Positions 1 to 64,000 are shown, counted from the stretch's first letter. The stretch is DNA of 64,000 nt from Synechococcus sp. CBW1107 (GCF_015841355.1 NZ_CP064908.1:2542001-2606000); one strand, 5' to 3'. Translations and numbers: made by a program. The notes: generated from the letters alone by a model not told the origin.

Positions 1-1638
1 GAGGCGGAGGCCTCCCGGGTGGGGCGTGACGTGCTCCGGGCGGGGGGTAATGCCGTCGACGCGGCGGTGGCCACCTCCTTCGCCCTGGCGGTCACCCATC
101 CCCAGGCGGGGAATCTGGGTGGCGGCGGTTTCCTCGTCCTCTGGCGGCCGGAGCGGCTCAGCCGGGGGCGGCCGGCGCAGCCTCAGGAGGTGGTGGTGGG
201 CAAGGGCCGGGCGGTGACGATCAACTTCCGCGAGAGCGCTCCCCAGGCAGCCGGTCCCGATCTGCTGCTCGATGCCTCCGGTGCGGTGGATCGCCTCAAG
301 GCCACCCGCAGCCTGCTCAGCACCGGGGTGCCCGGCACGGTGGCGGGGCTTCTGCTTGCTCACCGCCACTACGGCCGCCTGCCCCTGGCGCGACTGATCA
401 CCCCCGCGATCCGTCTGGCGGAGGAGGGGGTGGTGGTGAGCAAGGCCCTGGCCGATTCCCTGGAGACCTCGGCTCCCCTGTTGCGGGCCGATCCCGAATC
501 GGCTCGGCTCTTCTTCCGGCCGGAGGGGAAGCCTTACCGCCCGGGCGAGCGGCTGCGCCAGCCTCAGCTGGGCGCCACCCTGCGGCGCATCGCCGCCGAG
601 GGGGAGAGGGGCTTTTACGGCGGGCCTGTGGCTCGGGAGCTGGTGGCGCTGATGCGCCGCCGGGGAGGTCTGGTCAGTGCGGAGGATCTCAGTTCCTACC
701 GGGCCCGCCTTCAGCCCCCTCTGGTGGGTGATTGGCGGGGCCATCCCGTGATCGCCATGCCCCCGCCCAGTTCCGGTGGGGTCACCCTGATCCAGCTCCT
801 CAACATCCTGGAGGGCTTCGATCTGGCTGGCCTGGGGCACAACAGCGCCGCCAGCCTGCATCCGATGGCGGAGGCGATGAACCTGGCCTACCGCGACCGC
901 AACCGCTGGCTGGGCGACCCCCGCTTCGTGGCGATGCCCCTGGAGCGGTTGCTGAGCCAGAGCTATGCCGATGACCTGCGCCGCACCATCCAGGGCCGGC
1001 GCCACCGTCCGGCGGGCGAGCTCGATCCGCCGGCCGCTGGTCGCGCCCCTGAAAGTCCGAACACCACCCACCTCTCGGTGATCGACCGTGACGGCTCGAT
1101 GGTGGCCACCACCACCACCCTCAACTTTCCCTACGGCAACGGGGTGAGCGTGCCGGGAGCCGGCTTCCTGCTCAACAACGAGATGGATGATTTCACGGCC
1201 CGCCCCGGGGCTGCCAATGCCTTCGGCCTGGTGCAGGGAGCGGCCAACGCGATCGCGCCGCGCAAGCAACCGCTGAGCTCGATGGCGCCCACCCTGGTGC
1301 TCACCCCCGGCGGTGGCCCCCTGCTGGCCACCGGCAGCCCGGGCGGCAGCCGCATCATCACCACGGTGCTGCAGGTGCTGCTCAACCGCCTGGAGCATGG
1401 GCTGAACCTCGCCTCCGCAGTGGCTGCCAGCCGGATCCACAGTCAGCACCGCCCCGATGAGCTGGCCGTGGAGGAGGGCTTCAGCCCCGACACTCTCCGG
1501 CTGCTGGAGTCGATGGGTCACCGCTGGCGGATGGCCCCGGCGATGGGGGCGGCCCACTCGCTGGAGGCCCTGCCCGGTGGTGGAACGCTGGGGGCGGTCG
1601 ATCAGCGCCGCTCCGAAGCGGCTCTGGCAGGGGAGTGA
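1..1638 (+). CDS. ggt: Gamma-glutamyltransferase (5' truncated by window edge)
   Basis: Gamma-glutamyl transpeptidase, an N-terminal-nucleophile hydrolase that cleaves or transfers the gamma-glutamyl group of glutathione; family members are periplasmic and self-cleave into two subunits. The reading frame is open from base 1 and the first visible residues (EAEASRVGRDVLRAGGNAVD) match the region just after the family's signal peptide, so the true start lies upstream. The processing site is visible at bases 1051-1068 (ESPNTT followed by His). The first Thr of that pair, at bases 1063-1065, is the expected nucleophile of the small subunit. The substrate-loop motif GSPGGSRI lies near base 1340. 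545 residues are visible, near full length. Its stop overlaps the next start as GTGA. Confidence 0.93.
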   Translation, partial: EAEASRVGRDVLRAGGNAVDAAVATSFALAVTHPQAGNLGGGGFLVLWRPERLSRGRPAQPQEVVVGKGRAVTINFRESAPQAAGPDLLLDASGAVDRLKATRSLLSTGVPGTVAGLLLAHRHYGRLPLARLITPAIRLAEEGVVVSKALADSLETSAPLLRADPESARLFFRPEGKPYRPGERLRQPQLGATLRRIAAEGERGFYGGPVARELVALMRRRGGLVSAEDLSSYRARLQPPLVGDWRGHPVIAMPPPSSGGVTLIQLLNILEGFDLAGLGHNSAASLHPMAEAMNLAYRDRNRWLGDPRFVAMPLERLLSQSYADDLRRTIQGRRHRPAGELDPPAAGRAPESPNTTHLSVIDRDGSMVATTTTLNFPYGNGVSVPGAGFLLNNEMDDFTARPGAANAFGLVQGAANAIAPRKQPLSSMAPTLVLTPGGGPLLATGSPGGSRIITTVLQVLLNRLEHGLNLASAVAASRIHSQHRPDELAVEEGFSPDTLRLLESMGHRWRMAPAMGAAHSLEALPGGGTLGAVDQRRSEAALAGE

Positions 1639-1841
1639 AACTGGGACGTTCCCGAAGCCGCCGGTCTGTGTCCTCTGTCCTTGCTGTTGCCGGCGTCGTT
1701 GGCGCTCCCGTTGCCGGTTCCGTGCCTCCGCTGGCCACCTTCACCTTCCAGGAATGGATGTGGAGCGGCGGTCTGATCGAGATCAGTCTGGTGCTGGCGG
1801 CCCTGATGGGGGCCGTCTGGCTGGTCAGTCGCCGGAGTTGA
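1635..1841 (+). CDS. Small membrane protein, unknown
   Basis: A 68-residue reading frame starting at a GTG that overlaps the ggt stop (GTGA), so it may be translationally coupled to ggt. It has an Arg-rich N-terminus (KLGRSRSRRS), a hydrophobic Ala/Val stretch that could be a signal or first membrane helix, and a second hydrophobic helix at residues 47-64 ending in SRRS. I recognise no family. Its 3' end overlaps the convergent HdeD-like gene by 17 bases. The coupling and the two-helix pattern favour a real gene, but a chance ORF in GC-rich DNA remains possible. Confidence 0.45.
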   Translation: MKLGRSRSRRSVSSVLAVAGVVGAPVAGSVPPLATFTFQEWMWSGGLIEISLVLAALMGAVWLVSRRS

Positions 1842-2340
1842 GCGGGGTCATCAGCAGATTGAACGCGGAGAAGCCCAGCGCGATGCCCAGCAGGGTGCCG
1901 ATGGCCCAGAGACTGTCGCTCGGCCATTCGGCGATCAGCAGGACGCCCAGGCCCGCGGTCACGAGTCCATCGGCAAGCACCAGTCCTCTGGCGGGGGTGT
2001 CTGACGCCGCGGCAGAGGCCAGCTCCATCAGCCCTTCGACCGCCAGCAGCAGGCCGGCGAACAGCGTCAGGCTGACTTCGCTGACCACCGGATTGATCAG
2101 GATCCAGAGCCCCCCCGCCAGGTAGAGCAGGCCACTCAGGCCGCGGAACACGCGGTTGCGCAGGTCGCCCGCAGCGGTGAGCCGGATCAGCTGGGACAGG
2201 CCACTGGCGATGGCCACCCCCCCGATCGCGACCGTGAGCAGGGTGGCCGAAACGAACGGCAAAGCCAGGGCCAGGCCTGCCGCCGCCAGCACCAGCCCAG
2301 CCGCCAGCCAGCGCAGGGGTCGGGAGGCGGGGATCGACAT
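1825..2340 (-). CDS. HdeD/DUF308-family membrane protein
   Basis: 171-residue polytopic membrane protein starting at the ATG at 2340 (MSIPASRPLRWL). An upstream extension to 2433 is open but polar and unlike the family. Six short hydrophobic helices in pairs, with the repeated pattern of small residues followed by a Gly-Leu-x-Tyr/Leu-Leu-x-Gly-Gly turn (GLLYLAGGLWILINP), match the DUF308 (HdeD) family. Enterobacterial HdeD is linked to acid resistance, but no function is established for cyanobacterial members. It is divergent from the oxidase operon, with about 125 bases between them. Confidence 0.7.
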   Translation of the reverse strand: MSIPASRPLRWLAAGLVLAAAGLALALPFVSATLLTVAIGGVAIASGLSQLIRLTAAGDLRNRVFRGLSGLLYLAGGLWILINPVVSEVSLTLFAGLLLAVEGLMELASAAASDTPARGLVLADGLVTAGLGVLLIAEWPSDSLWAIGTLLGIALGFSAFNLLMTPLNSGD

Positions 2341-2465
2341 GGCACGGGCTCGACTGCGCTCAGCGTAGGTAGCTGATCCGATCCGATCGGGATTCGCTGA
2401 CTGGGCCGACACCCGTTTCTGCCTGAGCTGCATGGTGGAGGCAGCGGCAGGACGGGCAGGCGCCC

Positions 2466-2963
2466 ATGCTCGAGCTTCTCCCTCCCCTCAACGACCGCAA
2501 CCTCCCTTGGATCGACACGATCCACCCGATCGTGGTCCACTTCGTGATCGCGATGGCCCTGATTGCCTTCGTCTTCGATCTGATCGGTCGCCTGGCGGGA
2601 AAACCCGCCTTGTACGAGGTGAGCTTCTGGAATCTGCTCGTCGCCACGGTGGCGATTTTCATCGCGATCATCTTCGGCCAGGTGGAGGCGGGTCTGGCCA
2701 ATCCCTATGGCGCCTCGCGCGACATCCTCAACCTGCACAGCACCCTTGGCTGGGTTCTGGCCGGAGTGCTCTCGGTGCTCACCGCCTGGCGCTATGTGAT
2801 CCGCAGCCGGGATCCTCTGCAGCTGCCCCTGGCCTTTCTCGGGGCGGGCAGCCTGCTCAGTGCCTTGGTGGTGGTTCAGGTGCTGCTCGGCAATCAGTTG
2901 ATCTGGGTCTACGGCCTGCACACCGTCAAGGTGGTGGAGGCGATGCGCGCAGGTCTGGTGTGA
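2466..2963 (+). CDS. DUF2231 membrane protein (first of pair)
   Basis: 165-residue integral membrane protein, first gene of the terminal-oxidase operon. It has four hydrophobic segments (about residues 20-42, 55-75, 94-108, 120-142). The family signature is IHPIVVHFVIAM near residue 20, with HST at about residue 90 and a further His near the C-terminus (YGLHTVKVV). DUF2231 proteins are predicted membrane proteins with conserved His residues, and haem or quinone binding has been suspected but not shown. The stop overlaps the next start as TGATG. Linkage to CuA-less oxidase subunits suggests an accessory or electron-entry role, which is inference. Confidence 0.8.
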   Translation: MLELLPPLNDRNLPWIDTIHPIVVHFVIAMALIAFVFDLIGRLAGKPALYEVSFWNLLVATVAIFIAIIFGQVEAGLANPYGASRDILNLHSTLGWVLAGVLSVLTAWRYVIRSRDPLQLPLAFLGAGSLLSALVVVQVLLGNQLIWVYGLHTVKVVEAMRAGLV

Positions 2964-3538
2964 TGGAGCTTGGAGCCAATGATCTGCCCTACCGGCTGCC
3001 GATTCACCCCAACCTGGTGCATCTCACGATCGGTCTGTTCGTCATTGCCATCGCCTTCGACATCGCCGGAGCGCTCTTCCCTTTCGAGAAGCGACTGTTC
3101 CGTTTCCTGGCCCTGCCGGTGACCCGGGCCGGACTGCATGACGTGGGCTGGTACAACCTGCTGGCCTGTTGCCTGATCAGCTTCTTCACCGTGGCGGCGG
3201 GTTTCGTGGAGATGCAGCTGGCCGATCCGCTCCCCGGTGTCACCAGCAGCTTCGGCATGGGCAGCACCGCCACCATGCTCTGGCATGGGGCTGTGGGCGT
3301 GGGCCTGCTGTTCTCGATCGTGCTGATGACGCTCTGGCGTGGAGTCCAGCGCTACCGCTGGCGCTGGGAGATGGGACGCCAGGTGCAGTGGAGTTACCTG
3401 CTGGTGGGACTGCTGGTGTTCGCGCTGATGGCCTGGCACGGCACCCTCGGCGCCCAGCTGGGGGTTGAGTTCGGCGTCCATGTCACCGCCAGCCAGCTTC
3501 TGGGCGAGGGCGCCAGTCTGCGGGAGGCCCTGCCATGA
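2963..3538 (+). CDS. DUF2231 membrane protein (second of pair)
   Basis: 191 residues starting at the ATG in the TGATG overlap with the preceding gene. It resembles that gene: PIHPNLVHLTIGLFVIAIAF is the counterpart of IHPIVVHFVIAM, followed by three more membrane segments and conserved His residues (LWHGAVGVG, AWHGTLGAQ). The pair looks like an old tandem duplication that has diverged strongly. Its stop overlaps the ATG of the oxidase subunit II gene (ATGA), so all three are probably one translational unit. The biochemical role is unknown. Confidence 0.8.
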   Translation: MELGANDLPYRLPIHPNLVHLTIGLFVIAIAFDIAGALFPFEKRLFRFLALPVTRAGLHDVGWYNLLACCLISFFTVAAGFVEMQLADPLPGVTSSFGMGSTATMLWHGAVGVGLLFSIVLMTLWRGVQRYRWRWEMGRQVQWSYLLVGLLVFALMAWHGTLGAQLGVEFGVHVTASQLLGEGASLREALP

Positions 3539-4464
3539 CCAGTACCCCACAACGTTTCCCCCTCACCCGTGTGATCGGCCTGGCTCTCTGGCTGGTGCTG
3601 CTCATCCTGCTGAGTGTCTGGATGGGTGCTCAGGTGCCCCGCTGGCTGCCGGTGCAGGCCTCCTCGGCGGCCCCGCTGGTGGATGGCCTCTTCGGTTTCG
3701 AGACGGCCGTCGCCACCTTCGTGTTCGTGGGAGTGGTGTCGGTGATGGCCTGGGTCGTGCTCTTCAACCGGGCCGAGAAGTACGACATGAGTGATGCGGA
3801 GCCGATCGAGGGCAACACCACCCTCGAGATCATCTGGACCGTGATCCCGCTGCTGCTGGTGATGGGGATCGCTGCCTACACGATCCAGGTGAACCGCGAG
3901 ATCGGTCTGATCGGCCCCATGGACCATGACCATGGTCCTGCCCTGGCCAGCTCCGCCAGTGCCGCACCACCTCCCGGCGGGGAGGTGCAGGTGATCGCCA
4001 GGCAGTGGTCGTGGGAGTTCCGCTACCCGGTGGCGGGGGTCTCCTCCACCGAGCTGCACCTGCCGCTCGGACGGCGCCTCGGCCTCCAGCTGGAGAGCAG
4101 GGACGTGATCCACGGCTTCTACGTGCCGGCCTTTCGTCTCAAGCAGCAGGTGATCCCCGGCCGCTCGATCACCCTCTTCCTCACACCCACCCGCGAGGGC
4201 CGCTACCGCCTGCGCGACTCCGAGTACAGCGGCACCTGGTTCGCCGCCAACCAGGCCGATGTGGTGGTGGAGAGCGAAGAGGCCTACCAGGAGTGGCTGC
4301 GTCGTGCCTCCCGCCTGCCGCTCCAGCCCGGCCTCAGCGATGCCGCCCGTGAATACGCCCAGCAGCGCAGCGGCGAGCGCTCCAGCGGCTACGCCACCGT
4401 CGAGCCGGCCCCGCCGCCTCTGGTGAATGTGCCCGGCTCCAACACCCTTCCCCACGACGGCTGA
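3535..4464 (+). CDS. ctaC: Terminal oxidase subunit II lacking the CuA site (ARTO type)
   Basis: 309-residue subunit II of a haem-copper oxidase. Three hydrophobic helices (about residues 12-32, 48-73, 93-117) precede a cupredoxin domain. The family core VIHGFYVPAFRLKQQVIPG is intact. The CuA ligand motif (C-x-E-x-C-G-x-x-H-x-x-M in cytochrome c oxidases) instead reads Asp228, Glu230, Ser232, Gly233, Phe236 and Asn239; only the upstream His193 remains. Loss of CuA is characteristic of quinol oxidases and of the cyanobacterial alternative respiratory terminal oxidase (ARTO), so the electron donor is probably plastoquinol rather than cytochrome c or plastocyanin. The start overlaps the upstream DUF2231 stop (ATGA). 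Confidence 0.9.
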   Translation: MTSTPQRFPLTRVIGLALWLVLLILLSVWMGAQVPRWLPVQASSAAPLVDGLFGFETAVATFVFVGVVSVMAWVVLFNRAEKYDMSDAEPIEGNTTLEIIWTVIPLLLVMGIAAYTIQVNREIGLIGPMDHDHGPALASSASAAPPPGGEVQVIARQWSWEFRYPVAGVSSTELHLPLGRRLGLQLESRDVIHGFYVPAFRLKQQVIPGRSITLFLTPTREGRYRLRDSEYSGTWFAANQADVVVESEEAYQEWLRRASRLPLQPGLSDAAREYAQQRSGERSSGYATVEPAPPPLVNVPGSNTLPHDG

Positions 4465-4468
4465 TCCC

Positions 4469-6160
4469 ATGACCTCCACCGCCGGCGTCGACTCGCGCAT
4501 CCTCAGGGCACCCCATCCGGTGCCCGGTGCCCCGGACAACTGGAAGCGCTTCTTCAGCTTCAACACCGATGCCAAGGTGATCGGCATCCAGTACATCGCC
4601 ACTGCTCTGTTCTTCCTGCTGGTGGGCGGTCTCCTGGCGATGATCATGCGCGGTGAGCTGATCACACCGGAGGCGGATCTGGTGGATCGGACCGTGTACA
4701 ACGGCCTCTACACGATGCACGGGACGATCATGCTCTTCCTGTTCATCTTCCCGGTGCTCAATGGGCTCAACAACCTGCTGATCCCGTGCATGATCGGCGC
4801 CCCGGACATGGCCTTCCCCAAGCTCAATGCCGCCGCCTTCTGGATGGTGCCGGTGTTCGGGGTGATCCTGATGGCCAGCTTCCTGGTTCCCGGCGGCCCC
4901 GCCTCCTCCGGCTGGTGGTCCTATCCGCCGGTGAGCCTGCAGAACCCCCTCGGGCATCTGATCAACGGAGAGGCCCTCTGGATTCTGGCCGTGGCCCTCT
5001 CGGGCATCTCCTCGATCATGGGCGCGGTCAACGTCGTGACCACGATCCTGCGCCTGCGCGCCCCTGGCATGTCCCTGGGCCGGATGCCGATCTTCTGCTG
5101 GACGGCTCTCTCGGCACAGACGATTCAGCTGATCGGCCTGCCCGCCCTCACTGGTGGGGCGGTGATGCTGCTGTTCGATCTGGTGGTGGGCACCTCCTTC
5201 TACCGCCCTGAGGGAGGCGGTGATCCGGTGCTCTATCAGCACTTCTTCTGGTTCTATTCCCACCCCGCCGTCTATGTGATCATCCTGCCGGTGTTCGGTG
5301 TGTTCTCCGAACTGTTCCCGGTCTATGCACGCAAGCCCCTGTTCGGCTATCCCTTCGTGGCCGGGGCCTCCCTGGTGATCGTCGGTCTCAGCCTGATCGT
5401 CTGGGTGCACCACATGTTCCCCAGCGGTGTTCCCCAGTGGATGCGCGATGTCTTCATGGTGACCACCATGCTGATCGCGGTGCCCACCGGCATCAAAGTG
5501 TTCGCCTGGCTGGCCACTCTGTGGGGCGGGAAGTTACGCCTGAATACGGCGATGCTGTTCGCCCTCGGCGGGCTGTTCAATTTTGTTTTCGCAGGCGTCA
5601 CCGGCATCATGCTGGCTACGGTGCCTGTGGATATCCACGTGAACAACACCTATTTCGTGGTGGGTCATTTCCACTACGTGATTTATGGAGCGGCCACCAT
5701 GGGAGTCTACGCCGCAATCTATCACTGGTTCCCGAAGTTCACCGGCCACATGTACTATGAGGGTCTTGGAAAGCTCCATTTTCTGCTTACCTTCATCGGC
5801 ACCAACCTCAATTTCTTTCCGATGCATCCCCTCGGTCTGATGGGCATGCCCCGCAGGGTGTCCTCCTACGACCCGGAGTTCGCCTTCTGGAACGTGATCG
5901 CCAGCCTCGGTGCCTTCCTGCTGGGGGTTTCCATCATTCCCTTCCTGCTCAACCTGGTGAGCTCCTGGGTGCGGGGGCCGAAGTCTCCGGCCAATCCCTG
6001 GACGGCCATCGGCCTGGAGTGGCTGCTTCCTTCACCTCCTCCGGCTGAGAACTTCGAGGAGCACGTCCCCACCGTGATCAGTGGCCCCTACGGCTATGGC
6101 ACCGGCCGGCCACTGGTGGAACACCAGGCCGAGATCGAGCGCTCCCTTCTGCAGGCCTGA
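4469..6160 (+). CDS. ctaD: Terminal oxidase subunit I
   Basis: 563-residue catalytic subunit of the haem-copper oxidase that reduces O2 to water. I use the ATG at 4469, four bases after the ctaC stop; an in-frame GTG at 4427 would overlap ctaC. Visible ligands are the low-spin haem His in TMHGTIMLFLF, the CuB/cross-link segment YSHPAVY (residues 263-269), the CuB His pair in WVHHMFPSG, and the haem His residues in GHFHYVIYG. The usual proton-channel Glu of HPEVY is Ala267 and is preceded by Tyr-Ser, the arrangement described for A2-type oxidases. About twelve membrane helices are expected. Confidence 0.95.
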   Translation: MTSTAGVDSRILRAPHPVPGAPDNWKRFFSFNTDAKVIGIQYIATALFFLLVGGLLAMIMRGELITPEADLVDRTVYNGLYTMHGTIMLFLFIFPVLNGLNNLLIPCMIGAPDMAFPKLNAAAFWMVPVFGVILMASFLVPGGPASSGWWSYPPVSLQNPLGHLINGEALWILAVALSGISSIMGAVNVVTTILRLRAPGMSLGRMPIFCWTALSAQTIQLIGLPALTGGAVMLLFDLVVGTSFYRPEGGGDPVLYQHFFWFYSHPAVYVIILPVFGVFSELFPVYARKPLFGYPFVAGASLVIVGLSLIVWVHHMFPSGVPQWMRDVFMVTTMLIAVPTGIKVFAWLATLWGGKLRLNTAMLFALGGLFNFVFAGVTGIMLATVPVDIHVNNTYFVVGHFHYVIYGAATMGVYAAIYHWFPKFTGHMYYEGLGKLHFLLTFIGTNLNFFPMHPLGLMGMPRRVSSYDPEFAFWNVIASLGAFLLGVSIIPFLLNLVSSWVRGPKSPANPWTAIGLEWLLPSPPPAENFEEHVPTVISGPYGYGTGRPLVEHQAEIERSLLQA

Positions 6161-6163
6161 GCC

Positions 6164-6763
6164 ATGACCATCAGCCCTCCCCTCGATGACGCCCCGACCC
6201 CCCAGGGTCATGACGTGGCTTACGCCAACCACAGCCTTACCGGCTTCATCATCTTTCTCTGCTCCGAGAGCGTCATCTTTCTGGCGTTCTTCAGCGGCTA
6301 TGCGTTGCTGAAGCTCTCAGCCCTGCAGTGGCTGCCGCCCGGGGTGGAGGGTCTGGAGTGGCGCAGCCCCCTTCTGTACACGGTGGTGCTGGTCTCCAGC
6401 AGCGGCACGGTGGCTCTGGCCGAGCGCTGCCTCTCCAGGGGACAGCTCTGGGGGTTCCGTTCCTTCTGGTTGCTGAGCATGGCCATGGGGGCGGTGTTTC
6501 TCTACGGCCAGGCGAGCGAATGGCGTTCACTGGCGTTCGGCATCACCAGCGGCAGTTTCGGCAGCTGCTTCTACCTGCTCACCGGCTTCCATGGCCTGCA
6601 CGTGCTCAGCGGCATCCTGCTGATGGCCCTGATGCTGCAGCGCTCCTTCCGCCCGGCCAACTACGCCGCCGGTGAGCAGGGGGTGATCGCCACTTCCCTG
6701 TTCTGGCACTTCGTGGATGTGATCTGGGTGATGCTCTTTCTCCTTCTCTACGCCTGGTCATGA
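6164..6763 (+). CDS. ctaE: Terminal oxidase subunit III
   Basis: 199-residue subunit III with five hydrophobic helices, starting three bases after ctaD. Family motifs are FLCSESVIFLAFF in the first helix, the TGFHGLHVLSG segment, and the C-terminal WHFVDVIWVMLFLLLYAW. Subunit III stabilises subunit I and has no redox centre. The compact length matches the five-helix form seen in quinol oxidases and in many bacterial oxidases with a short subunit III. Its stop overlaps the next ATG (ATGA), coupling it to the GMC flavoprotein. Confidence 0.95.
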   Translation: MTISPPLDDAPTPQGHDVAYANHSLTGFIIFLCSESVIFLAFFSGYALLKLSALQWLPPGVEGLEWRSPLLYTVVLVSSSGTVALAERCLSRGQLWGFRSFWLLSMAMGAVFLYGQASEWRSLAFGITSGSFGSCFYLLTGFHGLHVLSGILLMALMLQRSFRPANYAAGEQGVIATSLFWHFVDVIWVMLFLLLYAWS

Positions 6764-8262
6764 TCCTCGACGACCAGCACCACGAGGTGATCGTGATCGG
6801 CTCCGGCGCCGCCGGCGGCACCCTGGCCGGGGCCCTCGCGGCCAGGGGCCGCTCGGTGCTGCTGCTGGAGCGGGGCGGAGTCATGGACCTGGCCGATCAG
6901 AACGTGGCCAGCGTCGATCTGTTCCGCAAGGACCGCTATCACCCCGGCGACGATTGGTTTGGCCCGGATGGCGATCCCTTCTCTCCCCAGACCATCTATG
7001 CCCTGGGCGGAAACACCAAGATCTGGGGCGGGGTGCTCGAGCGCATGTGGCCGCGCGAGTTCGAGGGTCTGCCTCTGCAGGAGGGGGTGGCCCCCGCCTG
7101 GCCCCTCAGCTACGACGAACTGGCCCCCTGGTACGAACGGGCCGAGGCGCTCTACCGCGTCCATGGCCGAGCCGGGGTCGACCCCCAGGAACCCCCGCGC
7201 AGCAGCCCCTATCCCCACGCCCCGCTGCCGCTGGATCCGCTCTTCGAGCCCCTGCGCCAGGGTCTGCAGCGCCAGGGCAGCCACCCCTACGACCTGCCGC
7301 TGAGCTGGTCGGAGCAGCTCGACGATCCCAGCGGCGACGCGGAGCTGTTCGGGGTGCAGCCGGCCCTCGCCCATCGCACCACCCGCCTGATCAGCAACGC
7401 CCGCGTCATCCAGCTGCACGTGGATCCCAGTGGCCGCGAGGTGAAGGGGGTGGAAGCCGAGATCGGCGGCCAGCGCTGGATGTTCCGCGGCGACCAGGTG
7501 GTGCTGGCCGCCGGTGCGGTCAACACCCCGGCGCTGCTGCTGCGCTCCCGCAGCACACTCCATCCCGACGGTCTGGCCAATGGCTCCAGCCAGGTGGGCC
7601 GCCACCTGATGAAACCCCAGCTCACCGCCATCCTGCAGCTGGCCCGCGAGCCCCACAGCGGCCGCTTCCCCCGCAGCCTGGGGGTCAACGACTATGTCTG
7701 GGGTGATCAGAACGTCAGCTTTCCGCTCGGTCACATCGAAACCGGCGGCGGAGTGCTGCAGGACGCCCAGTTCGCCGAGTCACCGCCGGTGCTCTCGCTG
7801 ATCACCCGGCTCCTGCCCAACCTGGCTCTGGAGCAGCTGGCGGTGCGCTCGATCTGCTGGTGGGCGATGAGTCCGGTGCTGCCCGATCCCGGGAACCGTA
7901 TCGAGCTGCGCGGGGAGCGGCTGAGCATCCAGTACAGGGCCAACAACCTCGAAGCCCACGACCGCCTCGTCTACCGCTGGCTCTCCGTGCTCAAGGCGGT
8001 CGACGCCGATCCGCTCACTCCCCAGGTGCGCCAGGCCCCCTTCTACCCCCGCGGCGAGGCTCCCCTGGCGGTGATCGGTCATGCCTGCGGCACCTGCCGC
8101 ATGGGCGACGATCCGGCCCACTCGGTGGTCGATCGCGACGGCCGCGTCCATGGCCTGGCCAACCTGACCATCGCCGATGCCAGCGTCTTTCCCAGTTGCC
8201 CGATGGTGTCGCCCGGCCTCACCGTGATTGCGAACGCCCTTCGGATGGCGGAGCGGTTCTAG
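6760..8262 (+). CDS. GMC-family FAD oxidoreductase coupled to the oxidase operon
   Basis: 500-residue flavoprotein of the glucose-methanol-choline family. The N-terminal dinucleotide motif GSGAAGG is at residues 14-20. An FAD-contact stretch (LGGNTKIWGGVLERM) follows near residue 85. The C-terminal GMC signature HACGTCRMG and the terminal SPGLTVIANALRMAE carry the His and Asn that act in catalysis in this family. The substrate cannot be read from sequence. The gene is last in the oxidase operon and overlaps ctaE by ATGA, so co-production with a likely quinol oxidase is expected. Direct electron input to the quinone pool is my inference. Confidence 0.88.
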   Translation: MILDDQHHEVIVIGSGAAGGTLAGALAARGRSVLLLERGGVMDLADQNVASVDLFRKDRYHPGDDWFGPDGDPFSPQTIYALGGNTKIWGGVLERMWPREFEGLPLQEGVAPAWPLSYDELAPWYERAEALYRVHGRAGVDPQEPPRSSPYPHAPLPLDPLFEPLRQGLQRQGSHPYDLPLSWSEQLDDPSGDAELFGVQPALAHRTTRLISNARVIQLHVDPSGREVKGVEAEIGGQRWMFRGDQVVLAAGAVNTPALLLRSRSTLHPDGLANGSSQVGRHLMKPQLTAILQLAREPHSGRFPRSLGVNDYVWGDQNVSFPLGHIETGGGVLQDAQFAESPPVLSLITRLLPNLALEQLAVRSICWWAMSPVLPDPGNRIELRGERLSIQYRANNLEAHDRLVYRWLSVLKAVDADPLTPQVRQAPFYPRGEAPLAVIGHACGTCRMGDDPAHSVVDRDGRVHGLANLTIADASVFPSCPMVSPGLTVIANALRMAERF

Positions 8263-8266
8263 GCTT

Positions 8267-8282
8267 CCCCCATCAGGGGTTT
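8267..8282 (+). terminator. Weak hairpin after the oxidase operon
   Basis: Five C residues, an ATCA loop, four G residues and three T residues lie immediately after the GMC gene stop. The stem is only four base pairs and the T tract is short, so termination is possible but unproven; the next gene starts 16 bases later. Confidence 0.25.
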
Positions 8283-8297
8283 GGAGGATCGAGACCC

Positions 8298-8591
8298 ATG
8301 GCCGAACGCGAATCCCCCGTCAGTCCCATCCTGGCCAGTGCCGTCGCCGGGGCGGTCATCGGAGCCGCCGGTCTGGCCTGGTGGCTGCTGGCTGAAGCCG
8401 AGCGCCGCCGCCTGGCCCAGCGCCAGCGGCGCAGCCTCACCCTCTCGCGCCTGCAGGGGGGCTCCCGCGACGTCGGCGACGGCGAACGCAGGCCCCTGCT
8501 GGAACGTGAACTGCAGCACAAGGTCAATGAGCTGAACCGGGCCATCGAAGACGTGCGTCGGCAGCTGGAGACCCTCAGCCCTGAATCCTGA
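8298..8591 (+). CDS. Small membrane-anchored coiled-coil protein, unknown
   Basis: 97 residues from an ATG preceded by GGAGG at 8284. A Gly/Ala-rich membrane helix at about residues 11-31 is followed by a basic stretch (EAERRRLAQRQRRS) and a predicted helical C-terminus (LERELQHKVNELNRAIEDVRR) with heptad-like spacing, which suggests a coiled coil. No named family is recognised. It lies between the oxidase operon and ilvD on the same strand. Confidence 0.65.
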   Translation: MAERESPVSPILASAVAGAVIGAAGLAWWLLAEAERRRLAQRQRRSLTLSRLQGGSRDVGDGERRPLLERELQHKVNELNRAIEDVRRQLETLSPES

Positions 8592-8641
8592 GCCGCGGCA
8601 GCTCGCCTCGGTAGGTTGCTGGCGGTGCCACTGAAGGGTTC

Positions 8642-10312
8642 ATGCTCCGTTCCGCCGCCATCACCGCAGGCGTTCAGCGTTCTCCCAACCGGGCCATGTT
8701 GCGGGCCGTGGGCTTCGGCGATGGTGATTTCAACAAGCCGATCATCGGCATCGCCAACGGCTACAGCACGATCACGCCCTGCAACATCGGCCTGAACGAT
8801 CTGGCCCGTTGCGCCGAGGAGTCCGCCCGTCTGGCGGGGGCCATGCCTCAGATGTTCGGAACCATCACCGTCAGCGACGGCATCTCGATGGGCACCGAAG
8901 GGATGAAGTATTCCCTGGTGTCACGGGAGGTGATCGCCGACTCGATCGAAACCGCCTGCAACGCCCAGAGCATGGACGGCCTGCTGGCGATCGGCGGCTG
9001 TGACAAGAACATGCCCGGGGCGATGCTCGCCATGGCGCGCATGAACATCCCGGCGATCTTCGTGTACGGCGGCACGATCAAACCCGGCCGACTCGGCCCC
9101 TGCGACCTCACCGTGGTGAGTGCCTTCGAGGCGGTGGGTCAGTTCTCGGGCGGCCGCATCGATGAGGCGGAGCTGCTGGCGATCGAGAAGAACGCCTGCC
9201 CCGGCGCCGGCAGCTGCGGTGGCATGTTCACCGCCAACACGATGAGCTCGGCCTTCGAAGCCATGGGCCTGAGCCTGCCCGGCAGCTCCACCATGGCGGC
9301 CGAGGATCCGGAGAAGGCCGAAAGTGCTGCCCGCTCCGCCGAGGTGCTGGTGCGGGCCATCGAGGCGAACATCCGCCCCCGTGATCTGATCACCCGCGAG
9401 GCGATCGAGAATGCCATCAGCGTGATCATGGCGGTGGGAGGCTCCACCAACTCGGTGCTGCACCTGCTGGCGATCGCCCGCACTGCCGAGGTGCCGCTCA
9501 CGATCGATGATTTCGAAACCATCCGGCAGCGGGTGCCGGTGATCTGCGATCTCAAGCCCAGCGGTCGCTACGTGACGGTGGATCTGCACCGGGCCGGAGG
9601 GATCCCCCAGGTGATGAAACTGCTGCTCGACGCCGGCCTGCTCCACGGTGACTGCCGCACCATCGAGGGCCTCACGCTCAGGGAGGTGCTCGCCGAGGTG
9701 CCCAGCGAGCCTCCTGCCGATCAGGAGGTGATCCGGCCCCTCTCCAATCCGCTCTATGCCAAGGGACACCTGGCGATCCTCAAGGGCAACCTGGCCGAGG
9801 AAGGGGCCGTCGCCAAGATCAGTGGCGTCAAGACCCCGGTGATCACGGGGCCGGCCCGGGTGTTCGAGAGCGAGGAGAGCGCCCTGGAAGCCATCCTCGC
9901 GGGTGGGGTTCGCGCCGGCGATGTGGTGGTGGTCCGCTACGAGGGTCCCGTGGGCGGACCCGGGATGCGCGAGATGCTCTCCCCCACCGCGGCGATCGTG
10001 GGGCAGGGCCTGGGAGAGTCGGTGGCGCTGATCACCGACGGCCGCTTCAGCGGGGGTTCCTACGGCCTGGTGGTGGGCCACGTGGCCCCCGAAGCCGCCG
10101 TGGGCGGCACCATTGCCCTCGTGCAGGAGGGGGACAGCATCACCGTCGACGCACACCAGCTGCTGATTCAGCTCAACGTGGAACCGGCCGAGCTGGAACG
10201 GCGTCGCGAGGCCTGGGCGGCACCCGAGCCCCGCTATCGCACGGGTGTGCTGGGCAAGTACGCCCGTCTGGTGAGCAGCAGCAGCCTGGGAGCGGTCACC
10301 GATCAGGGCTGA
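8642..10312 (+). CDS. ilvD: Dihydroxy-acid dehydratase
   Basis: 556-residue enzyme of branched-chain amino acid and pantothenate synthesis that dehydrates 2,3-dihydroxy-isovalerate and -methylvalerate to the 2-oxo acids. Iron-sulfur cluster cysteines are visible in [10 protein letters not shown] and [16 protein letters not shown]. The C-terminal motif GGPGMREML, followed by [12 protein letters not shown], is typical of IlvD/Edd. Length is normal for the family. The gene appears monocistronic; its last 17 bases overlap the convergent unknown gene. Confidence 0.96.
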
Positions 10313-10730
10313 GCAGAGCCCGCAGCCGCCGGGCCAGGGCTTCCAGCGCCGCACCGTCGGCAGGCCGCTCGCAGCGCTGGCCACTGTCACCATCCATCCA
10401 GACCGGGTGGTGGCCGTGCCAGAGCATGGGCTGATCCGTTTGCTCAGGCCAGCTCAGCATCAGGTGCAGATCCTCTCCGCTGCGGTAGATCTCCAGCTCG
10501 ATGTCGTCGCGCTCCGCCCGCTCACCATCCGCCCGGCGGCAAAGCAGCCGCAGGGTGCACTCCTCCTCGCCCGACTCGGCTTCAGCGCCCGGCGAGATCA
10601 GCTCAGGTCCTCCGGAGCTGATCACCACCGCGTGGCGGTGGGGTTTCAAGCAGAGATCAGCTGCAGCCGCCACCCGCCTGAGCAGATCGTTGGGGCCGGG
10701 CCCATCAACGGCTTCGCTCAGGCTCTCCAC
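10296..10730 (-). CDS. Conserved-looking protein of unknown function, last gene of the pgl operon
   Basis: 144 residues. The frame is open back to 10805, but a GTG at 10730 lies one base after the stop of the CIA30 gene (TGA-G-GTG), which makes it the likely start. The protein is soluble and mildly acidic, with a central [14 protein letters not shown] strand-like segment, the stretch [19 protein letters not shown], and an Ala/Leu/Arg helix at the C-terminus ([12 protein letters not shown]). I recognise no domain. Its position suggests expression with gnd-pgl. Confidence 0.55.
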
Positions 10731-10731
10731 C

Positions 10732-11304
10732 TCAGGGAACGGCCCGGATCGCCTCCACGCCCAGGCGCAGGGCACCGGCGCGGAAGCCGGGGTTGGGCCG
10801 GCCATCGTCGCCGAATTTCGAGTGCAGGATCTGCAGCCGGGTGATCCGGCTGGGATCGAAGCGCAGCAGCGGCAGGGTCATCGGCTGGGCCCGCACCGAG
10901 GCTTTCAGTTGCTCGAAGGGGATCTCCACCGTGGTGAGGCCCTCGGGGTTGGTGGCGAACTCGCTGACCCAGCGCAGCCCCCCCGGGATCAGCTCGGTGA
11001 GGCCTGCCACCCCATCGGCGCAGGCCACCGCCAGCTTGTAGCGCCGCCCGTCGCCGCGCAGATCGAGCTGGAGCGCCCGGTAGCCGCTCAGATCCAGGGG
11101 CGGTGAGAACAGCGGGGAGCGGCAGCTCACGAAGCCGCCCCCGGTTTCGATCACCTCCGCCTCCAGCACCAGCCCCGATGGCCCGCTGCGGCAGACGCCG
11201 CTGCTGCGTCCGCCCATGATGGTGTCGTTGAGCGCCAGCCAGCCGCTGAAGCCATCACCGCTCACCACCAGTAGGGGTGCCACCATCAGGGCCAGCTCGA
11301 TCAC
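10732..11304 (-). CDS. CIA30-family protein
   Basis: 190 residues matching the CIA30 domain (complex I intermediate-associated protein 30, a jelly-roll fold): LNDTIMGGRSSG near the N-terminus, then a YRALQLDLRGDGRRYKLAV strand pair, and C-terminal RFDPSRITRLQILHSKFG. In mitochondria CIA30 assists complex I assembly; cyanobacterial homologues have been loosely linked to NDH-1 or to carbohydrate-like binding folds, without proof here. Its start overlaps the pgl stop (ATGA), so it is translationally coupled to the oxidative pentose phosphate genes. Confidence 0.75.
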   Translation of the reverse strand: MIELALMVAPLLVVSGDGFSGWLALNDTIMGGRSSGVCRSGPSGLVLEAEVIETGGGFVSCRSPLFSPPLDLSGYRALQLDLRGDGRRYKLAVACADGVAGLTELIPGGLRWVSEFATNPEGLTTVEIPFEQLKASVRAQPMTLPLLRFDPSRITRLQILHSKFGDDGRPNPGFRAGALRLGVEAIRAVP

Positions 11305-12032
11305 TCCTCCAAGCCTGCCGCAGCGGCGGCATCGGCGAGGATCAACACAGGCTGGCGTGGACTCACCAGGCGGGCCGGCGTGCGCTCGGGTGATTCCTCG
11401 GGATCGAGCAGACGCCGCAGCGCCTGCTGTTTGCCTGCCCCACTCACCAGGAAGAGCACCTGGCGCGCGGCGCTCAGCACCGGTGCGGTGAGGGTGACCC
11501 GGGGAAGCCCCTTGCCCTCGCTCACCGTGGCCTCCCGGTCGATCACCGTGGTGGCTGGGGTGCCGGGAAACAGGGAGGCCGTGTGGCCGTCATCCCCCAG
11601 ACCCAGCAGCACCAGATCGAAGATCGGTGGGTTCCCCGGGCAGAGCCTGGCCACCGTGGCGGCATAGGCCACGGCGCTGGCTTCCGGGGTCTCCAGATCG
11701 GTGGGCACCGGCTGGAAGCGCGCCTCGGAGCCCGGGGCTTCCGCCAGCAGGGTCTGATGCAGCATCAGGGCGTTGCTGGAGGGGTCGTCGGCCGCCACCC
11801 AGCGTTCATCCCCCAGCAGCACATCCACCCGCTGCCAGGGCAGCCGCTCCCGTCCCAGCAGCCGGTAGGCGGCGGCGGGGGTGCCGCCACCCGCCAGGGC
11901 GATCTGGGCCCGGTCCCGCTGGGCCAGGGCCAGATCGATGCAGGCGGCGATGGTCTCGGCGGTGCGCCGGGCCAGCTCCTCAGCATCGGCGGCCACTTCG
12001 ATCCGGTATCTGGCCGGTGGTTGGCTGCGCAT
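11301..12032 (-). CDS. pgl: 6-phosphogluconolactonase
   Basis: 243 residues. Hydrolyses 6-phosphogluconolactone to 6-phosphogluconate in the oxidative pentose phosphate pathway. Motifs: IALAGGGTPAAAYRLL, the VDVLLGDERWV segment with the conserved Asp-Glu-Arg, and LVLLGLGDDGHTASLFPGT. The ATG at 12032 overlaps the gnd stop as TGATG, so gnd and pgl, consecutive enzymes of one pathway, are coupled. The stop overlaps the CIA30 start (ATGA). Confidence 0.94.
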   Translation of the reverse strand: MRSQPPARYRIEVAADAEELARRTAETIAACIDLALAQRDRAQIALAGGGTPAAAYRLLGRERLPWQRVDVLLGDERWVAADDPSSNALMLHQTLLAEAPGSEARFQPVPTDLETPEASAVAYAATVARLCPGNPPIFDLVLLGLGDDGHTASLFPGTPATTVIDREATVSEGKGLPRVTLTAPVLSAARQVLFLVSGAGKQQALRRLLDPEESPERTPARLVSPRQPVLILADAAAAAGLEE

Positions 12033-13447
12033 CAGAGCCACTCGGTGTGGAAGCTGCCTTCGCGGTCCACCCGTTGGTAGGTGTGGGCGCCGAAGCAGTC
12101 GCGCATGGCCTGGAGCAGGTTCTGGGGCAGCCGCGCCGTGCGGTAGCTGTCGATGTAATCGAGGGTGCTGCTCAGGCAGGGCACGGGAATGCCCGCCAGG
12201 GCCGCACCCGCCACCACCTGTCGCAGGCCCGGCAGCCGCGCGTTCACCTGGTCGGCGAACCAGGGATCCATCATCAGATTGGCCAGATCCGGGTTGGCGT
12301 CGTAGGCGTTCTGGATCCGCTGCAGCAGCCTGGCGCGAATGATGCAGCCCCCCTTCCAGATCTGGGCGATCGCCGAGAGGTTGAGGTTGTAGTCGTGCAG
12401 GCCGGAGGCCTCCACCATCAGGGCCATGCCCTGGGCGTAGCTGGCGATGCAGGCCAGCGTGATGGCATCGCGCAGGGCCGGCATGCCCTCGGCCGGATCG
12501 CCCAGCGCCACGGCCACCGCCTCCGGGCCGGGAATCACAGCGGCGGCCGCCTGGCGCTCGGCATGCAGGGAGCTCATCACCCGGCCGTTGAGGGCCGCGT
12601 AGATGGTGGGCACGGGCACCCCCATCTCCAGGGCGCTCACCACCGTCCACAGGCCGGTTCCCTTCTGGCCGGCCACATCGAGGATCTTCTCCACCAGATC
12701 GCCGCCATCCTCGGGATCGCGGGTGCGCAGGCAGACCTCGGTGATCTCCACCAGGTAGGAGGAGAGCTCCTCCAGCTGGTTCCAGCCGTCGAACACGTCG
12801 GCCATCGCCAGGCCATCCATGCCGGCGCTGCGCTTCATCAGGTCGTAGGCCTCCACCAGGATCTGCTCGATCCCGTACTCGATCCCGTTATGGACGGTCT
12901 TGACGAAATGGCCGGCACCGCCGGGGCCGATGTAGGTGACGCAGGGCCCGTCCTCGACCTGGGCGGCCATCTTGCGCACCAGCCCCTCGATCGCGTCGTA
13001 GGCGGCCTTGGTGCCTCCGGGCATCATGCTCGGCCCCTCCAGGGCCCCCTTGGCGCCGCCGGAGACCCCCATGCCGATGTAGCCGAAGCTCTGGCTTTCC
13101 AGCTCCTTCACACGCCGTTCCGTGTCGGTGTAAAGGGAATTGCCGCCGTCGATCAGCAGATCGCCGTCCTCCAGCAGAGGGGAGATCTGGGCGATCATGG
13201 CGTCGATCGGTTCGCCCGCCTTGATCATCATCAGGATGCGGCGGGGGCGTTCCAGAGCCCCGACGAACTCCTCGAGGGTGTGGGCCCCGATGATGTTCAG
13301 TCCGGCGGCCCGGCCATTCAGAAAGTCTTCGGTCTTGGCGTAGGTGCGGTTGAAGACGACGCTGGAGTACCCGTTGCGTTCAGCGTTCAGGACCAGGTTC
13401 TCGCCCATCACTCCGAGGCCGATCAGGCCGAAGTGTGCTTTGCTCAT
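12032..13447 (-). CDS. gnd: 6-phosphogluconate dehydrogenase (decarboxylating)
   Basis: 471 residues, usual length. Converts 6-phosphogluconate to ribulose 5-phosphate with reduction of NADP. The N-terminal Rossmann motif GLIGLGVMGENL (residues 7-18), the active-site GVSGGAKGALEGPSMMPGG region, and GGAGHFVKTVHNGIEYG with the catalytic Lys/His are all present. Produces NADPH in the dark, with the downstream coupled pgl supplying its substrate. About 112 bases separate it from glgC upstream. Confidence 0.97.
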   Translation of the reverse strand: MSKAHFGLIGLGVMGENLVLNAERNGYSSVVFNRTYAKTEDFLNGRAAGLNIIGAHTLEEFVGALERPRRILMMIKAGEPIDAMIAQISPLLEDGDLLIDGGNSLYTDTERRVKELESQSFGYIGMGVSGGAKGALEGPSMMPGGTKAAYDAIEGLVRKMAAQVEDGPCVTYIGPGGAGHFVKTVHNGIEYGIEQILVEAYDLMKRSAGMDGLAMADVFDGWNQLEELSSYLVEITEVCLRTRDPEDGGDLVEKILDVAGQKGTGLWTVVSALEMGVPVPTIYAALNGRVMSSLHAERQAAAAVIPGPEAVAVALGDPAEGMPALRDAITLACIASYAQGMALMVEASGLHDYNLNLSAIAQIWKGGCIIRARLLQRIQNAYDANPDLANLMMDPWFADQVNARLPGLRQVVAGAALAGIPVPCLSSTLDYIDSYRTARLPQNLLQAMRDCFGAHTYQRVDREGSFHTEWL

Positions 13448-13559
13448 GAGAAGTTGGCGTGCAGGCCGTGCGGCCTCAGTGTGGCCTTGAGCCTGCCGGA
13501 ACGCCGTTGACCCGGGCTCTGTGTCAGCAAGCGCTCAGATCGGCGGGTGAGCCGGCGGT

Positions 13560-14855
13560 TCAGATCACGGTGCCGTCGGCGATGCTGGCGTTCTTCTCCA
13601 CCACCACGATGCCGTTGCGGATGTAGTAGCCCAGCTCGGGGCGATCGGCCTCCTCGATCCCGTCCTTGTTGACGATCGTGACGTTGCGCCCGATGCGGAC
13701 ATTCTTGTCGAGGATTGCCCGACGCACGGTGGTGCCGCGGCCCACGCCCACCGGGATGCCGCCCCGTTCGCGCAGCACGGCCCGCTCCTCACTGGATTCG
13801 AAGAAGTCGGCCCCCATCACCAGGGTGTCCTGCAGGACGACCTCCCCTTCGATGCGGGAGCGCACTCCGAGCACGCAATGGTGAATGCTGCAGTTCTGGA
13901 GAAGCGATCCCTCGCCGATGATCGACTGGGTGACCTGGGCATCCAGTAGTTTGCTGGGCGGCAGGTAGCGAGGCCTGGTGTAGATCGGGAACTTCTCGTC
14001 GTAGAAGGAGAAGGCCGGTTTCGGTTGGTCGGTCAGGGCCAGGTTGGCCTCATAGAAGGCCCCGATCGTGCCGATGTCCTCCCAGTAATCGTCGAAGAGG
14101 TAGGCCCTGAGATTGTCACCCTGGCCCAGGGCGGTGGGAATGATCTCCTTGCCGAAATCGGTGGAGCCGGGATTCTGCGCCAGCAGATCGAAGAGCGTGT
14201 CGCGGCTGAAGACGTAGATGCCCATGGAGGCCAGGTAGGGGCGGCGGGCGGCCTCGGCATCCGCCAGTCCCAGACGGGCGGTGTCCACTTTCATCGCCTC
14301 AAGGGCGGCGCCCTTGGGTTTCTCGGAGAATTCACGGATGCGCCCGTCGACGTCTGTGCGCATCAGCCCGAACCCTTCGGCCTGCGCGGCATCCACCGGC
14401 AGGGCTCCCACCGTGAGGTCGGCGCCGGACTGGATGTGGTGATCCACGAAACGGCTGTAATCCATCCGGTACAGCTGATCGCCGGAGAGGATCAGGTATT
14501 GATCCACGTCCCATTCCTGGAACAGCCACTGGTATTTGCGCACGGCATCGGCGGTGCCTTCGAACCAGGTGGGGCTGTCGGGGGTCTGCTGGGCGGCCAG
14601 CACTTCGACGAACCCTTGCCCGAAGCCGGCGGAGAGGTTGTAACTCTGCGTGAGGTGCCGGTTCAGGGAGGCACTGTTGAACTGCGTGAGCACGTAGATC
14701 TTGTTGATCCCCGAGTTGATGCAGTTGCTGATGGGGATATCGATCAGGCGATACTTGCCGGCCAGCGGTACAGCCGGCTTGGCCCGCATCTTGGTGAGGG
14801 GGTAGAGCCGGGTGCCGGCGCCTCCGCCGAGAATGATCGCCAGAACCCGCTTCAT
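13560..14855 (-). CDS. glgC: Glucose-1-phosphate adenylyltransferase (ADP-glucose pyrophosphorylase)
   Basis: 431 residues. Makes ADP-glucose for glycogen synthesis; cyanobacterial enzymes are allosterically activated by 3-phosphoglycerate. The catalytic N-terminus [15 protein letters not shown], the substrate region [15 protein letters not shown], the FSEKPKG motif, and a C-terminal left-handed-helix domain ([14 protein letters not shown]) are all visible. I choose ATG 14855, whose A is also the last base of the preceding 40-codon ORF stop (TGATG); a GTG one codon upstream is possible. GGAGG lies about ten bases upstream. Confidence 0.96.
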
Positions 14856-14977
14856 CACTGCCCTCCGAGACTGCTGCCGTCAGCGTGGGTGCACCGTACC
14901 GGATCGGGTGCCTCCAGAAGCCCGTACGCCAGGGCTGAACACAAAAACGTGGCGAGCCGCTGTAGCTCCGGCGACAT
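14855..14977 (-). CDS. Candidate 40-residue small protein coupled on both sides (hemA-glgC)
   Basis: A 40-codon reading frame that exactly fills the gap between hemA and glgC. Its ATG at 14977 shares a base with the hemA stop (TGATG), and its stop at 14855-14857 shares a base with the glgC ATG (TGATG). The sequence starts [20 protein letters not shown] and continues [20 protein letters not shown]: one amphipathic or hydrophobic helix, two Cys residues and a polar tail. No family is recognised. The double overlap is directly visible. Whether it encodes a working protein or only relays ribosomes into glgC is unknown. Confidence 0.45.
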
Positions 14978-16287
14978 CAGCTGTCCTCGTCCTCTCCGTC
15001 GAGGGCAAAGAGCTGATGCAGCACCTGCATCGCCTGGTGGCGCTGCTGGCGGGGCTGGGGTGCCCGAAGGTTGGTGACCGGGCTGTGCAGGATCTTGTTG
15101 ATGATGCCCTTGCTCAGGGCCTCCACCACCTTGCGCTCCCGCACCGAGAGATCGGGACCCATCCGGCTGAGGGCCTTCTGCAGTTCCTGCTCGCGGATCT
15201 GTTCCAGCTGCTGGCGCAGGCGGTTGAGGGTGGGCACCGCCTCCAGTCCGTCCCACCATTCCAGGAACTGACGGGCCTCCTCCTGCAGCAGCCCTTCGGC
15301 CTCCACGGCGATGTCCCGGCGGGCCTCCTGGTTGCGGGTCACCACCTCCTGGAGATCGTCGACGTCGAAGGCGTCAACACCGACGAGCTGCTCCACGTCG
15401 GCGCTGATGTTGCGCGGCACACCGATGTCGATGAGCATCAGCGAGGAGCGACGGTTGAGGCCGCTGAGCCTGGCGGCGTCGATGATCGGCTCGTCCGCCG
15501 CGGTGCTGGTGAAGACCAGGGAACAGGTGCTCAGGCAGTGATCGAGGTCGCTCAGCGGGCGGCACTGGACGGGGAAATCAGGGAAATCGGCAGCCAGGGC
15601 CTCGGCACGTTCCGGCGTGCGATTGAGCAGCACCAGGCCGCGGCAGCCCTTGGCCTGAAGGTGCTGCAGCAGCAGACGGGCCATGCGCCCGGCCCCCACC
15701 ACCGCCACCTGTTCCTGATCCAGTGGCACGAGCTCATCGAGGCCCCTGGCCTGGCCCACCTTGAGCTGGGCCAGCTCCACGGCGGCGGAGCTGATCGAGA
15801 CAGCACCGGTGCCGAGGTTGGTTTCGCTGCGCACCCGTTTGCCGGTGCTCACCGCCTGGTTGAGCAGGCGGTTGAGAATCGGTCCGATCGAGCCGTGTTC
15901 CTGGCCCAGGCGCACCATCTTCTTCACCTGGGAGAGGATCTGACCCTCACCCAGCACGAGGCTGTCGAGGCCGGCGGCCACCCGCAACAGGTGCGCCACC
16001 GCCTCCTCGTGGTGGTAGGTGAACAGGTGGGGCGTGAGCTCCCCGAAGTCGAGCCCGGAGTGCTGGCTCAGGAAGGCACCCACGGCATGGATCCCCTGTT
16101 CGGGGCTGCGCAGCAGGGTGTAGATCTCGAGCCGGTTGCAGGTGCTGAGGATGGAAGCCTCGAGCACCTGGGAGTCCCCGCGCAGATTCTGGAGGGATTC
16201 CTCCATGGTCTGCTCGGGGATGCTCAGTCGCTCCCGGATCTCGACCGGAGCCGTGCGGTGGCTGAGGCCGACGACGGCGATGTGCAT
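14977..16287 (-). CDS. hemA: Glutamyl-tRNA reductase
   Basis: 436 residues. First committed enzyme of 5-aminolevulinate synthesis for chlorophyll, bilin and haem: reduces glutamyl-tRNA(Glu) with NADPH to glutamate semialdehyde. The N-terminus GLSHRTAPVEIRERL, the catalytic Cys50 in STCNRLEIY, the GQILSQVKKM segment, the NADPH-domain VVGAGRMARLLLQHL and the C-terminal dimerisation helices are all present. The start is 10 bases after the glpX stop, so it is co-transcribed with the Calvin-cycle phosphatase. Ends in an acidic tail. Confidence 0.96.
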   Translation of the reverse strand: MHIAVVGLSHRTAPVEIRERLSIPEQTMEESLQNLRGDSQVLEASILSTCNRLEIYTLLRSPEQGIHAVGAFLSQHSGLDFGELTPHLFTYHHEEAVAHLLRVAAGLDSLVLGEGQILSQVKKMVRLGQEHGSIGPILNRLLNQAVSTGKRVRSETNLGTGAVSISSAAVELAQLKVGQARGLDELVPLDQEQVAVVGAGRMARLLLQHLQAKGCRGLVLLNRTPERAEALAADFPDFPVQCRPLSDLDHCLSTCSLVFTSTAADEPIIDAARLSGLNRRSSLMLIDIGVPRNISADVEQLVGVDAFDVDDLQEVVTRNQEARRDIAVEAEGLLQEEARQFLEWWDGLEAVPTLNRLRQQLEQIREQELQKALSRMGPDLSVRERKVVEALSKGIINKILHSPVTNLRAPQPRQQRHQAMQVLHQLFALDGEDEDS

Positions 16288-16297
16288 GGGAGGGTGC

Positions 16298-17302
16298 TCA
16301 GCGCAGGGCGACGCTCTTGGCGCCGGGCTTGATGTGGATCGTGTCGGTGAAGCGGGCCGTGGTGTCGAGGGAGCTGATGATCAGGCTGCTGGTGCGGGTG
16401 CAGTCTCGCTCGAACACCACACCCTTGAACAGCAGGCCCGGGGTGATCCCGCTGCCGGCGAAGACAACGTTCTCACCGGAAGCGAGCTCCTCGGCTTCAT
16501 AGACCTTGTCGATGTCGGTGATGCCCATCGAGTTCAGCCGCTCGATGTTGCCTTCCTTGGTGTAGTCGGCCCACTCGCTGGTCTGGGCGATGGCGGGGTC
16601 ATACACCAGCTGTCCCTGGAAGTGGCCGCCGAGGCAGCGCAGCGCCGCCGCGGAGATCACCCCCTCGGGGGCGGCGCCGATGCCCATCAGGCAGTGGGTG
16701 CCGGTGCCGGCGAAACCGCAGGCGATCGCTGCCTGCACGTCCCCGTCACTGATCGGCTTCACCCGGGCGCCGGTGGCCCGGATCTCGGCGATCAGATCCT
16801 TGTGGCGGGCGCGGTCCATCACAACGATCACCAGGTCGCTGGCGGGCATGCCCAGGCACTCGCTCAGGATGGCGATGTTCTCGGTGGCGCTCTTGCGGAT
16901 GTCCACCTTGCCCTTGGCGGCCGGGGGCGCGGCCAGCTTCTTCATGTAGAAGTCGGGGGCGTTGAAGAGTCCGCCGCGGTCCGAGGCGGCGAGCACCGCC
17001 ATCGAGCCGTCCTGGGCGTTGGCGCAGAGATTGGTGCCTTCGCAGGGATCCACGGCGAAATCGACACCGGGGCCTGTGCCGCTGCCCACTTCCTCGCCGA
17101 TGTAGAGCATCGGGGCCTCATCCCGCTCACCCTCGCCGATCACGATCCGGCCCTGCATGGCGATGGAGCCCATGCGGGTGCGCATCGCCTCGACGGCGGC
17201 GGCATCGGCCTCATCTTTCTTCCCGAGTCCGGTGAGGTGGGCGGAGGCGATGGCGGCCTGCTCAACGACTTCGAGCAGTTCCTGAATGAGGGTGCGATCC
17301 AC
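16298..17302 (-). CDS. glpX: Class II fructose-1,6-/sedoheptulose-1,7-bisphosphatase
   Basis: 334 residues from GTG 17302 ([17 protein letters not shown]), chosen because the upstream codons are unlike the family. GlpX-type phosphatase which in cyanobacteria hydrolyses both fructose-1,6- and sedoheptulose-1,7-bisphosphate in the Calvin cycle. Metal-site motifs: [28 protein letters not shown], and [16 protein letters not shown]. It heads the minus-strand array into hemA and glgC, and is divergent from rpe across about 165 bases that probably hold both promoters. Confidence 0.95.
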
Positions 17303-17429
17303 GACGGTCCGGCAGGGGGGAGAGAAGGCGTCAGCAGAAAGACAGGCAGACCAGCTGCGGCAAGGTCTTTCCGACAAGAAGCGGGCGTCACTGTATCAGC
17401 GCCTCGCGAGACCCCTCTCCACGCGTTCC

Positions 17430-17435
17430 TACAAT
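17430..17435 (+). promoter_or_regulatory. Possible -10 element (TACAAT) for rpe
   Basis: TACAAT lies 33 bases upstream of the rpe ATG in the glpX-rpe intergenic region and is close to the sigma-70 consensus TATAAT. No convincing -35 hexamer is visible about 17 bases upstream (cyanobacterial promoters often lack one), so this is only a candidate. Confidence 0.3.
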
Positions 17436-17468
17436 CCATGGGCTCCCTCGCCCCCGGTGGCCCCAACC

Positions 17469-18152
17469 ATGAGCACGAAGCCTCTGGTGATCGCCCCGTC
17501 GATCCTTTCCGCTGATTTTGCCCGCCTCGGTGACGAGGTGAGGGCCGTAGACGAGGCTGGAGCCGACTGGATCCATGTCGACGTCATGGATGGCCGATTC
17601 GTTCCCAACATCACCATCGGCCCGCTGATCGTCGAGGCCCTCCGCCCCGTCACCAGCAAGCCCCTCGATGTCCACCTCATGATCGTGGAGCCCGAGCGCT
17701 ATGTGGGGGATTTCGCCAAGGCCGGCGCCGATCACATCTATGTGCAGGTGGAAGCCTGCCCGCACCTCCACCGCAACCTGGGTCAGATCAGGGACCTCGG
17801 CAAGAAGGCCGGAGCGGTGCTCAACCCCGGCACTCCGCTGGAAACCCTCGAATACTGCCTCGAGCTCTGTGATCTGGTGCTGATCATGAGCGTCAACCCC
17901 GGCTTCGGCGGCCAGAGCTTCATCCCCTCGGCGGTGGAGAAGGTGCGCCGCCTGCGCCGGATGTGCGACGAGCGCGGACTCGATCCCTGGATCGAGGTGG
18001 ACGGGGGCCTCAAGGCCAACAACACCTGGCAGGTGGTGGAAGCTGGCGCCAACGCGATCGTGGCTGGTTCGGCCGTGTTCAATGCTCCCGACTACCGAGC
18101 GGCGATCGAGGGGATCCGCCACAGCCGCCGGCCTGAGGCCGTGCTGGTCTGA
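17469..18152 (+). CDS. rpe: Ribulose-phosphate 3-epimerase
   Basis: 227 residues. Interconverts ribulose 5-phosphate and xylulose 5-phosphate in the Calvin and pentose phosphate cycles. TIM-barrel motifs: [13 protein letters not shown] with the catalytic Ser, [16 protein letters not shown] with catalytic Asp and metal His, [27 protein letters not shown], and [10 protein letters not shown] with the second catalytic Asp. The ATG at 17469 matches the family N-terminus. Placed divergently from glpX, the sugar-phosphate partner of the same pathway. Confidence 0.97.
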
Positions 18153-18181
18153 GCAGGGGTTCGGCACTCCGGAACGGGGAC

Positions 18182-18197
18182 CGGGCTTCGGCCCGGC
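18182..18197. terminator. Stem-loop between convergent rpe and ccsA
   Basis: A perfect 6-bp stem CCGGGC / GCCCGG closed by a TTCG loop lies in the 51-base gap between the two convergent stops, flanked by GGGA and TTCCC that could extend it with a bulge. No T tract follows on either strand, so intrinsic termination is plausible but not shown. Its symmetry would serve both genes. Confidence 0.45.
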
Positions 18198-18203
18198 TTC
18201 CCG

Positions 18204-19112
18204 TCAGGCGCCCAGGAACCAGCCGTAGCTGTGCAGGCCGATGCCCAGAAGGTTGACGCCGATGTAGCAGACGACGATCACCACCAGGCCGGCGGCCGCC
18301 ACCATGGCCGGTCGGCGTCCCTGCCAGCCCCGGCTCAGCCGGCTGTGCAGATAGGCGGCGTAGACCAGCCAGCAGATCAGGGCCCAGGTCTCCTTGGGAT
18401 CCCAGCTCCACCAGCTGCCCCATGCTTCATTTGCCCACACGGCTCCGCTGACCAGGCCCACCGAGAGCAGCAGGAAGCCCACGGTGATCGTGCGGTAGCT
18501 GAGGCTGTCGAGTTGCTCGCTCACCCCGATCGAGACGCTGCTCAGGCGCAGCTCGCCCGCATCAACGGCGAGCTTCGCCTGGCGATAGCCGCCGCTGCCG
18601 ATGGAGCTGCTGCGCAGTTGCAGGTCCTGGCCGCGATCGGTGACGAGCACCGCCACAGAGAGCAGCGATCCCACCAGGAGAGCGGCGTAGCTCACCATGA
18701 TCACGCTGACGTGCATCACCAGCCAGCTGGAGCGCAGAGCCGGCACCAGGGGGGAGGCCTCCTGCAGCCGGTCGGGCAGGGCGAAGCTGGCGAAGGCGAG
18801 GCAGCCCAGGCCCATGGGGGTGGCCGCGGCCGGCACCAGCGGACTGGCCCAGGATCGCTCCACCAGCAGCTGGGTGAGGGTGCAGGCCCAGGCCAGGAAG
18901 CAGAGGGATTCGTAGAGATTGCTGATCGGGAAGTGACCGGAGTCCCACCAGCGCAGGGTGAGCTGAGCCGTGAGGCTCAGATTGGCGGCCGCCACCAACA
19001 GACGGACCGGACTGCTGGAGCGGCCGCCGCTGAGGCTCCAGAAGGCCAGGGGCAGCGCCACCAGCAGCAGCGCGAAGGCCAGCAGGCCAAGGGAGAGAAC
19101 CGGATCGTTCAC
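18204..19112 (-). CDS. ccsA: Cytochrome c biogenesis protein CcsA (system II)
   Basis: 302-residue polytopic membrane protein, about eight helices. Part of the CcsA-CcsB haem delivery and ligation system for c-type cytochromes in the thylakoid lumen. The WWD signature is visible: [20 protein letters not shown] near residue 230. Conserved His residues lie in the flanking helices ([31 protein letters not shown]), as expected for haem ligands. It follows the Lpt permease gene on the same strand at a distance of 55 bases. The partner ccsB is not in the window. Confidence 0.93.
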
Positions 19113-19167
19113 AGAAGCTCGCTCTGGGCGGGGCGGATCTGCCGACCAGTCTGCCTGCAGGCCCGGC

Positions 19168-20373
19168 TCAGCGGCTGGCCTGGCGTAACAGGAGCAGCCC
19201 GAGCATCAAGCCGATCAGCACCGGAGACCAGGCCGCCAGCAGTGGGCCGAGCGTGCCTTTCACCCCCAGCGAGCTGAAGATGAACGACATCAGGTAATAG
19301 GAGAAGATCAGCAGCACGCTGATGCCGAACCCCTGGCTGCGGCTCGTGCGGGCATCGGGCCTGACCCCGAGGCTGCTGCCGATCAGGCCGAACACCAGGC
19401 AGATGGCCGGGAAGGCGAACTTCTCCTGGATGCGCACCCTCAACCGCCTTGCCTCCTTCTGATCCCCTGCTTCCCGCAGCAGAATCTCAGCACGCAGCGC
19501 CTCCGACACCGACATGCTGGCCGCATCCTTGGGCAGGGCCGCCAGCTTGAGGGGCCCCTGATCGAGCGGGTAGAGATAACGATCGAACTTGGCTGAGGTG
19601 GTGGTTTCGTTGTCGCCCACCAGCACGATCTGCCCGTCGCGGAATTCCCACATCCCCGCCTCATCGTTCCAGGTGCCCTTTTTCGCCTTGAGGATCTGGG
19701 TTCCGCTGGGACGGCTGAAATCGAGGACCGTGACTTCCTCCATCTCTCCATCCTTGAATTGCCGTGAGTAAAACAGCTGGGAGAGGTAACGTTCGCTGCC
19801 GGTCTCATCCAGCTTGCTGGGGCGACGGCTGAAGCGGGAATAAATGATGTTGCTGCCCTTCTCCGCCGCGATCGCCTTGCCCAGGGCCTGATTCAACGTG
19901 TTGGTCGCCTCAAGGTTGGCGCTGGGAACGATCAGGTCGTTGAACACGAAGGTGAGCAGGCTCATCAGCACCGCAACGACCAAAGCCGGCAGCACCATGC
20001 GCCAGGTGCTCACCCCCACGCTGCGCAGGGCGATCAGTTCGCTGTTGCTCGAGAGGGTGCTGTAGGCCAGCAGGGTGGCCATCAAGGTGGCCATCGGGAA
20101 GGACAGCACCAGGAAACCGGGCATCCGCAGGCCGAGCACCTGCAGGGCCGTGAGCAGCGGCAGACCTGATTCGGCCACTCGACGCACCAGCTCGAAGACC
20201 ACTCCCACCGAAAGTGAGACCGCCGTGAAGGCAGCGATACCGAACAGGAGCGGACCCATCAGCTCGTTGGTGAGCCAGCGATCCATCAGGGGCAGCCGCT
20301 GCCAGGAGACCATGAACGGCCTGAGCAGCCGTTGAACCGCCGGCCTGGTCTGTGTCTTGGTGGACGCGCTCAC
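19168..20373 (-). CDS. LptF/LptG-type (YjgP/YjgQ) LPS-export permease
   Basis: 401 residues with a YjgP/YjgQ pattern: N-terminal helices with [33 protein letters not shown] after the second helix, a large periplasmic beta-jellyroll region (about residues 130-300), and three C-terminal helices. Such permeases extract lipopolysaccharide from the inner membrane and pass it to LptC/LptA. Its start overlaps the lptB stop (ATGA). Only one permease gene is present here; either it works as a homodimer or the partner is elsewhere. Confidence 0.88.
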
Positions 20374-21098
20374 AACTGAAATCCCTCGCCCAGATAGTGA
20401 CGTCTCACCAGGGGGTCGCCGGCCACCTCCGAGGAGGGGCCCGAGGCGAGAATGCTTCCCTCGGTGAGGATGTAGGCGCGATCGGTGATGGCCAGCGTCT
20501 CGCGAACGTTGTGGTCGGTGATCAGCAGGCCCATGCCCCGCTGGCGCAGGCTGCCGATCAGAGCCTGCAGATCGGCCACCGCCAGGGGATCGACACCCGC
20601 GAAGGGTTCATCCAGCAGAAGATAACGAGGCCCGTTGCTGCCCACGGCCAGGGCCCGAGCCACTTCACAGCGTCGGCGCTCTCCACCTGAGAGCTGGAAG
20701 CCCCGGCGGTGCTGAAACCGGCTGAGATGAAACTCCTCGATCAGCTCCTCCAACCGCTGTCGGCGCATCCGCAGCGGAGTCCCGCTCTGCTGCAGGGCCA
20801 GCTGCAGGTTCTCGCGGGCCGTGAGCTGGCGGAACACACTGGCCTCCTGAGGCAGGTAGCCGATGCCCAGCCGCGCCCGTTTGGGCATCGGCAGGCCCTC
20901 GACCCGGTGGCCGTCCAGAAGCACCTGACCCCTGTCGGGCCTGAGCAGACCCGTGACCAGGTTGAAGGTGGTGGTCTTGCCTGCACCGTTGGGTCCCAGC
21001 AGACCCACCACTTCTCCGGGTTCCAGCGCCAGGCTCACCTCCTTCACCAGGGGACGGCCGCCCAGGCTCAGAGTCACGCTCTCCAGGGAGAGACTCAT
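20370..21098 (-). CDS. lptB: LPS export ABC transporter ATP-binding protein
   Basis: 242-residue ABC ATPase that powers lipopolysaccharide extraction. Walker [14 protein letters not shown] (from residue 33), signature [15 protein letters not shown], Walker [15 protein letters not shown], and the switch His in [12 protein letters not shown] are all intact. The high resemblance to the LptB subfamily includes the FAGVDP form of the Walker B. It overlaps both neighbours by four bases: the LptA-like gene upstream and the permease downstream. Confidence 0.95.
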
Positions 21099-21622
21099 CG
21101 AAGCGGCGGCGTGATGGGCTGGGGTTGGGCTCCCGGCGGCTGAACCTGGGGTGCGGTCTGGATCAAAAGTTTGCTGAACACCTGCTGCCCTTCCAGGGGC
21201 TGGGCCAGGGCCCGCTCCTGCTCCACCATGTAGGTGACCCGGTCGGCCCTCAACAGGTTGCCATCGTCCTGGATCACATCCACATCCCCGCTGAGAATGA
21301 TCATCCCCTCCCGGGTGAAGTACTGAGCCTGGCGGGAGGTGGCCACCACCCGGCGGTCGGGATAAACGATCCGGACGTTGCCCGAGGCGGTGATGATGCC
21401 GGTGACGTTATCGGCCTGCTGGCGGTCGGATTCGATCGTGACCTGGCCGGTGGCGGGAGGGGTTGCCGGAGCTGCCGGCACCTGATCCGCAGCCGGACCC
21501 ACCTGATCACCGGGCTGGATCGTCTGGGCACGGCCGTTGGCCGCTGCAGCCAGCATCAGGAGCAGGGCTGCCAGGGCCGGCAGCACCGGATTTCGCCTAG
21601 GCCACAGGGGTGGTTCGGACAT
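21095..21622 (-). CDS. LptA/OstA-like periplasmic protein
   Basis: 175 residues from ATG 21622. An N-terminal hydrophobic signal ([21 protein letters not shown]) predicts export. The mature part carries an OstA/LptA domain: [25 protein letters not shown], then [28 protein letters not shown] and [12 protein letters not shown]. It would bridge LPS through the periplasm between the LptB-permease complex and the outer membrane. The tail is Pro/Gln-rich. It is coupled to lptB by an ATGA overlap. Confidence 0.82.
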
Positions 21623-21738
21623 CTCGACGGGGCTCACCTGGACAGTGCTCACATCTCGGAGGCAGTGATGGGTCTTGAACCCGGTCTGGTCAGGCAATCT
21701 ACGGGCCGATGCAGGAAGCCCAGCGCCCGGGCGGACGC

Positions 21739-22104
21739 TCAGGCCTGCGGCCGCAGGCCGGGAAGGGGCAGTCCTGATGGATCATCGCCTGCCTGCAGGC
21801 AGCGCAGGCGGGCGGAGCTGGTCTGGCGCAGGTGGTCGAGGTCGAGGCCGAGGGCCTCTGGACCGCAGCGGGCCAGACGGCCTACCCCTTCCCCCAGCAG
21901 GACAGTGGCGCCCCGCTGGTTGCCCCGCTCCAGATGGAGGTGGGCCACGGCGATCTGCAGCACCCCCTGGAGCACGGTCCGATCCGGACCCAGGGTTTCA
22001 TGCCACAGCTCCTCGAGCCCGTCGTGGCAGGCGTACCACTGACCGGCGTTGAAGAGATCGACCGCCTGTCGGAAGCGGGGATCGTCCTCGAGAGCCTCGC
22101 TCAA
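21739..22104 (-). CDS. DUF309 family protein
   Basis: 121-residue helical protein. The motif FNAGQWYACHDGLEELWHE at about residues 18-36 and LQGVLQIAVAHLHLERGN are typical of DUF309, whose conserved His/Glu residues could bind a metal but whose function is unknown. Its ATG overlaps the typA stop (ATGA), implying coupled translation. About 115 bases separate it from the LptA-like gene downstream. Confidence 0.8.
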   Translation of the reverse strand: MSEALEDDPRFRQAVDLFNAGQWYACHDGLEELWHETLGPDRTVLQGVLQIAVAHLHLERGNQRGATVLLGEGVGRLARCGPEALGLDLDHLRQTSSARLRCLQAGDDPSGLPLPGLRPQA

Positions 22105-23906
22105 CGCTTGGCGGGCTTCTTCGCCGGCAGCTTGCGCAGCCGGATCGATTCCGGCGTCACCTCCAGCATTTCGTCGGGGCCGATGTATTCCAGTGCCCTC
22201 TCCAGGGTCATCTGGATCGGTGACTGAAGGGTGTCGAGCACCTCGGCACCGGCGGAGCGGATGTTGGTGACCTGCTTGGCCTTGCAGACGTTGAGTTCAA
22301 GGTCGGGCGGACGGTTGTGCTCGCCGACGATCATGCCCTTGTACACCTTGGTGCCAGGGGTGATGAAGAACTGGCCCCGGTCTTCGGCCCCCTTCAGGGC
22401 ATAGAAGGTGGCAGTGCCTTCCTCGTAGGCGATCAGCACGCCATTGCGGCGCGCATCGAAATCGCCCTGCATCGGCCGGTACTCGAAGAAGGAATGGCTC
22501 ATGATCCCCTCGCCCCGGGTGGCCCGCACGAACTCGCCGCGGAAGCCGATCAGGCCCCGAGCCGGAACGACGAACTCCAGCTGGGTTCGGCCATCACTGC
22601 CGGTCTCCATGTTCTGCATCTCGCCCTTGCGCATGCCCAGCTTCTCGATGCAGCTGCCGACGGCGTCCTCGGGGACATCCATCACCAGGGTCTCCACCGG
22701 CTCGCAGGGAGTGCCATCGATCGTGCGGAAGATCACCTGGGGCTGCGACACCTGGAATTCGAAGCCTTCACGCCGCATCGTCTCGATCAGGATGCCCAGG
22801 TGGAGTTCACCACGCCCACTCACGGCGAAGCGGTCCGGGGAATCGGTGTCCTCCACCCGCAGAGCCACGTTGGTGAGCAGCTCCTTCTGCAGGCGGTCAC
22901 GTAGCTGGCGGCTGGTGACGAACTTTCCTTCCTTGCCAGCGAAGGGGGAATCGTTGACCACGAAGGTCATCTGCAGGGTGGGTTCATCCACCCGGATCAG
23001 CGGCAGGGCTTCGGGGTGATCAGGGCAGGCGATGGTCTCACCGATGTTCACCTCATCGAAACCGGCCACGGCCACCAGATCACCGGCGCGGGCCTCGGCG
23101 ATCTCCACCCGGGCGAGGCCTTCGAAGCCCAGCAGCTTGCTGATCCGCCCGCGCTTGATGCTGCCGTCGTCGCGGATGAGGGCGGCCGGCTGCCCAGCCT
23201 TGATCGTTCCGTTGTGGACCCGCCCGATCATGATCCGCCCGAGAAAATCGGAGTAGTCGAGCGTGGTGACCTGCAGCTGCAGCGGCTTTGCGGGATCTCC
23301 CACCGGCGGTGGCACGTGGCGCAGGATGGCGTCGAAGAGCGGCTTCATGGTGTCGCTCTCGGTGGCCATGTCGGGCTTGGCGTAACCGCCCATGCCGCTG
23401 CCGAAGAGATAGGGGAAGTCGCACTGGTCGTCGTCGGCGCCCAGCTCGAGGAAGAGGTCGAGCACCTTGTCGACGGCCTGCTCAGGGTCCACCCGGGCCC
23501 GGTCGATCTTGTTGACGAACACGATCGGCCGCAGTCCCTGCTCGAGGGCCTTCTTGAGCACGAAGCGGGTCTGGGGCATCGGCCCCTCGTTGGCGTCGAC
23601 GATCAGCAGCGCCCCGTCCACCATGCCGAGCACCCGCTCCACTTCACCGCCGAAATCGGCGTGGCCAGGGGTGTCGACGATGTTGATGCGGGTGCCGGCG
23701 TAGGTGACCGCCGTGTTCTTGGAGAGAATCGTGATGCCGCGCTCGCGCTCCAGGTCGTTGGAGTCCATGACGCAGGTGGGCACGGCCTCCCCTTCGCGGA
23801 AAATGCCCGATTGCTGAAGCAGGGCATCCACCAGAGTGGTCTTGCCGTGGTCCACGTGGGCAATGATCGCGATGTTGCGGATCGGTGCGCTCTGATTGGC
23901 GCTCAT
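22101..23906 (-). CDS. typA: Ribosome-associated GTPase TypA/BipA
   Basis: 601 residues from ATG 23906 ([20 protein letters not shown]); a longer open frame exists but lacks family similarity. Translational GTPase linked to stress adaptation and ribosome assembly. G motifs: [22 protein letters not shown] (switch I), [15 protein letters not shown]. Domain III/V and the C-terminal TypA domain follow ([31 protein letters not shown]). A 7-bp inverted repeat lies in its 5' leader. Confidence 0.97.
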
Positions 23907-23935
23907 ACGGGATCTCTCGCTTAATCTTGTCGGCA

Positions 23936-23952
23936 GCAACCGAGACGGTTGC
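23936..23952 (-). promoter_or_regulatory. Inverted repeat in the typA leader
   Basis: GCAACCG and CGGTTGC form a perfect 7-bp inverted repeat around a 3-base centre, 30-46 bases upstream of the typA start. It could be a 5' UTR hairpin or a dimeric repressor site. Nothing in the sequence tells which. Confidence 0.3.
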
Positions 23953-24068
23953 AACAATCCATCACCTTATCCCAGCACCACCTGGAAGGCTCGGGCTGAA
24001 TCGGTTAAGGGACGTCCAGACCCCGGATCCCGACCAGTCAGCGTCATGATTCAGGCCAACGGGCCTGA

Positions 24069-24815
24069 TCAACGCCCCAGTTGCCGGACTGGTTCGAACA
24101 GGCGCAGGGCTTCCAGGGATCCCTCGTAGCGCCAGTGCCAGGGCTCGTAGCTCACCCCCTGGCTGTTGCCCCTTGGAAAGGACAGCTGGAAGTGGAAGCG
24201 GTTGGCATTGGCCTCGAGCCAGCGGAAGGCGGCGGTGCGGTCGAACCCCTCACTCAGATTGCTCTGGGGGCTGGCACCATCGCCCAGATCGACCGCATAG
24301 CCGGTGCTGTGCTCTGAAAAGCCGGGTGGAGCGCTCACCTGGGCCCGCTCCTGGGCGCTCTGGTTCCGCTCGGCTTTGACATCGAAGAAGAGCCCCTTCT
24401 GCAGCTCGATCGAGCGAAAGGCGCTCAGCAGACGCAGGTCGACGCCATCGGCGCTGGCGGAGCGCTGCATGGCCAGCAGGGCATCGGCGGCCTCAGGCCG
24501 AAGTTTCAGGCCGGGGGCCACCGCCTTCAGGTTGCCAGCGGCCGCTTCGGGGTACGGGAAGTGACCCAGCAGGCGACCGTCGAGGGTCTGGCGCGCCTCA
24601 AGACCAGGTACCGGTGGGGGAGCCAGCCAGCGTCTCAGGGGCTGAAGGAACAGCAGCACCCCCCCGGCCGCCAGCACCAGCAGGACCGCGGTCGTGGTGG
24701 CCACCGGCTTGAGCAGGCCCCTGCGGCGACGGCCCTCGGGCAGGGAGCGGCGTGCCACCGGCAGGTCCTCGCGCTGTTCGCCGCGCTTCAGGCGCGGCGG
24801 CCTTCGCGGTGGCAC
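24069..24815 (-). CDS. VanY-like D-alanyl-D-alanine carboxypeptidase (M15B)
   Basis: 248 residues from GTG 24815 (GAGG six bases upstream); a TTG at 24830 is an alternative. A basic cytoplasmic start and one membrane anchor (VATTTAVLLVLAAGGVLLFL) precede a periplasmic peptidase domain. Zinc and catalytic motifs of family M15 are visible: LLSAFRSIELQKGLF, FSEHSTGYAVDLG (S-x-H-x-x-G-x-A-x-D) and EPWHWRYEG. Such enzymes trim the terminal D-Ala of peptidoglycan stem peptides. Divergent from chlP. Confidence 0.85.
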   Translation of the reverse strand: MPPRRPPRLKRGEQREDLPVARRSLPEGRRRRGLLKPVATTTAVLLVLAAGGVLLFLQPLRRWLAPPPVPGLEARQTLDGRLLGHFPYPEAAAGNLKAVAPGLKLRPEAADALLAMQRSASADGVDLRLLSAFRSIELQKGLFFDVKAERNQSAQERAQVSAPPGFSEHSTGYAVDLGDGASPQSNLSEGFDRTAAFRWLEANANRFHFQLSFPRGNSQGVSYEPWHWRYEGSLEALRLFEPVRQLGR

Positions 24816-24934
24816 GCAACCTCGTAACAAACTTCGTCACAATCGTAGATGTCAGCCCTGGCCTGATCAACATCGAGCTGGGCGTGGGTGTTAGCTTCGC
24901 GCCCAAGGATCATTCCAGCGGAGCAGGTTTCAAG

Positions 24935-26341
24935 ATGTTGCGAGTCGCAGTGGTGGGTGGCGGCCCGAGCGGTTCCTGCGCAGCCGAAGTGCTAGCAAAA
25001 GCAGGAATAGAAACCTGGCTCTTCGAGCGAAAGCTTGACAATGCCAAGCCTTGTGGTGGTGCCATTCCACTCTGCATGGTCGAAGAATTCGATCTGCCCG
25101 AGTCGATCATCGACCGCAAGGTTCGCAACATGCGCATGATCTCCCCCTCCAATCGTGAGGTAGATATTCATCTTGAAAACGAGAACGAATACATTGGCAT
25201 GTGTCGCCGGGAGATCCTTGATGGATTCCTGCGCAATCGCGCCGCTGAGCTCGGCGCCCATCTGATCAATGGACTGGTTCAGTCGATCGACACCGGTTCG
25301 GCCCGCCAGGGTCCCTACACCCTCCACTACGCCGACTACTCAGGCGGTGGCCCCACCGGCGAGATCAAGAGCCTCGAAGTCGATCTGATCGTGGGTGCCG
25401 ATGGTGCCAACAGCCGCGTGGCCAAGGCCATGGACGCTGGTGACTACAACGTGGCCATCGCCTTCCAGGAGCGCATCCGCCTGCCCAAGGAGGAGATGAG
25501 CTACTACGAGGATCTCGCCGAGATGTATGTCGGCACCGACGTCTCCCCCGACTTCTATGCCTGGGTCTTCCCCAAGTACGACCATGTCGCCGTGGGGACC
25601 GGAACGATGCAGAAGAACCAGGCGCTGATCAAGAGCCTGCAGAAGGGCATCCGCAGGCGGGCAAGTGCCAGGCTGCTGCGCGGCGAGGTGATCAAGGTTG
25701 AAGCGCACCCGATTCCCGAGCATCCCAGGCCCCGTCGTGTCGTGGGACGCATGGCCCTGGTGGGGGATGCCGCTGGCTATGTCACCAAGAGTTCAGGAGA
25801 GGGGATCTACTTCGCTGCCAAGAGCGGCCGCATGTGCGCCGAGCAGATCGTTGCCGCCAGTGCATCCGGAGCGAAGATCCCCACGGAAGCGGATCTCAAG
25901 GTCTACATCCGCAAGTGGGACAAGCAGTACGGCGCCACCTACAAGGTGCTGGAGATCCTTCAGAACATCTTCTATCGCAACGACGCGGCCCGCGAAGCCT
26001 TCGTCGAGATGTGCGACGACAAGGACGTGCAGCGTCTCACCTTCGACAGCTATCTCTACAAGCGGGTGGTGATGATGAATCCCTGGCAGCAGATCAAGCT
26101 CACTCTGCTCACCCTCGGTGCCGTGCTGCGCGGCAATGCCCTGGCACCTCAGTCGTACAAGCCTGTGCCCAGCGTGGTCCGCAGCCCCGAGGAAATGGAA
26201 GCCTGGCTGGCCACCCTGGCCCAGGAAGCGGAGCAGCAGCAGGGCGTGGGCAAAGCCAGGCGGGAGCCCAAGGCCATGTCCGTGGTTGCCGACCCTCAGC
26301 AGAGCCAGGAGCGGGAACCCGTGCTGGCGGCCAAGGGCTGA
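24935..26341 (+). CDS. chlP: Geranylgeranyl diphosphate / geranylgeranyl-chlorophyll reductase
   Basis: 468-residue FAD-dependent reductase that saturates the geranylgeranyl chain to phytyl for chlorophyll, tocopherol and phylloquinone. FAD motif VAVVGGGPSGSCAAEVLAKAG at the N-terminus, PCGGAIPLCMVEEFDLP, a second FAD motif IVGADGANSRVAKAM, and ALVGDAAGYVTKSSGEGIYF. I use ATG 24935; the open frame continues upstream but without family similarity. The C-terminal 50 residues are a Gln/Glu-rich tail of low complexity. Convergent with glyS. Confidence 0.96.
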   Translation: MLRVAVVGGGPSGSCAAEVLAKAGIETWLFERKLDNAKPCGGAIPLCMVEEFDLPESIIDRKVRNMRMISPSNREVDIHLENENEYIGMCRREILDGFLRNRAAELGAHLINGLVQSIDTGSARQGPYTLHYADYSGGGPTGEIKSLEVDLIVGADGANSRVAKAMDAGDYNVAIAFQERIRLPKEEMSYYEDLAEMYVGTDVSPDFYAWVFPKYDHVAVGTGTMQKNQALIKSLQKGIRRRASARLLRGEVIKVEAHPIPEHPRPRRVVGRMALVGDAAGYVTKSSGEGIYFAAKSGRMCAEQIVAASASGAKIPTEADLKVYIRKWDKQYGATYKVLEILQNIFYRNDAAREAFVEMCDDKDVQRLTFDSYLYKRVVMMNPWQQIKLTLLTLGAVLRGNALAPQSYKPVPSVVRSPEEMEAWLATLAQEAEQQQGVGKARREPKAMSVVADPQQSQEREPVLAAKG

Positions 26342-26361
26342 GGCGGGTGGCCGGTCCCGCC
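26342..26361. terminator. Stem-loop between convergent chlP and glyS
   Basis: GGCGGG and CCCGCC form a 6-bp stem around an 8-base loop directly after the chlP stop, in a 27-base gap between convergent genes. No T tract follows. Confidence 0.3.
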
Positions 26362-26368
26362 CGGCCCC

Positions 26369-28543
26369 TCAGCCGCTGAGCTGGCTGAAATCGGCCAGCA
26401 CGCCGGCCTGATTGCGCAACACCGCCAGCAGGTTCAGCCGGTTGCGGCGCACGGCCGGGTCGTCGCACATCACCATCACACTGCTGGCGCCGTCGAAGAA
26501 GGCGGAGAGGGCTTCGGCTCCCTCCGCCAACTTGCTGGCCAGCTGGCGGTAGCGGCTTTCGCCGTCAGGTAGCGAGAGGATCGGCTCCAGCTCCTGCAGC
26601 ACCTGCAACATGCCGGCTTCGCTGGGGGAGCTGAACAGGGCCGGGTCCACCACATCCGCTGGGCTGAGCACATCGGCCGGCAGGTCTCCCTTCACCGCCA
26701 GGCGTGCCGCCCGCTGCACCACGGCCTGAACCGGTGCCAGCTGGCCGTCACCACGGAGCTGGGCCAGCAGGGCCACCCGCTTGCGCCCGTCGATCGGATC
26801 GCCCAGCAGCCGCCCGGCGGGCACCCCATCGCCGACCACGGCCTGGACCAGGTCGGCATCGAAGCCTTCCTCATCGAGCAGGGAGATCATGCGCTGGCGC
26901 AGAGCTTCCACCAGCTCGCCCGCGAGTGCGGGGGCATCGAGCCGCAGGTCGGGCAACAGCTCGGCCCAGTGGGCGCTGGCCTGCTGCAGCAGCATGGTCA
27001 GATCCGGAGACCAGCCCCGCTCCCAGAGGATCTGCAACAGGCCGTTGCCCGCCCGGCGCAGGGCGTAGGGATCCGAGGAGCCGCTGGGCCGCTCCCCCTT
27101 GGCATAGATGCTCAGCAGCAGCTCCAGCCGCTCGGCCAGGGCCACCACCGCGCCTGCGTCGGAGCTCGGCGGCAGATCACCGGCTCCCCGCGGCAGATAG
27201 TGCTCGAGCACAGCCAGGGCCACGTCCCTCGATTCTCCCTCTGCCAGGGCGTACTTGGCCCCCATCACTCCTTGCAGTTCCGGGAATTCCCCCACCATCT
27301 GACTGACCAGATCGTGCTTGCACAGGTGCGCGGCCCTCAGGGCCGCCTCCTGGTGCTCCCGCGTCAGCGGGAGATGCTGCAGGAGCAGTTCACTCAACCA
27401 GAGCAGGCGATCACTGCGGTCGAGCAGGCTGCCGAGCCCTTCCGCAAAGGTGACGCTGGCGAGCCGCTGCCGTCGCTGCTCGCAGCTGACGGCGCGGTCG
27501 GCCTCGAGAAAGAACTCGGCATCAGCCAGGCGGGCCTTGAGCACCCGCTCGTTTCCCCGCCGCACCGTGGCGGCCGCCTCCGGCAGGCCGTTGCCGATGC
27601 AGAGGAATCGAGGCAGGAGGCTGGCCTGGGCCGAGAGGGCGAGGGGATCCTCCACCGCGTCCAGGCGGCGCAGGGGCACGTAGCGCTGGTGGCTGCGCAT
27701 CACCGTGCTCAGGACCTCCGGCGGCAGGTCGAGGAAACGCTGCTCCACCGACCCCTCGATCAGACTGGGGCTCTCCACCAGATCCACCAGTTCCTCGAAG
27801 AGCTCCTCGGGAAGATCAGGGTGCGCCTGGGCGGCGCCGGCGGCCTCGAGCACCTGCTGGCGGATCCAGTCCGCCCGCTGCTGCCGTTCCACCAGCACAC
27901 CGGCTTCGGCCAGCAGGTCGCTGTGGCGGCCGGCGTCGGCAATGGCCAGGCTCTGCTCCGAGAGACGGTGACCACGGCTGATCCGGCCGCTGCTGATCAG
28001 TGGATCACTGCCCTCCAGCTCCAGGGGAATCACCTGTTGATCGAGCAGGGCCACCAGCCAGCGGATGGGGCGGCTGAAGCGCAGGTCCCCCTCGCCCCAA
28101 CGCATGAAGCGTCGTCCCTGCAGGGCCGTGATCCAGACCGGAATGCGTTCGGCCAGCACGTCTTCGCTGGGGCGGCCCGGCTGCAGGATGCGGGCGAAGA
28201 CGAACGGACCCTTGGGGGTGTCCCGCAGCTCCAGGCTGGCCGGATCTACGCCGCAGCGCTTGGCGAAACCGATGGCGGCCTGGCCCGGTTGCCCGTCCAC
28301 AAAGGCCTGGTCACCCGGGGGGCCCTTGCGCTCTTCGGCCAGATCCTCTTGGCTCGGCGGCAGATCGGCGACGCGCACCACCAGGCGCCGCGGGGTGCTG
28401 GTGGCCTCCACCAGGCCATGGGGCAGGCGCTGGGCGGCCAGGTCGTGTCGCACCTGCCGCTCCAGTTGAGGCAGGGCCAGGAGCGCGAAATCGGCCGGAA
28501 GTTCTTCGGTTCCGATTTCCAGCAGGAACGTGGCCACTCGCAC
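26369..28543 (-). CDS. glyS: Glycyl-tRNA synthetase beta subunit
   Basis: 724 residues, full length for the beta chain of the bacterial alpha2beta2 glycyl-tRNA synthetase. N-terminus TFLLEIGTEELPADFALLAL and the following VEATSTPRRLVVRVADLP are diagnostic; MRSHQRYVPLR, HLCKHDLVSQMVGEFPELQG and a GERPSGSSDPYALRRAGNGL segment follow. The C-terminal anticodon-binding-like domain is complete. glyQ is not in this window, as is normal in cyanobacteria. Divergent from sir. Confidence 0.97.
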   Translation of the reverse strand: MRVATFLLEIGTEELPADFALLALPQLERQVRHDLAAQRLPHGLVEATSTPRRLVVRVADLPPSQEDLAEERKGPPGDQAFVDGQPGQAAIGFAKRCGVDPASLELRDTPKGPFVFARILQPGRPSEDVLAERIPVWITALQGRRFMRWGEGDLRFSRPIRWLVALLDQQVIPLELEGSDPLISSGRISRGHRLSEQSLAIADAGRHSDLLAEAGVLVERQQRADWIRQQVLEAAGAAQAHPDLPEELFEELVDLVESPSLIEGSVEQRFLDLPPEVLSTVMRSHQRYVPLRRLDAVEDPLALSAQASLLPRFLCIGNGLPEAAATVRRGNERVLKARLADAEFFLEADRAVSCEQRRQRLASVTFAEGLGSLLDRSDRLLWLSELLLQHLPLTREHQEAALRAAHLCKHDLVSQMVGEFPELQGVMGAKYALAEGESRDVALAVLEHYLPRGAGDLPPSSDAGAVVALAERLELLLSIYAKGERPSGSSDPYALRRAGNGLLQILWERGWSPDLTMLLQQASAHWAELLPDLRLDAPALAGELVEALRQRMISLLDEEGFDADLVQAVVGDGVPAGRLLGDPIDGRKRVALLAQLRGDGQLAPVQAVVQRAARLAVKGDLPADVLSPADVVDPALFSSPSEAGMLQVLQELEPILSLPDGESRYRQLASKLAEGAEALSAFFDGASSVMVMCDDPAVRRNRLNLLAVLRNQAGVLADFSQLSG

Positions 28544-28625
28544 AGCTCAGCAGCCTGCGACTGTATTGAAAGCCCGTCAGCCTCACCCTGCTTCGCTACC
28601 TTCGAGAGACGCTCGTGCCTTTGTC

Positions 28626-30479
28626 GTGACCCTCACCCCCGAACGTCATCTCAAGTCGTCGGGGTCCGGCCACACCAGGGTTGAAACCGATTCTGTGGAC
28701 GCTGCCTCTCGATCCTCTCCCTCCGTCAACGGCGGAGTGCCTGAAGGGTCAGGCACAGCCGTCAAGCCACCCAGCAAATTCGAGCGCCTGAAGGCCGCCA
28801 GCGACTACCTCAAGGAGCCCCTGGCCACTGAACTGGAGAACGACAGACCCTTCTTCACCGATGGGGCCGTTCAGATCCTGAAATTCCACGGCAGTTACCA
28901 GCAGGACAACCGCGACAATCGCCAGAAGGGCCAGGAGAAGGACTGGCAGATGATGCTGCGGCTGCGCAGCCCGGCTGGCCGCATTCCGGTCCCTCTGTAC
29001 CTGGCGATGGATGATCTCGCTGATCGCCTCGGTAACGGCACCCTGCGGCTCACCACCCGTCAGGCCTTCCAGATGCATGGCATCGCCAAGGCCGACATCC
29101 GTGAGGTGATCGGCACGATCGTGCGCTCGATGGGCTCCACCCTCGCGGCCTGTGGTGACATCAACCGCAACGTGATGGCCCCGGCCGCGCCCTTCGAGAA
29201 GGGGGGCTATCCCGCCGCCAGGCGTCTGGCCGATGAGATCGCCGACCTGATCGCCCCGCTGGCGGCCGAGGGGTCGTATCTGGATCTCTGGGTGGATGGC
29301 GATCACAGCTACCGCTTCAAGCCCGCTGCGGCTGTCAGGCGCGCCCGCCAGCGGCAGGTTCAGGGGGCCGGATTCAGCGGGGACCCCAATGAACCGCTTT
29401 ACGGAGGCACCTACCTTCCCCGCAAGTTCAAGGTGGCCGTCACCGTTCCGGGCGATAACTCGGTGGATCTGCTCACCCAGGACATCGGCTTGGTGGCCTT
29501 CACCGATCCCTCCGGACGCCTGCGCGGCTGCAACGTCTACGTGGGCGGTGGCATGGGCCGCACCCACAACAAGGAGGACACCTTCGCCCGCACCGCCGAT
29601 CCCCTCGGCTACGTGGCGGCCGAGCATGTGCTCGATCTGGTGCAGGCCATCGTGGCCCTCCAGCGCGACCACGGCGACCGGGAGCAGCGTCGCCATGCCC
29701 GCATGAAGTATCTGATCCACGACCGCGGGGTCGACTGGTTCCGACAGGAACTCGGCCGTTACCTCGAGGCACCGATCAAGCCCCTGCGGCCGGAACCCAA
29801 GCCTCGCCTGGACGACTACCTGGGTTGGCACCGCCAGAACCGTGGTCTCTGGTTCGTGGGCCTGCCCCTGCTCTGCGGCCGTCTGGAGGGTGAGCGCAAG
29901 CGCGGCCTGCGGCGCCTGGTCGAGACTTACCAGCTGGAGGTGCGGCTCACTCCCAACCAGGACCTGCTGCTCTGCTCGATCGGCACCTCCCAGCGCAGCA
30001 GCGTGAAGGAGGCCCTGGCCGCCCTGGGCTTCGAGGCGCCGGAAGCGCCGTCGTTGCTGTCGCGCCACGCCATCGCCTGTCCGGCGCTGCCCACCTGCGG
30101 CCTGGCGATCACCGAATCGGAGCGGATCCTGCCGGCTGTGCTCGAACGCCTGGAGACTCTGCTGCGGCGGCTCGGCATCGAGCGTCCACTGCTGGTGCGC
30201 ATGACGGGCTGTCCGAATGGCTGCGCCAGGCCCTACATGGCCGAAGTCGGACTGGTGGGCAGTGGCGTGGAGCAGTATCAGCTCTGGCTGGGCGGCACGC
30301 CGAACCTCACCCAGCTGGCGGTTCCCTACCTGGAGCGCATGCCCCTGGCCGAGCTGGAGGTCACCCTGGAGCCACTGCTGCTGCTCTGGAAGAACACGGG
30401 CGGCCGTCAGAGTTTCGGCCAGTTCGTCTCCGGCCTCGGCACCGAGCGGATTCAGGCGCTGCTCCCCGTCGAGAGCTGA
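28626..30479 (+). CDS. sir: Ferredoxin-sulfite reductase
   Basis: About 617 residues. Reduces sulfite to sulfide with six electrons from ferredoxin, using sirohaem and a 4Fe-4S cluster. Cluster and sirohaem Cys motifs are visible near the C-terminus: IACPALPTCGLA (C-x5-C) and TGCPNGCARPYMAEVG (C-x3-C). N-terminal landmarks are NDRPFFTDGAVQILKFHGSY and RLTTRQAFQMHG. The start is uncertain: GTG 28626 is proposed, and the first 50 residues are polar and low in similarity, so a later start is possible. Confidence 0.94.
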   Translation: MTLTPERHLKSSGSGHTRVETDSVDAASRSSPSVNGGVPEGSGTAVKPPSKFERLKAASDYLKEPLATELENDRPFFTDGAVQILKFHGSYQQDNRDNRQKGQEKDWQMMLRLRSPAGRIPVPLYLAMDDLADRLGNGTLRLTTRQAFQMHGIAKADIREVIGTIVRSMGSTLAACGDINRNVMAPAAPFEKGGYPAARRLADEIADLIAPLAAEGSYLDLWVDGDHSYRFKPAAAVRRARQRQVQGAGFSGDPNEPLYGGTYLPRKFKVAVTVPGDNSVDLLTQDIGLVAFTDPSGRLRGCNVYVGGGMGRTHNKEDTFARTADPLGYVAAEHVLDLVQAIVALQRDHGDREQRRHARMKYLIHDRGVDWFRQELGRYLEAPIKPLRPEPKPRLDDYLGWHRQNRGLWFVGLPLLCGRLEGERKRGLRRLVETYQLEVRLTPNQDLLLCSIGTSQRSSVKEALAALGFEAPEAPSLLSRHAIACPALPTCGLAITESERILPAVLERLETLLRRLGIERPLLVRMTGCPNGCARPYMAEVGLVGSGVEQYQLWLGGTPNLTQLAVPYLERMPLAELEVTLEPLLLLWKNTGGRQSFGQFVSGLGTERIQALLPVES

Positions 30480-30856
30480 TGACGCCTCTCCTGCGGACCG
30501 GACCTGCGTCCCTGCTGGTGGGTACTGCCAGCCTGCTCCTGGGGGCGATCAGCCCCTGGGGCCCACCGCTCGCGGCCCGCACGATGCCTCCACCGCCGAA
30601 AACTCCCGTCAGGATCTATCAACCCGATGGTGACACCTGCAAGGGGGAGCACCTGCTCAAGGCGTACCGGAACCAGCTGCTGCAATTTGCGAATCAACCC
30701 CCTGAGGTGCTGCAACGTCTGCGTCAGATGCAGCTGGAGCTGGGGGAGGCCAGTCTGAAACGCTGCGCCAACGAGAACCGGATCAGCCGGGAGGAAGCTG
30801 ACCGCATCTGGAGGGAGCTGCAGAGTCAGCCCCTGCCGGGATCCCAGCCGCCATAG
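30479..30856 (+). CDS. Small exported protein, unknown
   Basis: 125 residues. The ATG overlaps the sir stop (TGATG). An N-terminal hydrophobic stretch (GPASLLVGTASLLLGAISPWG) ending before PPLAARTM resembles a signal peptide. The mature part contains two Cys residues (GDTCKGEH; KRCANENR) that could form a disulfide, and Gln/Leu-rich helices. No family recognised. Its last 31 bases overlap the convergent VanX-like gene. Confidence 0.6.
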   Translation: MTPLLRTGPASLLVGTASLLLGAISPWGPPLAARTMPPPPKTPVRIYQPDGDTCKGEHLLKAYRNQLLQFANQPPEVLQRLRQMQLELGEASLKRCANENRISREEADRIWRELQSQPLPGSQPP

Positions 30857-31572
30857 ATCGCGGCGGCTGCTCCCTGCCGCCAGGCCCAGAGCTGATCCCC
30901 GTGGCTGAAGTGCCACCATTCATTGGGGTGCTGGGCGAATCCGGCAGCCGCCATCACCTCGCGCAGCAGACTGCGGCGCCGGTGCCACTGGAGCTCGAGC
31001 ACTCCTGTCCCCCCGTGGCCATCCAGGCGTTCGGATCGCCTCGACGGGTCGTAGTGATCGGGCTCCGAGACAGCTCCGATCGCATCGATCTCGCCGCCCA
31101 GATCGAGCGGTTCGCCGTCTGAGGTCGCCAGGGTCAGATCCACGGCCCCTCCGGTGCTGTGGGGAGGTGGTGTCGCTGGATCCAGGCTGGGGGGGGCCCA
31201 GAAGCGGCCCACGTCCGCCGTCACGGCTTCCAGTTCGGGCCCGTTCCGATGACGGTCCACCCCACGCCGGCGGCATTCGCTCGCGATCGTGTGATCCACC
31301 ATGAACTGCTGCACCCGCACGGGCCGCCAGCCGTCGAAGATCGCCAGGCGCCAGTCGCTGTGATGGCGTTGCAGCTCGCCCTGGGCCACCAGCAGCCGTT
31401 CCACCACACCGCTGCGCAGCTGGAACGGGCTGCAGCCTTCGCCGTAGGGCGCCCCCAGTGACGCGTAGGGGTGGGGCTCGAGGCGCATCAACTCCAGGGG
31501 GAGGGGAATCAGCGGTTCGGCCGTGTCGTGGATGGGAATCGGACTCCAGGGTCTGAGCGGGCTGGGGCTCAC
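30826..31572 (-). CDS. VanX/DdpX-like D-Ala-D-Ala dipeptidase (M15D)
   Basis: 248 residues with M15D dipeptidase motifs: FDGWRPVRVQQFMVD, PHSTGGAVDLTL (zinc His and Asp), and NEWWHFSHGDQLW (catalytic Glu and third zinc His). Such enzymes hydrolyse D-Ala-D-Ala, and non-resistant bacteria use them for peptidoglycan recycling. No vanH/vanA/vanR/vanS partners are nearby, so a resistance role is not indicated. No signal peptide, so probably cytoplasmic. It starts 22 bases after recG on the same strand. Confidence 0.87.
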   Translation of the reverse strand: MSPSPLRPWSPIPIHDTAEPLIPLPLELMRLEPHPYASLGAPYGEGCSPFQLRSGVVERLLVAQGELQRHHSDWRLAIFDGWRPVRVQQFMVDHTIASECRRRGVDRHRNGPELEAVTADVGRFWAPPSLDPATPPPHSTGGAVDLTLATSDGEPLDLGGEIDAIGAVSEPDHYDPSRRSERLDGHGGTGVLELQWHRRRSLLREVMAAAGFAQHPNEWWHFSHGDQLWAWRQGAAAAIYGGWDPGRG

Positions 31573-31594
31573 ACGCAGGGATGGCGGGGACGGT

Positions 31595-34168
31595 TCAATT
31601 CAAGCTGCCGGTCTCCACCAGCCGTTGCCGCTGCTCGTGCAGCGCCTGGCGCAGGCGCGGGTGGCGCTCCAGATCGGGGTCGAGCTCCAGAAGTCGCCTC
31701 GCCAGTGTCCTGGCCTGATCGAGCACGTCCCCATCGTCACTGAGGCTGGCGAGGGCCAGGTCGGGCAGGCCCGACTGGCGCGTTCCCAGCACCTGGCCCG
31801 GTCCCCGCAGCTGCAGATCCATCTCGGCGATCTCGAAGCCGTCGCTGGAGCGCACCAGCAGCTCCAGCCGCTGCTGGGCCGGCCCCCCCTTGCCATCGTT
31901 GATCAGCAGGCAGTGGGAGGCGGCCGCCCCGCGGCCCACACGGCCCCGCAGCTGATGCAGCTGCGCCAGGCCGAAGCGCTCGGCATGCTCGATCACCATC
32001 ACGCTGGCTTCCGGCACGTCGACCCCCACCTCCACCACGGTGGTGGAGACCAGCACATCACAGTGCCCGCCCGCGAAGGCGTTGATCGCTTCCTGCTTGC
32101 GAGGGCTCGGCATGCGCCCATGCAGCAGGCCCACGCGCAGATCCGGGAAGATCTCCTCCTGCAACTGCTGGTGGACGGCCACCGCCGATCGCAGGTCCAG
32201 GGTCTCCGACTCCTCCACAAGGGGGAGAACCACATAGGCCCGCTGGCCCCGGGCCACCTCCTCGCGGATCAGCTCGTAGGCCTCCTGGCGCTGACCACCA
32301 CGCAGCAGGCGTGTGCGGATGGGGGTGCGGCCCGGTGGCAGGCCGTCGATCTGACTCACATCCAGGTCGCCGTGCACGGAGAGAGCCAGGGTGCGCGGGA
32401 TCGGTGTGGCGGTCATGGTCAGCAGGTGCGGCTGCAGCCCCTTACCCATCAGCCGGTCGCGCTGGCGCACGCCGAAGCGATGCTGCTCATCCACCACCAC
32501 CAGCCCCAGGCGGGCGAAGGTCACCGGATCCTCCAGCAGGGCATGGGTGCCCACCAGCAGCTGCAGCTGGCCGTTGGCCAGATCCTGGAGCAGCTGCCGC
32601 CGCCGCCCCGCCGGGGTGGATCCCGTCAGCAGCGCCGTGCTCACGTGCAGCTGGCTCAGCCACTCCCCCAGCTTGCGGGCATGCTGCTCGGCCAGCACTT
32701 CCGTGGGGGCCATCAGAGCCCCCTGGCAACCGGCTTCGATGGCCACCAGCAGGGCCGCGACGGCTACCACGGTCTTGCCGCTGCCCACATCCCCCTGAAG
32801 AAGCCGGGCCATCGGCCGTTCCTCCTCCAGATCGGCCTGAATGTCGGCCAGCACCCGCCGCTGGGCCTCCGTGAGCTGGAAGGGCAGCAAGTCGAGAAAG
32901 GAGGCCATCAGGCTGCTCTGCCCCCTCGGCAACCTCAGGGGCCGGGCCGGCCGCCGCGCGAGCTGAGCACGCCGTTGCAGCAGGTTGAGCTGAAGCAGCA
33001 GGAATTCATCGAACACGAGCCGATGACGGCTGGCCCTGAGGTCGTCACGGTCGGCAGGATCGTGCAGCCCGCGCCAGGCGGCCGCCCGATCCAGCAGTCC
33101 TTCCTGCCGCAGCAGAGCCGCCGGCAGGGGATCATCCCAGCGGGCGGCGGCGGTCAGCACCGTCTGGATGGCCTGGCGCAGGCGTTCGGCGCCCAGCCCT
33201 TCGGTGAGGGCATAGACCGGCACGAGCCGTCCGATCTGGCCTGAGCGCACCGGAGACTTGGGCGACTCGAGCACCTCCAGCAGGGGATCCTGCAGGGTGG
33301 GGCCGTAGGGGGTCTGGCGCACCAGGCCACTGGCGGCCACGCTGCAGCCGGGCGGGAACTGCCGTTGCTGGGCCTTGAGCCAACCTGGTGAGCTGAAGCG
33401 CCTGCCTGCGAAGAACTTGTTCACCCGCAGCCGTCCGGTGCTGTCGCTGAGCTGCAGGTCCAGGATTGCCAGCCGGGGGTTGCGCGGGCTGGCGAAGGCA
33501 TGGGAGCGCTGCACCGTGGCCACGATCGTGGCCGTGCTGCCCGGCACCAGCTCCCGGATGCGGACCAGATTCGCGTAGTCGAGGTAGTCGCGGGGGTAGT
33601 GGCACACCAGGTCGCGGGCCAGCAGCAAGCCGAGGCTCGCCAGCCGTGCGGCGGTCTTCGGACCGATCCCAGGCACCTCGGAGAGGGGTGTGTCGGGTTG
33701 GATGGGGCCGGCCCCCCTGCGGGCTCCGGACCTGCCGTCGACGGAGGCCGCAGGGCGGGGCGCCAGCGTCAGCCGTGGTGGCCCTGGGGGCCGGGGAGGA
33801 TCAAGGGTCTTGCGCAGGCCGTGGAGCCGTTCCCGGCAGCGCCTCAGCAGCGACTGGCGCTGGGCCAGGGGCAACGCGTCGTAGCGGGCGAAGGACTCGG
33901 CCAGGTCGATCAGAGCTGGCGCCGCTTCAGGCAGCCGGCGGATCAGGTCGTCGGGGGGCTGGCGACACTGGCGTTCAAGGAAGAGGCTGAACCGTTCCCG
34001 GCGGCCCTGCAGGTTTTCGAACCCGCGTTCCACCTCCAGCTGCAGGGCCTGCTGCAGGGTGGTGATCCAGCGGCCATGGTCCGAGCTGGCTCCGGCTCTG
34101 GGAGCGGGCCGATCCTCCGCCGGCTTCAGGCCTGGCTCTCGGGGGTGGATTGGCTGTCCTGCATCCAC
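31595..34168 (-). CDS. recG: ATP-dependent DNA helicase RecG
   Basis: 857 residues from GTG 34168, which overlaps the upstream gene by 43 bases; no in-frame ATG lies near, and frame similarity begins around LQQALQLEVERGFENLQGR. RecG rescues stalled replication forks and branch-migrates junctions. The N-terminal extension, the wedge domain (PLSEVPGIGPKTAARLASLG, then an OB fold), Walker A LLQGDVGSGKTVVAVAALL, the DEQH box VVVDEQHRFGVRQRD, MTATPIPRTLAL, and the C-terminal LHGRMPSPRKQEAI and QLRGRVGRG motifs are present. Confidence 0.94.
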   Translation of the reverse strand: MDAGQPIHPREPGLKPAEDRPAPRAGASSDHGRWITTLQQALQLEVERGFENLQGRRERFSLFLERQCRQPPDDLIRRLPEAAPALIDLAESFARYDALPLAQRQSLLRRCRERLHGLRKTLDPPRPPGPPRLTLAPRPAASVDGRSGARRGAGPIQPDTPLSEVPGIGPKTAARLASLGLLLARDLVCHYPRDYLDYANLVRIRELVPGSTATIVATVQRSHAFASPRNPRLAILDLQLSDSTGRLRVNKFFAGRRFSSPGWLKAQQRQFPPGCSVAASGLVRQTPYGPTLQDPLLEVLESPKSPVRSGQIGRLVPVYALTEGLGAERLRQAIQTVLTAAARWDDPLPAALLRQEGLLDRAAAWRGLHDPADRDDLRASRHRLVFDEFLLLQLNLLQRRAQLARRPARPLRLPRGQSSLMASFLDLLPFQLTEAQRRVLADIQADLEEERPMARLLQGDVGSGKTVVAVAALLVAIEAGCQGALMAPTEVLAEQHARKLGEWLSQLHVSTALLTGSTPAGRRRQLLQDLANGQLQLLVGTHALLEDPVTFARLGLVVVDEQHRFGVRQRDRLMGKGLQPHLLTMTATPIPRTLALSVHGDLDVSQIDGLPPGRTPIRTRLLRGGQRQEAYELIREEVARGQRAYVVLPLVEESETLDLRSAVAVHQQLQEEIFPDLRVGLLHGRMPSPRKQEAINAFAGGHCDVLVSTTVVEVGVDVPEASVMVIEHAERFGLAQLHQLRGRVGRGAAASHCLLINDGKGGPAQQRLELLVRSSDGFEIAEMDLQLRGPGQVLGTRQSGLPDLALASLSDDGDVLDQARTLARRLLELDPDLERHPRLRQALHEQRQRLVETGSLN

Positions 34169-35415
34169 TGCTGTTCCGCTTCCAGGGCCCGGGCCCGCCG
34201 TTGCCAGTGGCGGTACTGCTGAGCCATTTTGCGCACGCTGGCGCGGCGCTGCTCCAGGCGCTTGCGGCAGGTGCGCAGGCGCGGTTGTTCGTATTCGAGA
34301 TCGCTGGTGCGCAGCAGCACACCCAGGGCCTCGACCCGAACAGGTGTTTCGGGGGTGCCGAAGGGCAGGTGGATCCGCAGCAGGTTCGCCGGAGCGGGGA
34401 GGGCTTCGAGGTCTCCCTGAAGCACGGCATCGAGCAGAGACAGCGGCATCAGGCTTCGGGTGAGACCCAGCTTGATCAGGTCGAGATTGATGGCATGCGA
34501 GAGGTTGCGCAGGCGCCTCTGCAGGGCAAGGTCGAGTGCCTGCCACCACTCCAGCAGCTCCAGGGGCTGCCGAGGCACCAGGGGCTGATCAGCCTCGGCC
34601 TCAGCGGAGCTATGGGGGAGAGGTCCGGCCGTGGCCTCGGGGGAGGAGAGGCCTGTCACGCGTATCTGGGAGCGCCGGTCCAGAGGAACGGCCATCGTCA
34701 GCAGGGCCCTCAGGATGTCGGTGGGATCCTCCGCTTCCGCGTCGTCGTCCTCCAGGTCCTCGAGCTCATCCAGTTCAGACTCCTCATCGAGGTTGTCGTC
34801 CTCGTCGTCGTCTGCACCTTCCACGTCGAGGTCTCCGTCGTCGTCCCCTTCATCGCGTTCTTCGCCGTCCATCAGCTTCTGCGCGGGGTCATCCACCAGG
34901 CCGCCGAGGCCGGCCAGGGTCGGAATGCCAGCGGAGAACAGCTCAGCGGAGAGAGGGAGGTTCAGATCCAGCCGGATCGAGCCCTCGGCTTCCTCGCGTT
35001 CGTCCCCGTCATCCTCGCCGTCGTCTTCGGCAGCCCCGGCGGACAACCTCGACAGGGCCCGGGCCAGTCGACGCTGGTCCTGCTGACCCTGTCGCCTCTG
35101 CTCGTTCTGGACCTGGCGTGCCAGCACCAGCAACTGCTCCAGGGTCAGCAGGCAGCCGCAGCGCTGCACCAGTTCTGCCAGACGGCGGGGCAGCTCCTGG
35201 CGCTGGCGATCGTTGAGATGCCGGTAGCGCTCCGGCACCACCTGGGTGGCCACATGAAAGACGGCCTGCTGGACGGCGTCCAGCAGGCCGTCGCGCAACA
35301 CCTGCAGGTAGAGGGCCAGGTCGTGATAAAGCTCACGGTGGCCCTCCCCCAGACGCAGTCGGATCCGCTCCAGGTGCCCGTGGGCTTCTGACAACGCGGT
35401 GGCGCTGGTCTCCAA
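34126..35415 (-). CDS. Acidic protein of unknown function between tsf and recG
   Basis: 429 residues. The N-terminal 115 residues look helical (GHRELYHDLALYLQVLRDGL; LLTLEQLLVLARQVQ). A long, very acidic Asp/Glu tract spans about residues 130-235, with runs such as EGADDDEDDNLDEESELDEL. The C-terminal 170 residues are basic and helical (LRTCRKRLEQRRASVRKMAQ), with LEWWQALDLALQRRLRNLSH. No domain recognised. The two ordered ends joined by an acidic linker suggest a protein-binding or nucleic-acid-mimicking role, but that is speculation. It is co-directional with rpsB-tsf and overlaps recG. Confidence 0.75.
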   Translation of the reverse strand: METSATALSEAHGHLERIRLRLGEGHRELYHDLALYLQVLRDGLLDAVQQAVFHVATQVVPERYRHLNDRQRQELPRRLAELVQRCGCLLTLEQLLVLARQVQNEQRRQGQQDQRRLARALSRLSAGAAEDDGEDDGDEREEAEGSIRLDLNLPLSAELFSAGIPTLAGLGGLVDDPAQKLMDGEERDEGDDDGDLDVEGADDDEDDNLDEESELDELEDLEDDDAEAEDPTDILRALLTMAVPLDRRSQIRVTGLSSPEATAGPLPHSSAEAEADQPLVPRQPLELLEWWQALDLALQRRLRNLSHAINLDLIKLGLTRSLMPLSLLDAVLQGDLEALPAPANLLRIHLPFGTPETPVRVEALGVLLRTSDLEYEQPRLRTCRKRLEQRRASVRKMAQQYRHWQRRARALEAEQQWMQDSQSTPESQA

Positions 35416-35456
35416 TCGGCTGAGGCGGAGGGACGGAAGGGGAACGCCAGCGGCGC

Positions 35457-36119
35457 TCAGGCCGCCTTGCCGGTGATGGCGGCCACCTCGGCGGCGAAGT
35501 CGGTCTGCTCCACCTCAATGCCTTCACCGAGGGTGTAGCGGGTGAAGCGACGCACCTGGATGTTCTCGCCGATCTTGCCGGCCACCTGCTTGACCAGCTC
35601 GGCCACGGTGATGGAGCTGTCCTTGATGAAGGGCTGCTCCAGCAGCGCCAGTTCCTTGAGGCGCTTGCCGATGCGGCCTTCGACGATCTTCTCCTTCATC
35701 TTGTCGGGCTTGCCGGCCAGGTCGTCACGACCCATCTCGATCTGCTTTTCGCGATCGGCGACAGCGGCGGGGATCTCCTCGGTGCTCACGTATTCGACGT
35801 TGGGGCAGGCGGCGATCTGCATCGCCACGTTGCGCAGCAGCTCCTGGAAGACATCGCCGCGAGCGACGAAATCGGTTTCGCAGTTCACCTCAACCAGCAC
35901 ACCCACCCGTGCGCCGGTGTGGATGTAACTGCCGATGGCGCCCTCGGCGGCGGTGCGGCCGGCTTTCTTCTCGGCGGTGGCGATGCCCTTCTGGCGCAGC
36001 CACTCGGCGGCCTTGCCCATGTCGCCGGCGGATTCCGCCAGCGCCTTTTTGCAGTCCATCATGCCGGCGCCGGTTTTCTCGCGCAGTTCCTTGACGAGCT
36101 TCGCCGAGATCTCAGCCAT
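35457..36119 (-). CDS. tsf: Translation elongation factor Ts
   Basis: 220 residues, the usual length for cyanobacterial EF-Ts. Nucleotide exchange factor of EF-Tu. The N-terminal UBA-like domain with [20 protein letters not shown], the [11 protein letters not shown] linker and [15 protein letters not shown] core motif are present. It follows rpsB, the standard arrangement, with two hairpins in the 110-base gap. Confidence 0.97.
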
Positions 36120-36161
36120 GGGAGGGGAAAGGAGGAAGGGAAAGGTGGATGGTCATGATCA

Positions 36162-36186
36162 GGGGTCCCGACGTGCTCGGGACCCC
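36162..36186 (-). terminator. Strong stem-loop in the rpsB-tsf gap (promoter-distal of two)
   Basis: GGGGTCCCGA and TCGGGACCCC form a perfect 10-bp stem around a 5-base loop. No T tract follows on the minus strand, so it may act as an RNA-stability element, a processing site or a partial attenuator rather than a full terminator. Confidence 0.5.
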
Positions 36187-36191
36187 GGGGA

Positions 36192-36214
36192 AGCTCAGGC
36201 CTCAGACCTGAGCT
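36192..36214 (-). promoter_or_regulatory. Second stem-loop in the rpsB-tsf gap
   Basis: AGCTCAGG and CCTGAGCT form a perfect 8-bp stem with a 7-base loop, only five bases from the neighbouring 10-bp stem-loop. The tandem arrangement lies entirely between the rpsB stop and the tsf start. Confidence 0.45.
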
Positions 36215-36229
36215 CAGAGTCGAGAGGCT

Positions 36230-36946
36230 TCAGGCCTCGTCGTCTTCGGCACGTTGTTCCTGACTGCCGTGGCGGCCTTCGTTGATCGCGTCGGCGAGCC
36301 GGCCGAGCACCAGCTGCACGGAGCGCACGGCGTCGTCGTTGCAGGGGATGGGCACGTCGGCCAGGTCAGGATCGCAGTTGGTGTCGAGCATCGACACCAG
36401 GGGGATGTCGAGTTTGCGGCACTCGAGCACGGCATTGTTCTCCCGGCGCTGGTCGACCAGCACCACCACATCGGGCAGTCGCCGCATCGATTTCAGACCG
36501 CCGAGATACTTCTGCAGACGCTCCAGTTCGCGGCGCAGCACTGCCGCTTCCTTTTTCGGACGCATGGCGATGGCGCCGGAGCTCTCCATGCGCTCAAGAT
36601 CCTTGAGGCGGTCGATGCGGGCCCGCATGGTGCTCCAGTTGGTGAGCATGCCGCCCAGCCAGCGCTGGTTCACGTAGGCGGCACCGCAACGGGTGGCCTC
36701 GATGGCGATCACCTCGGAGGCCTGTTTCTTGGTGCCCACGAACAGGAAGCGCTTGCCACTGCGGGCGGCATTGCGGGTCCACTTGTAGGCGTTGTTCATG
36801 CAGACGGCCGTCTGCACAAGATCAATGATGTGAACCCCGTTGCGCGCACAGTAGATGTAGCGCGACATCTTGGGATTCCAGCGACGCGTCTGGTGCCCGA
36901 AGTGGGCACCAGCCTCCATCATCTCGGAGAGGGTGACAACAGCCAT
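36230..36946 (-). CDS. rpsB: 30S ribosomal protein S2
   Basis: 238 residues from ATG 36946 ([20 protein letters not shown]). Typical S2 motifs: [46 protein letters not shown], and [20 protein letters not shown]. The C-terminus is short and acidic (EQRAEDDEA). It begins the minus-strand unit running through tsf, the acidic protein and recG. Confidence 0.97.
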
Positions 36947-37085
36947 GGTTGGGAAGGGTTTCGGGTTCGCCTCCACCTGCCAGGGATCAGACGCGATGAC
37001 CCGGAAAGGGGATCACCGGTGCCGACTGAGCACCCGAAACGGACAGGTGTGCGGTTTGTTAAGGACAATCCAAGCTATCAAACGG

Positions 37086-38018
37086 TCAGCGCAGGCCCTC
37101 GGCGCGGGCTTCGCGGAACAGGGCGCGGACCCCCAGCCGGTTGAGGGGCAGGCGCAGGAGCTCCATGGCCAGGGCGTTCTGGCCATGACGGATCAGCCAG
37201 GCCAGCAGCGGCCGCAGCGTGCGCTCGTTGAGCAGTCCCCCCAGGGTGAGCAGCTCCCAGAGCAGGCGGTGCCACCAGGTGAACTGAATGATGAAGCGCA
37301 CCCGCCGGGTGGGATGCTTCCGGTAGAAGACCAGGCCCATACGGGCCCGTTCCTGCTCGATCCGCACCAGATCGGGCAGCTGCTCCAGGCTCAGAGCCGG
37401 ATGCCAGTGGTATCCCACCGCCGCCGGGCAGCGCACCAGCTCCACCCCCAGCCGCCGCAGCCTCTCTCCCAGCTCCAGGTCCTCCCAGCCGTAGAGGCGG
37501 AAGCCGGTGTCGAAGAGACCGGATCGCTCCAGCAGCTGACGATCGATCGCCACGTTGCCGGTGGCGAAGTAGGCCCAGGAGTGATCGCTCAGCTTGTGGG
37601 GTTCGCTGGTGGGATCCTCGAAATTGGCCGTGTTGATCACCGCGCCGTAGGTGAAGCAGAGCCGGTTGCCGCTGCGCTGCCAGTGGGCCTGCAGAGCCCG
37701 GGCATGTTCCAGCAGGAACGTGCCGGTGACCACCAGATCGCTGTCGATGAACACGATCACATCACCGCGGGCATGATCCACGCCTCGGTTGCGGCCCTCG
37801 GCGGGTCCGCCATGGTCCTGCTCGATCAGGCGCACATGGGGGAAACGATCCGCCTCCTGCCGCAGCCATGCGGCGGTGCCGTCGGTGGAGCCGTCATCGA
37901 CCACCACCACTTCGTACCCCTCCAGGGGCGGCTCCAGCCGCTGATCCTCAAGGGCCAGGAGCGCCTTCTCCAGGATCGGCCTGCGGTTGTAGGTGGGGAT
38001 GACGACGCTGGGAAACAT
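37086..38018 (-). CDS. Family 2 glycosyltransferase
   Basis: 310 residues from ATG 38018 (MFPSVVIPTYNRRPILEKAL). GT-A fold motifs: VVVVDDGSTDGT for nucleotide-sugar binding, VIVFIDSDLVVTG with the metal-binding Asp pair, and FRLYGWEDLELGERLRRLG, the Glu-Asp motif also found in galactosyltransferase-like C-terminal regions. No membrane helix, so probably cytosolic and acting on a lipid- or protein-bound acceptor. The substrate is unknown. A strong terminator just upstream isolates it from the preceding unit, so it should have its own promoter. Confidence 0.87.
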   Translation of the reverse strand: MFPSVVIPTYNRRPILEKALLALEDQRLEPPLEGYEVVVVDDGSTDGTAAWLRQEADRFPHVRLIEQDHGGPAEGRNRGVDHARGDVIVFIDSDLVVTGTFLLEHARALQAHWQRSGNRLCFTYGAVINTANFEDPTSEPHKLSDHSWAYFATGNVAIDRQLLERSGLFDTGFRLYGWEDLELGERLRRLGVELVRCPAAVGYHWHPALSLEQLPDLVRIEQERARMGLVFYRKHPTRRVRFIIQFTWWHRLLWELLTLGGLLNERTLRPLLAWLIRHGQNALAMELLRLPLNRLGVRALFREARAEGLR

Positions 38019-38048
38019 GACGTGGCGGCCGTGGGGTGATGGAGCATG

Positions 38049-38071
38049 AAAAAGGGATCCCTCGGGATCCC
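38049..38071 (-). terminator. Rho-independent terminator after the pcyA-dev-small-protein unit
   Basis: On the minus strand GGGATCC, loop CGAG and GGATCCC form a 7-bp stem followed directly by TTTTT (bases 38053-38049). This is the clearest intrinsic terminator in the window. Confidence 0.75.
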
Positions 38072-38080
38072 CACGCCCGT

Positions 38081-38103
38081 CAGGCGCCACACCTGGGCGC
38101 CTG
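38081..38103 (-). promoter_or_regulatory. Perfect 8-bp stem-loop preceding the terminator
   Basis: CAGGCGCC and GGCGCCTG flank a 7-base loop, 22 bases after the stop of the 51-residue gene and upstream (in transcript order) of the T-tailed hairpin. It may protect the 3' end of the transcript. Confidence 0.4.
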
Positions 38104-38125
38104 GAGAGCGACACCAGCTCCTGGC

Positions 38126-38281
38126 TCAGTCGGCGGCGCCGCCGTTGTTGGCGGTGCCGGTGACGCCGTTGCCGGCTCCTTCACCACGGCCGTCGTTACG
38201 GAGCTTGCGCTTCTTGAACTTGCGGGCGTAGGCGCGGTTGCGCTCCTGTTTTTCCTTCTTCAGATTCCTGCGTTTCGCCAT
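38126..38281 (-). CDS. Small, very basic cyanobacterial protein
   Basis: 51-residue protein starting MAKRRNLKKEKQERNRAYAR and continuing KFKKRKLRNDGRG before a Gly/Asn-rich tail (GAGNGVTGTANNGGAAD). The first 30 residues carry more than a dozen Lys/Arg, like small ribosome- or RNA-binding proteins. From memory, similar short MAKRRNLKKEK-type proteins occur widely in cyanobacteria without assigned function. It lies 59 bases after devA on the same strand and is followed by a double hairpin ending in a T tract. Below 60 codons, so easily missed by gene finders. Confidence 0.75.
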   Translation of the reverse strand: MAKRRNLKKEKQERNRAYARKFKKRKLRNDGRGEGAGNGVTGTANNGGAAD

Positions 38282-38340
38282 GTAGTGGTTCGGGCCCGTT
38301 GGAGAGAGTCTTCAGCCTACCAAGCCCGGCCCATCGACCT

Positions 38341-39096
38341 TCAGGCCGCCGGTTGCGGCTCAGGGACAGGGGCCGCGATCAGGCGGCCGTCCTCCATCTG
38401 CACCAGGCGGTCGGCCACATCAAGGATGCGGGGGTCATGGGTCACCATCAGCACGGCGCAGTGCTGCTCCCGGGCCAGGCGCTTGAGCAGGTCCACGACC
38501 TCCCGTCCACTCTGCTTGTCGAGGGCGGCGGTGGGTTCATCAGCCAGCAGCAGCCGTGGGTGGGCGGCCAGGGCGCGGGCGATCGCCACCCGTTGCTTCT
38601 GGCCACCGGAAAGGCCATGGGGCAGTTTGTCGAGATGGTCACCGAGGCCCACGGCCCGCAGCCACTCGCGAGCCTGATCGCGCCGGGCCCGGTAGCCGAG
38701 GTGCGGCAGGAGGTCGGAGCCCATCTGCACGTTCTGCTCGGCGCTGAGGCAGCGCAGCAGGTTGTGACCCTGAAAGATCATGCCGATCTGCTGTCGGAGT
38801 TGCTGGCGCTGCTTTCTGCTGGATCCGTTCAGGGCCTGCCCCAGCACCCGGACATGGCCCTGCTGCACCTGGCGCAGGGCTCCCACGAGAGTGAGCAGGG
38901 TGGTCTTGCCGCAACCCGAGGGTCCGGTCAGGAGGACCACCTCTCCGGGCTGGATGGTCAGGCTGACCTGTTGCAGCACCTGGCGACGCATCTCGCCGGC
39001 GCCATACCAGTGGCAGAGACCGTCCACCTCGACCATCGGCGGAGGGGCACCACCTGGGGCGGTGCGGGAGGGAAAGGATGAGGGGGCGGTGGTCAT
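38341..39096 (-). CDS. devA: DevA-type ABC transporter ATP-binding protein
   Basis: 251 residues from ATG 39096. ABC ATPase of the MacB/DevA class: Walker A GPSGCGKTTLLTLVGALR, signature LSGGQKQRVAIARAL, Walker B RLLLADEPTAALDKQSG, His switch VTHDPR. DevBCA systems are TolC-dependent exporters; in heterocystous species they export envelope glycolipids, whereas unicellular species lack heterocysts, so the cargo here is unknown. It follows devC in the same unit. Confidence 0.92.
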   Translation of the reverse strand: MTTAPSSFPSRTAPGGAPPPMVEVDGLCHWYGAGEMRRQVLQQVSLTIQPGEVVLLTGPSGCGKTTLLTLVGALRQVQQGHVRVLGQALNGSSRKQRQQLRQQIGMIFQGHNLLRCLSAEQNVQMGSDLLPHLGYRARRDQAREWLRAVGLGDHLDKLPHGLSGGQKQRVAIARALAAHPRLLLADEPTAALDKQSGREVVDLLKRLAREQHCAVLMVTHDPRILDVADRLVQMEDGRLIAAPVPEPQPAA

Positions 39097-39121
39097 GGCG
39101 GCAGGGCTGAGGTGGCGGCGG

Positions 39122-40309
39122 TCAGAAGATCTCAGCGGGGTCGGCATCCCCCAGGCGGCGCATGGCCATGCCGGCCGAGCCCATGCACATCACCAGGATC
39201 AGGCTGAACACCAGAACGGCTCTGGGTGGGTCCATGTAGACCGGCAACCGGGTGGCGGATCGCACCAGGGAGTAGAGGCCCTGGCCGGCGGCATAGGCCG
39301 GCAGATAACCCAGCAGCGCCAGCAGCAATCCCTCCCGCGCCACCACCCCCAGCAGGCTGGAGAGGGGGTACCCCATCGCCATCAATGTGGCGTACTCCGG
39401 CAGGTGATCACTCACGTCGCTGTAGAGGATCTGGTAGACGATCACGCACCCCACGATGAAACCCATGGCGGCACCGAGAGTGAAGATGAAGCCGATGGCC
39501 GTGCTGCTGCGCCAGTAGTCCTTCTCGAAGTCCATGAAGCCCTGCTTGGTGAACACGTTCACGTCCTTGGGCAGGGAGGCCTTGAGTCGTTGCATCACAG
39601 CGGCTGGATCCGCGCCTGGCCGCAGGCGGATCAGGCCCACTTCGATGCTGCCGGGGGGGGTGTTGGGCAGGAGGTTCAGGTAGGTCTCGCTGCTGGTGAG
39701 AATGTTGCCGTCGGCCCCGAAGGACACCCCGAGAGCCACCAGGCCGCCGACACGCACGCGCTTGCCACCGATCTCGCTCTCCACGGTGCGGCCCGCCCGG
39801 AACCACTGCGCCACCGGACCGAACTCGGGCCTGGAGAGTTCATCGAAGAGCACGCGTCCCTTCTGATTGAGCACGTTCGCCTTCGGCGCCAGGCTGGGGT
39901 CCGTGAACAGAGGATCCCCCGGCTCGAATCCAAGGGCCAGGATCGAGCGGGTGCTGAGGTCCTTGGGATTGCGCCAGAGCACCAGGTTCCAGTGCACCGG
40001 CGTGATGCCGGCCACGTCGGGATCGGCGAGGGTCTGGACCAGCCGCCGGCGGGGGAACCCCGCCATGCTCACCGAACTGCTGGAGCGGGGGCTGAGCAGC
40101 ACCAGGTCGGCGTCGAACAGCTTGTGCACCGTGACGCTGGCGTCGAACAGTCCGTCGCGGAAGCCGAACTGCATGAACATCAGGATCCCGGCGAAGCTGA
40201 TGCCCGCCAGGGCCACGGCCAGCCGGGCCGGTTGGCGGGTGAGCAGCAGCCAGGCCAGGGGAATCCGGCGCCGGTTCCAGATCGCCGCCAGCCCGGGCAG
40301 AGCGCTCAT
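39122..40309 (-). CDS. devC: DevC-type ABC transporter permease
   Basis: 395 residues with the MacB/DevC topology: one N-terminal membrane helix (LAVALAGISFAGILMFMQFG), a large periplasmic domain, and three C-terminal helices ending near VLVFSLILVMCMGSAGMAM. The family-typical ALGFEPGDPLF and FDELSRPEFG stretches are visible in the periplasmic part. The start overlaps the devB stop (ATGA); 25 bases separate it from devA. Confidence 0.92.
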   Translation of the reverse strand: MSALPGLAAIWNRRRIPLAWLLLTRQPARLAVALAGISFAGILMFMQFGFRDGLFDASVTVHKLFDADLVLLSPRSSSSVSMAGFPRRRLVQTLADPDVAGITPVHWNLVLWRNPKDLSTRSILALGFEPGDPLFTDPSLAPKANVLNQKGRVLFDELSRPEFGPVAQWFRAGRTVESEIGGKRVRVGGLVALGVSFGADGNILTSSETYLNLLPNTPPGSIEVGLIRLRPGADPAAVMQRLKASLPKDVNVFTKQGFMDFEKDYWRSSTAIGFIFTLGAAMGFIVGCVIVYQILYSDVSDHLPEYATLMAMGYPLSSLLGVVAREGLLLALLGYLPAYAAGQGLYSLVRSATRLPVYMDPPRAVLVFSLILVMCMGSAGMAMRRLGDADPAEIF

Positions 40310-41220
40310 GGCTCGAAGCGGATCACGGTCTTCAGTCCGGCGCGGGTCCGGACCCTGGCGATGTCAGCCGGCTCCAGGGCAAGCCGCACTTCAACGATGC
40401 GGGCATCGGCGTCGCCGGTGGGGTCTGTGGAGAGCACATCCCTCTGGCGCACCTGGGGGCTGATCCGGATCACCCGCCCGTTGAGGCTGCCGCTGAAGCC
40501 TCCGTTCTCGCTGGTGATGGTGGCCCGCTGGCCCAGTCGCAGGCGGTTGATGTCGCTTTCGTAGACCTCGGCGAGCACCTCCATCTGGTCGCTGGCCCCA
40601 AGCTCGAGAATGCCGTCATCGCCGGGGCGCTCGCCGACCCTGGACTGCAGCTTCAGCACGGTGCCGCTGAACGGGGCCCGCAACTCCGTGTTGACCAGAT
40701 CGGCCTCGGTCTTGACCAGTTCGTCCTGGGCTTCGCGCAGATTGCCCTTGAGTTCCACCAGGGTGAGTTCACGGCTCTCCAGGTCGGCGGCCGGGGTGGC
40801 ACCCGCCTTGGCCAGCTGGCGGTAGCGGGAGATTTCACGCCCCAGAAGGGTCACCTGGTCGCTGAGGTTGGCGATGCGGCTCTGCAGCAGCCGGCGCTGG
40901 GCCTGAAGGGCCGGACCGGTGTCGAAGGTCGCCAGCAACTGGCCTTCCTGCACCCGCTGGCCTTCCTCCACCAGCAGCCTGGTGATGCGGGGGCTGCCGC
41001 CGATGCCGGTGATCGGTGCGGCCAGCTTGCGGATGTCACCGGCGGGCTCCAGGCGTCCGAGAGCCGATACCGCCTCGAGTTTTCTCGGCTGGGCGGCCGA
41101 CTGAGGGGCGGTGTCCGGTTTGGAGGTCTGCTGGCTGCGGCTGATCAGGGTCACGGTCCCGGCCACCAGAACCAGGGCAGCCGCGCCGATCAGGACCGGA
41201 CGCACCGGCAGGCGGGTCAT
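40306..41220 (-). CDS. devB: DevB-type periplasmic adaptor (HlyD family)
   Basis: 304 residues from ATG 41220. One membrane anchor ([18 protein letters not shown]), lipoyl/barrel-sandwich halves ([18 protein letters not shown] ... [20 protein letters not shown]) separated by a coiled coil, and a beta-barrel part. The adaptor links the inner-membrane DevAC pump to an outer-membrane TolC-like channel not encoded here. It overlaps the pcyA stop (ATGA), coupling it to bilin synthesis. Confidence 0.92.
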
Positions 41221-41981
41221 GCCGGCGGCGGCGGATCGTCGAACAGGAGCTGCTCGATGTAGCGATCCGCCCAGCTCGGGTTGAACGCCTTCTCCAGCAC
41301 GCGGCGGGTCTTGTCGTTCCGTTTCTGCTGCTGGCAATACGAGAGCTGCCCGTGATACCTGGAAACCGTAGCGGGGTCATCGACGGCCTGCTCCGGCGTG
41401 CTGGCCACGGCCTTGCCCATCACCGCCAGCAGTGCCGCCACCTCCTCCAGGAACCAGCCGTCCTCCTGTTCGCTCACCGGCCGCACGAAGCGCACGAAGG
41501 GAGAGAAAATCGTGCCCCAGGCCGGCAGCTCCCGCGGCTGGCTGTAGGGATGCCGCGGCAGGGCAGCCAGGTCGGCGGCGATGCCGGCCGCCAGCTCCCC
41601 GCCCGTTGGGGAGAGATCGGCGATCGCGGCCGACACGCCGGCAGGCCCGGCCACGATGTCCGCTCCGAAGACGGGCAGGTCGTAGCGGGGATCAGGAAAG
41701 AACACACAGTGCAGGATCTGCAGACCTGCTCCCAGCCGGGCGGTTTCCAGGTGCAGCTTGCGCAGGCCGCGGCAGCGGCGCAGCTCATTGCGGATGAACA
41801 GTTTTTCGCCGTCGAGGCTGCCGCTGATCGCCTCGAGATCGGCCTCGATGGCCAGGGGAGCCAGCTCCGGCAGCATGCTCCAGCTGCTGCGGATCGTTTC
41901 GGCCAGGGCATCCACCAGCGGGTGCAGACCGGAGGCGGCGGGGCGCTGGTCAGGGCTGGGGGCGGGGACGGTGGAGGTCAC
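41217..41981 (-). CDS. pcyA: Phycocyanobilin:ferredoxin oxidoreductase
   Basis: 254 residues from GTG 41981. Four-electron reduction of biliverdin IXalpha to phycocyanobilin, the chromophore of phycocyanin and allophycocyanin. The catalytic His91 in [13 protein letters not shown] and Asp108 in PVFGADIV correspond to the family's essential His/Asp pair. The C-terminal motif [19 protein letters not shown] is diagnostic of PcyA rather than PebA/PebB. First gene of the unit leading into devBCA; divergent from the M16 peptidase pair, with 55 bases between them. Confidence 0.95.
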
Positions 41982-42036
41982 GGGGCAGCCTCGGCCAGCA
42001 GAATGTTGATCCTGCCACGCCCTTTCGGCCCAGCCG

Positions 42037-43314
42037 TTGCCCCTCCCCTCCCCACCCCCGCTCCAGGCTGCCGACAGCTTCGAGGATCCATGCCTCCTGC
42101 GCCTCGCCAATGGGGTGGATGTGGTGAGCCTGAGGCAGGAGCAGGCTCCCCTGGTCTGTCTTGATTTCTGGTGCCAGGCCGGCAGCGCCGGTGAGGGTCC
42201 CGGGCAGGAGGGGATGGCCCACTTCCTGGAGCACATGGTCTTCAAGGGCAGCGAGCACCTGGAAGCTGGGCAATTCGATCACCGCATCGAGTCGCTGGGC
42301 GGCAGCAGCAACGCGGCCACGGGCTTCGACGATGTGCATTACCACGTGCTCGTGCCGGCGGAGGCCGTGGCCGAAGCGCTGGAGCTGCTGCTCGATCTGG
42401 TGCTGAAGCCACGGCTCGATCCCGGGGATTTCCGGATGGAGCGTCAGGTGGTGCTCGAAGAGCTGGCCCAGAGTGAGGATCAGCCCGAGGAGGTGGCCTT
42501 CCAGCGCCTGCTCGCCCTGGCCTGTCCCCATCACCCCTACGGCCGGCCGATCCTGGGAGACCGCAAAGCCCTCAAGGCTCAGACTCCCGAGGGGATGGCC
42601 TCGTTTCACAGCAACGCCTACCGGCCCCGGCGCTGCAGCCTGGCCCTGGCCGGCGCCATCGATCAGCTGCCGATCGAGTCCCTGCTGGCGGACAGTGCCC
42701 TGGCCGGCCTTGAACCCCTGGCCTCGCCATCGCCACCAGGCCCAACCATGGAGCTGCACCCCGGTGTCCATGAACTGCGGCTGCCACGGCTGGAGGCGGC
42801 CCGCCTGCTGATGGCCTGGCAGCTTCCCGCCGCCGACGATCAGGAGGGGGTGGCCGGCGCCGATCTGCTCACCAGCCTTCTGGCCGAAGGTCGCCGCAGC
42901 CGACTGGTGCAGCGGCTGCGCGAAGACCTTCGCCTGGTGGAGAGCATCGATCTGGATCTGAATGTGCTGGAGGCCGGCAGCCTGGCCCTGCTCGAGGCGG
43001 TCTGCGCCCCGGACCAGGTGGCGGCGGTGGAGGAGCAGATCGCCGTGGTCTGGCAGGAGATCTGTTGCACCCCGCCCCCGGAGAGTGAGTTGCAGCGCGC
43101 CCGGCGCCTGGTGGCGAATGGGTACCGCTTTGGCCTGGAGTCGGCGGCGTCGGTGGCGGGTCTGATCGGTCACCAGTGCCTCTGGGGGCGCCTGCAGCCC
43201 CTGCGCCAACCCCTCGAGCTTCTGGAGCGCTGGAGCGTGGAGCGCCTCGGCGCCGAGCTGCTGCCGCTGCTGGCCCCCGAGAGGGCCTGCCGCCTGCTGG
43301 CCCTGCCCGCATGA
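42037..43314 (+). CDS. M16 zinc peptidase, catalytic type
   Basis: 425 residues from TTG 42037; an in-frame stop at 42007-42009 leaves no ATG or GTG upstream. Pitrilysin-family (M16B) peptidase: the inverted zinc motif H62-F-L-E65-H66 in [17 protein letters not shown] is intact, with the downstream Glu in [14 protein letters not shown] as third ligand. M16B enzymes degrade or process short and unfolded peptides. Coupled by ATGA to a second M16 gene that lacks the motif, suggesting a heterodimer of active and inactive chains. Confidence 0.9.
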
Positions 43315-44633
43315 GTCACTCCACCCCCCTTCCCCCCCTGCCCCAGCCCGAGCGCTTCGAGCTGCCCGGCGGCTGTCCGGTGTCGGTGCTGCGTCGCGAG
43401 GGTCCGGCGATCCTCTCCGCCAGGCTCTGGATCCGTGGCGGCAGCGCCGCCGATCCCCCTGGCCAGCGCGGACGGGCCCAGCTTCTGGCAGGCCTGCTCA
43501 GCCGTGGCTGCGGTGACCTCAGTGGTGACCAGCTGGCTGATCTGGTGGAGGGCCTGGGTGATGAACTCCGTTGCGAAGCGAGCGAAGACGCCCTGGTGAT
43601 CAGTCTGAAATGCGCCAGCGACGATGCCCCCGCCCTGCTGCCGCTGCTGAGGGTCATGGTGCAGCGCCCCTGGCTCGATCCCGATCAGAGCAGCCTGGAG
43701 CGGCAGCTCAACCTGCAGACCCTCGCTCGCCTGCGCGAAGACCCCTTCCAGCAGGCCCACGATCAGCTGCGGTCCCACCTGTATGGCCAGGGCCCCTACG
43801 GCCATGACCCCCTGGGTGTGGAGACGGAGCTGGCCGGGTTGGATCGTCCCCAGCTGCTCGATGCCGCCGGGGACCTGGGGAGCCAGGGGGCGGCCCTGGT
43901 GCTGGTGGGCAGGCCACCCCATGCCCTCGAGGAGTTGCTGCAACCCCACGGCAGCCCTGCCTGGACCAGCCGATCACCGTCGCTGCTGAGCGGTCCGGAG
44001 GCGGCGAACGTGCCCGGCCTCGTGCTCGAGGAGCAGGACACCGAGCAGCTGGTGCTGATGCTCGGGGCCGCCACGGTGCCCCTGGCCGATCCCCGCTCCC
44101 TGGCCCTGCGACTGCTGCAGTGCCATCTGGGAGTGGGCATGTCGAGCCGGCTGTTCGTGGCCCTGAGGGAAGACCGCGGACTGGCCTATGACGTGGGCGT
44201 CCACGCCCCGGCCCGCTGTGGCGCTGCCCCCTTCGTGTTCCACCTCTCCAGTTCCGCCGAGCGGGCGGCGGAGGCCACCAGGGAGCTGCTTTCGGAGTGG
44301 CAGCGGCTGCTGGATCAGCCCCTCAGCGGTGAGGAACTGGCCCTGGCGATCGCCAAGTTCCGCGGCGCCTCCGCCGCCGGCCGGCAGACCTGCGGCCAGA
44401 TCGCCGATCGTCAGGCGATGGTGCTGGGCCATGGCCTGGGCTGGTCCTACGCCGATGAGTCGCTGGAGCGGGCCGGCAGTCTCACCCCCGAGAGCCTGCT
44501 CAGCGTGGCCCGCCAACTGCTCAGCCGGCCCAGCCTGAGCCTCTGCGGACCGCCCCAGGCCCTTCGGGCCGCGGCGAAGATCTGGGGCGCTCACCCCCTG
44601 GGCCGCCCCTCGGGAGTGCAGGCACTGAGCTGA
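43311..44633 (+). CDS. M16 peptidase homologue lacking the zinc motif
   Basis: 440 residues from ATG 43311 in the ATGA overlap. The overall M16 pattern is kept: N-terminal RGGSAADPPGQRGRAQLLAGLLSRGC, and C-terminal GMSSRLFVALREDRGLAYDVGV containing the family's Arg/Tyr substrate-binding residues. The HxxEH site is replaced by AQLLAGLLSRG, so it is predicted to be catalytically dead. This resembles the alpha/beta division of mitochondrial processing peptidase and bacterial M16B pairs. The 3' end overlaps sipA by 43 bases. Confidence 0.9.
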   Translation: MSHSTPLPPLPQPERFELPGGCPVSVLRREGPAILSARLWIRGGSAADPPGQRGRAQLLAGLLSRGCGDLSGDQLADLVEGLGDELRCEASEDALVISLKCASDDAPALLPLLRVMVQRPWLDPDQSSLERQLNLQTLARLREDPFQQAHDQLRSHLYGQGPYGHDPLGVETELAGLDRPQLLDAAGDLGSQGAALVLVGRPPHALEELLQPHGSPAWTSRSPSLLSGPEAANVPGLVLEEQDTEQLVLMLGAATVPLADPRSLALRLLQCHLGVGMSSRLFVALREDRGLAYDVGVHAPARCGAAPFVFHLSSSAERAAEATRELLSEWQRLLDQPLSGEELALAIAKFRGASAAGRQTCGQIADRQAMVLGHGLGWSYADESLERAGSLTPESLLSVARQLLSRPSLSLCGPPQALRAAAKIWGAHPLGRPSGVQALS

Positions 44634-44890
44634 TCGGCACCCAGCAGGAACGTGCCTCGCCGGAAGCGCACCGCCAGTTGGTTGATCGCCCGCAGGGCCA
44701 TCACCTGGCCGGCTTCATCGCCATCGACCAGATCGGGGGGGCGCAGCATCGGCATCGGATCGGCGGTTTTGAGGTAGGTGATCCGGTCCTTGATCCGGAC
44801 CCAGTCCCCGACGCTGAATGGGGCCCGTCCGGGCTCACCGGCTGGAGTGGACTTCGGGTCCGTCGGCTGAGGCTCCGGCGGTTCGGCCAT
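44591..44890 (-). CDS. sipA: SipA-like regulator (DUF3148)
   Basis: 99 residues from ATG 44890; ATG 44932 and GTG 44938 are alternatives that would overlap the divergent bioY start. The core FSVGDWVRIKDRITYLKTAD and PMPMLRPPDLVDGDEAGQV, then VRFRRGTFLLGADQL, match the small SH3-like DUF3148 family. Its described member SipA binds the histidine kinase NblS/Hik33 and modulates high-light and stress signalling. The family call rests on memory of the PYLKTADPMPMLRP pattern. The N-terminal Pro-rich tail is additional. Confidence 0.75.
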   Translation of the reverse strand: MAEPPEPQPTDPKSTPAGEPGRAPFSVGDWVRIKDRITYLKTADPMPMLRPPDLVDGDEAGQVMALRAINQLAVRFRRGTFLLGADQLSACTPEGRPRG

Positions 44891-44930
44891 GGGGTCGGCG
44901 CAGTGATCGGTGGGCAGATCGAGGGAGCTC

Positions 44931-45569
44931 ATGGCCACCGCTGTTCAGCTGGCATCCACTACAGCAGGATGGGTGCAGCCAGTCACCCTTCGTTTGCGGG
45001 CCTTAGCCAACTGGAGTGGAGCCCTCGTGGGGCTTCTGCTGATCATCATGGGGGGTCTGATCCAGGCCGCTGTTCCCCTGCCCCTGGCCGGTGGAGGGCT
45101 GCGCCTGCTCGATCTGCCCGTCACCGCCCAGGTGCCGGCTCTGTTGCTCACGGCCCTGGTCTGCGGCCCCAGGCCGGCCCTGCTGGCGGCGGTCGCCTAC
45201 CTCAGCCTCGGTCTGCTGGTGCTGCCGGTGTTCCACTCCGGGGGTGGCATGGCTTACCTGCTGGATCCCGGCTTCGGCTACCTGGCTGGATTCGTGCCGG
45301 CGGCCTGGGTGACCGGGCGGCTGGCGCGCCAGGAGGGGATGGGTGAGCTCCTGCGCTTGCTGGGAGCGGCCTTCTTCGGGCTTGTGGTCATTCAGCTCAG
45401 TGGCATCGCCAACCTCCTGCTCGGGGCTCTGGCGGGCCGATGGGCCAATGGGCTGCCCGACCTGCTGGTCGCCTACAGCCTCGGACCGCTGCTGCCCCAG
45501 CTGCTCCTCTGCTGCGGGGTGGCGGTGCTGGCCTGGCCCCTGCGGCGCCTCCTGCTGGTGGAACCATGA
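44931..45569 (+). CDS. bioY: BioY-family biotin ECF transporter substrate-binding subunit
   Basis: 212 residues with six membrane helices. S-component that binds biotin; it can act alone or with an ECF energising module. Motifs: LPVTAQVPALLLTALVCGPR, VAYLSLGLLVLPVFHSGGGM, and YLLDPGFGYLAGFVPAAWVT, which is diagnostic for BioY. Start ATG 44931 follows GAGGGAG by a few bases. It overlaps lspA by ATGA. No ECF ATPase gene is in the window. Confidence 0.93.
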   Translation: MATAVQLASTTAGWVQPVTLRLRALANWSGALVGLLLIIMGGLIQAAVPLPLAGGGLRLLDLPVTAQVPALLLTALVCGPRPALLAAVAYLSLGLLVLPVFHSGGGMAYLLDPGFGYLAGFVPAAWVTGRLARQEGMGELLRLLGAAFFGLVVIQLSGIANLLLGALAGRWANGLPDLLVAYSLGPLLPQLLLCCGVAVLAWPLRRLLLVEP

Positions 45570-46045
45570 GCGGGGCGGGGAGCTCCGGCCGCCGCCTCGC
45601 CTGGACCGTGGCGGGGTTGGTGGTGCTGCTCGATCAGCTCAGCAAGGCGTGGGCCACGGCCGCTTTGCCCTCGGGCCTGGCCGAACCGCTGATCCCGGGG
45701 CTCCTGCGGTTGCGGCTGGTGTTCAACACCGGCGCCGCCTTCAGCCTGCTCACCGGCCACACCGTCTGGCTGGGGGTGGTGAGTCTGGTGGTGGCTCTGC
45801 TGCTGGTGATCTGGATCCAGCGCCATCCGTCTCTGCCACGCTGGCAGCGTCTTGGACTCGGATCGTTGCTGGGGGGGGCCGTGGGCAATGGTCTCGACCG
45901 CTGGCGGATCGGTGGAGTGGTCGATTTTCTCGAGCTGGTTCCCGTCCAGTTCCCCGTGTTCAACCTCGCCGATGTGGCGATCAACCTGGCGGTGCTCTGC
46001 CTGATCCTGGACCTCTGGGAGGGACGCCAGCGTGAGCGCCGTTGA
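45566..46045 (+). CDS. lspA: Lipoprotein signal peptidase (signal peptidase II)
   Basis: 159 residues, four membrane helices. Removes signal peptides from prolipoproteins. The aspartyl catalytic dyad is visible as Asp120 (GGVVDFLEL) and Asp136 (FNLADVAIN); VFNTGAAFSLL and GGAVGNGLDR are the other conserved boxes. Coupled to bioY by ATGA, and its 3' end overlaps the next start by 14 bases. Confidence 0.96.
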   Translation: MSGAGSSGRRLAWTVAGLVVLLDQLSKAWATAALPSGLAEPLIPGLLRLRLVFNTGAAFSLLTGHTVWLGVVSLVVALLLVIWIQRHPSLPRWQRLGLGSLLGGAVGNGLDRWRIGGVVDFLELVPVQFPVFNLADVAINLAVLCLILDLWEGRQRERR

Positions 46046-48230
46046 GGCCCTGAAACGGGCGCTGGTGGCGCTGGAGAGCCCGGCGACCGCTCAGGTCGAG
46101 ATCCATCTGAACGGTCAGCCCCCGCGCCGGATGGTCCTCCACGGCAGGACGGTGCGCCTCGGCAGGGATCCTGGTCTGGAGCTGAGCCTCGACCATCCTG
46201 CTGTCAGCAAGCACCACGCCCGGCTCGAAGCGGTGGGACACCACTGGTTGCTCCGGGACAGCGGCTCCACCAACGGACTGTTCTGGCGCGGCCGGCGGAT
46301 CCGGGACCTGCTGCTGCGGGATGGCGATGTGGTCCGCTTCGGTCCCCCCGAGGAGCCGGGGTTGCCCGAGCTGGTGTTCAAGCGCAAGCCCATCCCGCTG
46401 GGCCCGCGGCTTGCCCGCGGCCTCACCCTGGTGCTGGGCGGCCTGGGTTCCGGAGGTCTGCTGCTTCTGGCTCTGGCCTCCCTGTGGACTCCGGTGCGGG
46501 GCAGCCTGGCGCCGGTGCGCGGCCCCCTCGCCCTCTACGACCGCCTGAACCGGCCCCTCAGTTCCGCCGACTCCAGCGAACACCGGGAAAACGATGCCCT
46601 CTCTGATTTTCCGCCGGCCCTGGTGGATGCGCTCCTCGCCAGTGAGGACAGCCGCTTCTGGTGGCACCCCGGGGTGGATCCGATCGGCACGGCCCGGGCC
46701 CTGGCCACCAACGTGCTCGGAGGTCGGGTTCTGGAGGGTGGGAGCACCCTCACCCAGCAACTGGCCCGCAGTCTCTACCCCGAGCAGGTGGGCCAGGGTG
46801 AAACGCTGATCCGCAAGTGGCGGGAGCTGCTGGTGGCCCTGCAGCTCGAGGCCCGGTTCAGCAAGGGCGATCTGCTGCTGAGTTATCTGAACCGGGTGTA
46901 TCTGGGGGTGGGTTGGGGCTTCGAAGATGCTGCCCGCCACTACTTCGCCAAGCCGGCGGCCCAGCTCAGCCTTGAGGAGGCGGCCCTGCTCGTGGGCCTG
47001 CTGCCCTCCCCCAACGGCCATGATCCCTGCGTCAACCCCCAGGCGGCCCTGGAGGCCAGGAACGTCGTGCTGCTGAAGATGGCCGACAGCGGCCGTCTCA
47101 GTGCCGACCGGGCCCGCCGCTCCCGCCGCAGCCCCATTCAGCTGGGAAGTCAGGCCTGCCGCAGCGGCACCAGCCGGCCTGCGCCGTACTACACCGACCA
47201 GGTGCGTCTCGACCTGGAGCGGCTGCTGGGGCCGGATGTGGCGGCGGAGGGGAATTTTCTGGTGGAGACCCACCTTGATCCGCCGGTGCAGGCGGTGGTG
47301 GAGCGGGAGCTGCGCCGTCGACTGGCCGCGTCCGCCGCGCTGGGGGTGAGCGAGGGGGCTGTGGTGCTGCTGGACAGCCGCAGCGGTGGTGTGATCGCCA
47401 TCGCCGGCGGGCGCGACTACCGCACCAGTCAGTACAACCGGGCCAGCCAGGCCCTGCGGCAGCCCGGCAGCACCTTCAAGCTCTTCACCTACCTGGCGGC
47501 GCTGCAGCGAGGGGCCAGGCCTGGCGATGCCATCAGCTGCAGTCCCCTGAGCTGGCGTGGTCAGTCCTTCTCCAGTGGCTGCGGCGGCAGCCTCAGCCTG
47601 CGTCAGGCCTTCGCCAGCAGCAGCAACACCGCCGCCCTGCGCCTGGCCCGGCGGGTGGGCCTGGAGGCGGTGGTGCAGCAAGCCCAGGATCTGGGCATCA
47701 GTTCCAACCTCAGTCCGGTGCCCGGCCTGACCCTCGGCCAGAGCGAGGTCCGGCTGATCGAGCTCACGGCCGCCTATGCGGCCGTGGCCAATGGCGGGGT
47801 GTGGCATGCCCCCAGCACCATCCGCCGCCTCACCGATGCCGAAACCTGCGCGGGCCTCGAGAGCGAGCGATGCCGCCAGTTGCGCAACAAGGGAGGTCAG
47901 CCGAACCGGGCCATCCAGCCGGGTCGCAGCGTGCTCAAGCCCGAGGTGGCCCGCAGCATGCAGGGGCTGCTCCAGGCCGTGGTGCGCTCCGGAACCGGCC
48001 GGGCGGCGTATCTCGGCGGCGACGAAGGGGGAAAGACCGGCACCACCAACGGGGCCCGGGATCTCCTGTTCATCGGTTCCGAGCCCAGTCGCCACTGGGT
48101 GATGGGCGTCTGGCTGGGCAACGATGACAACAGCCCCACCCGCAGCAGCAGCGCTCTGGCTGCCGGCCTCTGGGGAGACATCATGCGTCAGGCGACCCCG
48201 AGCCGTGGCACCCCCGCGGCGAAGCCCTGA
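46032..48230 (+). CDS. FHA-domain class A penicillin-binding protein
   Basis: 732 residues from GTG 46032. Domain order: an N-terminal cytoplasmic FHA phosphothreonine-binding domain at about residues 40-110 (RLGRDP, SKHHARLE, GSTNG); one membrane helix at about 131-152; a GT51 glycosyltransferase domain with catalytic Glu205 in ASEDSRFWWHPGVD; and a transpeptidase domain with Ser480-x-x-Lys483 (PGSTFK), SSSN and Lys-Thr-Gly-Thr at 668-671. It polymerises and cross-links peptidoglycan. The FHA fusion predicts control by Ser/Thr phosphorylation, which is inference. Coupled to the next gene by TGATG. Confidence 0.94.
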   Translation: MSAVEALKRALVALESPATAQVEIHLNGQPPRRMVLHGRTVRLGRDPGLELSLDHPAVSKHHARLEAVGHHWLLRDSGSTNGLFWRGRRIRDLLLRDGDVVRFGPPEEPGLPELVFKRKPIPLGPRLARGLTLVLGGLGSGGLLLLALASLWTPVRGSLAPVRGPLALYDRLNRPLSSADSSEHRENDALSDFPPALVDALLASEDSRFWWHPGVDPIGTARALATNVLGGRVLEGGSTLTQQLARSLYPEQVGQGETLIRKWRELLVALQLEARFSKGDLLLSYLNRVYLGVGWGFEDAARHYFAKPAAQLSLEEAALLVGLLPSPNGHDPCVNPQAALEARNVVLLKMADSGRLSADRARRSRRSPIQLGSQACRSGTSRPAPYYTDQVRLDLERLLGPDVAAEGNFLVETHLDPPVQAVVERELRRRLAASAALGVSEGAVVLLDSRSGGVIAIAGGRDYRTSQYNRASQALRQPGSTFKLFTYLAALQRGARPGDAISCSPLSWRGQSFSSGCGGSLSLRQAFASSSNTAALRLARRVGLEAVVQQAQDLGISSNLSPVPGLTLGQSEVRLIELTAAYAAVANGGVWHAPSTIRRLTDAETCAGLESERCRQLRNKGGQPNRAIQPGRSVLKPEVARSMQGLLQAVVRSGTGRAAYLGGDEGGKTGTTNGARDLLFIGSEPSRHWVMGVWLGNDDNSPTRSSSALAAGLWGDIMRQATPSRGTPAAKP

Positions 48231-49822
48231 TGCCTCGCCTGCGTCTCTGGATCTGGGCGGCCGCGGCGCTGGCCGTGATCGTGGCCGTGTCGCTGCTGCT
48301 GCAGGCGTTCAACACCCTCGTGTGGCAGCTCAGCTACCTGCTGCCGCCGGTCCTGGTGGGTCCGCTGCTGCTGCTGCTGCTGGGCGGCGGCTCGGTGGTT
48401 CTGCTGCGCCTGGCCTGGCCCTGGCTGCGGGCCTGGCGCAACCCCAGGAAGGTCCCTGGCCCCGGCAACCAACCCCTCCCGGCCCCCAGCAGCCGCCAGG
48501 AGGCGGCCGGTCAGCAGCTGCGTGCCATCGATCCGGTGCTGGAGCGGGTCCGCGATGCGGTGGCCCGCGAAGCCCTCCGCCAGGAGCGCGACCGGGTGGA
48601 GGCGGAACTCGCCCGTGGCGATCTGGTGCTGGTGGTGTTCGGCAGTGGCTCGGCCGGGAAGACCTCCCTGATCCGCGCCCTGCTCCAGCAGGTGGTGGGA
48701 GAGGTGGGGGCCGCGATGGGCTCCACCTCCACCTGTCAGACCTACCGGTTACGTCTGAAGGGCCTGCAGAGGGGGCTGCAGCTGGTGGATACACCGGGAA
48801 TTCTCGAATCGGGCCACGACGGACTGGAGCGTGAGCGTGAGGCCCGCAGACAGGCGGCCCGGGCCGATCTGCTGCTACTGGTGGTGGATGGCGATCTGAG
48901 GGCTGCGGAGTTTCAGGTGTTCGAGGCCCTCGCCGGCCTCGGGAAGCGCCTGGTGCTGGTGCTGAACAAATGTGATCTGCGCGGCGAGGAGGAGGAGCGG
49001 CGCCTTCTGGCCCTGCTGCGCCAGCGCTGTGCCGGCAGGATCGCCAGCGAGGACGTGATCCCCGCCGCCGCGGCGCCCCAGTCGATCCCCAGACCTGGCG
49101 GTCGGCCGCTGCAGCCTGCGCCGGAAGTGGAGGCCCTGCTGCGCCGTCTCTCCGAGGTGCTGCACCAGGACGGCGAGGAGCTGATCGCCGACAACATCCT
49201 GCTGCAGAGCCAGCGCCTCAGTGACGCCAGCCGCGCCCTGCTCTCGCGCCAGCGTCGCCAGGACGGGGAGGCCATTGTCGATCGCTACATGTGGATCGGC
49301 GCCGGCGTGCTGGTGGTGAACCCCCTGCCGGTGGTGGATCTGCTCGGTACCGCCGCCGTGAATGCCCAGATGGTGGTGGAGCTGGGCCGGGTGTACGGGG
49401 TGACCCTGACGCGGGAGGCGGGCCAGGATCTGGCCCTCTCCGTGGGCCGCACCCTGGCGGGCCTGGGGGTGATCAAGGGGGGGCTGGGACTGATCACCAC
49501 AGCCCTGAGTCTGAACCTGCCGGCGTTGGTGGTCAGCAAGGCGGTGCAGGGAGTCAGTGCCGCCTGGCTGACGCGGATTGCAGGCCTCAGCTTTCTCACC
49601 TACTTCGAGCAGGGCCAGGACTGGGGCGATGGCGGGCTGCAGGAGGTGGTTCGACGCCAGTACGACCTCAATCGGCGGGAGGGGGCGTTGCGCGGCTTTC
49701 TGGAGGTGGCCCTGCGTCGGGTGGTGGAACCGCTGCAGCGCCGGCGGGACCGGCAGCTGCCACCACGCCCAGGGCCTCGGGGGGAGGGGGCTGGAGGGGG
49801 CCCCGGGCGTCGAGCACCGTGA
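48230..49822 (+). CDS. Membrane-associated GTPase with DUF697 domain
   Basis: 530 residues. Two N-terminal membrane helices (about residues 7-25 and 38-62), a basic linker, then an Era-like G domain: P-loop GSGSAGKTSLI, LVDTPGILESG (G3), and VLNKCDLRG (G4). The C-terminal half contains hydrophobic helices typical of DUF697 (WIGAGVLVVNPLPVVDLLGT; VIKGGLGLITTAL). Such proteins associate with thylakoid or plasma membrane, and the function is unknown. Coupled by TGATG to the FHA-PBP. The Pro/Gly/Arg-rich tail overlaps an antisense small gene. Confidence 0.88.
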   Translation: MPRLRLWIWAAAALAVIVAVSLLLQAFNTLVWQLSYLLPPVLVGPLLLLLLGGGSVVLLRLAWPWLRAWRNPRKVPGPGNQPLPAPSSRQEAAGQQLRAIDPVLERVRDAVAREALRQERDRVEAELARGDLVLVVFGSGSAGKTSLIRALLQQVVGEVGAAMGSTSTCQTYRLRLKGLQRGLQLVDTPGILESGHDGLEREREARRQAARADLLLLVVDGDLRAAEFQVFEALAGLGKRLVLVLNKCDLRGEEEERRLLALLRQRCAGRIASEDVIPAAAAPQSIPRPGGRPLQPAPEVEALLRRLSEVLHQDGEELIADNILLQSQRLSDASRALLSRQRRQDGEAIVDRYMWIGAGVLVVNPLPVVDLLGTAAVNAQMVVELGRVYGVTLTREAGQDLALSVGRTLAGLGVIKGGLGLITTALSLNLPALVVSKAVQGVSAAWLTRIAGLSFLTYFEQGQDWGDGGLQEVVRRQYDLNRREGALRGFLEVALRRVVEPLQRRRDRQLPPRPGPRGEGAGGGPGRRAP

Positions 49823-49922
49823 TCAGGCCGAGATAGAGCACCCCGATCAGGATCGAGAGGGCTCCGGTGACGATCGCCACCCAGCGTCCGCGGGGGTTGG
49901 TCTGCGGCTGCTGATCGCTCAT
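49668..49922 (-). CDS. Small single-helix membrane protein, unknown
   Basis: 84 residues from ATG 49922 (MSDQQPQTNPRGRWVAIVTG). One clear membrane helix (WVAIVTGALSILIGVLYLGLITV) with positive residues before it, followed by a Pro/Ala-rich tail that lies antisense to the 3' end of the GTPase gene for about 155 bases. The N-terminal half, outside the overlap, looks protein-like. The tail may be an artefact of GC-rich DNA. Confidence 0.5.
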   Translation of the reverse strand: MSDQQPQTNPRGRWVAIVTGALSILIGVLYLGLITVLDARGPLQPPPPEALGVVAAAGPAGAAAVPPPDAGPPPESRATPPPAD

Positions 49923-50006
49923 GGTTGCTGTGGGTTCACGACGGCTTGTCACCCCTGGAGGCTGGTTGCCCTGCTGGCATCCTGCCGGTTGCCCGTGGCT
50001 CCGGTC

Positions 50007-51461
50007 TCACTCCTGCTCCCCGGTTCCCAACGACTGGATGACCACCGAGGCGAGCTGCTCGAGATGCTCCTCCTGGGTGTGGGGATTGCCCAGAACCGCC
50101 TTGAGGTGATGTTTCCCCTGGTAGCGGGGCCGGGAGAGCATCAGGTCGTGGGCCAGCAGCTGCTGGCGGCAGTGCTGAGACCAGTGCTCGCAGCCAGAGG
50201 CCTCGAGCCGGCTGGGACGGAAGGCCAGCAGGTGCAGGGGCCCGCTGAGGAGGATGAGTTCGCCCGAGTCCCGGGCCCCACGCAACAGCTGCTGCAGGCG
50301 GCGGCGGCGCTGAATCGCTCCTTCGATCACGGCCTCGATGCCATTGAGGCCCAGCTGGCGCAGGCCCAGCCACAGCTTGAGAATCTCGGCGCTGCGGCTG
50401 CCCTGCAGGCCACACTCGCCTCCATGCCCCCCTTCGCGGCTCAGCTCCATGTAGGGCAGACCCGTGGCGAAACTGCGTTCCAGGGCGCAGGGATCGGCCA
50501 GCAGCAGCAACGAGGAGGTCTTGGTGATTCCCAGCAGCTTCTGGGGGTTGATCGTGATCGAATCAGCCAGCCCCAGACCCTCGACCCGATCGCGGTGGCG
50601 CTCACTCAGGCCGAGGACCCCACCGATCGCCGCATCGACGTGCAGCCAGATGCCGTGGCGGCGGCAGAGGCTGGCGAGGTCCACCAGGGGATCCACGGCC
50701 CCGCGCACGGTGGTGCCGGCGGTGGCCACCAGGGCGATCACCGGGATCCCAGCGGCGCTGAGGGACTCCAGGCGCTCAGCCACCAGCGCCGGCTCGAGGC
50801 GGCCGTCGCCATCGAGGGGCAGGCGCTGCAGGGCTGCCGCCGGCAGACCCATCACCATCGCGGCCTTCTCCAGCGAGGTGTGACTGTCGAGGCCACAGAG
50901 CACCACGGCCTCGGGAACCCCGCGAAGGCCGCGGCTCTCCCGTGCCGCCACGAGGGCCATCAGATTGCTGAGGCTGCCGCCGCTGGCGGGCACCCCGCCG
51001 GAGTGCTCCCCCAGGCCCAGCTGCCGGGCCAGCCAGCCGCACAGGCTCCGCTCCAGCCGGCTGAGGGAGGGGGAGAGCTCCTCGGCCAGCAGGTTGTTGT
51101 TCAGACCCGCACAGATCAGGTCTCCCACCATCGAGGCGCTCAGGGGCGGGGGATCGAGATGGGCCAGGGCGCCTGGATGGTTCGGGTTGTAGGCCCCCTC
51201 CATCACCAGGTGCAGATCCGCGAGCAGCCTCTCGGCACCCAGCCCCGAGGTTTCAGGTTCCACCGACGGCAGCAGGCTGAGACCCGGCAGAGGGGGACGG
51301 CTCACGGCCGTTCCCAGCCAGCGGCAGAGCTGATGGGAGGCGTCCTGGAGAAAGGCCTCCAGATCCGCGTCGAAGACGTCCGGTGAGGCGAAGGGCAGGG
51401 GATCGAGCGCCCGCTCCTGGTGTGGCGTGACGGCCAAGGGCAAGGCGGTCGGGGAGATCAT
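50007..51461 (-). CDS. PLP-dependent group II decarboxylase
   Basis: 484 residues. Fold type I decarboxylase of the glutamate / diaminobutyrate / aromatic amino acid group: LVMEGAYNPNHPGALAHLDPP, VPASGGSLSNLMALVAARE, LVATAGTTVRGAVDPL, Asp276 in LHVDAAIGG, and the PLP-binding Lys308 in INPQKLLGI. Substrate cannot be fixed from sequence; L-2,4-diaminobutyrate or glutamate are the closest guesses. Divergent from tadA across about 80 bases. Confidence 0.88.
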   Translation of the reverse strand: MISPTALPLAVTPHQERALDPLPFASPDVFDADLEAFLQDASHQLCRWLGTAVSRPPLPGLSLLPSVEPETSGLGAERLLADLHLVMEGAYNPNHPGALAHLDPPPLSASMVGDLICAGLNNNLLAEELSPSLSRLERSLCGWLARQLGLGEHSGGVPASGGSLSNLMALVAARESRGLRGVPEAVVLCGLDSHTSLEKAAMVMGLPAAALQRLPLDGDGRLEPALVAERLESLSAAGIPVIALVATAGTTVRGAVDPLVDLASLCRRHGIWLHVDAAIGGVLGLSERHRDRVEGLGLADSITINPQKLLGITKTSSLLLLADPCALERSFATGLPYMELSREGGHGGECGLQGSRSAEILKLWLGLRQLGLNGIEAVIEGAIQRRRRLQQLLRGARDSGELILLSGPLHLLAFRPSRLEASGCEHWSQHCRQQLLAHDLMLSRPRYQGKHHLKAVLGNPHTQEEHLEQLASVVIQSLGTGEQE

Positions 51462-51541
51462 TGTCTCTGGTGACGGGAGCAGTCCGGGCTGTCAGTCTCG
51501 TGGTCCGCGCTCCGCGGCCCCCACCGCCAACGCCGCTGACC

Positions 51542-52051
51542 ATGCGTCCACCCGCCCCCCTGCCGATCGGCAGCCAGCAGCTCTGGATGGAGCGGTTGCT
51601 GCGGATGGCCCGGCGGGCGGGCGAGGCTGGAGAGATTCCTGTGGCGGCAGTCGTTCTTGATGGAGCCGGCCGTGCTCTGGGCTGGGGTACGAACCGTCGT
51701 CAGACCGGACAGGATCCCCTGGGCCATGCCGAACTGGTGGCACTCAGCCAGGCCGCACGCCTGATTCAAGACTGGCGTTTCAACGCCTGCAGCCTGCTGG
51801 TGACCCTGGAGCCCTGTCCGATGTGTGCCGGAGCCCTGATCCAGGCCCGCATGGGCCGGGTGGTGTTCGCCGCAGGGGACGTCAAGCGTGGAGCCCTGGG
51901 GGGCTGTCTCAACCTGGCGCAGGACCCCAGTGCCCATCACCACATGGAGGTCATGGGCGGTGTGCGTGAGCCGGAGGCCAGGGAGCTGCTGGAGAACTGG
52001 TTCAGGGGCCGGAGACGGGCTCAGGCGATCGCGGCAACCGGAGCTGACTGA
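51542..52051 (+). CDS. tadA: tRNA(adenine34) deaminase
   Basis: 169 residues from ATG 51542; an upstream ATG at 51461 would add a Pro-rich stretch unlike the family. Deaminates wobble A34 of tRNA-Arg(ACG) to inosine. Zinc and proton-shuttle residues: His62-Ala-Glu64 (GHAELVAL), Cys92 and Cys95 (EPCPMCAGAL). The last 31 bases overlap the convergent aminotransferase gene. Confidence 0.94.
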   Translation: MRPPAPLPIGSQQLWMERLLRMARRAGEAGEIPVAAVVLDGAGRALGWGTNRRQTGQDPLGHAELVALSQAARLIQDWRFNACSLLVTLEPCPMCAGALIQARMGRVVFAAGDVKRGALGGCLNLAQDPSAHHHMEVMGGVREPEARELLENWFRGRRRAQAIAATGAD

Positions 52052-53229
52052 CGGAAGGCGGGAAGTTCCGTCTCCAGCAGGTCGAGCAGCAGGTCGACGT
52101 TCTCAGGCTGGCTGTTGTAGCCCATCAGGCCGATCCGCCAGACCTTGCCGGCGAGGGCGCCGAGTCCACCGCCCACCTCGATGCCGTGGGTGTTGAGCAG
52201 ATGCAGGGAGAAGGCCTTGCCATCCACGTCCTCGGGAATGCGCACCGTGGTGAGGGTGGGCAGGCGCAGATGGTCCGGCACATGCAGCTCGAGGCCAAGG
52301 CGCTCCAGGCCCGTCCAGAGGCGCTCGGCATTGAGGCGGTGTCGTCTCCAGGCGTTCTCCAGGCCTTCGTCGGCCAGCAGACGCAGGGCTTCGCGCATGC
52401 CGAAATTCATGTTCACCGGGGCGGTGTGGTGATACACCCGGTTGCTGCCCCAGTACTGGTTGAGCAGGGAGACATCCAGATACCAGTTGGGCACCTTGCC
52501 GCTGCGGGAGGCCAGCTTGGCCTCGGCCCGCTCCCCCATGGTGAAGGGGCCGAGTCCCGGAGGGCAGCTCAGACCTTTTTGGCTGCAGCTGTAGGCCAGG
52601 TCGACACCCCAGGCATCAAGGTGCAGGGGGACGGCCCCGAGGGATGTGACCGTGTCGAGCAGCAGCAGGCAGTCATAGCGGCGGCAGAGCTCGCCGATTC
52701 CTTCCATCGGCTGGCAGACACCGGTGGAGGTTTCGGCGTGAACCATCGCCAGGATCGCCGGACGATGGCTGTCCAGTGCCTGCTCGATCTCCTCGAGTGT
52801 GAAGGCCTCTCCCCAGGGCCGCTCGATCGTGGCCACCTCGGCCCGGTAGCGCCCGGCCATGTCGACGAGGCGCAGGCCGAAGTAGCCCTTCACCGCCACC
52901 AGCACCTTGTCGCCCGGCTCCACGGTGTTGGCCAGGGTCGCCTCCATGGCGGCGCTGCCGGTGCCGCTCATGGGAATGGTGAGACGGTTCTCGGTCTGCC
53001 AGGCGTAGCGCAGCAGATCCTGCACTTCTCCCATCAGGTCGATGTAGAGCGGATCCAGGTGGCCGATCGGGGTGCGGGCGAGGGCCTTCAGCACCGTGGG
53101 GTGGGCGTTCGACGGTCCCGGACCGAGCAGGAGCCGGTCCGGGGTGGCGATGGGCCCCAGGTGCAGGCGATGGCGATCGCTCACGGCAGGCGCCGCGGCG
53201 GTGGAGGGGGAGGAGGACAGGGTGACCAA
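52021..53229 (-). CDS. Alanine/serine-glyoxylate aminotransferase
   Basis: 402 residues from TTG 53229; GTG 53184 is an alternative start. Class V PLP enzyme of the AGT/SGAT family, which in cyanobacteria handles photorespiratory glyoxylate. Motifs: LLLGPGPSNAHPTVLKALAR, GTGSAAMEATLANTVEPGD, Asp192 in LLLLDTVTSLG and the PLP Lys218 in SCSQKGLSCPPG. Sequence cannot separate alanine from serine as amino donor. Confidence 0.92.
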   Translation of the reverse strand: MVTLSSSPSTAAAPAVSDRHRLHLGPIATPDRLLLGPGPSNAHPTVLKALARTPIGHLDPLYIDLMGEVQDLLRYAWQTENRLTIPMSGTGSAAMEATLANTVEPGDKVLVAVKGYFGLRLVDMAGRYRAEVATIERPWGEAFTLEEIEQALDSHRPAILAMVHAETSTGVCQPMEGIGELCRRYDCLLLLDTVTSLGAVPLHLDAWGVDLAYSCSQKGLSCPPGLGPFTMGERAEAKLASRSGKVPNWYLDVSLLNQYWGSNRVYHHTAPVNMNFGMREALRLLADEGLENAWRRHRLNAERLWTGLERLGLELHVPDHLRLPTLTTVRIPEDVDGKAFSLHLLNTHGIEVGGGLGALAGKVWRIGLMGYNSQPENVDLLLDLLETELPAFRQSAPVAAIA

Positions 53230-53287
53230 AGCCTGCGGGGCAACTGAGGATCGATGAACGTCAGCCTAAGCAGTGAGCCAACGGCCC

Positions 53288-53806
53288 TCAGCTGGCCCTG
53301 ACATTGGTGTCGGCCAGACCGCGGGCCATGTGCTCAAACGGGGCGCTGATCAGAGTCCCTGGCTCCAGACCCGCTTCCGAGAGCCGCTCCGCCAGCACTT
53401 CGCCCAGCAGAACGATGCTGCGCACCGTGGGACCGGTGGGGACGCCCAGGCTCTTGTAGGTGTCGTCGAGGCCGTTGAGAACGCGCTCATTGAGGATGGT
53501 GGGGTCGTCGGCCACCAGCGCATAACTGGCGTAGCGCAGGAAATAGTCCATGTCGCGCAGGCAGGCGGCCAGCCGGCGGGTGGTGTAGGCATTGCCGCCG
53601 GGCAGCAGCAGTTCCGGATCCTGTTCGAACAGGCGACGGCTGGCATCCCGGACGATCTCCGCCGCTTCCCGGTTGATCAGTTCCACCGCTGCCAGCCGTA
53701 CTTCAGCCTGGGAGTGGTAGGTGGCGATGCGATCGATCGCGTCGCGATCGAGATAGCGCCCCAGCTGGTCATACCGGCCGATCAGACCGGTGATGGCATC
53801 GCGCAT
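53288..53806 (-). CDS. apcF: Allophycocyanin beta-18 subunit
   Basis: 172 residues. A phycobiliprotein of the phycobilisome core, present in few copies next to the terminal emitter. Chromophore Cys82 in [20 protein letters not shown] and the methylatable Asn72 in [10 protein letters not shown] are present; the start [13 protein letters not shown] is typical of ApcB/ApcF. Length and divergence from ApcB (for example [20 protein letters not shown]) favour ApcF. Solitary and divergent from glnA, with about 220 bases between. Its bilin is the product of pcyA, elsewhere in the window. Confidence 0.9.
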
Positions 53807-54028
53807 GACGTTGAGATCGTCTCACCTGGAGCGGAAGCTAGCACCCGAGTTTGGCCAGATCCCTGTCCAGCCATGGGATCTGGCGAATCTGACAGAAACG
53901 GTTACGCAGCGCGGGCCGGCGGCACGCCCCTGATCCAGGCCGGGGCGAGAGTTACAACGGACACCAAAGGCCCGCGTGACGGGTCCAAGCTTCGATCTCC
54001 GTCCTCCCTTCCGCCTGTCTCTGCCCCC
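53807..54028. promoter_or_regulatory. apcF-glnA divergent intergenic region
   Basis: The longest gap of the window (222 bases) and the place for promoters of both genes. A GT-N10-AC string at 53951-53964 meets the minimal NtcA pattern but lacks the fuller GTA-N8-TAC form, and no clear -10 follows it at the usual distance. GGTTAC at 53908 is unremarkable. No hairpin or RNA gene is seen. Confidence 0.35.
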
Positions 54029-55450
54029 ATGGCCAACCCAGCCCAGGACCTGCTTCGTCGGATCAGGGACGAGGGCATCGAGCTGATCGATCTCAAGTTC
54101 GCCGATCTCCATGGCAAATGGCAGCACCTCACCGTCTGCGCCGACCTGCTCAGCGAGGAGTCGTTCCTGACGGGCCTGGCCTTCGATGGCTCCTCGATCC
54201 GGGGCTGGAAGGCGATCCATGAATCGGACATGGCGATGGTGCCCGATCCGGCCACGGCCTGGATCGATCCCTTTCTCCGCCACAAGACCCTCAGCCTGAT
54301 CTGCTCGATTCAGGAGCCACGCAGTGGCGGGGCCTATGGGCGTTGCCCGCGGTCGCTGGCCCAGCGGGCCCTGGTCCATCTGGCCGGCACGGGCCTGGCC
54401 GACACAGCCTATTTCGGACCTGAGCTGGAGTTCTTCCTGTTCGATGACGTCCGCTACGGTTCCAGCGAGGGAGGCTGTTTCTACAGCATCGATTCGATCG
54501 AAGCTCCCTGGAACAGCGGCCGGCTTGAGGAGGGCGGCAATCTGGCCTACAAGATGAATGCCAAGGAGGGGTATTCCCCCGTTCCCCCGAGTGACACCGT
54601 TCAGGACATCCGCAGTGAGATGTTGCTGACCATGGGTCAGCTGGGTGTGCCGATCGAGAAGCATCACCACGAGGTGGCGGCCGCTGGTCAGCAGGAGCTG
54701 GGTATGAGGTTCGCCGAGCTGATCAGTGCGGCCGACAACGTGATGACCTACAAGTATGTGGTGCGCAATGTGGCCCGCAGGTACGGCCGCTCCGTCACCT
54801 TCATGCCCAAGCCGGTGTTCGCCGACAACGGCAGCGGCATGCATGTCCACCAGAGCCTCTGGAGGGACGGCCAGCCGCTGTTCTTCGGACTGGGCACCTA
54901 TGCGGATCTCTCCCAGACGGCCCGCTGGTACATCGGAGGACTGCTGAAGCATGCTCCGAGCTTCCTCGCCTTCACCAACCCCACCACCAACAGCTACAAA
55001 CGCCTGGTGCCGGGCTTCGAGGCACCCGTGAACCTCGTCTATTCCCAGGGCAACCGCTCTGCGGCGGTGCGCATTCCCCTCAGCGGAGACAACCCCCGGG
55101 CCAAGCGACTGGAGTTCCGCAGCGGCGATGCCATGGCGAATCCCTACCTGGCGTTCTCCGCGATGCTGATGGCTGGACTGGATGGCATCCGCCAGCAGAT
55201 CGATCCTGGCGACGCCGTGGATCGCGATCTGTTCGAGCTGTCCCCGGCAGACCTGGAGCAGATCGCCAAGGTGCCCGCCTCTCTCGAGGGGGTGCTGGCC
55301 GCCCTCGAGGCCGACCACGAGTACCTGCTGGCCGGGGAGGTGTTCAGCGAAGACTTCATCAGCAACTGGATCGCCCTCAAATCCGAGGAGGTGCAGCAGC
55401 TGCGGCAACGGCCCCATCCCTACGAGTTCAGCCTCTACTACGACGGCTGA
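54029..55450 (+). CDS. glnA: Glutamine synthetase type I
   Basis: 473 residues from ATG 54029. ATP-dependent amidation of glutamate to glutamine. Motifs: [66 protein letters not shown] and [18 protein letters not shown]. The position equivalent to the adenylylated Tyr of enterobacterial enzymes reads DRDLFELSP, with Phe402, so adenylylation there is impossible. Cyanobacterial GlnA is instead inhibited by small GlnA-inactivating factors, none of which is visible here. Confidence 0.96.
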
Positions 55451-55518
55451 GCCTCGCAGCGGCCAGGCGGATCGGCTGAAATGAAGAGCCTTGAACGCCG
55501 CCTCTTCCCCGGCACCCC

Positions 55519-56580
55519 ATGCCCGACACCGTCAGCAAGTTCGCCTATCAGGCCCTGCAGCAGGGCAAGACGATCATGGGTCTGGCCCACAAGGAGCTGG
55601 GCGGTCGGCTCATGCGCCTGGTCGATCCCCAGGGGGCTCCCCAGACGGTGCCGGTGCCCGCACAGATGGGCCTGGCGCTCAAGGCCTCCATGGACCGGTT
55701 GCTTGAGACCGACTGGCAGGACGCCGAGAGTGGCCTCTACCCCCCTTCCCTGCTCTTCGATGCCCCCTGGCTCGACTGGGCGGCGCGCTACCCCCTGGTC
55801 TGGCTGGACACCCCGCTTCAGTGGAACCGCCGCACCCAGCGCAAGGTGCGGGATCTGCCCCGGGATGTGCGTCCTGAGGATTACCCCGCCTATTACCTGC
55901 AGAACTTCCACCACCAGACCGATGGCTATCTGAGCGACCATTCCGCGGCCCTCTACGACCTGCAGGTCGAAATCCTCTTCAACGGCTGCGCCGATGCCAT
56001 GCGTCGCCGCCTGATCGCCCCCCTCCAGCGGGGGCTGCGTGCCTTCGCCCAGCGCTCACCCAGGCAGCTGCGTCTTCTGGATGTGGCCACCGGCACCGGC
56101 CGCACCCTGCGTCAGCTTCGCGGTGGTCTGGGGGAGATCCAGCTGGTGGGCCTCGACCTCTCGGCGTCGTACCTGCGCGAAGCCAACCGTTGCCTGAGCC
56201 AGTTGCCGGGAGAGTTGCCCCAGCTCGTGCAGGGCAATGCCGAGTCGCTTCCCTTCGCCGATGCCACGTTCCAGGCGGTGAGCTGTGTGTTCCTGTTCCA
56301 TGAGCTCCCCGCCGAAGCCCGTCAGAATGTGCTGCAGGAGTGCTTCCGGGTGATCGAGCCGGGCGGAGTGCTGGTGCTGGCCGATTCGATCCAGCTGGCT
56401 GATTCCCCGGAATTCTCAGCGGCGCTGGAGAATTTCCGCCGCTCCTTCCATGAGCCTTACTACCGCGATTACATCTCCGATGACATCGATGCACGCCTGG
56501 CTCAGGCGGGCTTCAGCGGGATCAGCGCCCGGTCCCATTTCATGACCCGGGTCTGGTCCGCCACCAAACCTCTGGCCTGA
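55519..56580 (+). CDS. SAM-dependent methyltransferase (UbiE-like class I)
   Basis: 353 residues. A roughly 180-residue N-terminal region (FAYQALQQGKTIMGLAHKEL; YYLQNFHHQTDGYLSDHSA) precedes a class I methyltransferase fold: motif I LLDVATGTGRTLRQL, acidic end of strand 2 LVGLDLSASYL, then GNAESLPFADATFQAV and FRVIEPGGVLVLADSI. The N-terminal region is like that of cyanobacterial methyltransferases of unassigned substrate. Follows glnA by 68 bases and may be separately transcribed. Confidence 0.85.
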   Translation: MPDTVSKFAYQALQQGKTIMGLAHKELGGRLMRLVDPQGAPQTVPVPAQMGLALKASMDRLLETDWQDAESGLYPPSLLFDAPWLDWAARYPLVWLDTPLQWNRRTQRKVRDLPRDVRPEDYPAYYLQNFHHQTDGYLSDHSAALYDLQVEILFNGCADAMRRRLIAPLQRGLRAFAQRSPRQLRLLDVATGTGRTLRQLRGGLGEIQLVGLDLSASYLREANRCLSQLPGELPQLVQGNAESLPFADATFQAVSCVFLFHELPAEARQNVLQECFRVIEPGGVLVLADSIQLADSPEFSAALENFRRSFHEPYYRDYISDDIDARLAQAGFSGISARSHFMTRVWSATKPLA

Positions 56581-56672
56581 GCGGCGTCAGCGCTGCAGCA
56601 CATCGATCGTTCCTCCCTGGCAGGTGCTGAGGAATGTGAATAGCTTTCAGCTCATCTGTGTGCCGTGCTCCG

Positions 56673-57011
56673 ATGTCCAATCCCTTTCATCTGCGCTGGT
56701 TGCAGGGCTGGTCCTTCCAGACGGTTCTGATGGAAGGACATGTCCAGATCGAAGCCCACGGCTTCGGCATCCGCCTGCGCACGCCTCTGCTGCCGGGTGA
56801 GAGCCCAAGCCTGGGTGCCGACAGGCTCGTTCTCCAGGAAGACCGCCACCGCCGTTCGCTGTACCACTCCTGGCGCAGTGGCCAGCTCCAGCCCACACTG
56901 CCGGCTCCCACCAAGGACGTCCTGTTCTCCAGCGGTGCTCTGTTCGGCGCGGGCAGTCCCTATCTGGTGGAAGTGGTCGAGGAGGCCCCCGTGCTGGCGC
57001 TGGCCGCCTAG
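56673..57011 (+). CDS. Hypothetical protein, mostly beta-strand
   Basis: 112 residues from ATG 56673 (MSNPFHLRWLQGWSFQTVLM). Alternating hydrophobic pattern (HVQIEAHGFGIRLRTPLL; YLVEVVEEAPVLALAA) suggests a small beta-rich fold. There is no signal peptide or membrane helix and no recognised domain. Its stop overlaps the convergent gene by four bases. Confidence 0.6.
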   Translation: MSNPFHLRWLQGWSFQTVLMEGHVQIEAHGFGIRLRTPLLPGESPSLGADRLVLQEDRHRRSLYHSWRSGQLQPTLPAPTKDVLFSSGALFGAGSPYLVEVVEEAPVLALAA

Positions 57012-57325
57012 CGCAGCAACCACCAGGCCAGGATCAGCCCGACCCCGCCCCAGCGCAGGGCCCGCCAGAGCACCTGATCCTGCCAGCGACCGATCCGCAG
57101 GGGGACCGGCAGGGGATCCAGCAATCGCTGAGCCAGTTCGAGCCGCTGGCTCAGCCGCCTGCCGGAGCAGGAGAGGTCCATCTGACTGGAGCGCTCCTGG
57201 GCGGCCAGCCTCTCCCCCTGGCTCGCGATGGTGAGCAGGCTTGAGAGCCCATGCAGCCAGCCGGAGCTCCGGCGGTCCTGCCGGTGGAGCGAACGGGAGG
57301 ATCGACGCCGCGAAGGGTTGGCCAT
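57008..57325 (-). CDS. Small C-terminally anchored protein, unknown
   Basis: 105 residues from ATG 57325. Arg/Ser-rich start (MANPSRRRSSRSLHRQDRRS), a helical middle (GRRLSQRLELAQRLLDPLP) and a C-terminal hydrophobic helix (WGGVGLILAWWLLR) typical of a tail anchor. No family recognised. Divergent start only 9 bases from the next gene's start. Confidence 0.5.
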   Translation of the reverse strand: MANPSRRRSSRSLHRQDRRSSGWLHGLSSLLTIASQGERLAAQERSSQMDLSCSGRRLSQRLELAQRLLDPLPVPLRIGRWQDQVLWRALRWGGVGLILAWWLLR

Positions 57326-57334
57326 CGCGTCAGG

Positions 57335-57682
57335 ATGGATCCCCACGCTGTCTCCCGTCCAGTGCCGCTTCCCTCAGCGCCCGCTGCCACCACACGGAGC
57401 GGATCTCCCCAGACCTGGCCGGCCACCAGCCGTGAGCTGGCGGTGGAGCTGCAGAGGCTCCTCGCCATCGATGGCCGCGACTGGCATGCCCAGAAAGGGC
57501 ACAAGCCCAGGCGGGCTGCCGAGCAGGTGGCGGCTGCCCTGGTGCACCTTCTCGCTGAGGACAGCTCCCCCCATCGCCTCGAGGGTGACGCCCAGCATCG
57601 GGCGATCGAACTGCTCGAGCATGGTCTGGCCTGGCTGAAGGGGGATCTGCGCGATCCCGGCTGTCCCAGCCACGGCCACTGA
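57335..57682 (+). CDS. Small helical protein, unknown
   Basis: 115 residues from ATG 57335. Core helices RELAVELQRLLAIDGRDWHA, PRRAAEQVAAALVHLLAEDS and HRAIELLEHGLAWLKGDLRD, then PGCPSHGH. The pattern resembles short picocyanobacterial conserved proteins of unassigned function. The N-terminal 30 residues are Pro/Ser-rich and probably disordered. Its start lies nearly back to back with the divergent tail-anchored gene. Confidence 0.6.
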   Translation: MDPHAVSRPVPLPSAPAATTRSGSPQTWPATSRELAVELQRLLAIDGRDWHAQKGHKPRRAAEQVAAALVHLLAEDSSPHRLEGDAQHRAIELLEHGLAWLKGDLRDPGCPSHGH

Positions 57683-57715
57683 TTCAGGATTAGGGGTTTC
57701 AGGAAGGACTGCAGG

Positions 57716-58135
57716 TCAGGCCCGGTGCCGCTGCCGCTGGGCGGCGAGCTGAAGCCGGTTGCCGCGCTCACTCCAGCGCACGTCATCGAAGCAGTGGTGA
57801 ATCAGGAAGAACCCCCGGCCGCAGCAGGCATCGCTGCGCTCGGGCAGGACACTTGTGCGGGCACAGGCCGGGACTCCGCACCCCTCATCCTGGATCTGCC
57901 AGATCACCCAGTTGGGCGTGAGGATGCGGCGGATGCGGAGACATTTGCGTGGATCGCCACCGTTGCCGTGGCGCACAGCATTCACCAGTGCCTCCTGCAG
58001 GCCCAGCTGCAGCTCAGCCAGGTTGGCCGCCGTGGCCATCGGCTCCAGCAGCAGTTCCAGCAGGGGAGCCAGCTGAAGGGTGGAGGGAGTGATGAAGTCG
58101 GTCCACCGCAGCGGACTGATCAGGCGCCGAAGCAT
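57716..58135 (-). CDS. RsbW/SpoIIAB-like ATPase
   Basis: 139 residues from ATG 58135. GHKL ATPase fold of the anti-sigma-factor kinase type: N box LQEALVNAVRHGNGGDP, G1 box IQDEGCGVP, G2 box CCGRGFFLIHHCFDDV. Such proteins bind sigma factors or phosphorylate STAS anti-anti-sigma partners. No sigma factor, STAS protein or PP2C phosphatase lies nearby, so the partner is unknown. The N-terminus is slightly short compared with RsbW. Confidence 0.8.
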   Translation of the reverse strand: MLRRLISPLRWTDFITPSTLQLAPLLELLLEPMATAANLAELQLGLQEALVNAVRHGNGGDPRKCLRIRRILTPNWVIWQIQDEGCGVPACARTSVLPERSDACCGRGFFLIHHCFDDVRWSERGNRLQLAAQRQRHRA

Positions 58136-58186
58136 CCACACCAACCATGGCTCGATTTGACTCTAACGCTCCGGGCCACCCCAGGC

Positions 58187-58912
58187 TCAGCCGGTGCTGA
58201 TTCGTTGTTGCACAGCCGGGTGATTGAGCAGCGCATCCATCAGACGCACACCGCGCAACTGGTTGATCAGCGGCATGTGTCCCTCCGGCGCCTCCAGGTT
58301 CCACTGGAACGCACTGGGGTAACGGGTCCACGTGCCCTCGTTCTTCCAGCCCAACCTCGGCCAGAGCTGGTCCCAGCGGCCGTTGCAGGCTCTCAGCAGC
58401 CGCCCCTGGACGGAAAAGCCGTAGCGGCCCCTTGAGTAGCAGACCCAGAGCCGATCGAGGCTGGTGAGATCGAGGCCGGGCATGGGGGCCACCTCGCTGT
58501 AATAGACGTAGCCGCGCCGGACCGCCTCCGCTCCGGCCAGTTGCCGAAGCACCTCGCTGGTGATGCGATCCGCCAGCTCGAAGGAACGCAGGGACAGGGC
58601 TTCCTGCAGGGGCCCGTAGTCGATGCCGCCAGCACTGGCGACGGTCAGCCATCCTCCTGGATGGCGCTCGAGCAAGGTCTGCCTGTGGCTGTCGTCCACG
58701 GCCAGAAGCATCTGGACCCAGAGACCGGCGATCCAGTCGTCAGCGTCGGGATCATGGTGGCTGAGGGCCTCGAGCAGCAGGGGGCGCAGCTCCTGGGCTC
58801 GGGCCTCGATCTGGGGGAGCAGGCTCCGCCGCTGGCGCGGGGAGCTGGAGCTGAAACGCTCGAGCAGCTGTTCGGCGCTGGCTGTGGCGGAAGCGGGTGG
58901 ACCGGAAAGCAT
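58187..58912 (-). CDS. gun4: GUN4 domain protein, Mg-chelatase cofactor
   Basis: 241 residues from ATG 58912. An N-terminal helical bundle (AEQLLERFSSSSPRQRRSLL; DDWIAGLWVQMLLAVDDSHR) is followed by the GUN4 porphyrin-binding domain: DLTSLDRLWVCYSRGRYGFS, WPRLGWKNEGTWTRYPSAFQ and APEGHMPLINQLRG. GUN4 binds protoporphyrin and Mg-protoporphyrin and stimulates Mg-chelatase. The length and two-domain layout match cyanobacterial Gun4 proper. Separate paralogues exist in the family, so the name is probable rather than certain. Confidence 0.88.
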   Translation of the reverse strand: MLSGPPASATASAEQLLERFSSSSPRQRRSLLPQIEARAQELRPLLLEALSHHDPDADDWIAGLWVQMLLAVDDSHRQTLLERHPGGWLTVASAGGIDYGPLQEALSLRSFELADRITSEVLRQLAGAEAVRRGYVYYSEVAPMPGLDLTSLDRLWVCYSRGRYGFSVQGRLLRACNGRWDQLWPRLGWKNEGTWTRYPSAFQWNLEAPEGHMPLINQLRGVRLMDALLNHPAVQQRISTG

Positions 58913-58984
58913 GAAGTTCGGCGGGCCTGAGCCGGGCCGGCGTGGGCCCACTATGTCAGGCAAGGTCCTTCAAGGTGGGGCGCG

Positions 58985-60040
58985 ATGGCGTCGTGGCTGG
59001 CGATCGACGCCTTCCTGGCAGGTGGAGGAGCGCTGCTGGACGTGCGCAGCCCGGCGGAGTTCGCCAAGGCTCACATTCCCGGGGCCATCAATCTGCCGCT
59101 GTTCAGCGACCTCGAGCGGGCCGAGGTGGGACTGACCTACAAGCAGCGGGGTTCCCAGCCGGCGGTTCAAGCGGGGCTGGCGCTGGTGGGCCCGAAGCTG
59201 GCGGCCCTGGGCGATGGACTGCTCGCGCACCATCAGGCCGCCGGAGGTGGGCCCTTGCGCATCCACTGCTGGCGTGGCGGCATGCGCTCGGCCAGCGTCG
59301 GCTGGCTGGCCGAAACCCTGGGTCTGTCGGTGCAGTTGCTGGAGGGGGGATACAAGGCGTACCGCCACTGGGTGCTGACGAGCTTCGAGCGCCCCTGGCC
59401 CCTGAGGCTGCTGGGCGGGCGCACCGGTACGGGCAAGACCGACCTGTTGCTGGAACTGGCCCGCCGCGGGGTGGCGGTGGTCGATCTCGAAGGACTGGCC
59501 CATCACCGCGGCAGCAGCTTCGGCGGGCTGGGCCTGCCCCCCCAGCCCAGCAGTGAGCACTTCGAGAACCGCCTGGCAGCGGCGCTCGCCACCTGCGCGG
59601 ATGCCGATGAGATCTGGCTGGAGGCTGAAAGTGCCCAGGTGGGTCGCTGCCGCATCCCGGTGGGTCTCTGGCGGCAGATGCAAAGTGCTCCGGTGCTGGA
59701 GATCAGCCGTCCCCTGGGGGAACGGCTGAGACGGCTGGTGGCGGTCTATGGGGTTCAGGAGGCCGATGACCTGGCGGAGGCGACCAGGAGGATCGCCCGG
59801 CGGCTGGGGCCTGTCCGCACCCAGGAGGCCCTGGCGGCGATCGAGCGACGCGACTGGACCGAGGCCTGCCGCTGGATGCTCGACTACTACGACCGCTGTT
59901 ACGACCATGAGCTGGAGCGCCAGCGCAAGCGAACGGATCCCTGCTCCGCCCATCGCTCCCTCGACCTCCATGACTGGGACGAGGAGCGCTCCGCCACCAT
60001 GCTCCTGAACCAAGAAGGATCAAGTCCGTGTGAACTGTGA
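58985..60040 (+). CDS. mnmH: tRNA 2-selenouridine/geranyl-2-thiouridine synthase
   Basis: 351 residues. An N-terminal rhodanese domain with Cys95 in HCWRGGMRSASV, and a P-loop at residues 144-152 (GRTGTGKTD). The pattern LDVRSPAEFAKAHIPGAINL followed by the P-loop domain is diagnostic of MnmH/SelU, which modifies the wobble 2-thiouridine of tRNA. Selenophosphate synthetase is not in the window, so the in vivo product is open. Divergent from gun4. Confidence 0.93.
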   Translation: MASWLAIDAFLAGGGALLDVRSPAEFAKAHIPGAINLPLFSDLERAEVGLTYKQRGSQPAVQAGLALVGPKLAALGDGLLAHHQAAGGGPLRIHCWRGGMRSASVGWLAETLGLSVQLLEGGYKAYRHWVLTSFERPWPLRLLGGRTGTGKTDLLLELARRGVAVVDLEGLAHHRGSSFGGLGLPPQPSSEHFENRLAAALATCADADEIWLEAESAQVGRCRIPVGLWRQMQSAPVLEISRPLGERLRRLVAVYGVQEADDLAEATRRIARRLGPVRTQEALAAIERRDWTEACRWMLDYYDRCYDHELERQRKRTDPCSAHRSLDLHDWDEERSATMLLNQEGSSPCEL

Positions 60041-60087
60041 AGGCGTGATCGGAGGGTCTGCTTAGGATCGGACTTTGCCCCACCCCG

Positions 60088-60489
60088 ATGACGGCCATTC
60101 AGTTCTTCCGCGGGGTGGACGAGCCCGTGATTCCCGATATCCGCCTGACCCGCTCCCGTGATGGACGAACCGGCCAGGCCATGTTCGTGTTCGAGCAACC
60201 CCAGGCGCTGGCTCCTGAAACCATGGGCGACATCACCGGGATGTTCCTGCTTGATGAGGAAGGTGAACTGGTCACCCGGGAGGTGAAGGCCCGGTTCGTG
60301 AACGGCAAACCCAGTGCCCTCGAGGCCACCTACACCTGGAAGACGGAAGAGGATTTCGACCGGTTCATGCGTTTCGCCGAGCGCTACGCCGCCGGCCATG
60401 GACTCGGTTTCGCCGAAAAGGACGGTGACACCGAGGAGGACGGGGCCACCCCCGGACCGGCCGCTGAGGGCGAGCCCGAGGACGCTTGA
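60088..60489 (+). CDS. psb28: Photosystem II assembly protein Psb28
   Basis: 133 residues, about 20 longer than usual owing to an acidic C-terminal tail ([20 protein letters not shown]). Psb28 binds PSII assembly intermediates on the cytoplasmic side near cytochrome b559. Family sequence: [45 protein letters not shown], and [16 protein letters not shown]. Its stop overlaps the TTG start of the next gene. Confidence 0.95.
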
Positions 60490-61559
60490 AATTCGGGCAC
60501 TGGCTGGGCCTGGCGGCCATCATCACCGCCGCTGGCCTTCTCTGGAGCCTGCGCGGTTTGCTGCTGCAGCTCTTCGCTGCCGTGGTGCTGGCCATGGCGA
60601 TCTGCACATTGGTGGGTGCCGTGCGGTCGCGGTTGGATTGCTCCAGGCCCCTTGCTCTGACCATCAGCCTGGGGGCCGTGGCCCTGGTGGTGGTGGTGGG
60701 CGGTGCGGTGCTGATCCCTCCCTTCGTGGAGCAGTTCACCGAGCTGCTGGTCAAGCTGCCCGATGCGGCGGATGTGCTGATCGGTCTGGCCCGCCGGATG
60801 CTGGCCCATGTCAGCCGGGTGCTGTACGGCCGCCATGACGGCTCGCTGGAGTGGCTTCAGCAGCTCTGGCCGGCCAGGGGGCCCAGCCCCGATGTGCTGG
60901 CCGGCGGGCTGGGCAGCGGCGCCCTGCGGCTGCTGGGTCTGGCGAGCAACCTGGGCAGCGGCACTCTGCAACTGGTTTTCGTCGTGGCGGTGAGTCTGAT
61001 GCTCGCCGTTCAGCCCACCGCCTACCGCGATGTGCTGGTGCTGCTGGCTCCCTCCTTCTACCGACGGCGTCTGCGCCAGGTGCTCGACCTCTGCGGTGCG
61101 GCTCTGAGCAACTGGATGGTGGGAGTCGCCATCAGCTCGGTCTGCGTGGCCCTGCTGGCGGGTCTCGGCCTGTCGCTGCTGGGGGTGAAGCTGGTGGTGG
61201 CCAACGCCCTGCTGGCAGGTCTGCTCAACGTGATCCCCAACGTGGGCCCCACGCTGAGCACGATCTTCCCCATGGCGGTGGCCCTGCTCGACGACCCCTG
61301 GAAAGTCCCGGCCGTTCTCGGGCTCTACGTGGTGGTGCAGCACCTGGAGAGCTACGTGATCACCCCGTCGGTGATGCACGCCAAACTTCGACTGCTGCCG
61401 GGTCTCACCCTCACCGCCCAGTTCCTGTTCACCGTGATCTTCGGTCCGCTGGGCCTGCTCCTGGCCCTGCCGATGGCGGTGTGTGTGCAGGTGATCGTGC
61501 GTGAGGTGCTCATCCACGACATCCTCGATCCCTGGAAACGCCAGCGGTTGTCCCCATGA
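60486..61559 (+). CDS. AI-2E/PerM-family membrane transporter (first copy)
   Basis: 357 residues from TTG 60486, which overlaps the psb28 stop (TTGA). About eight membrane helices with the family region [20 protein letters not shown] and [13 protein letters not shown]. The family includes autoinducer-2 exporters and Na+/H+ antiporters, and the substrate cannot be read here. Coupled by ATGA to a second copy. Confidence 0.87.
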
Positions 61560-62557
61560 ACGGCCGAGCCCTCCTGGGGACCCTCGCCCTTGTGCTGCTG
61601 GCCCTGCTGGTGTGGGAACTGCGCTGGGTGCTGCTGGTGCTCTTCGGGGCTGTGGTGCTGGCCGTGGCGCTGGATGTGCCCGTGAGCCTGCTGCGTCGCC
61701 GGCTGCCCCTGAACCGCCCCAGTGCCGTGATCCTGGTGATCGTGGCCCTGGGCCTGGTGGGCTGGAAGGTCTCGGAGCTGTTGCTGCCCGAGCTGCTGCA
61801 GCAGGCCGATCAGTTCACGCAGCTTCTGCCTGTGCTCCTGCAGCGTCTGGGTGATCTGGCCGGTGGCTCCATGGCCTTTCGCAGCTTCGAGGAACGGTTG
61901 CTGGAGCTGGCCACCTGGGACAAGCTTCAGCCCCTGGGCACCCAGCTCCTGGGGGTTGCGGGGGGCGCCGCCAATTCCACCATCCAGATCCTGCTGATGG
62001 TGCTGCTGGCGATTCTTCTGGCCCTGGATCCACGGCCTCACCAGCGGCTGGTGCTGGCGGCCACCCCGCTGTTCTGGCGTCCGTCGATGCAATCGCTGCT
62101 GCGGGAGGCGCGCGAGGCCCTCGGCGGCTGGCTGGCGGGGATGACCATCTCGGCGGTGACGGTGTTTCTGCTCACCTGGGCCGGCCTGGCGCTGCTGAGG
62201 GTGCCCCTGGCCCTGCTGAGCGGGCTGGTCTGCGGTCTGCTCACCTTCGTGCCCACGATCGGCCCGACGGTGGCCACGGCTCTGCCTCTGGCGGTGGCCC
62301 TGCTGATCTCCCCGGCCAAGGTGGTCCAGGTGCTGGTGCTGCGCCTGATGCTGCAGAACGCGGAAGCGTTCGTGCTCACTCCGCTGCTGCTCAGCCGCAC
62401 GGTCAACCTGCTGCCCACGGTGGCCCTGATGGCCCAGCTGAGCCTCGGTGCCCTGCTGGGGCTGCCGGGAGTGCTGCTGGCTCTGCCGCTGGTGGTGGTG
62501 CTGCAGGTGGTCTTCCAGCGGGTGCTGGTGGAGCAGGTGATGGACCGCTGGACCTGA
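61556..62557 (+). CDS. AI-2E/PerM-family membrane transporter (second copy)
   Basis: 333 residues; ATG 61556 in the overlap with the first copy. Same architecture: LTFVPTIGPTVATALPLAVAL corresponds to [20 protein letters not shown] of the first copy, and LQNAEAFVLTPLLLSRTVN to [19 protein letters not shown]. The two are diverged tandem paralogues. The stop abuts the convergent small-protein gene with no gap. Confidence 0.88.
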   Translation: MNGRALLGTLALVLLALLVWELRWVLLVLFGAVVLAVALDVPVSLLRRRLPLNRPSAVILVIVALGLVGWKVSELLLPELLQQADQFTQLLPVLLQRLGDLAGGSMAFRSFEERLLELATWDKLQPLGTQLLGVAGGAANSTIQILLMVLLAILLALDPRPHQRLVLAATPLFWRPSMQSLLREAREALGGWLAGMTISAVTVFLLTWAGLALLRVPLALLSGLVCGLLTFVPTIGPTVATALPLAVALLISPAKVVQVLVLRLMLQNAEAFVLTPLLLSRTVNLLPTVALMAQLSLGALLGLPGVLLALPLVVVLQVVFQRVLVEQVMDRWT

Positions 62558-62746
62558 TCAGCGGTAGTGCCTGGTCAGGCTGGGGGTGAGCAGCAGCACG
62601 GCCACGGCCAGGGGATGCTGCTGGATCGCCGTGAACAGGGACGACCAGGTGAAATGGTCGACCAGCAGCCGCAGTTCCGAACTGAGGTCGCCGAAGGCCA
62701 GGAGAGCCAGCAGCACGGGGATGAGCGGCGGGAGGCGCCGCATCAA
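62558..62746 (-). CDS. Small membrane protein coupled to secF
   Basis: 62 residues. ATG 62746 overlaps the secF stop (ATGA). Two hydrophobic helices (LIPVLLALLAFG and PLAVAVLLLTPSL) separated by SSELRLLVDHFTWSSLFTAI, ending in TRHYR. Its coupling to secF and hydrophobic nature suggest a role near the Sec translocon, but no family is recognised. Confidence 0.65.
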   Translation of the reverse strand: MMRRLPPLIPVLLALLAFGDLSSELRLLVDHFTWSSLFTAIQQHPLAVAVLLLTPSLTRHYR

Positions 62747-63774
62747 GCCGCGCCGGCAGGGGCCGATCCGTCTTCTGGAGCTGATCCCACGAACCCCTTG
62801 CCGCTGAGCAGGGGCAGCAGGGTGGGGGCCACGCCGATGCTGGACCAGCTGCCGACGCTGATCCCCGCGGTGAGCGCCACGGAGAACCAGAACAGGCTGC
62901 TGCCACCGAAGAACAGAATCGCCAGCAGGGGCAGCAGGGTGGTGAGCGAGGTGTAGAGAGAGCGGGTCAGGGTGGCATCGACCGCCACATCCACCTGATC
63001 GCTGAAGGGGAAGGCACCCAGGCTTGTTTTCTGCTCACGGATCCGGTCGAAGACCACCACGGTGTCATTGACGGAGTACCCAGCCACGGTGATCAGAGCC
63101 ACGGCGAAGAGGGAATCCACTTCCACACCCAGCAGCAGTCCGAGCCAGGCGAACAGCCCTGTGGTGATCAGCACGTCGTGGGCCAGGCAGAGGATCGCCA
63201 GGAAGGCGAAAACCCTGTCGTAGCGGAGGGTGATGTAGAGGGCGATGGCCGCGAAGCTCACCAGCAGGGAGAGGAGGCTGCTGCGCAGCAGCTGATCGCC
63301 GAGGGTGGGGCCGATGGTGTCCACGGAGGTGCCGCCATCCTTGAACGGCCCCAGGCTGCCAGCCAGCTGGCTGATCACAGCGTTGCCCTGCTCGGCGCTG
63401 AGGCTGGGAAGTCGCAGCTCGATCGAGCGCCCCTGATCCAGCACCTGCACCGGTGCGCCGCGCAGGTCCGGGGCGGCCGCACCACCCTCTTCGGGCAGCT
63501 TCAGGTCGCCGAGTCGCTCCTCCACCTGGGGAACGGTGATCGCTGGGCAGTTGGGCGCGCAGGCCCTCTCCAGCTGGATGCGGGTGCCACCGGTGAAGTC
63601 GAGGCCGGGTTTGAGCGGGGCGCCGATGGCGGGGTTGAGCCAGCACAGGCCGATGCCGATCAGGCTGATCAGACAGGCCACAGCCGAGCCCCACCAGGCG
63701 ATGCGCCGGTGGCGGGTGATGCGGAAGTACTGGATCTTCGGCAATGCTGCCGGTCCCGATGGGGAAGTGGTCAT
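62743..63774 (-). CDS. secF: Protein translocase subunit SecF
   Basis: 343 residues. RND-type membrane protein that with SecD drives late steps of Sec export. Six membrane helices; N-terminal FRITRHRRIAWWGSAVACLI, the LKPGLDFTGGTRIQLE box, a periplasmic domain, and the helix-4 region VAGYSVNDTVVVFDRIREQK diagnostic for SecF. Starts 7 bases after the secD stop. Confidence 0.96.
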   Translation of the reverse strand: MTTSPSGPAALPKIQYFRITRHRRIAWWGSAVACLISLIGIGLCWLNPAIGAPLKPGLDFTGGTRIQLERACAPNCPAITVPQVEERLGDLKLPEEGGAAAPDLRGAPVQVLDQGRSIELRLPSLSAEQGNAVISQLAGSLGPFKDGGTSVDTIGPTLGDQLLRSSLLSLLVSFAAIALYITLRYDRVFAFLAILCLAHDVLITTGLFAWLGLLLGVEVDSLFAVALITVAGYSVNDTVVVFDRIREQKTSLGAFPFSDQVDVAVDATLTRSLYTSLTTLLPLLAILFFGGSSLFWFSVALTAGISVGSWSSIGVAPTLLPLLSGKGFVGSAPEDGSAPAGAA

Positions 63775-63781
63775 GGGTTGC

Positions 63782-64000
63782 TCAGGCGGCTGGCGAGGTC
63801 AGCTGGCGGCTGGGCAGGAAGTAAGTGGTCCGGCGCAGGGTCGGGTAGCTCATCATCAGTCGCAGGAGCACGCGCGTGCAGGAGAGGGCGGTGAACAGGC
63901 TGAGCAGCAGACCGATGCCGAGGGTGACGGCAAAGCCTTTGACCAGGCCTGTTCCCAGGGCAAAAAGGGCGATGCAGCTGATCAGCCCGGTGACGTGACC
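63782..64000 (-). CDS. secD: Protein translocase subunit SecD, C-terminus (truncated by window edge)
   Basis: The last 72 residues of SecD, open to the window edge: GHVTGLISCIALFALGTGLV, KGFAVTLGIGLLLSLFTALS, and CTRVLLRLMM before a polar tail ending TSPAA. These match the final two membrane helices of SecD, including the GxVKGFAVTLxIG box. Order secD-secF-small protein is on the minus strand. Confidence 0.93.
   Translation of the reverse strand, partial: GHVTGLISCIALFALGTGLVKGFAVTLGIGLLLSLFTALSCTRVLLRLMMSYPTLRRTTYFLPSRQLTSPAA

Follow-up and report, generated by a model that had tools for sequence, protein, structure and literature searches.

Gene organization of the operon

The window, by which we mean the whole 64,000-nucleotide stretch of Synechococcus sp. 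CBW1107 DNA that was analyzed, contains six open reading frames between positions 2466 and 8262, all on the + strand, in the order DUF2231a-DUF2231b-ctaC-ctaD-ctaE-GMC (Table 1). Each of the five junctions is either an overlap or a gap of three to four bases. The stop codon of DUF2231a (2961-2963) lies within the start of DUF2231b in a TGATG overlap, an ATGA overlap joins DUF2231b to ctaC (3535-3538) and ctaE to the GMC gene (6760-6763), and the gaps that follow ctaC (stop at 4464, ATG of ctaD at 4469) and ctaD (stop at 6160, ATG of ctaE at 6164) are four and three bases, respectively. An earlier note had proposed a six-gene operon at this place, with a ctaC that lacks CuA and with conserved His residues in the DUF2231 membrane proteins; all three observations hold, the latter two well beyond the window, as described below. 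The first five genes are the known arrangement of a type-1 alternative respiratory terminal oxidase (ARTO), and the two genes directly upstream of ctaC that belong to this arrangement are present in the window (both are DUF2231 genes) and in its relatives. The gene for a DUF308/HdeD-like membrane protein diverges from the operon. The same divergent neighbor is found at four other loci (L139, L140, L144, and L154), and some other relatives have a pyridine-nucleotide oxidoreductase gene in its place.

Table 1. Features of the operon region, with positions counted from the first letter of the window
Feature	Position	Strand	Description
DUF308/HdeD-like membrane protein	1825..2433	-	divergent neighbor
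DUF2231a	2466..2963	+	165 aa, four predicted TM helices; Pfam PF09990 E 8e-36
DUF2231b	2963..3538	+	191 aa, four TM helices; Pfam PF09990 E 4e-35
ctaC (ARTO subunit II), without CuA ligands	3535..4464	+	Pfam COX2_TM and COX2
ctaD (ARTO subunit I)	4469..6160	+	Pfam COX1 E 1e-153
ctaE (ARTO subunit III)	6164..6763	+	Pfam COX3 E 2e-32
GMC-fold FAD protein	6760..8262	+	Pfam GMC_oxred_C E 1e-20; GMC_oxred_N also matched

The oxidase lacks both CuA and the bo3 quinol-site residues

The CuA ligands (Cys, Cys, His, and Met) are missing from CtaC of the window, where the ligand region reads DSEYSGTWFAAN, and from all 56 sequences aligned. The genome, a single 3.2 Mb contig, encodes a second heme-copper oxidase elsewhere, of the ordinary aa3-like type, in which the CuA motif CAELCGPYHGGM is intact. 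When aligned with E. coli CyoB and with the genome's own aa3 subunit, CtaD keeps the heme and CuB ligands, the cross-linked Tyr position, and the K-channel Lys, and its YSHP motif is likewise found in the genome's other oxidase. The quinol site (QH-site) of E. coli bo3, which we take to be formed by R71, D75, H98, and Q101, was located by checking these positions in the fetched E. coli cyoB sequence; none of the four residues is conserved in CtaD of the window or in the other ARTO CtaD proteins aligned. As judged from these alignments, ctaCDE encode an A-type (A-family) heme-copper oxidase that lacks both CuA and the residues of the E. coli bo3 quinol site, and neither of the standard routes of electron entry is therefore visible in the sequence. 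We note that direct oxidation of quinol is possibly compatible with the missing bo3 residues by way of other quinol-site geometries.

The linkage is conserved and probably ancestral

The GMC clade, taken in the genome sample as relatives at about 44% identity or more to the window protein, occurs in 24 of the 244 cyanobacterial genomes sampled, and DUF2231b is found in all 24 of these. Within the window's own family, 8 genomes carry both and 16 carry neither. The neighborhoods examined, in 22 of the other 23 GMC-clade genomes and at 80 named loci, have the six genes in the same order wherever the contig is long enough, except at L173 and L175, where a clade GMC is found with the oxidase not nearby. 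Taxa with this order include Synechococcus, Cyanobium, Prochlorococcus, Nodosilinea, Leptolyngbya, Acaryochloris, Moorena, Hydrococcus, Scytonema, and Rivularia, and the recurrence of one gene order across many cyanobacterial families places the linkage far beyond chance. The distance from ctaE to the GMC gene has a median of 35 bp (45 loci), and in nearly all of the relatives that we saw, the DUF2231 pair stands ahead of the oxidase genes. The earlier note had called for a co-occurrence search and would have given up its reading had the linkage not been conserved in related genomes; we looked for such a failure, and it did not occur. Trichormus variabilis ATCC 29413, a named strain from a culture collection, also carries the whole set; its operon lies on plasmid A, typed as conjugative (L228, 177-12495), with a gene for cytochrome ubiquinol oxidase subunit I directly after it and a TonB-dependent receptor gene about 3 kb away.

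Many ARTO operons have neither a GMC gene nor a gene for a type-2 NADH dehydrogenase-like protein (NDH-2) alongside, which indicates that the flavoprotein is not essential. To follow its history, we used a ctaD tree with 102 rows and with the aa3-like subunit of the same genome as outgroup, on which loci were scored as GMC-linked by a 1.6 kb distance rule. GMC presence changes about four times on this tree versus a shuffled mean of 30, and all of the deep branches hold GMC-bearing operons. The root depends on a single outgroup branch of great length and is not certain, and the count of four is independent of it. Taken together, the few changes and the deep GMC-bearing branches suggest that GMC presence is probably ancestral, with loss in the crown Nostocaceae and in a divergent second ARTO clade, and that the six-gene operon is probably close to the ancestral form of the type-1 ARTO.

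NDH-2 adjoins the operons of a sister lineage

None of the 13 distinct loci of the second ARTO clade has a GMC-clade gene beside the operon. At 9 of them, a gene for NDH-2 (Pyr_redox_2) lies just upstream or downstream on the same strand, often about 400 bp from the operon rather than overlapping it. At L127, NDH-2, DUF2231a, DUF2231b, and ctaC stand in tandem with a gap of 3 bases between the first two. Two further loci (L136, 4-4636; L137, 8278-12691) carry, one after another, genes for a cbb3-like subunit I, a FixO/FixS-type cytochrome, both DUF2231 proteins, and NDH-2, apparently an unusual oxidase cluster. Across the operons compared, the DUF2231 pair is the constant element, and the oxidase type and the flavoprotein vary. 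That GMC and NDH-2 alternate beside a constant pair is our main reason to expect that the GMC protein takes part in electron input or flavin sensing and is not purely structural. In Synechocystis, the type-2 NAD(P)H dehydrogenases NdbB and NdbC and the ARTO subunits have all been found in the plasma membrane (PMC6878006).

The GMC protein keeps its fold and FAD motifs and has a degenerate catalytic site

In GMC enzymes, the catalytic His pairs with an Asn or a second His. The His serves as the base in canonical members (PMC12198266). Alignment of the window protein with solved FDH and GDH places H441 at the catalytic His and S484 at the Asn position, such that the standard His/Asn (or His/His) pair is absent. 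Across the 72 clade members, the Asn is found in none and the His in 16 (lost in 56), and the catalytic positions are occupied by H, N, Y, G, F, Q, S, and L; restriction to the 67 directly linked proteins, leaving aside five at contig edges or without an oxidase, gives 0/67 and 15/67. Paralogues outside the clade keep both His and Asn (49/49). In FAD-GDH, a cysteine-rich loop provides the Fe-S ligands. The aligned loop has no Cys in the window protein, 0-1 Cys in 65 of the 72 clade members, and at least three in 48 of the 49 paralogues. Seven ARTO-linked GMC proteins, mostly from Nostocales (L174, L178, L179, L180, L182, L184, and L190), have lost the Asn with the Fe-S-type Cys loop kept, and possibly represent an intermediate stage.

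The remainder of the protein is well preserved. The FAD-binding motifs and the GMC C-terminal domain are present in the window protein, the FAD motifs are strongly conserved in the clade, and an invariant His (H400) is specific to it. The AlphaFold2 model (pLDDT 89.2) has fructose dehydrogenase/FAD-glucose dehydrogenase as its best Foldseek match. Fatty acid photodecarboxylase was considered and rejected as an identity, as it falls far below FDH/GDH in both the sequence and the fold ranking. The gene is under purifying selection: of the eight close pairs for which dN/dS could be computed, seven gave 0.07-0.19 and one gave 0.56. The retention of the FAD motifs, the fold, and H400, together with low dN/dS, despite the catalytic loss suggests that the protein is maintained, probably for something other than ordinary GMC chemistry. 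The window protein itself may still be active, since H441 is kept, and loss of the Asn is by itself no proof of inactivity because the genome's other, distant GMC protein (G000:C1 about 202800-204600, L222; about 600 aa) keeps a His and shares the Ser at what appears to be the Asn position. No export signal was found in the window protein. At two loci (L033, 13012-17339; L140, 11525-16099), the degenerate GMC gene is followed on its 3' side by an ORF of approximately 900 aa, glycosidase-like by eye, and by a second GMC gene, whose product at L033 keeps His/Asn and the cysteine-rich loop.

The DUF2231 pair is a candidate for electron entry

Four His residues are invariant in each DUF2231 protein: H20, H25, H91, and H152 of DUF2231a in 100% of 63 sequences, and H15, H20, H108, and H173 of DUF2231b in 100% of 62. 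The TM segments and charge bias predict that the Arg/Lys-rich loops are cytoplasmic and that the His cluster lies on the opposite (periplasmic/lumenal) face, a topology that is clearer for DUF2231b than for DUF2231a. The AlphaFold2 model of DUF2231b (pLDDT 81.8) has four long helices. A comparison of DUF2231 with the sequences of solved structures returned nothing beyond one chance-level match, a search of PHROGs returned nothing, and Foldseek gave no match to the DUF2231b model below E 0.1. VIA-align scores for this model reach Z 12.9, within the range for any helical bundle, and those against b561 and cytochrome b6 (Z about 10) are no better than those against unrelated helical bundles. Neither comparison resolves the fold of DUF2231b further than a generic bundle of helices.

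DUF2231 proteins are not oxidase-specific: in other phyla, single copies are found apart from oxidases, and a Gloeothece plasmid carries the pair with no oxidase. About 30 non-cyanobacterial DUF2231 loci, inspected by eye, show varied contexts with no obvious oxidase within the 1.5 kb flanks. The Gloeothece pair (PCC 7822 plasmid; L227, 8986-10097) adjoins SDR and VOC genes, and a gene for a four-helix bundle copper-binding protein is nearby. Given that CuA and the bo3 residues are missing, and that each protein has four invariant His on a predicted outer face, the pair appears to us to be the best candidate for the electron-entry module of the ARTO.

Interpretation

The reading toward which we lean, with moderate confidence, is that the operon encodes a six-gene form of the cyanobacterial type-1 ARTO with a DUF2231 electron-entry module on the p-side and the GMC protein as a cytoplasmic FAD accessory. 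We infer the cofactors and the electron flow as follows. The two DUF2231 proteins would form a p-side membrane module that binds heme, metal, or plastoquinol and, taking over from CuA, supplies the oxidase with electrons. The GMC-like protein, rather than an ordinary alcohol dehydrogenase, would be an FAD-binding accessory subunit at the cytoplasmic face of the chain that either docks to or regulates the complex through the redox state of its flavin or takes electrons from a cytoplasmic carrier, and it would fill the place that NDH-2 holds in the sister lineage.

An alternative arrangement, in which the GMC-like protein helps the oxidase to assemble or to remain stable and its FAD is purely structural, the DUF2231 proteins are passive accessory subunits, and plastoquinol binds CtaC/CtaD directly, would account for the catalytic positions of the clade, which should be free to vary were the chemistry dispensable, and for the ARTO operons that do without GMC. 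We consider it rather unlikely, as the strong conservation of the FAD-binding motifs and the NDH-2-type flavoprotein beside the sister-lineage operons both favor a redox role, and the eight invariant His of the pair suggest ligands.

The earlier note had proposed a possible electron-transfer unit in which an organic substrate, with alcohols as candidates, is oxidized by the GMC protein and electrons pass from FAD through the DUF2231 proteins to the oxidase. One conserved unit of a CuA-less oxidase, two membrane proteins with invariant His, and a flavoprotein is indeed what we find; it is the entry of electrons from alcohol via FAD that fares poorly. The tight operon with its conserved linkage, the retention of H441 and all FAD motifs in the window protein, and the nearest folds, which are those of membrane-linked fructose and glucose dehydrogenases, are all compatible with such a chain, and GMC enzymes that feed respiration are known, such as MftG (PMC11778925). 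However, the clade has lost the Asn throughout, and the His and the Fe-S-type loop Cys in most members, and neither a cytochrome nor a small subunit like those of FDH/GDH is encoded in the operon. Furthermore, with a GMC protein that has no signal peptide and DUF2231 His predicted on the opposite face, direct transfer from FAD to the His site would have to cross the membrane. An alcohol-fed chain is therefore improbable. We would be equally surprised if the DUF2231 pair proved to be an unrecognized heme- or metal-binding entry module replacing CuA that, with an interchangeable flavoprotein (degenerate GMC or NDH-2), makes up a direct flavin-to-oxidase complex able to bypass the quinone pool. 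Least probable of all is that the pair is the extracytoplasmic ferric reductase site behind ARTO-dependent iron reduction in Synechocystis, with GMC/NDH-2 as the cytoplasmic electron source: the lower Fe(III) reduction reported for ARTO mutants (PMC7676907, PMC10119275), the predicted periplasmic His, and the TonB-dependent receptor gene near the Trichormus operon point that way, but none of the proteins of solved structure, whether reductases or others, matches DUF2231 in sequence.

The six-gene form supported here bears on how an ARTO is supplied with electrons without CuA and on what purpose it serves. It also presents a GMC-fold protein that is conserved and under selection beside an oxidase, yet has departed from the chemistry of alcohol oxidases.

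Comparison with known systems

E. coli cytochrome bo3 shares with the ARTO described here the heme-copper fold, the heme and CuB ligands, and the lack of CuA. It differs in its R71, D75, H98, and Q101, which are missing from CtaD, and cyoABCDE contains no DUF2231 or flavoprotein gene. Among solved proteins, the GMC protein is nearest in sequence and fold to the large subunits of Gluconobacter fructose dehydrogenase and Burkholderia FAD-glucose dehydrogenase, which keep the His/Asn pair and the cysteine-rich loop, whereas the window protein keeps only the His of these. Such large subunits work with a small subunit and a cytochrome c subunit, partners of a type that the six-gene operon does not encode. 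MftG, a mycobacterial GMC dehydrogenase that feeds respiration, is likewise respiration-linked and is the best NCBIfam match of the window protein, although the score is 77.6 bits against a cut-off of 387 (TIGR03970); MftG retains the His of its active site, and its gene belongs to the mycofactocin cluster (PMC11778925), whereas the window protein is encoded in an ARTO operon.

The nearest described system is the Anabaena sp. PCC 7120 operon alr2729-alr2730-coxB3-coxA3-coxC3, a type-1 ARTO/Qox formerly called Cox3 (PMC6616624), and in low-iron waters Prochlorococcus carry ctaC2D2E2 (PMC10119275). The Anabaena operon resembles that of the window in its CuA-less subunit II, its subunits I and III, and the pair of genes that immediately precedes them, in the same order; judging from their position and from Nostocaceae relatives, rather than from the PCC 7120 sequence, alr2729 and alr2730 would be DUF2231 genes. 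The review that describes this operon leaves unsettled whether type-1 ARTO/Qox enzymes have further subunits (PMC6616624). In the searchable literature, which leaves subscription papers outside, we found no mention of a GMC gene or DUF2231 with this oxidase; GMC oxidoreductases were nowhere linked with cyanobacterial terminal oxidases, and DUF2231 was named only in an irrelevant context. The earlier note knew of no described complex of such composition. Since the first five genes match the Anabaena operon, this applies to the GMC member alone, which appears to be new. The published Anabaena operon has five genes and no GMC gene, as is also the case for most of the Nostocaceae loci examined, and the sixth gene could thus be overlooked. 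Relative to the Anabaena form, the six-gene set provides a concrete and apparently ancestral list of ARTO subunits, with invariant residues that are open to mutation.
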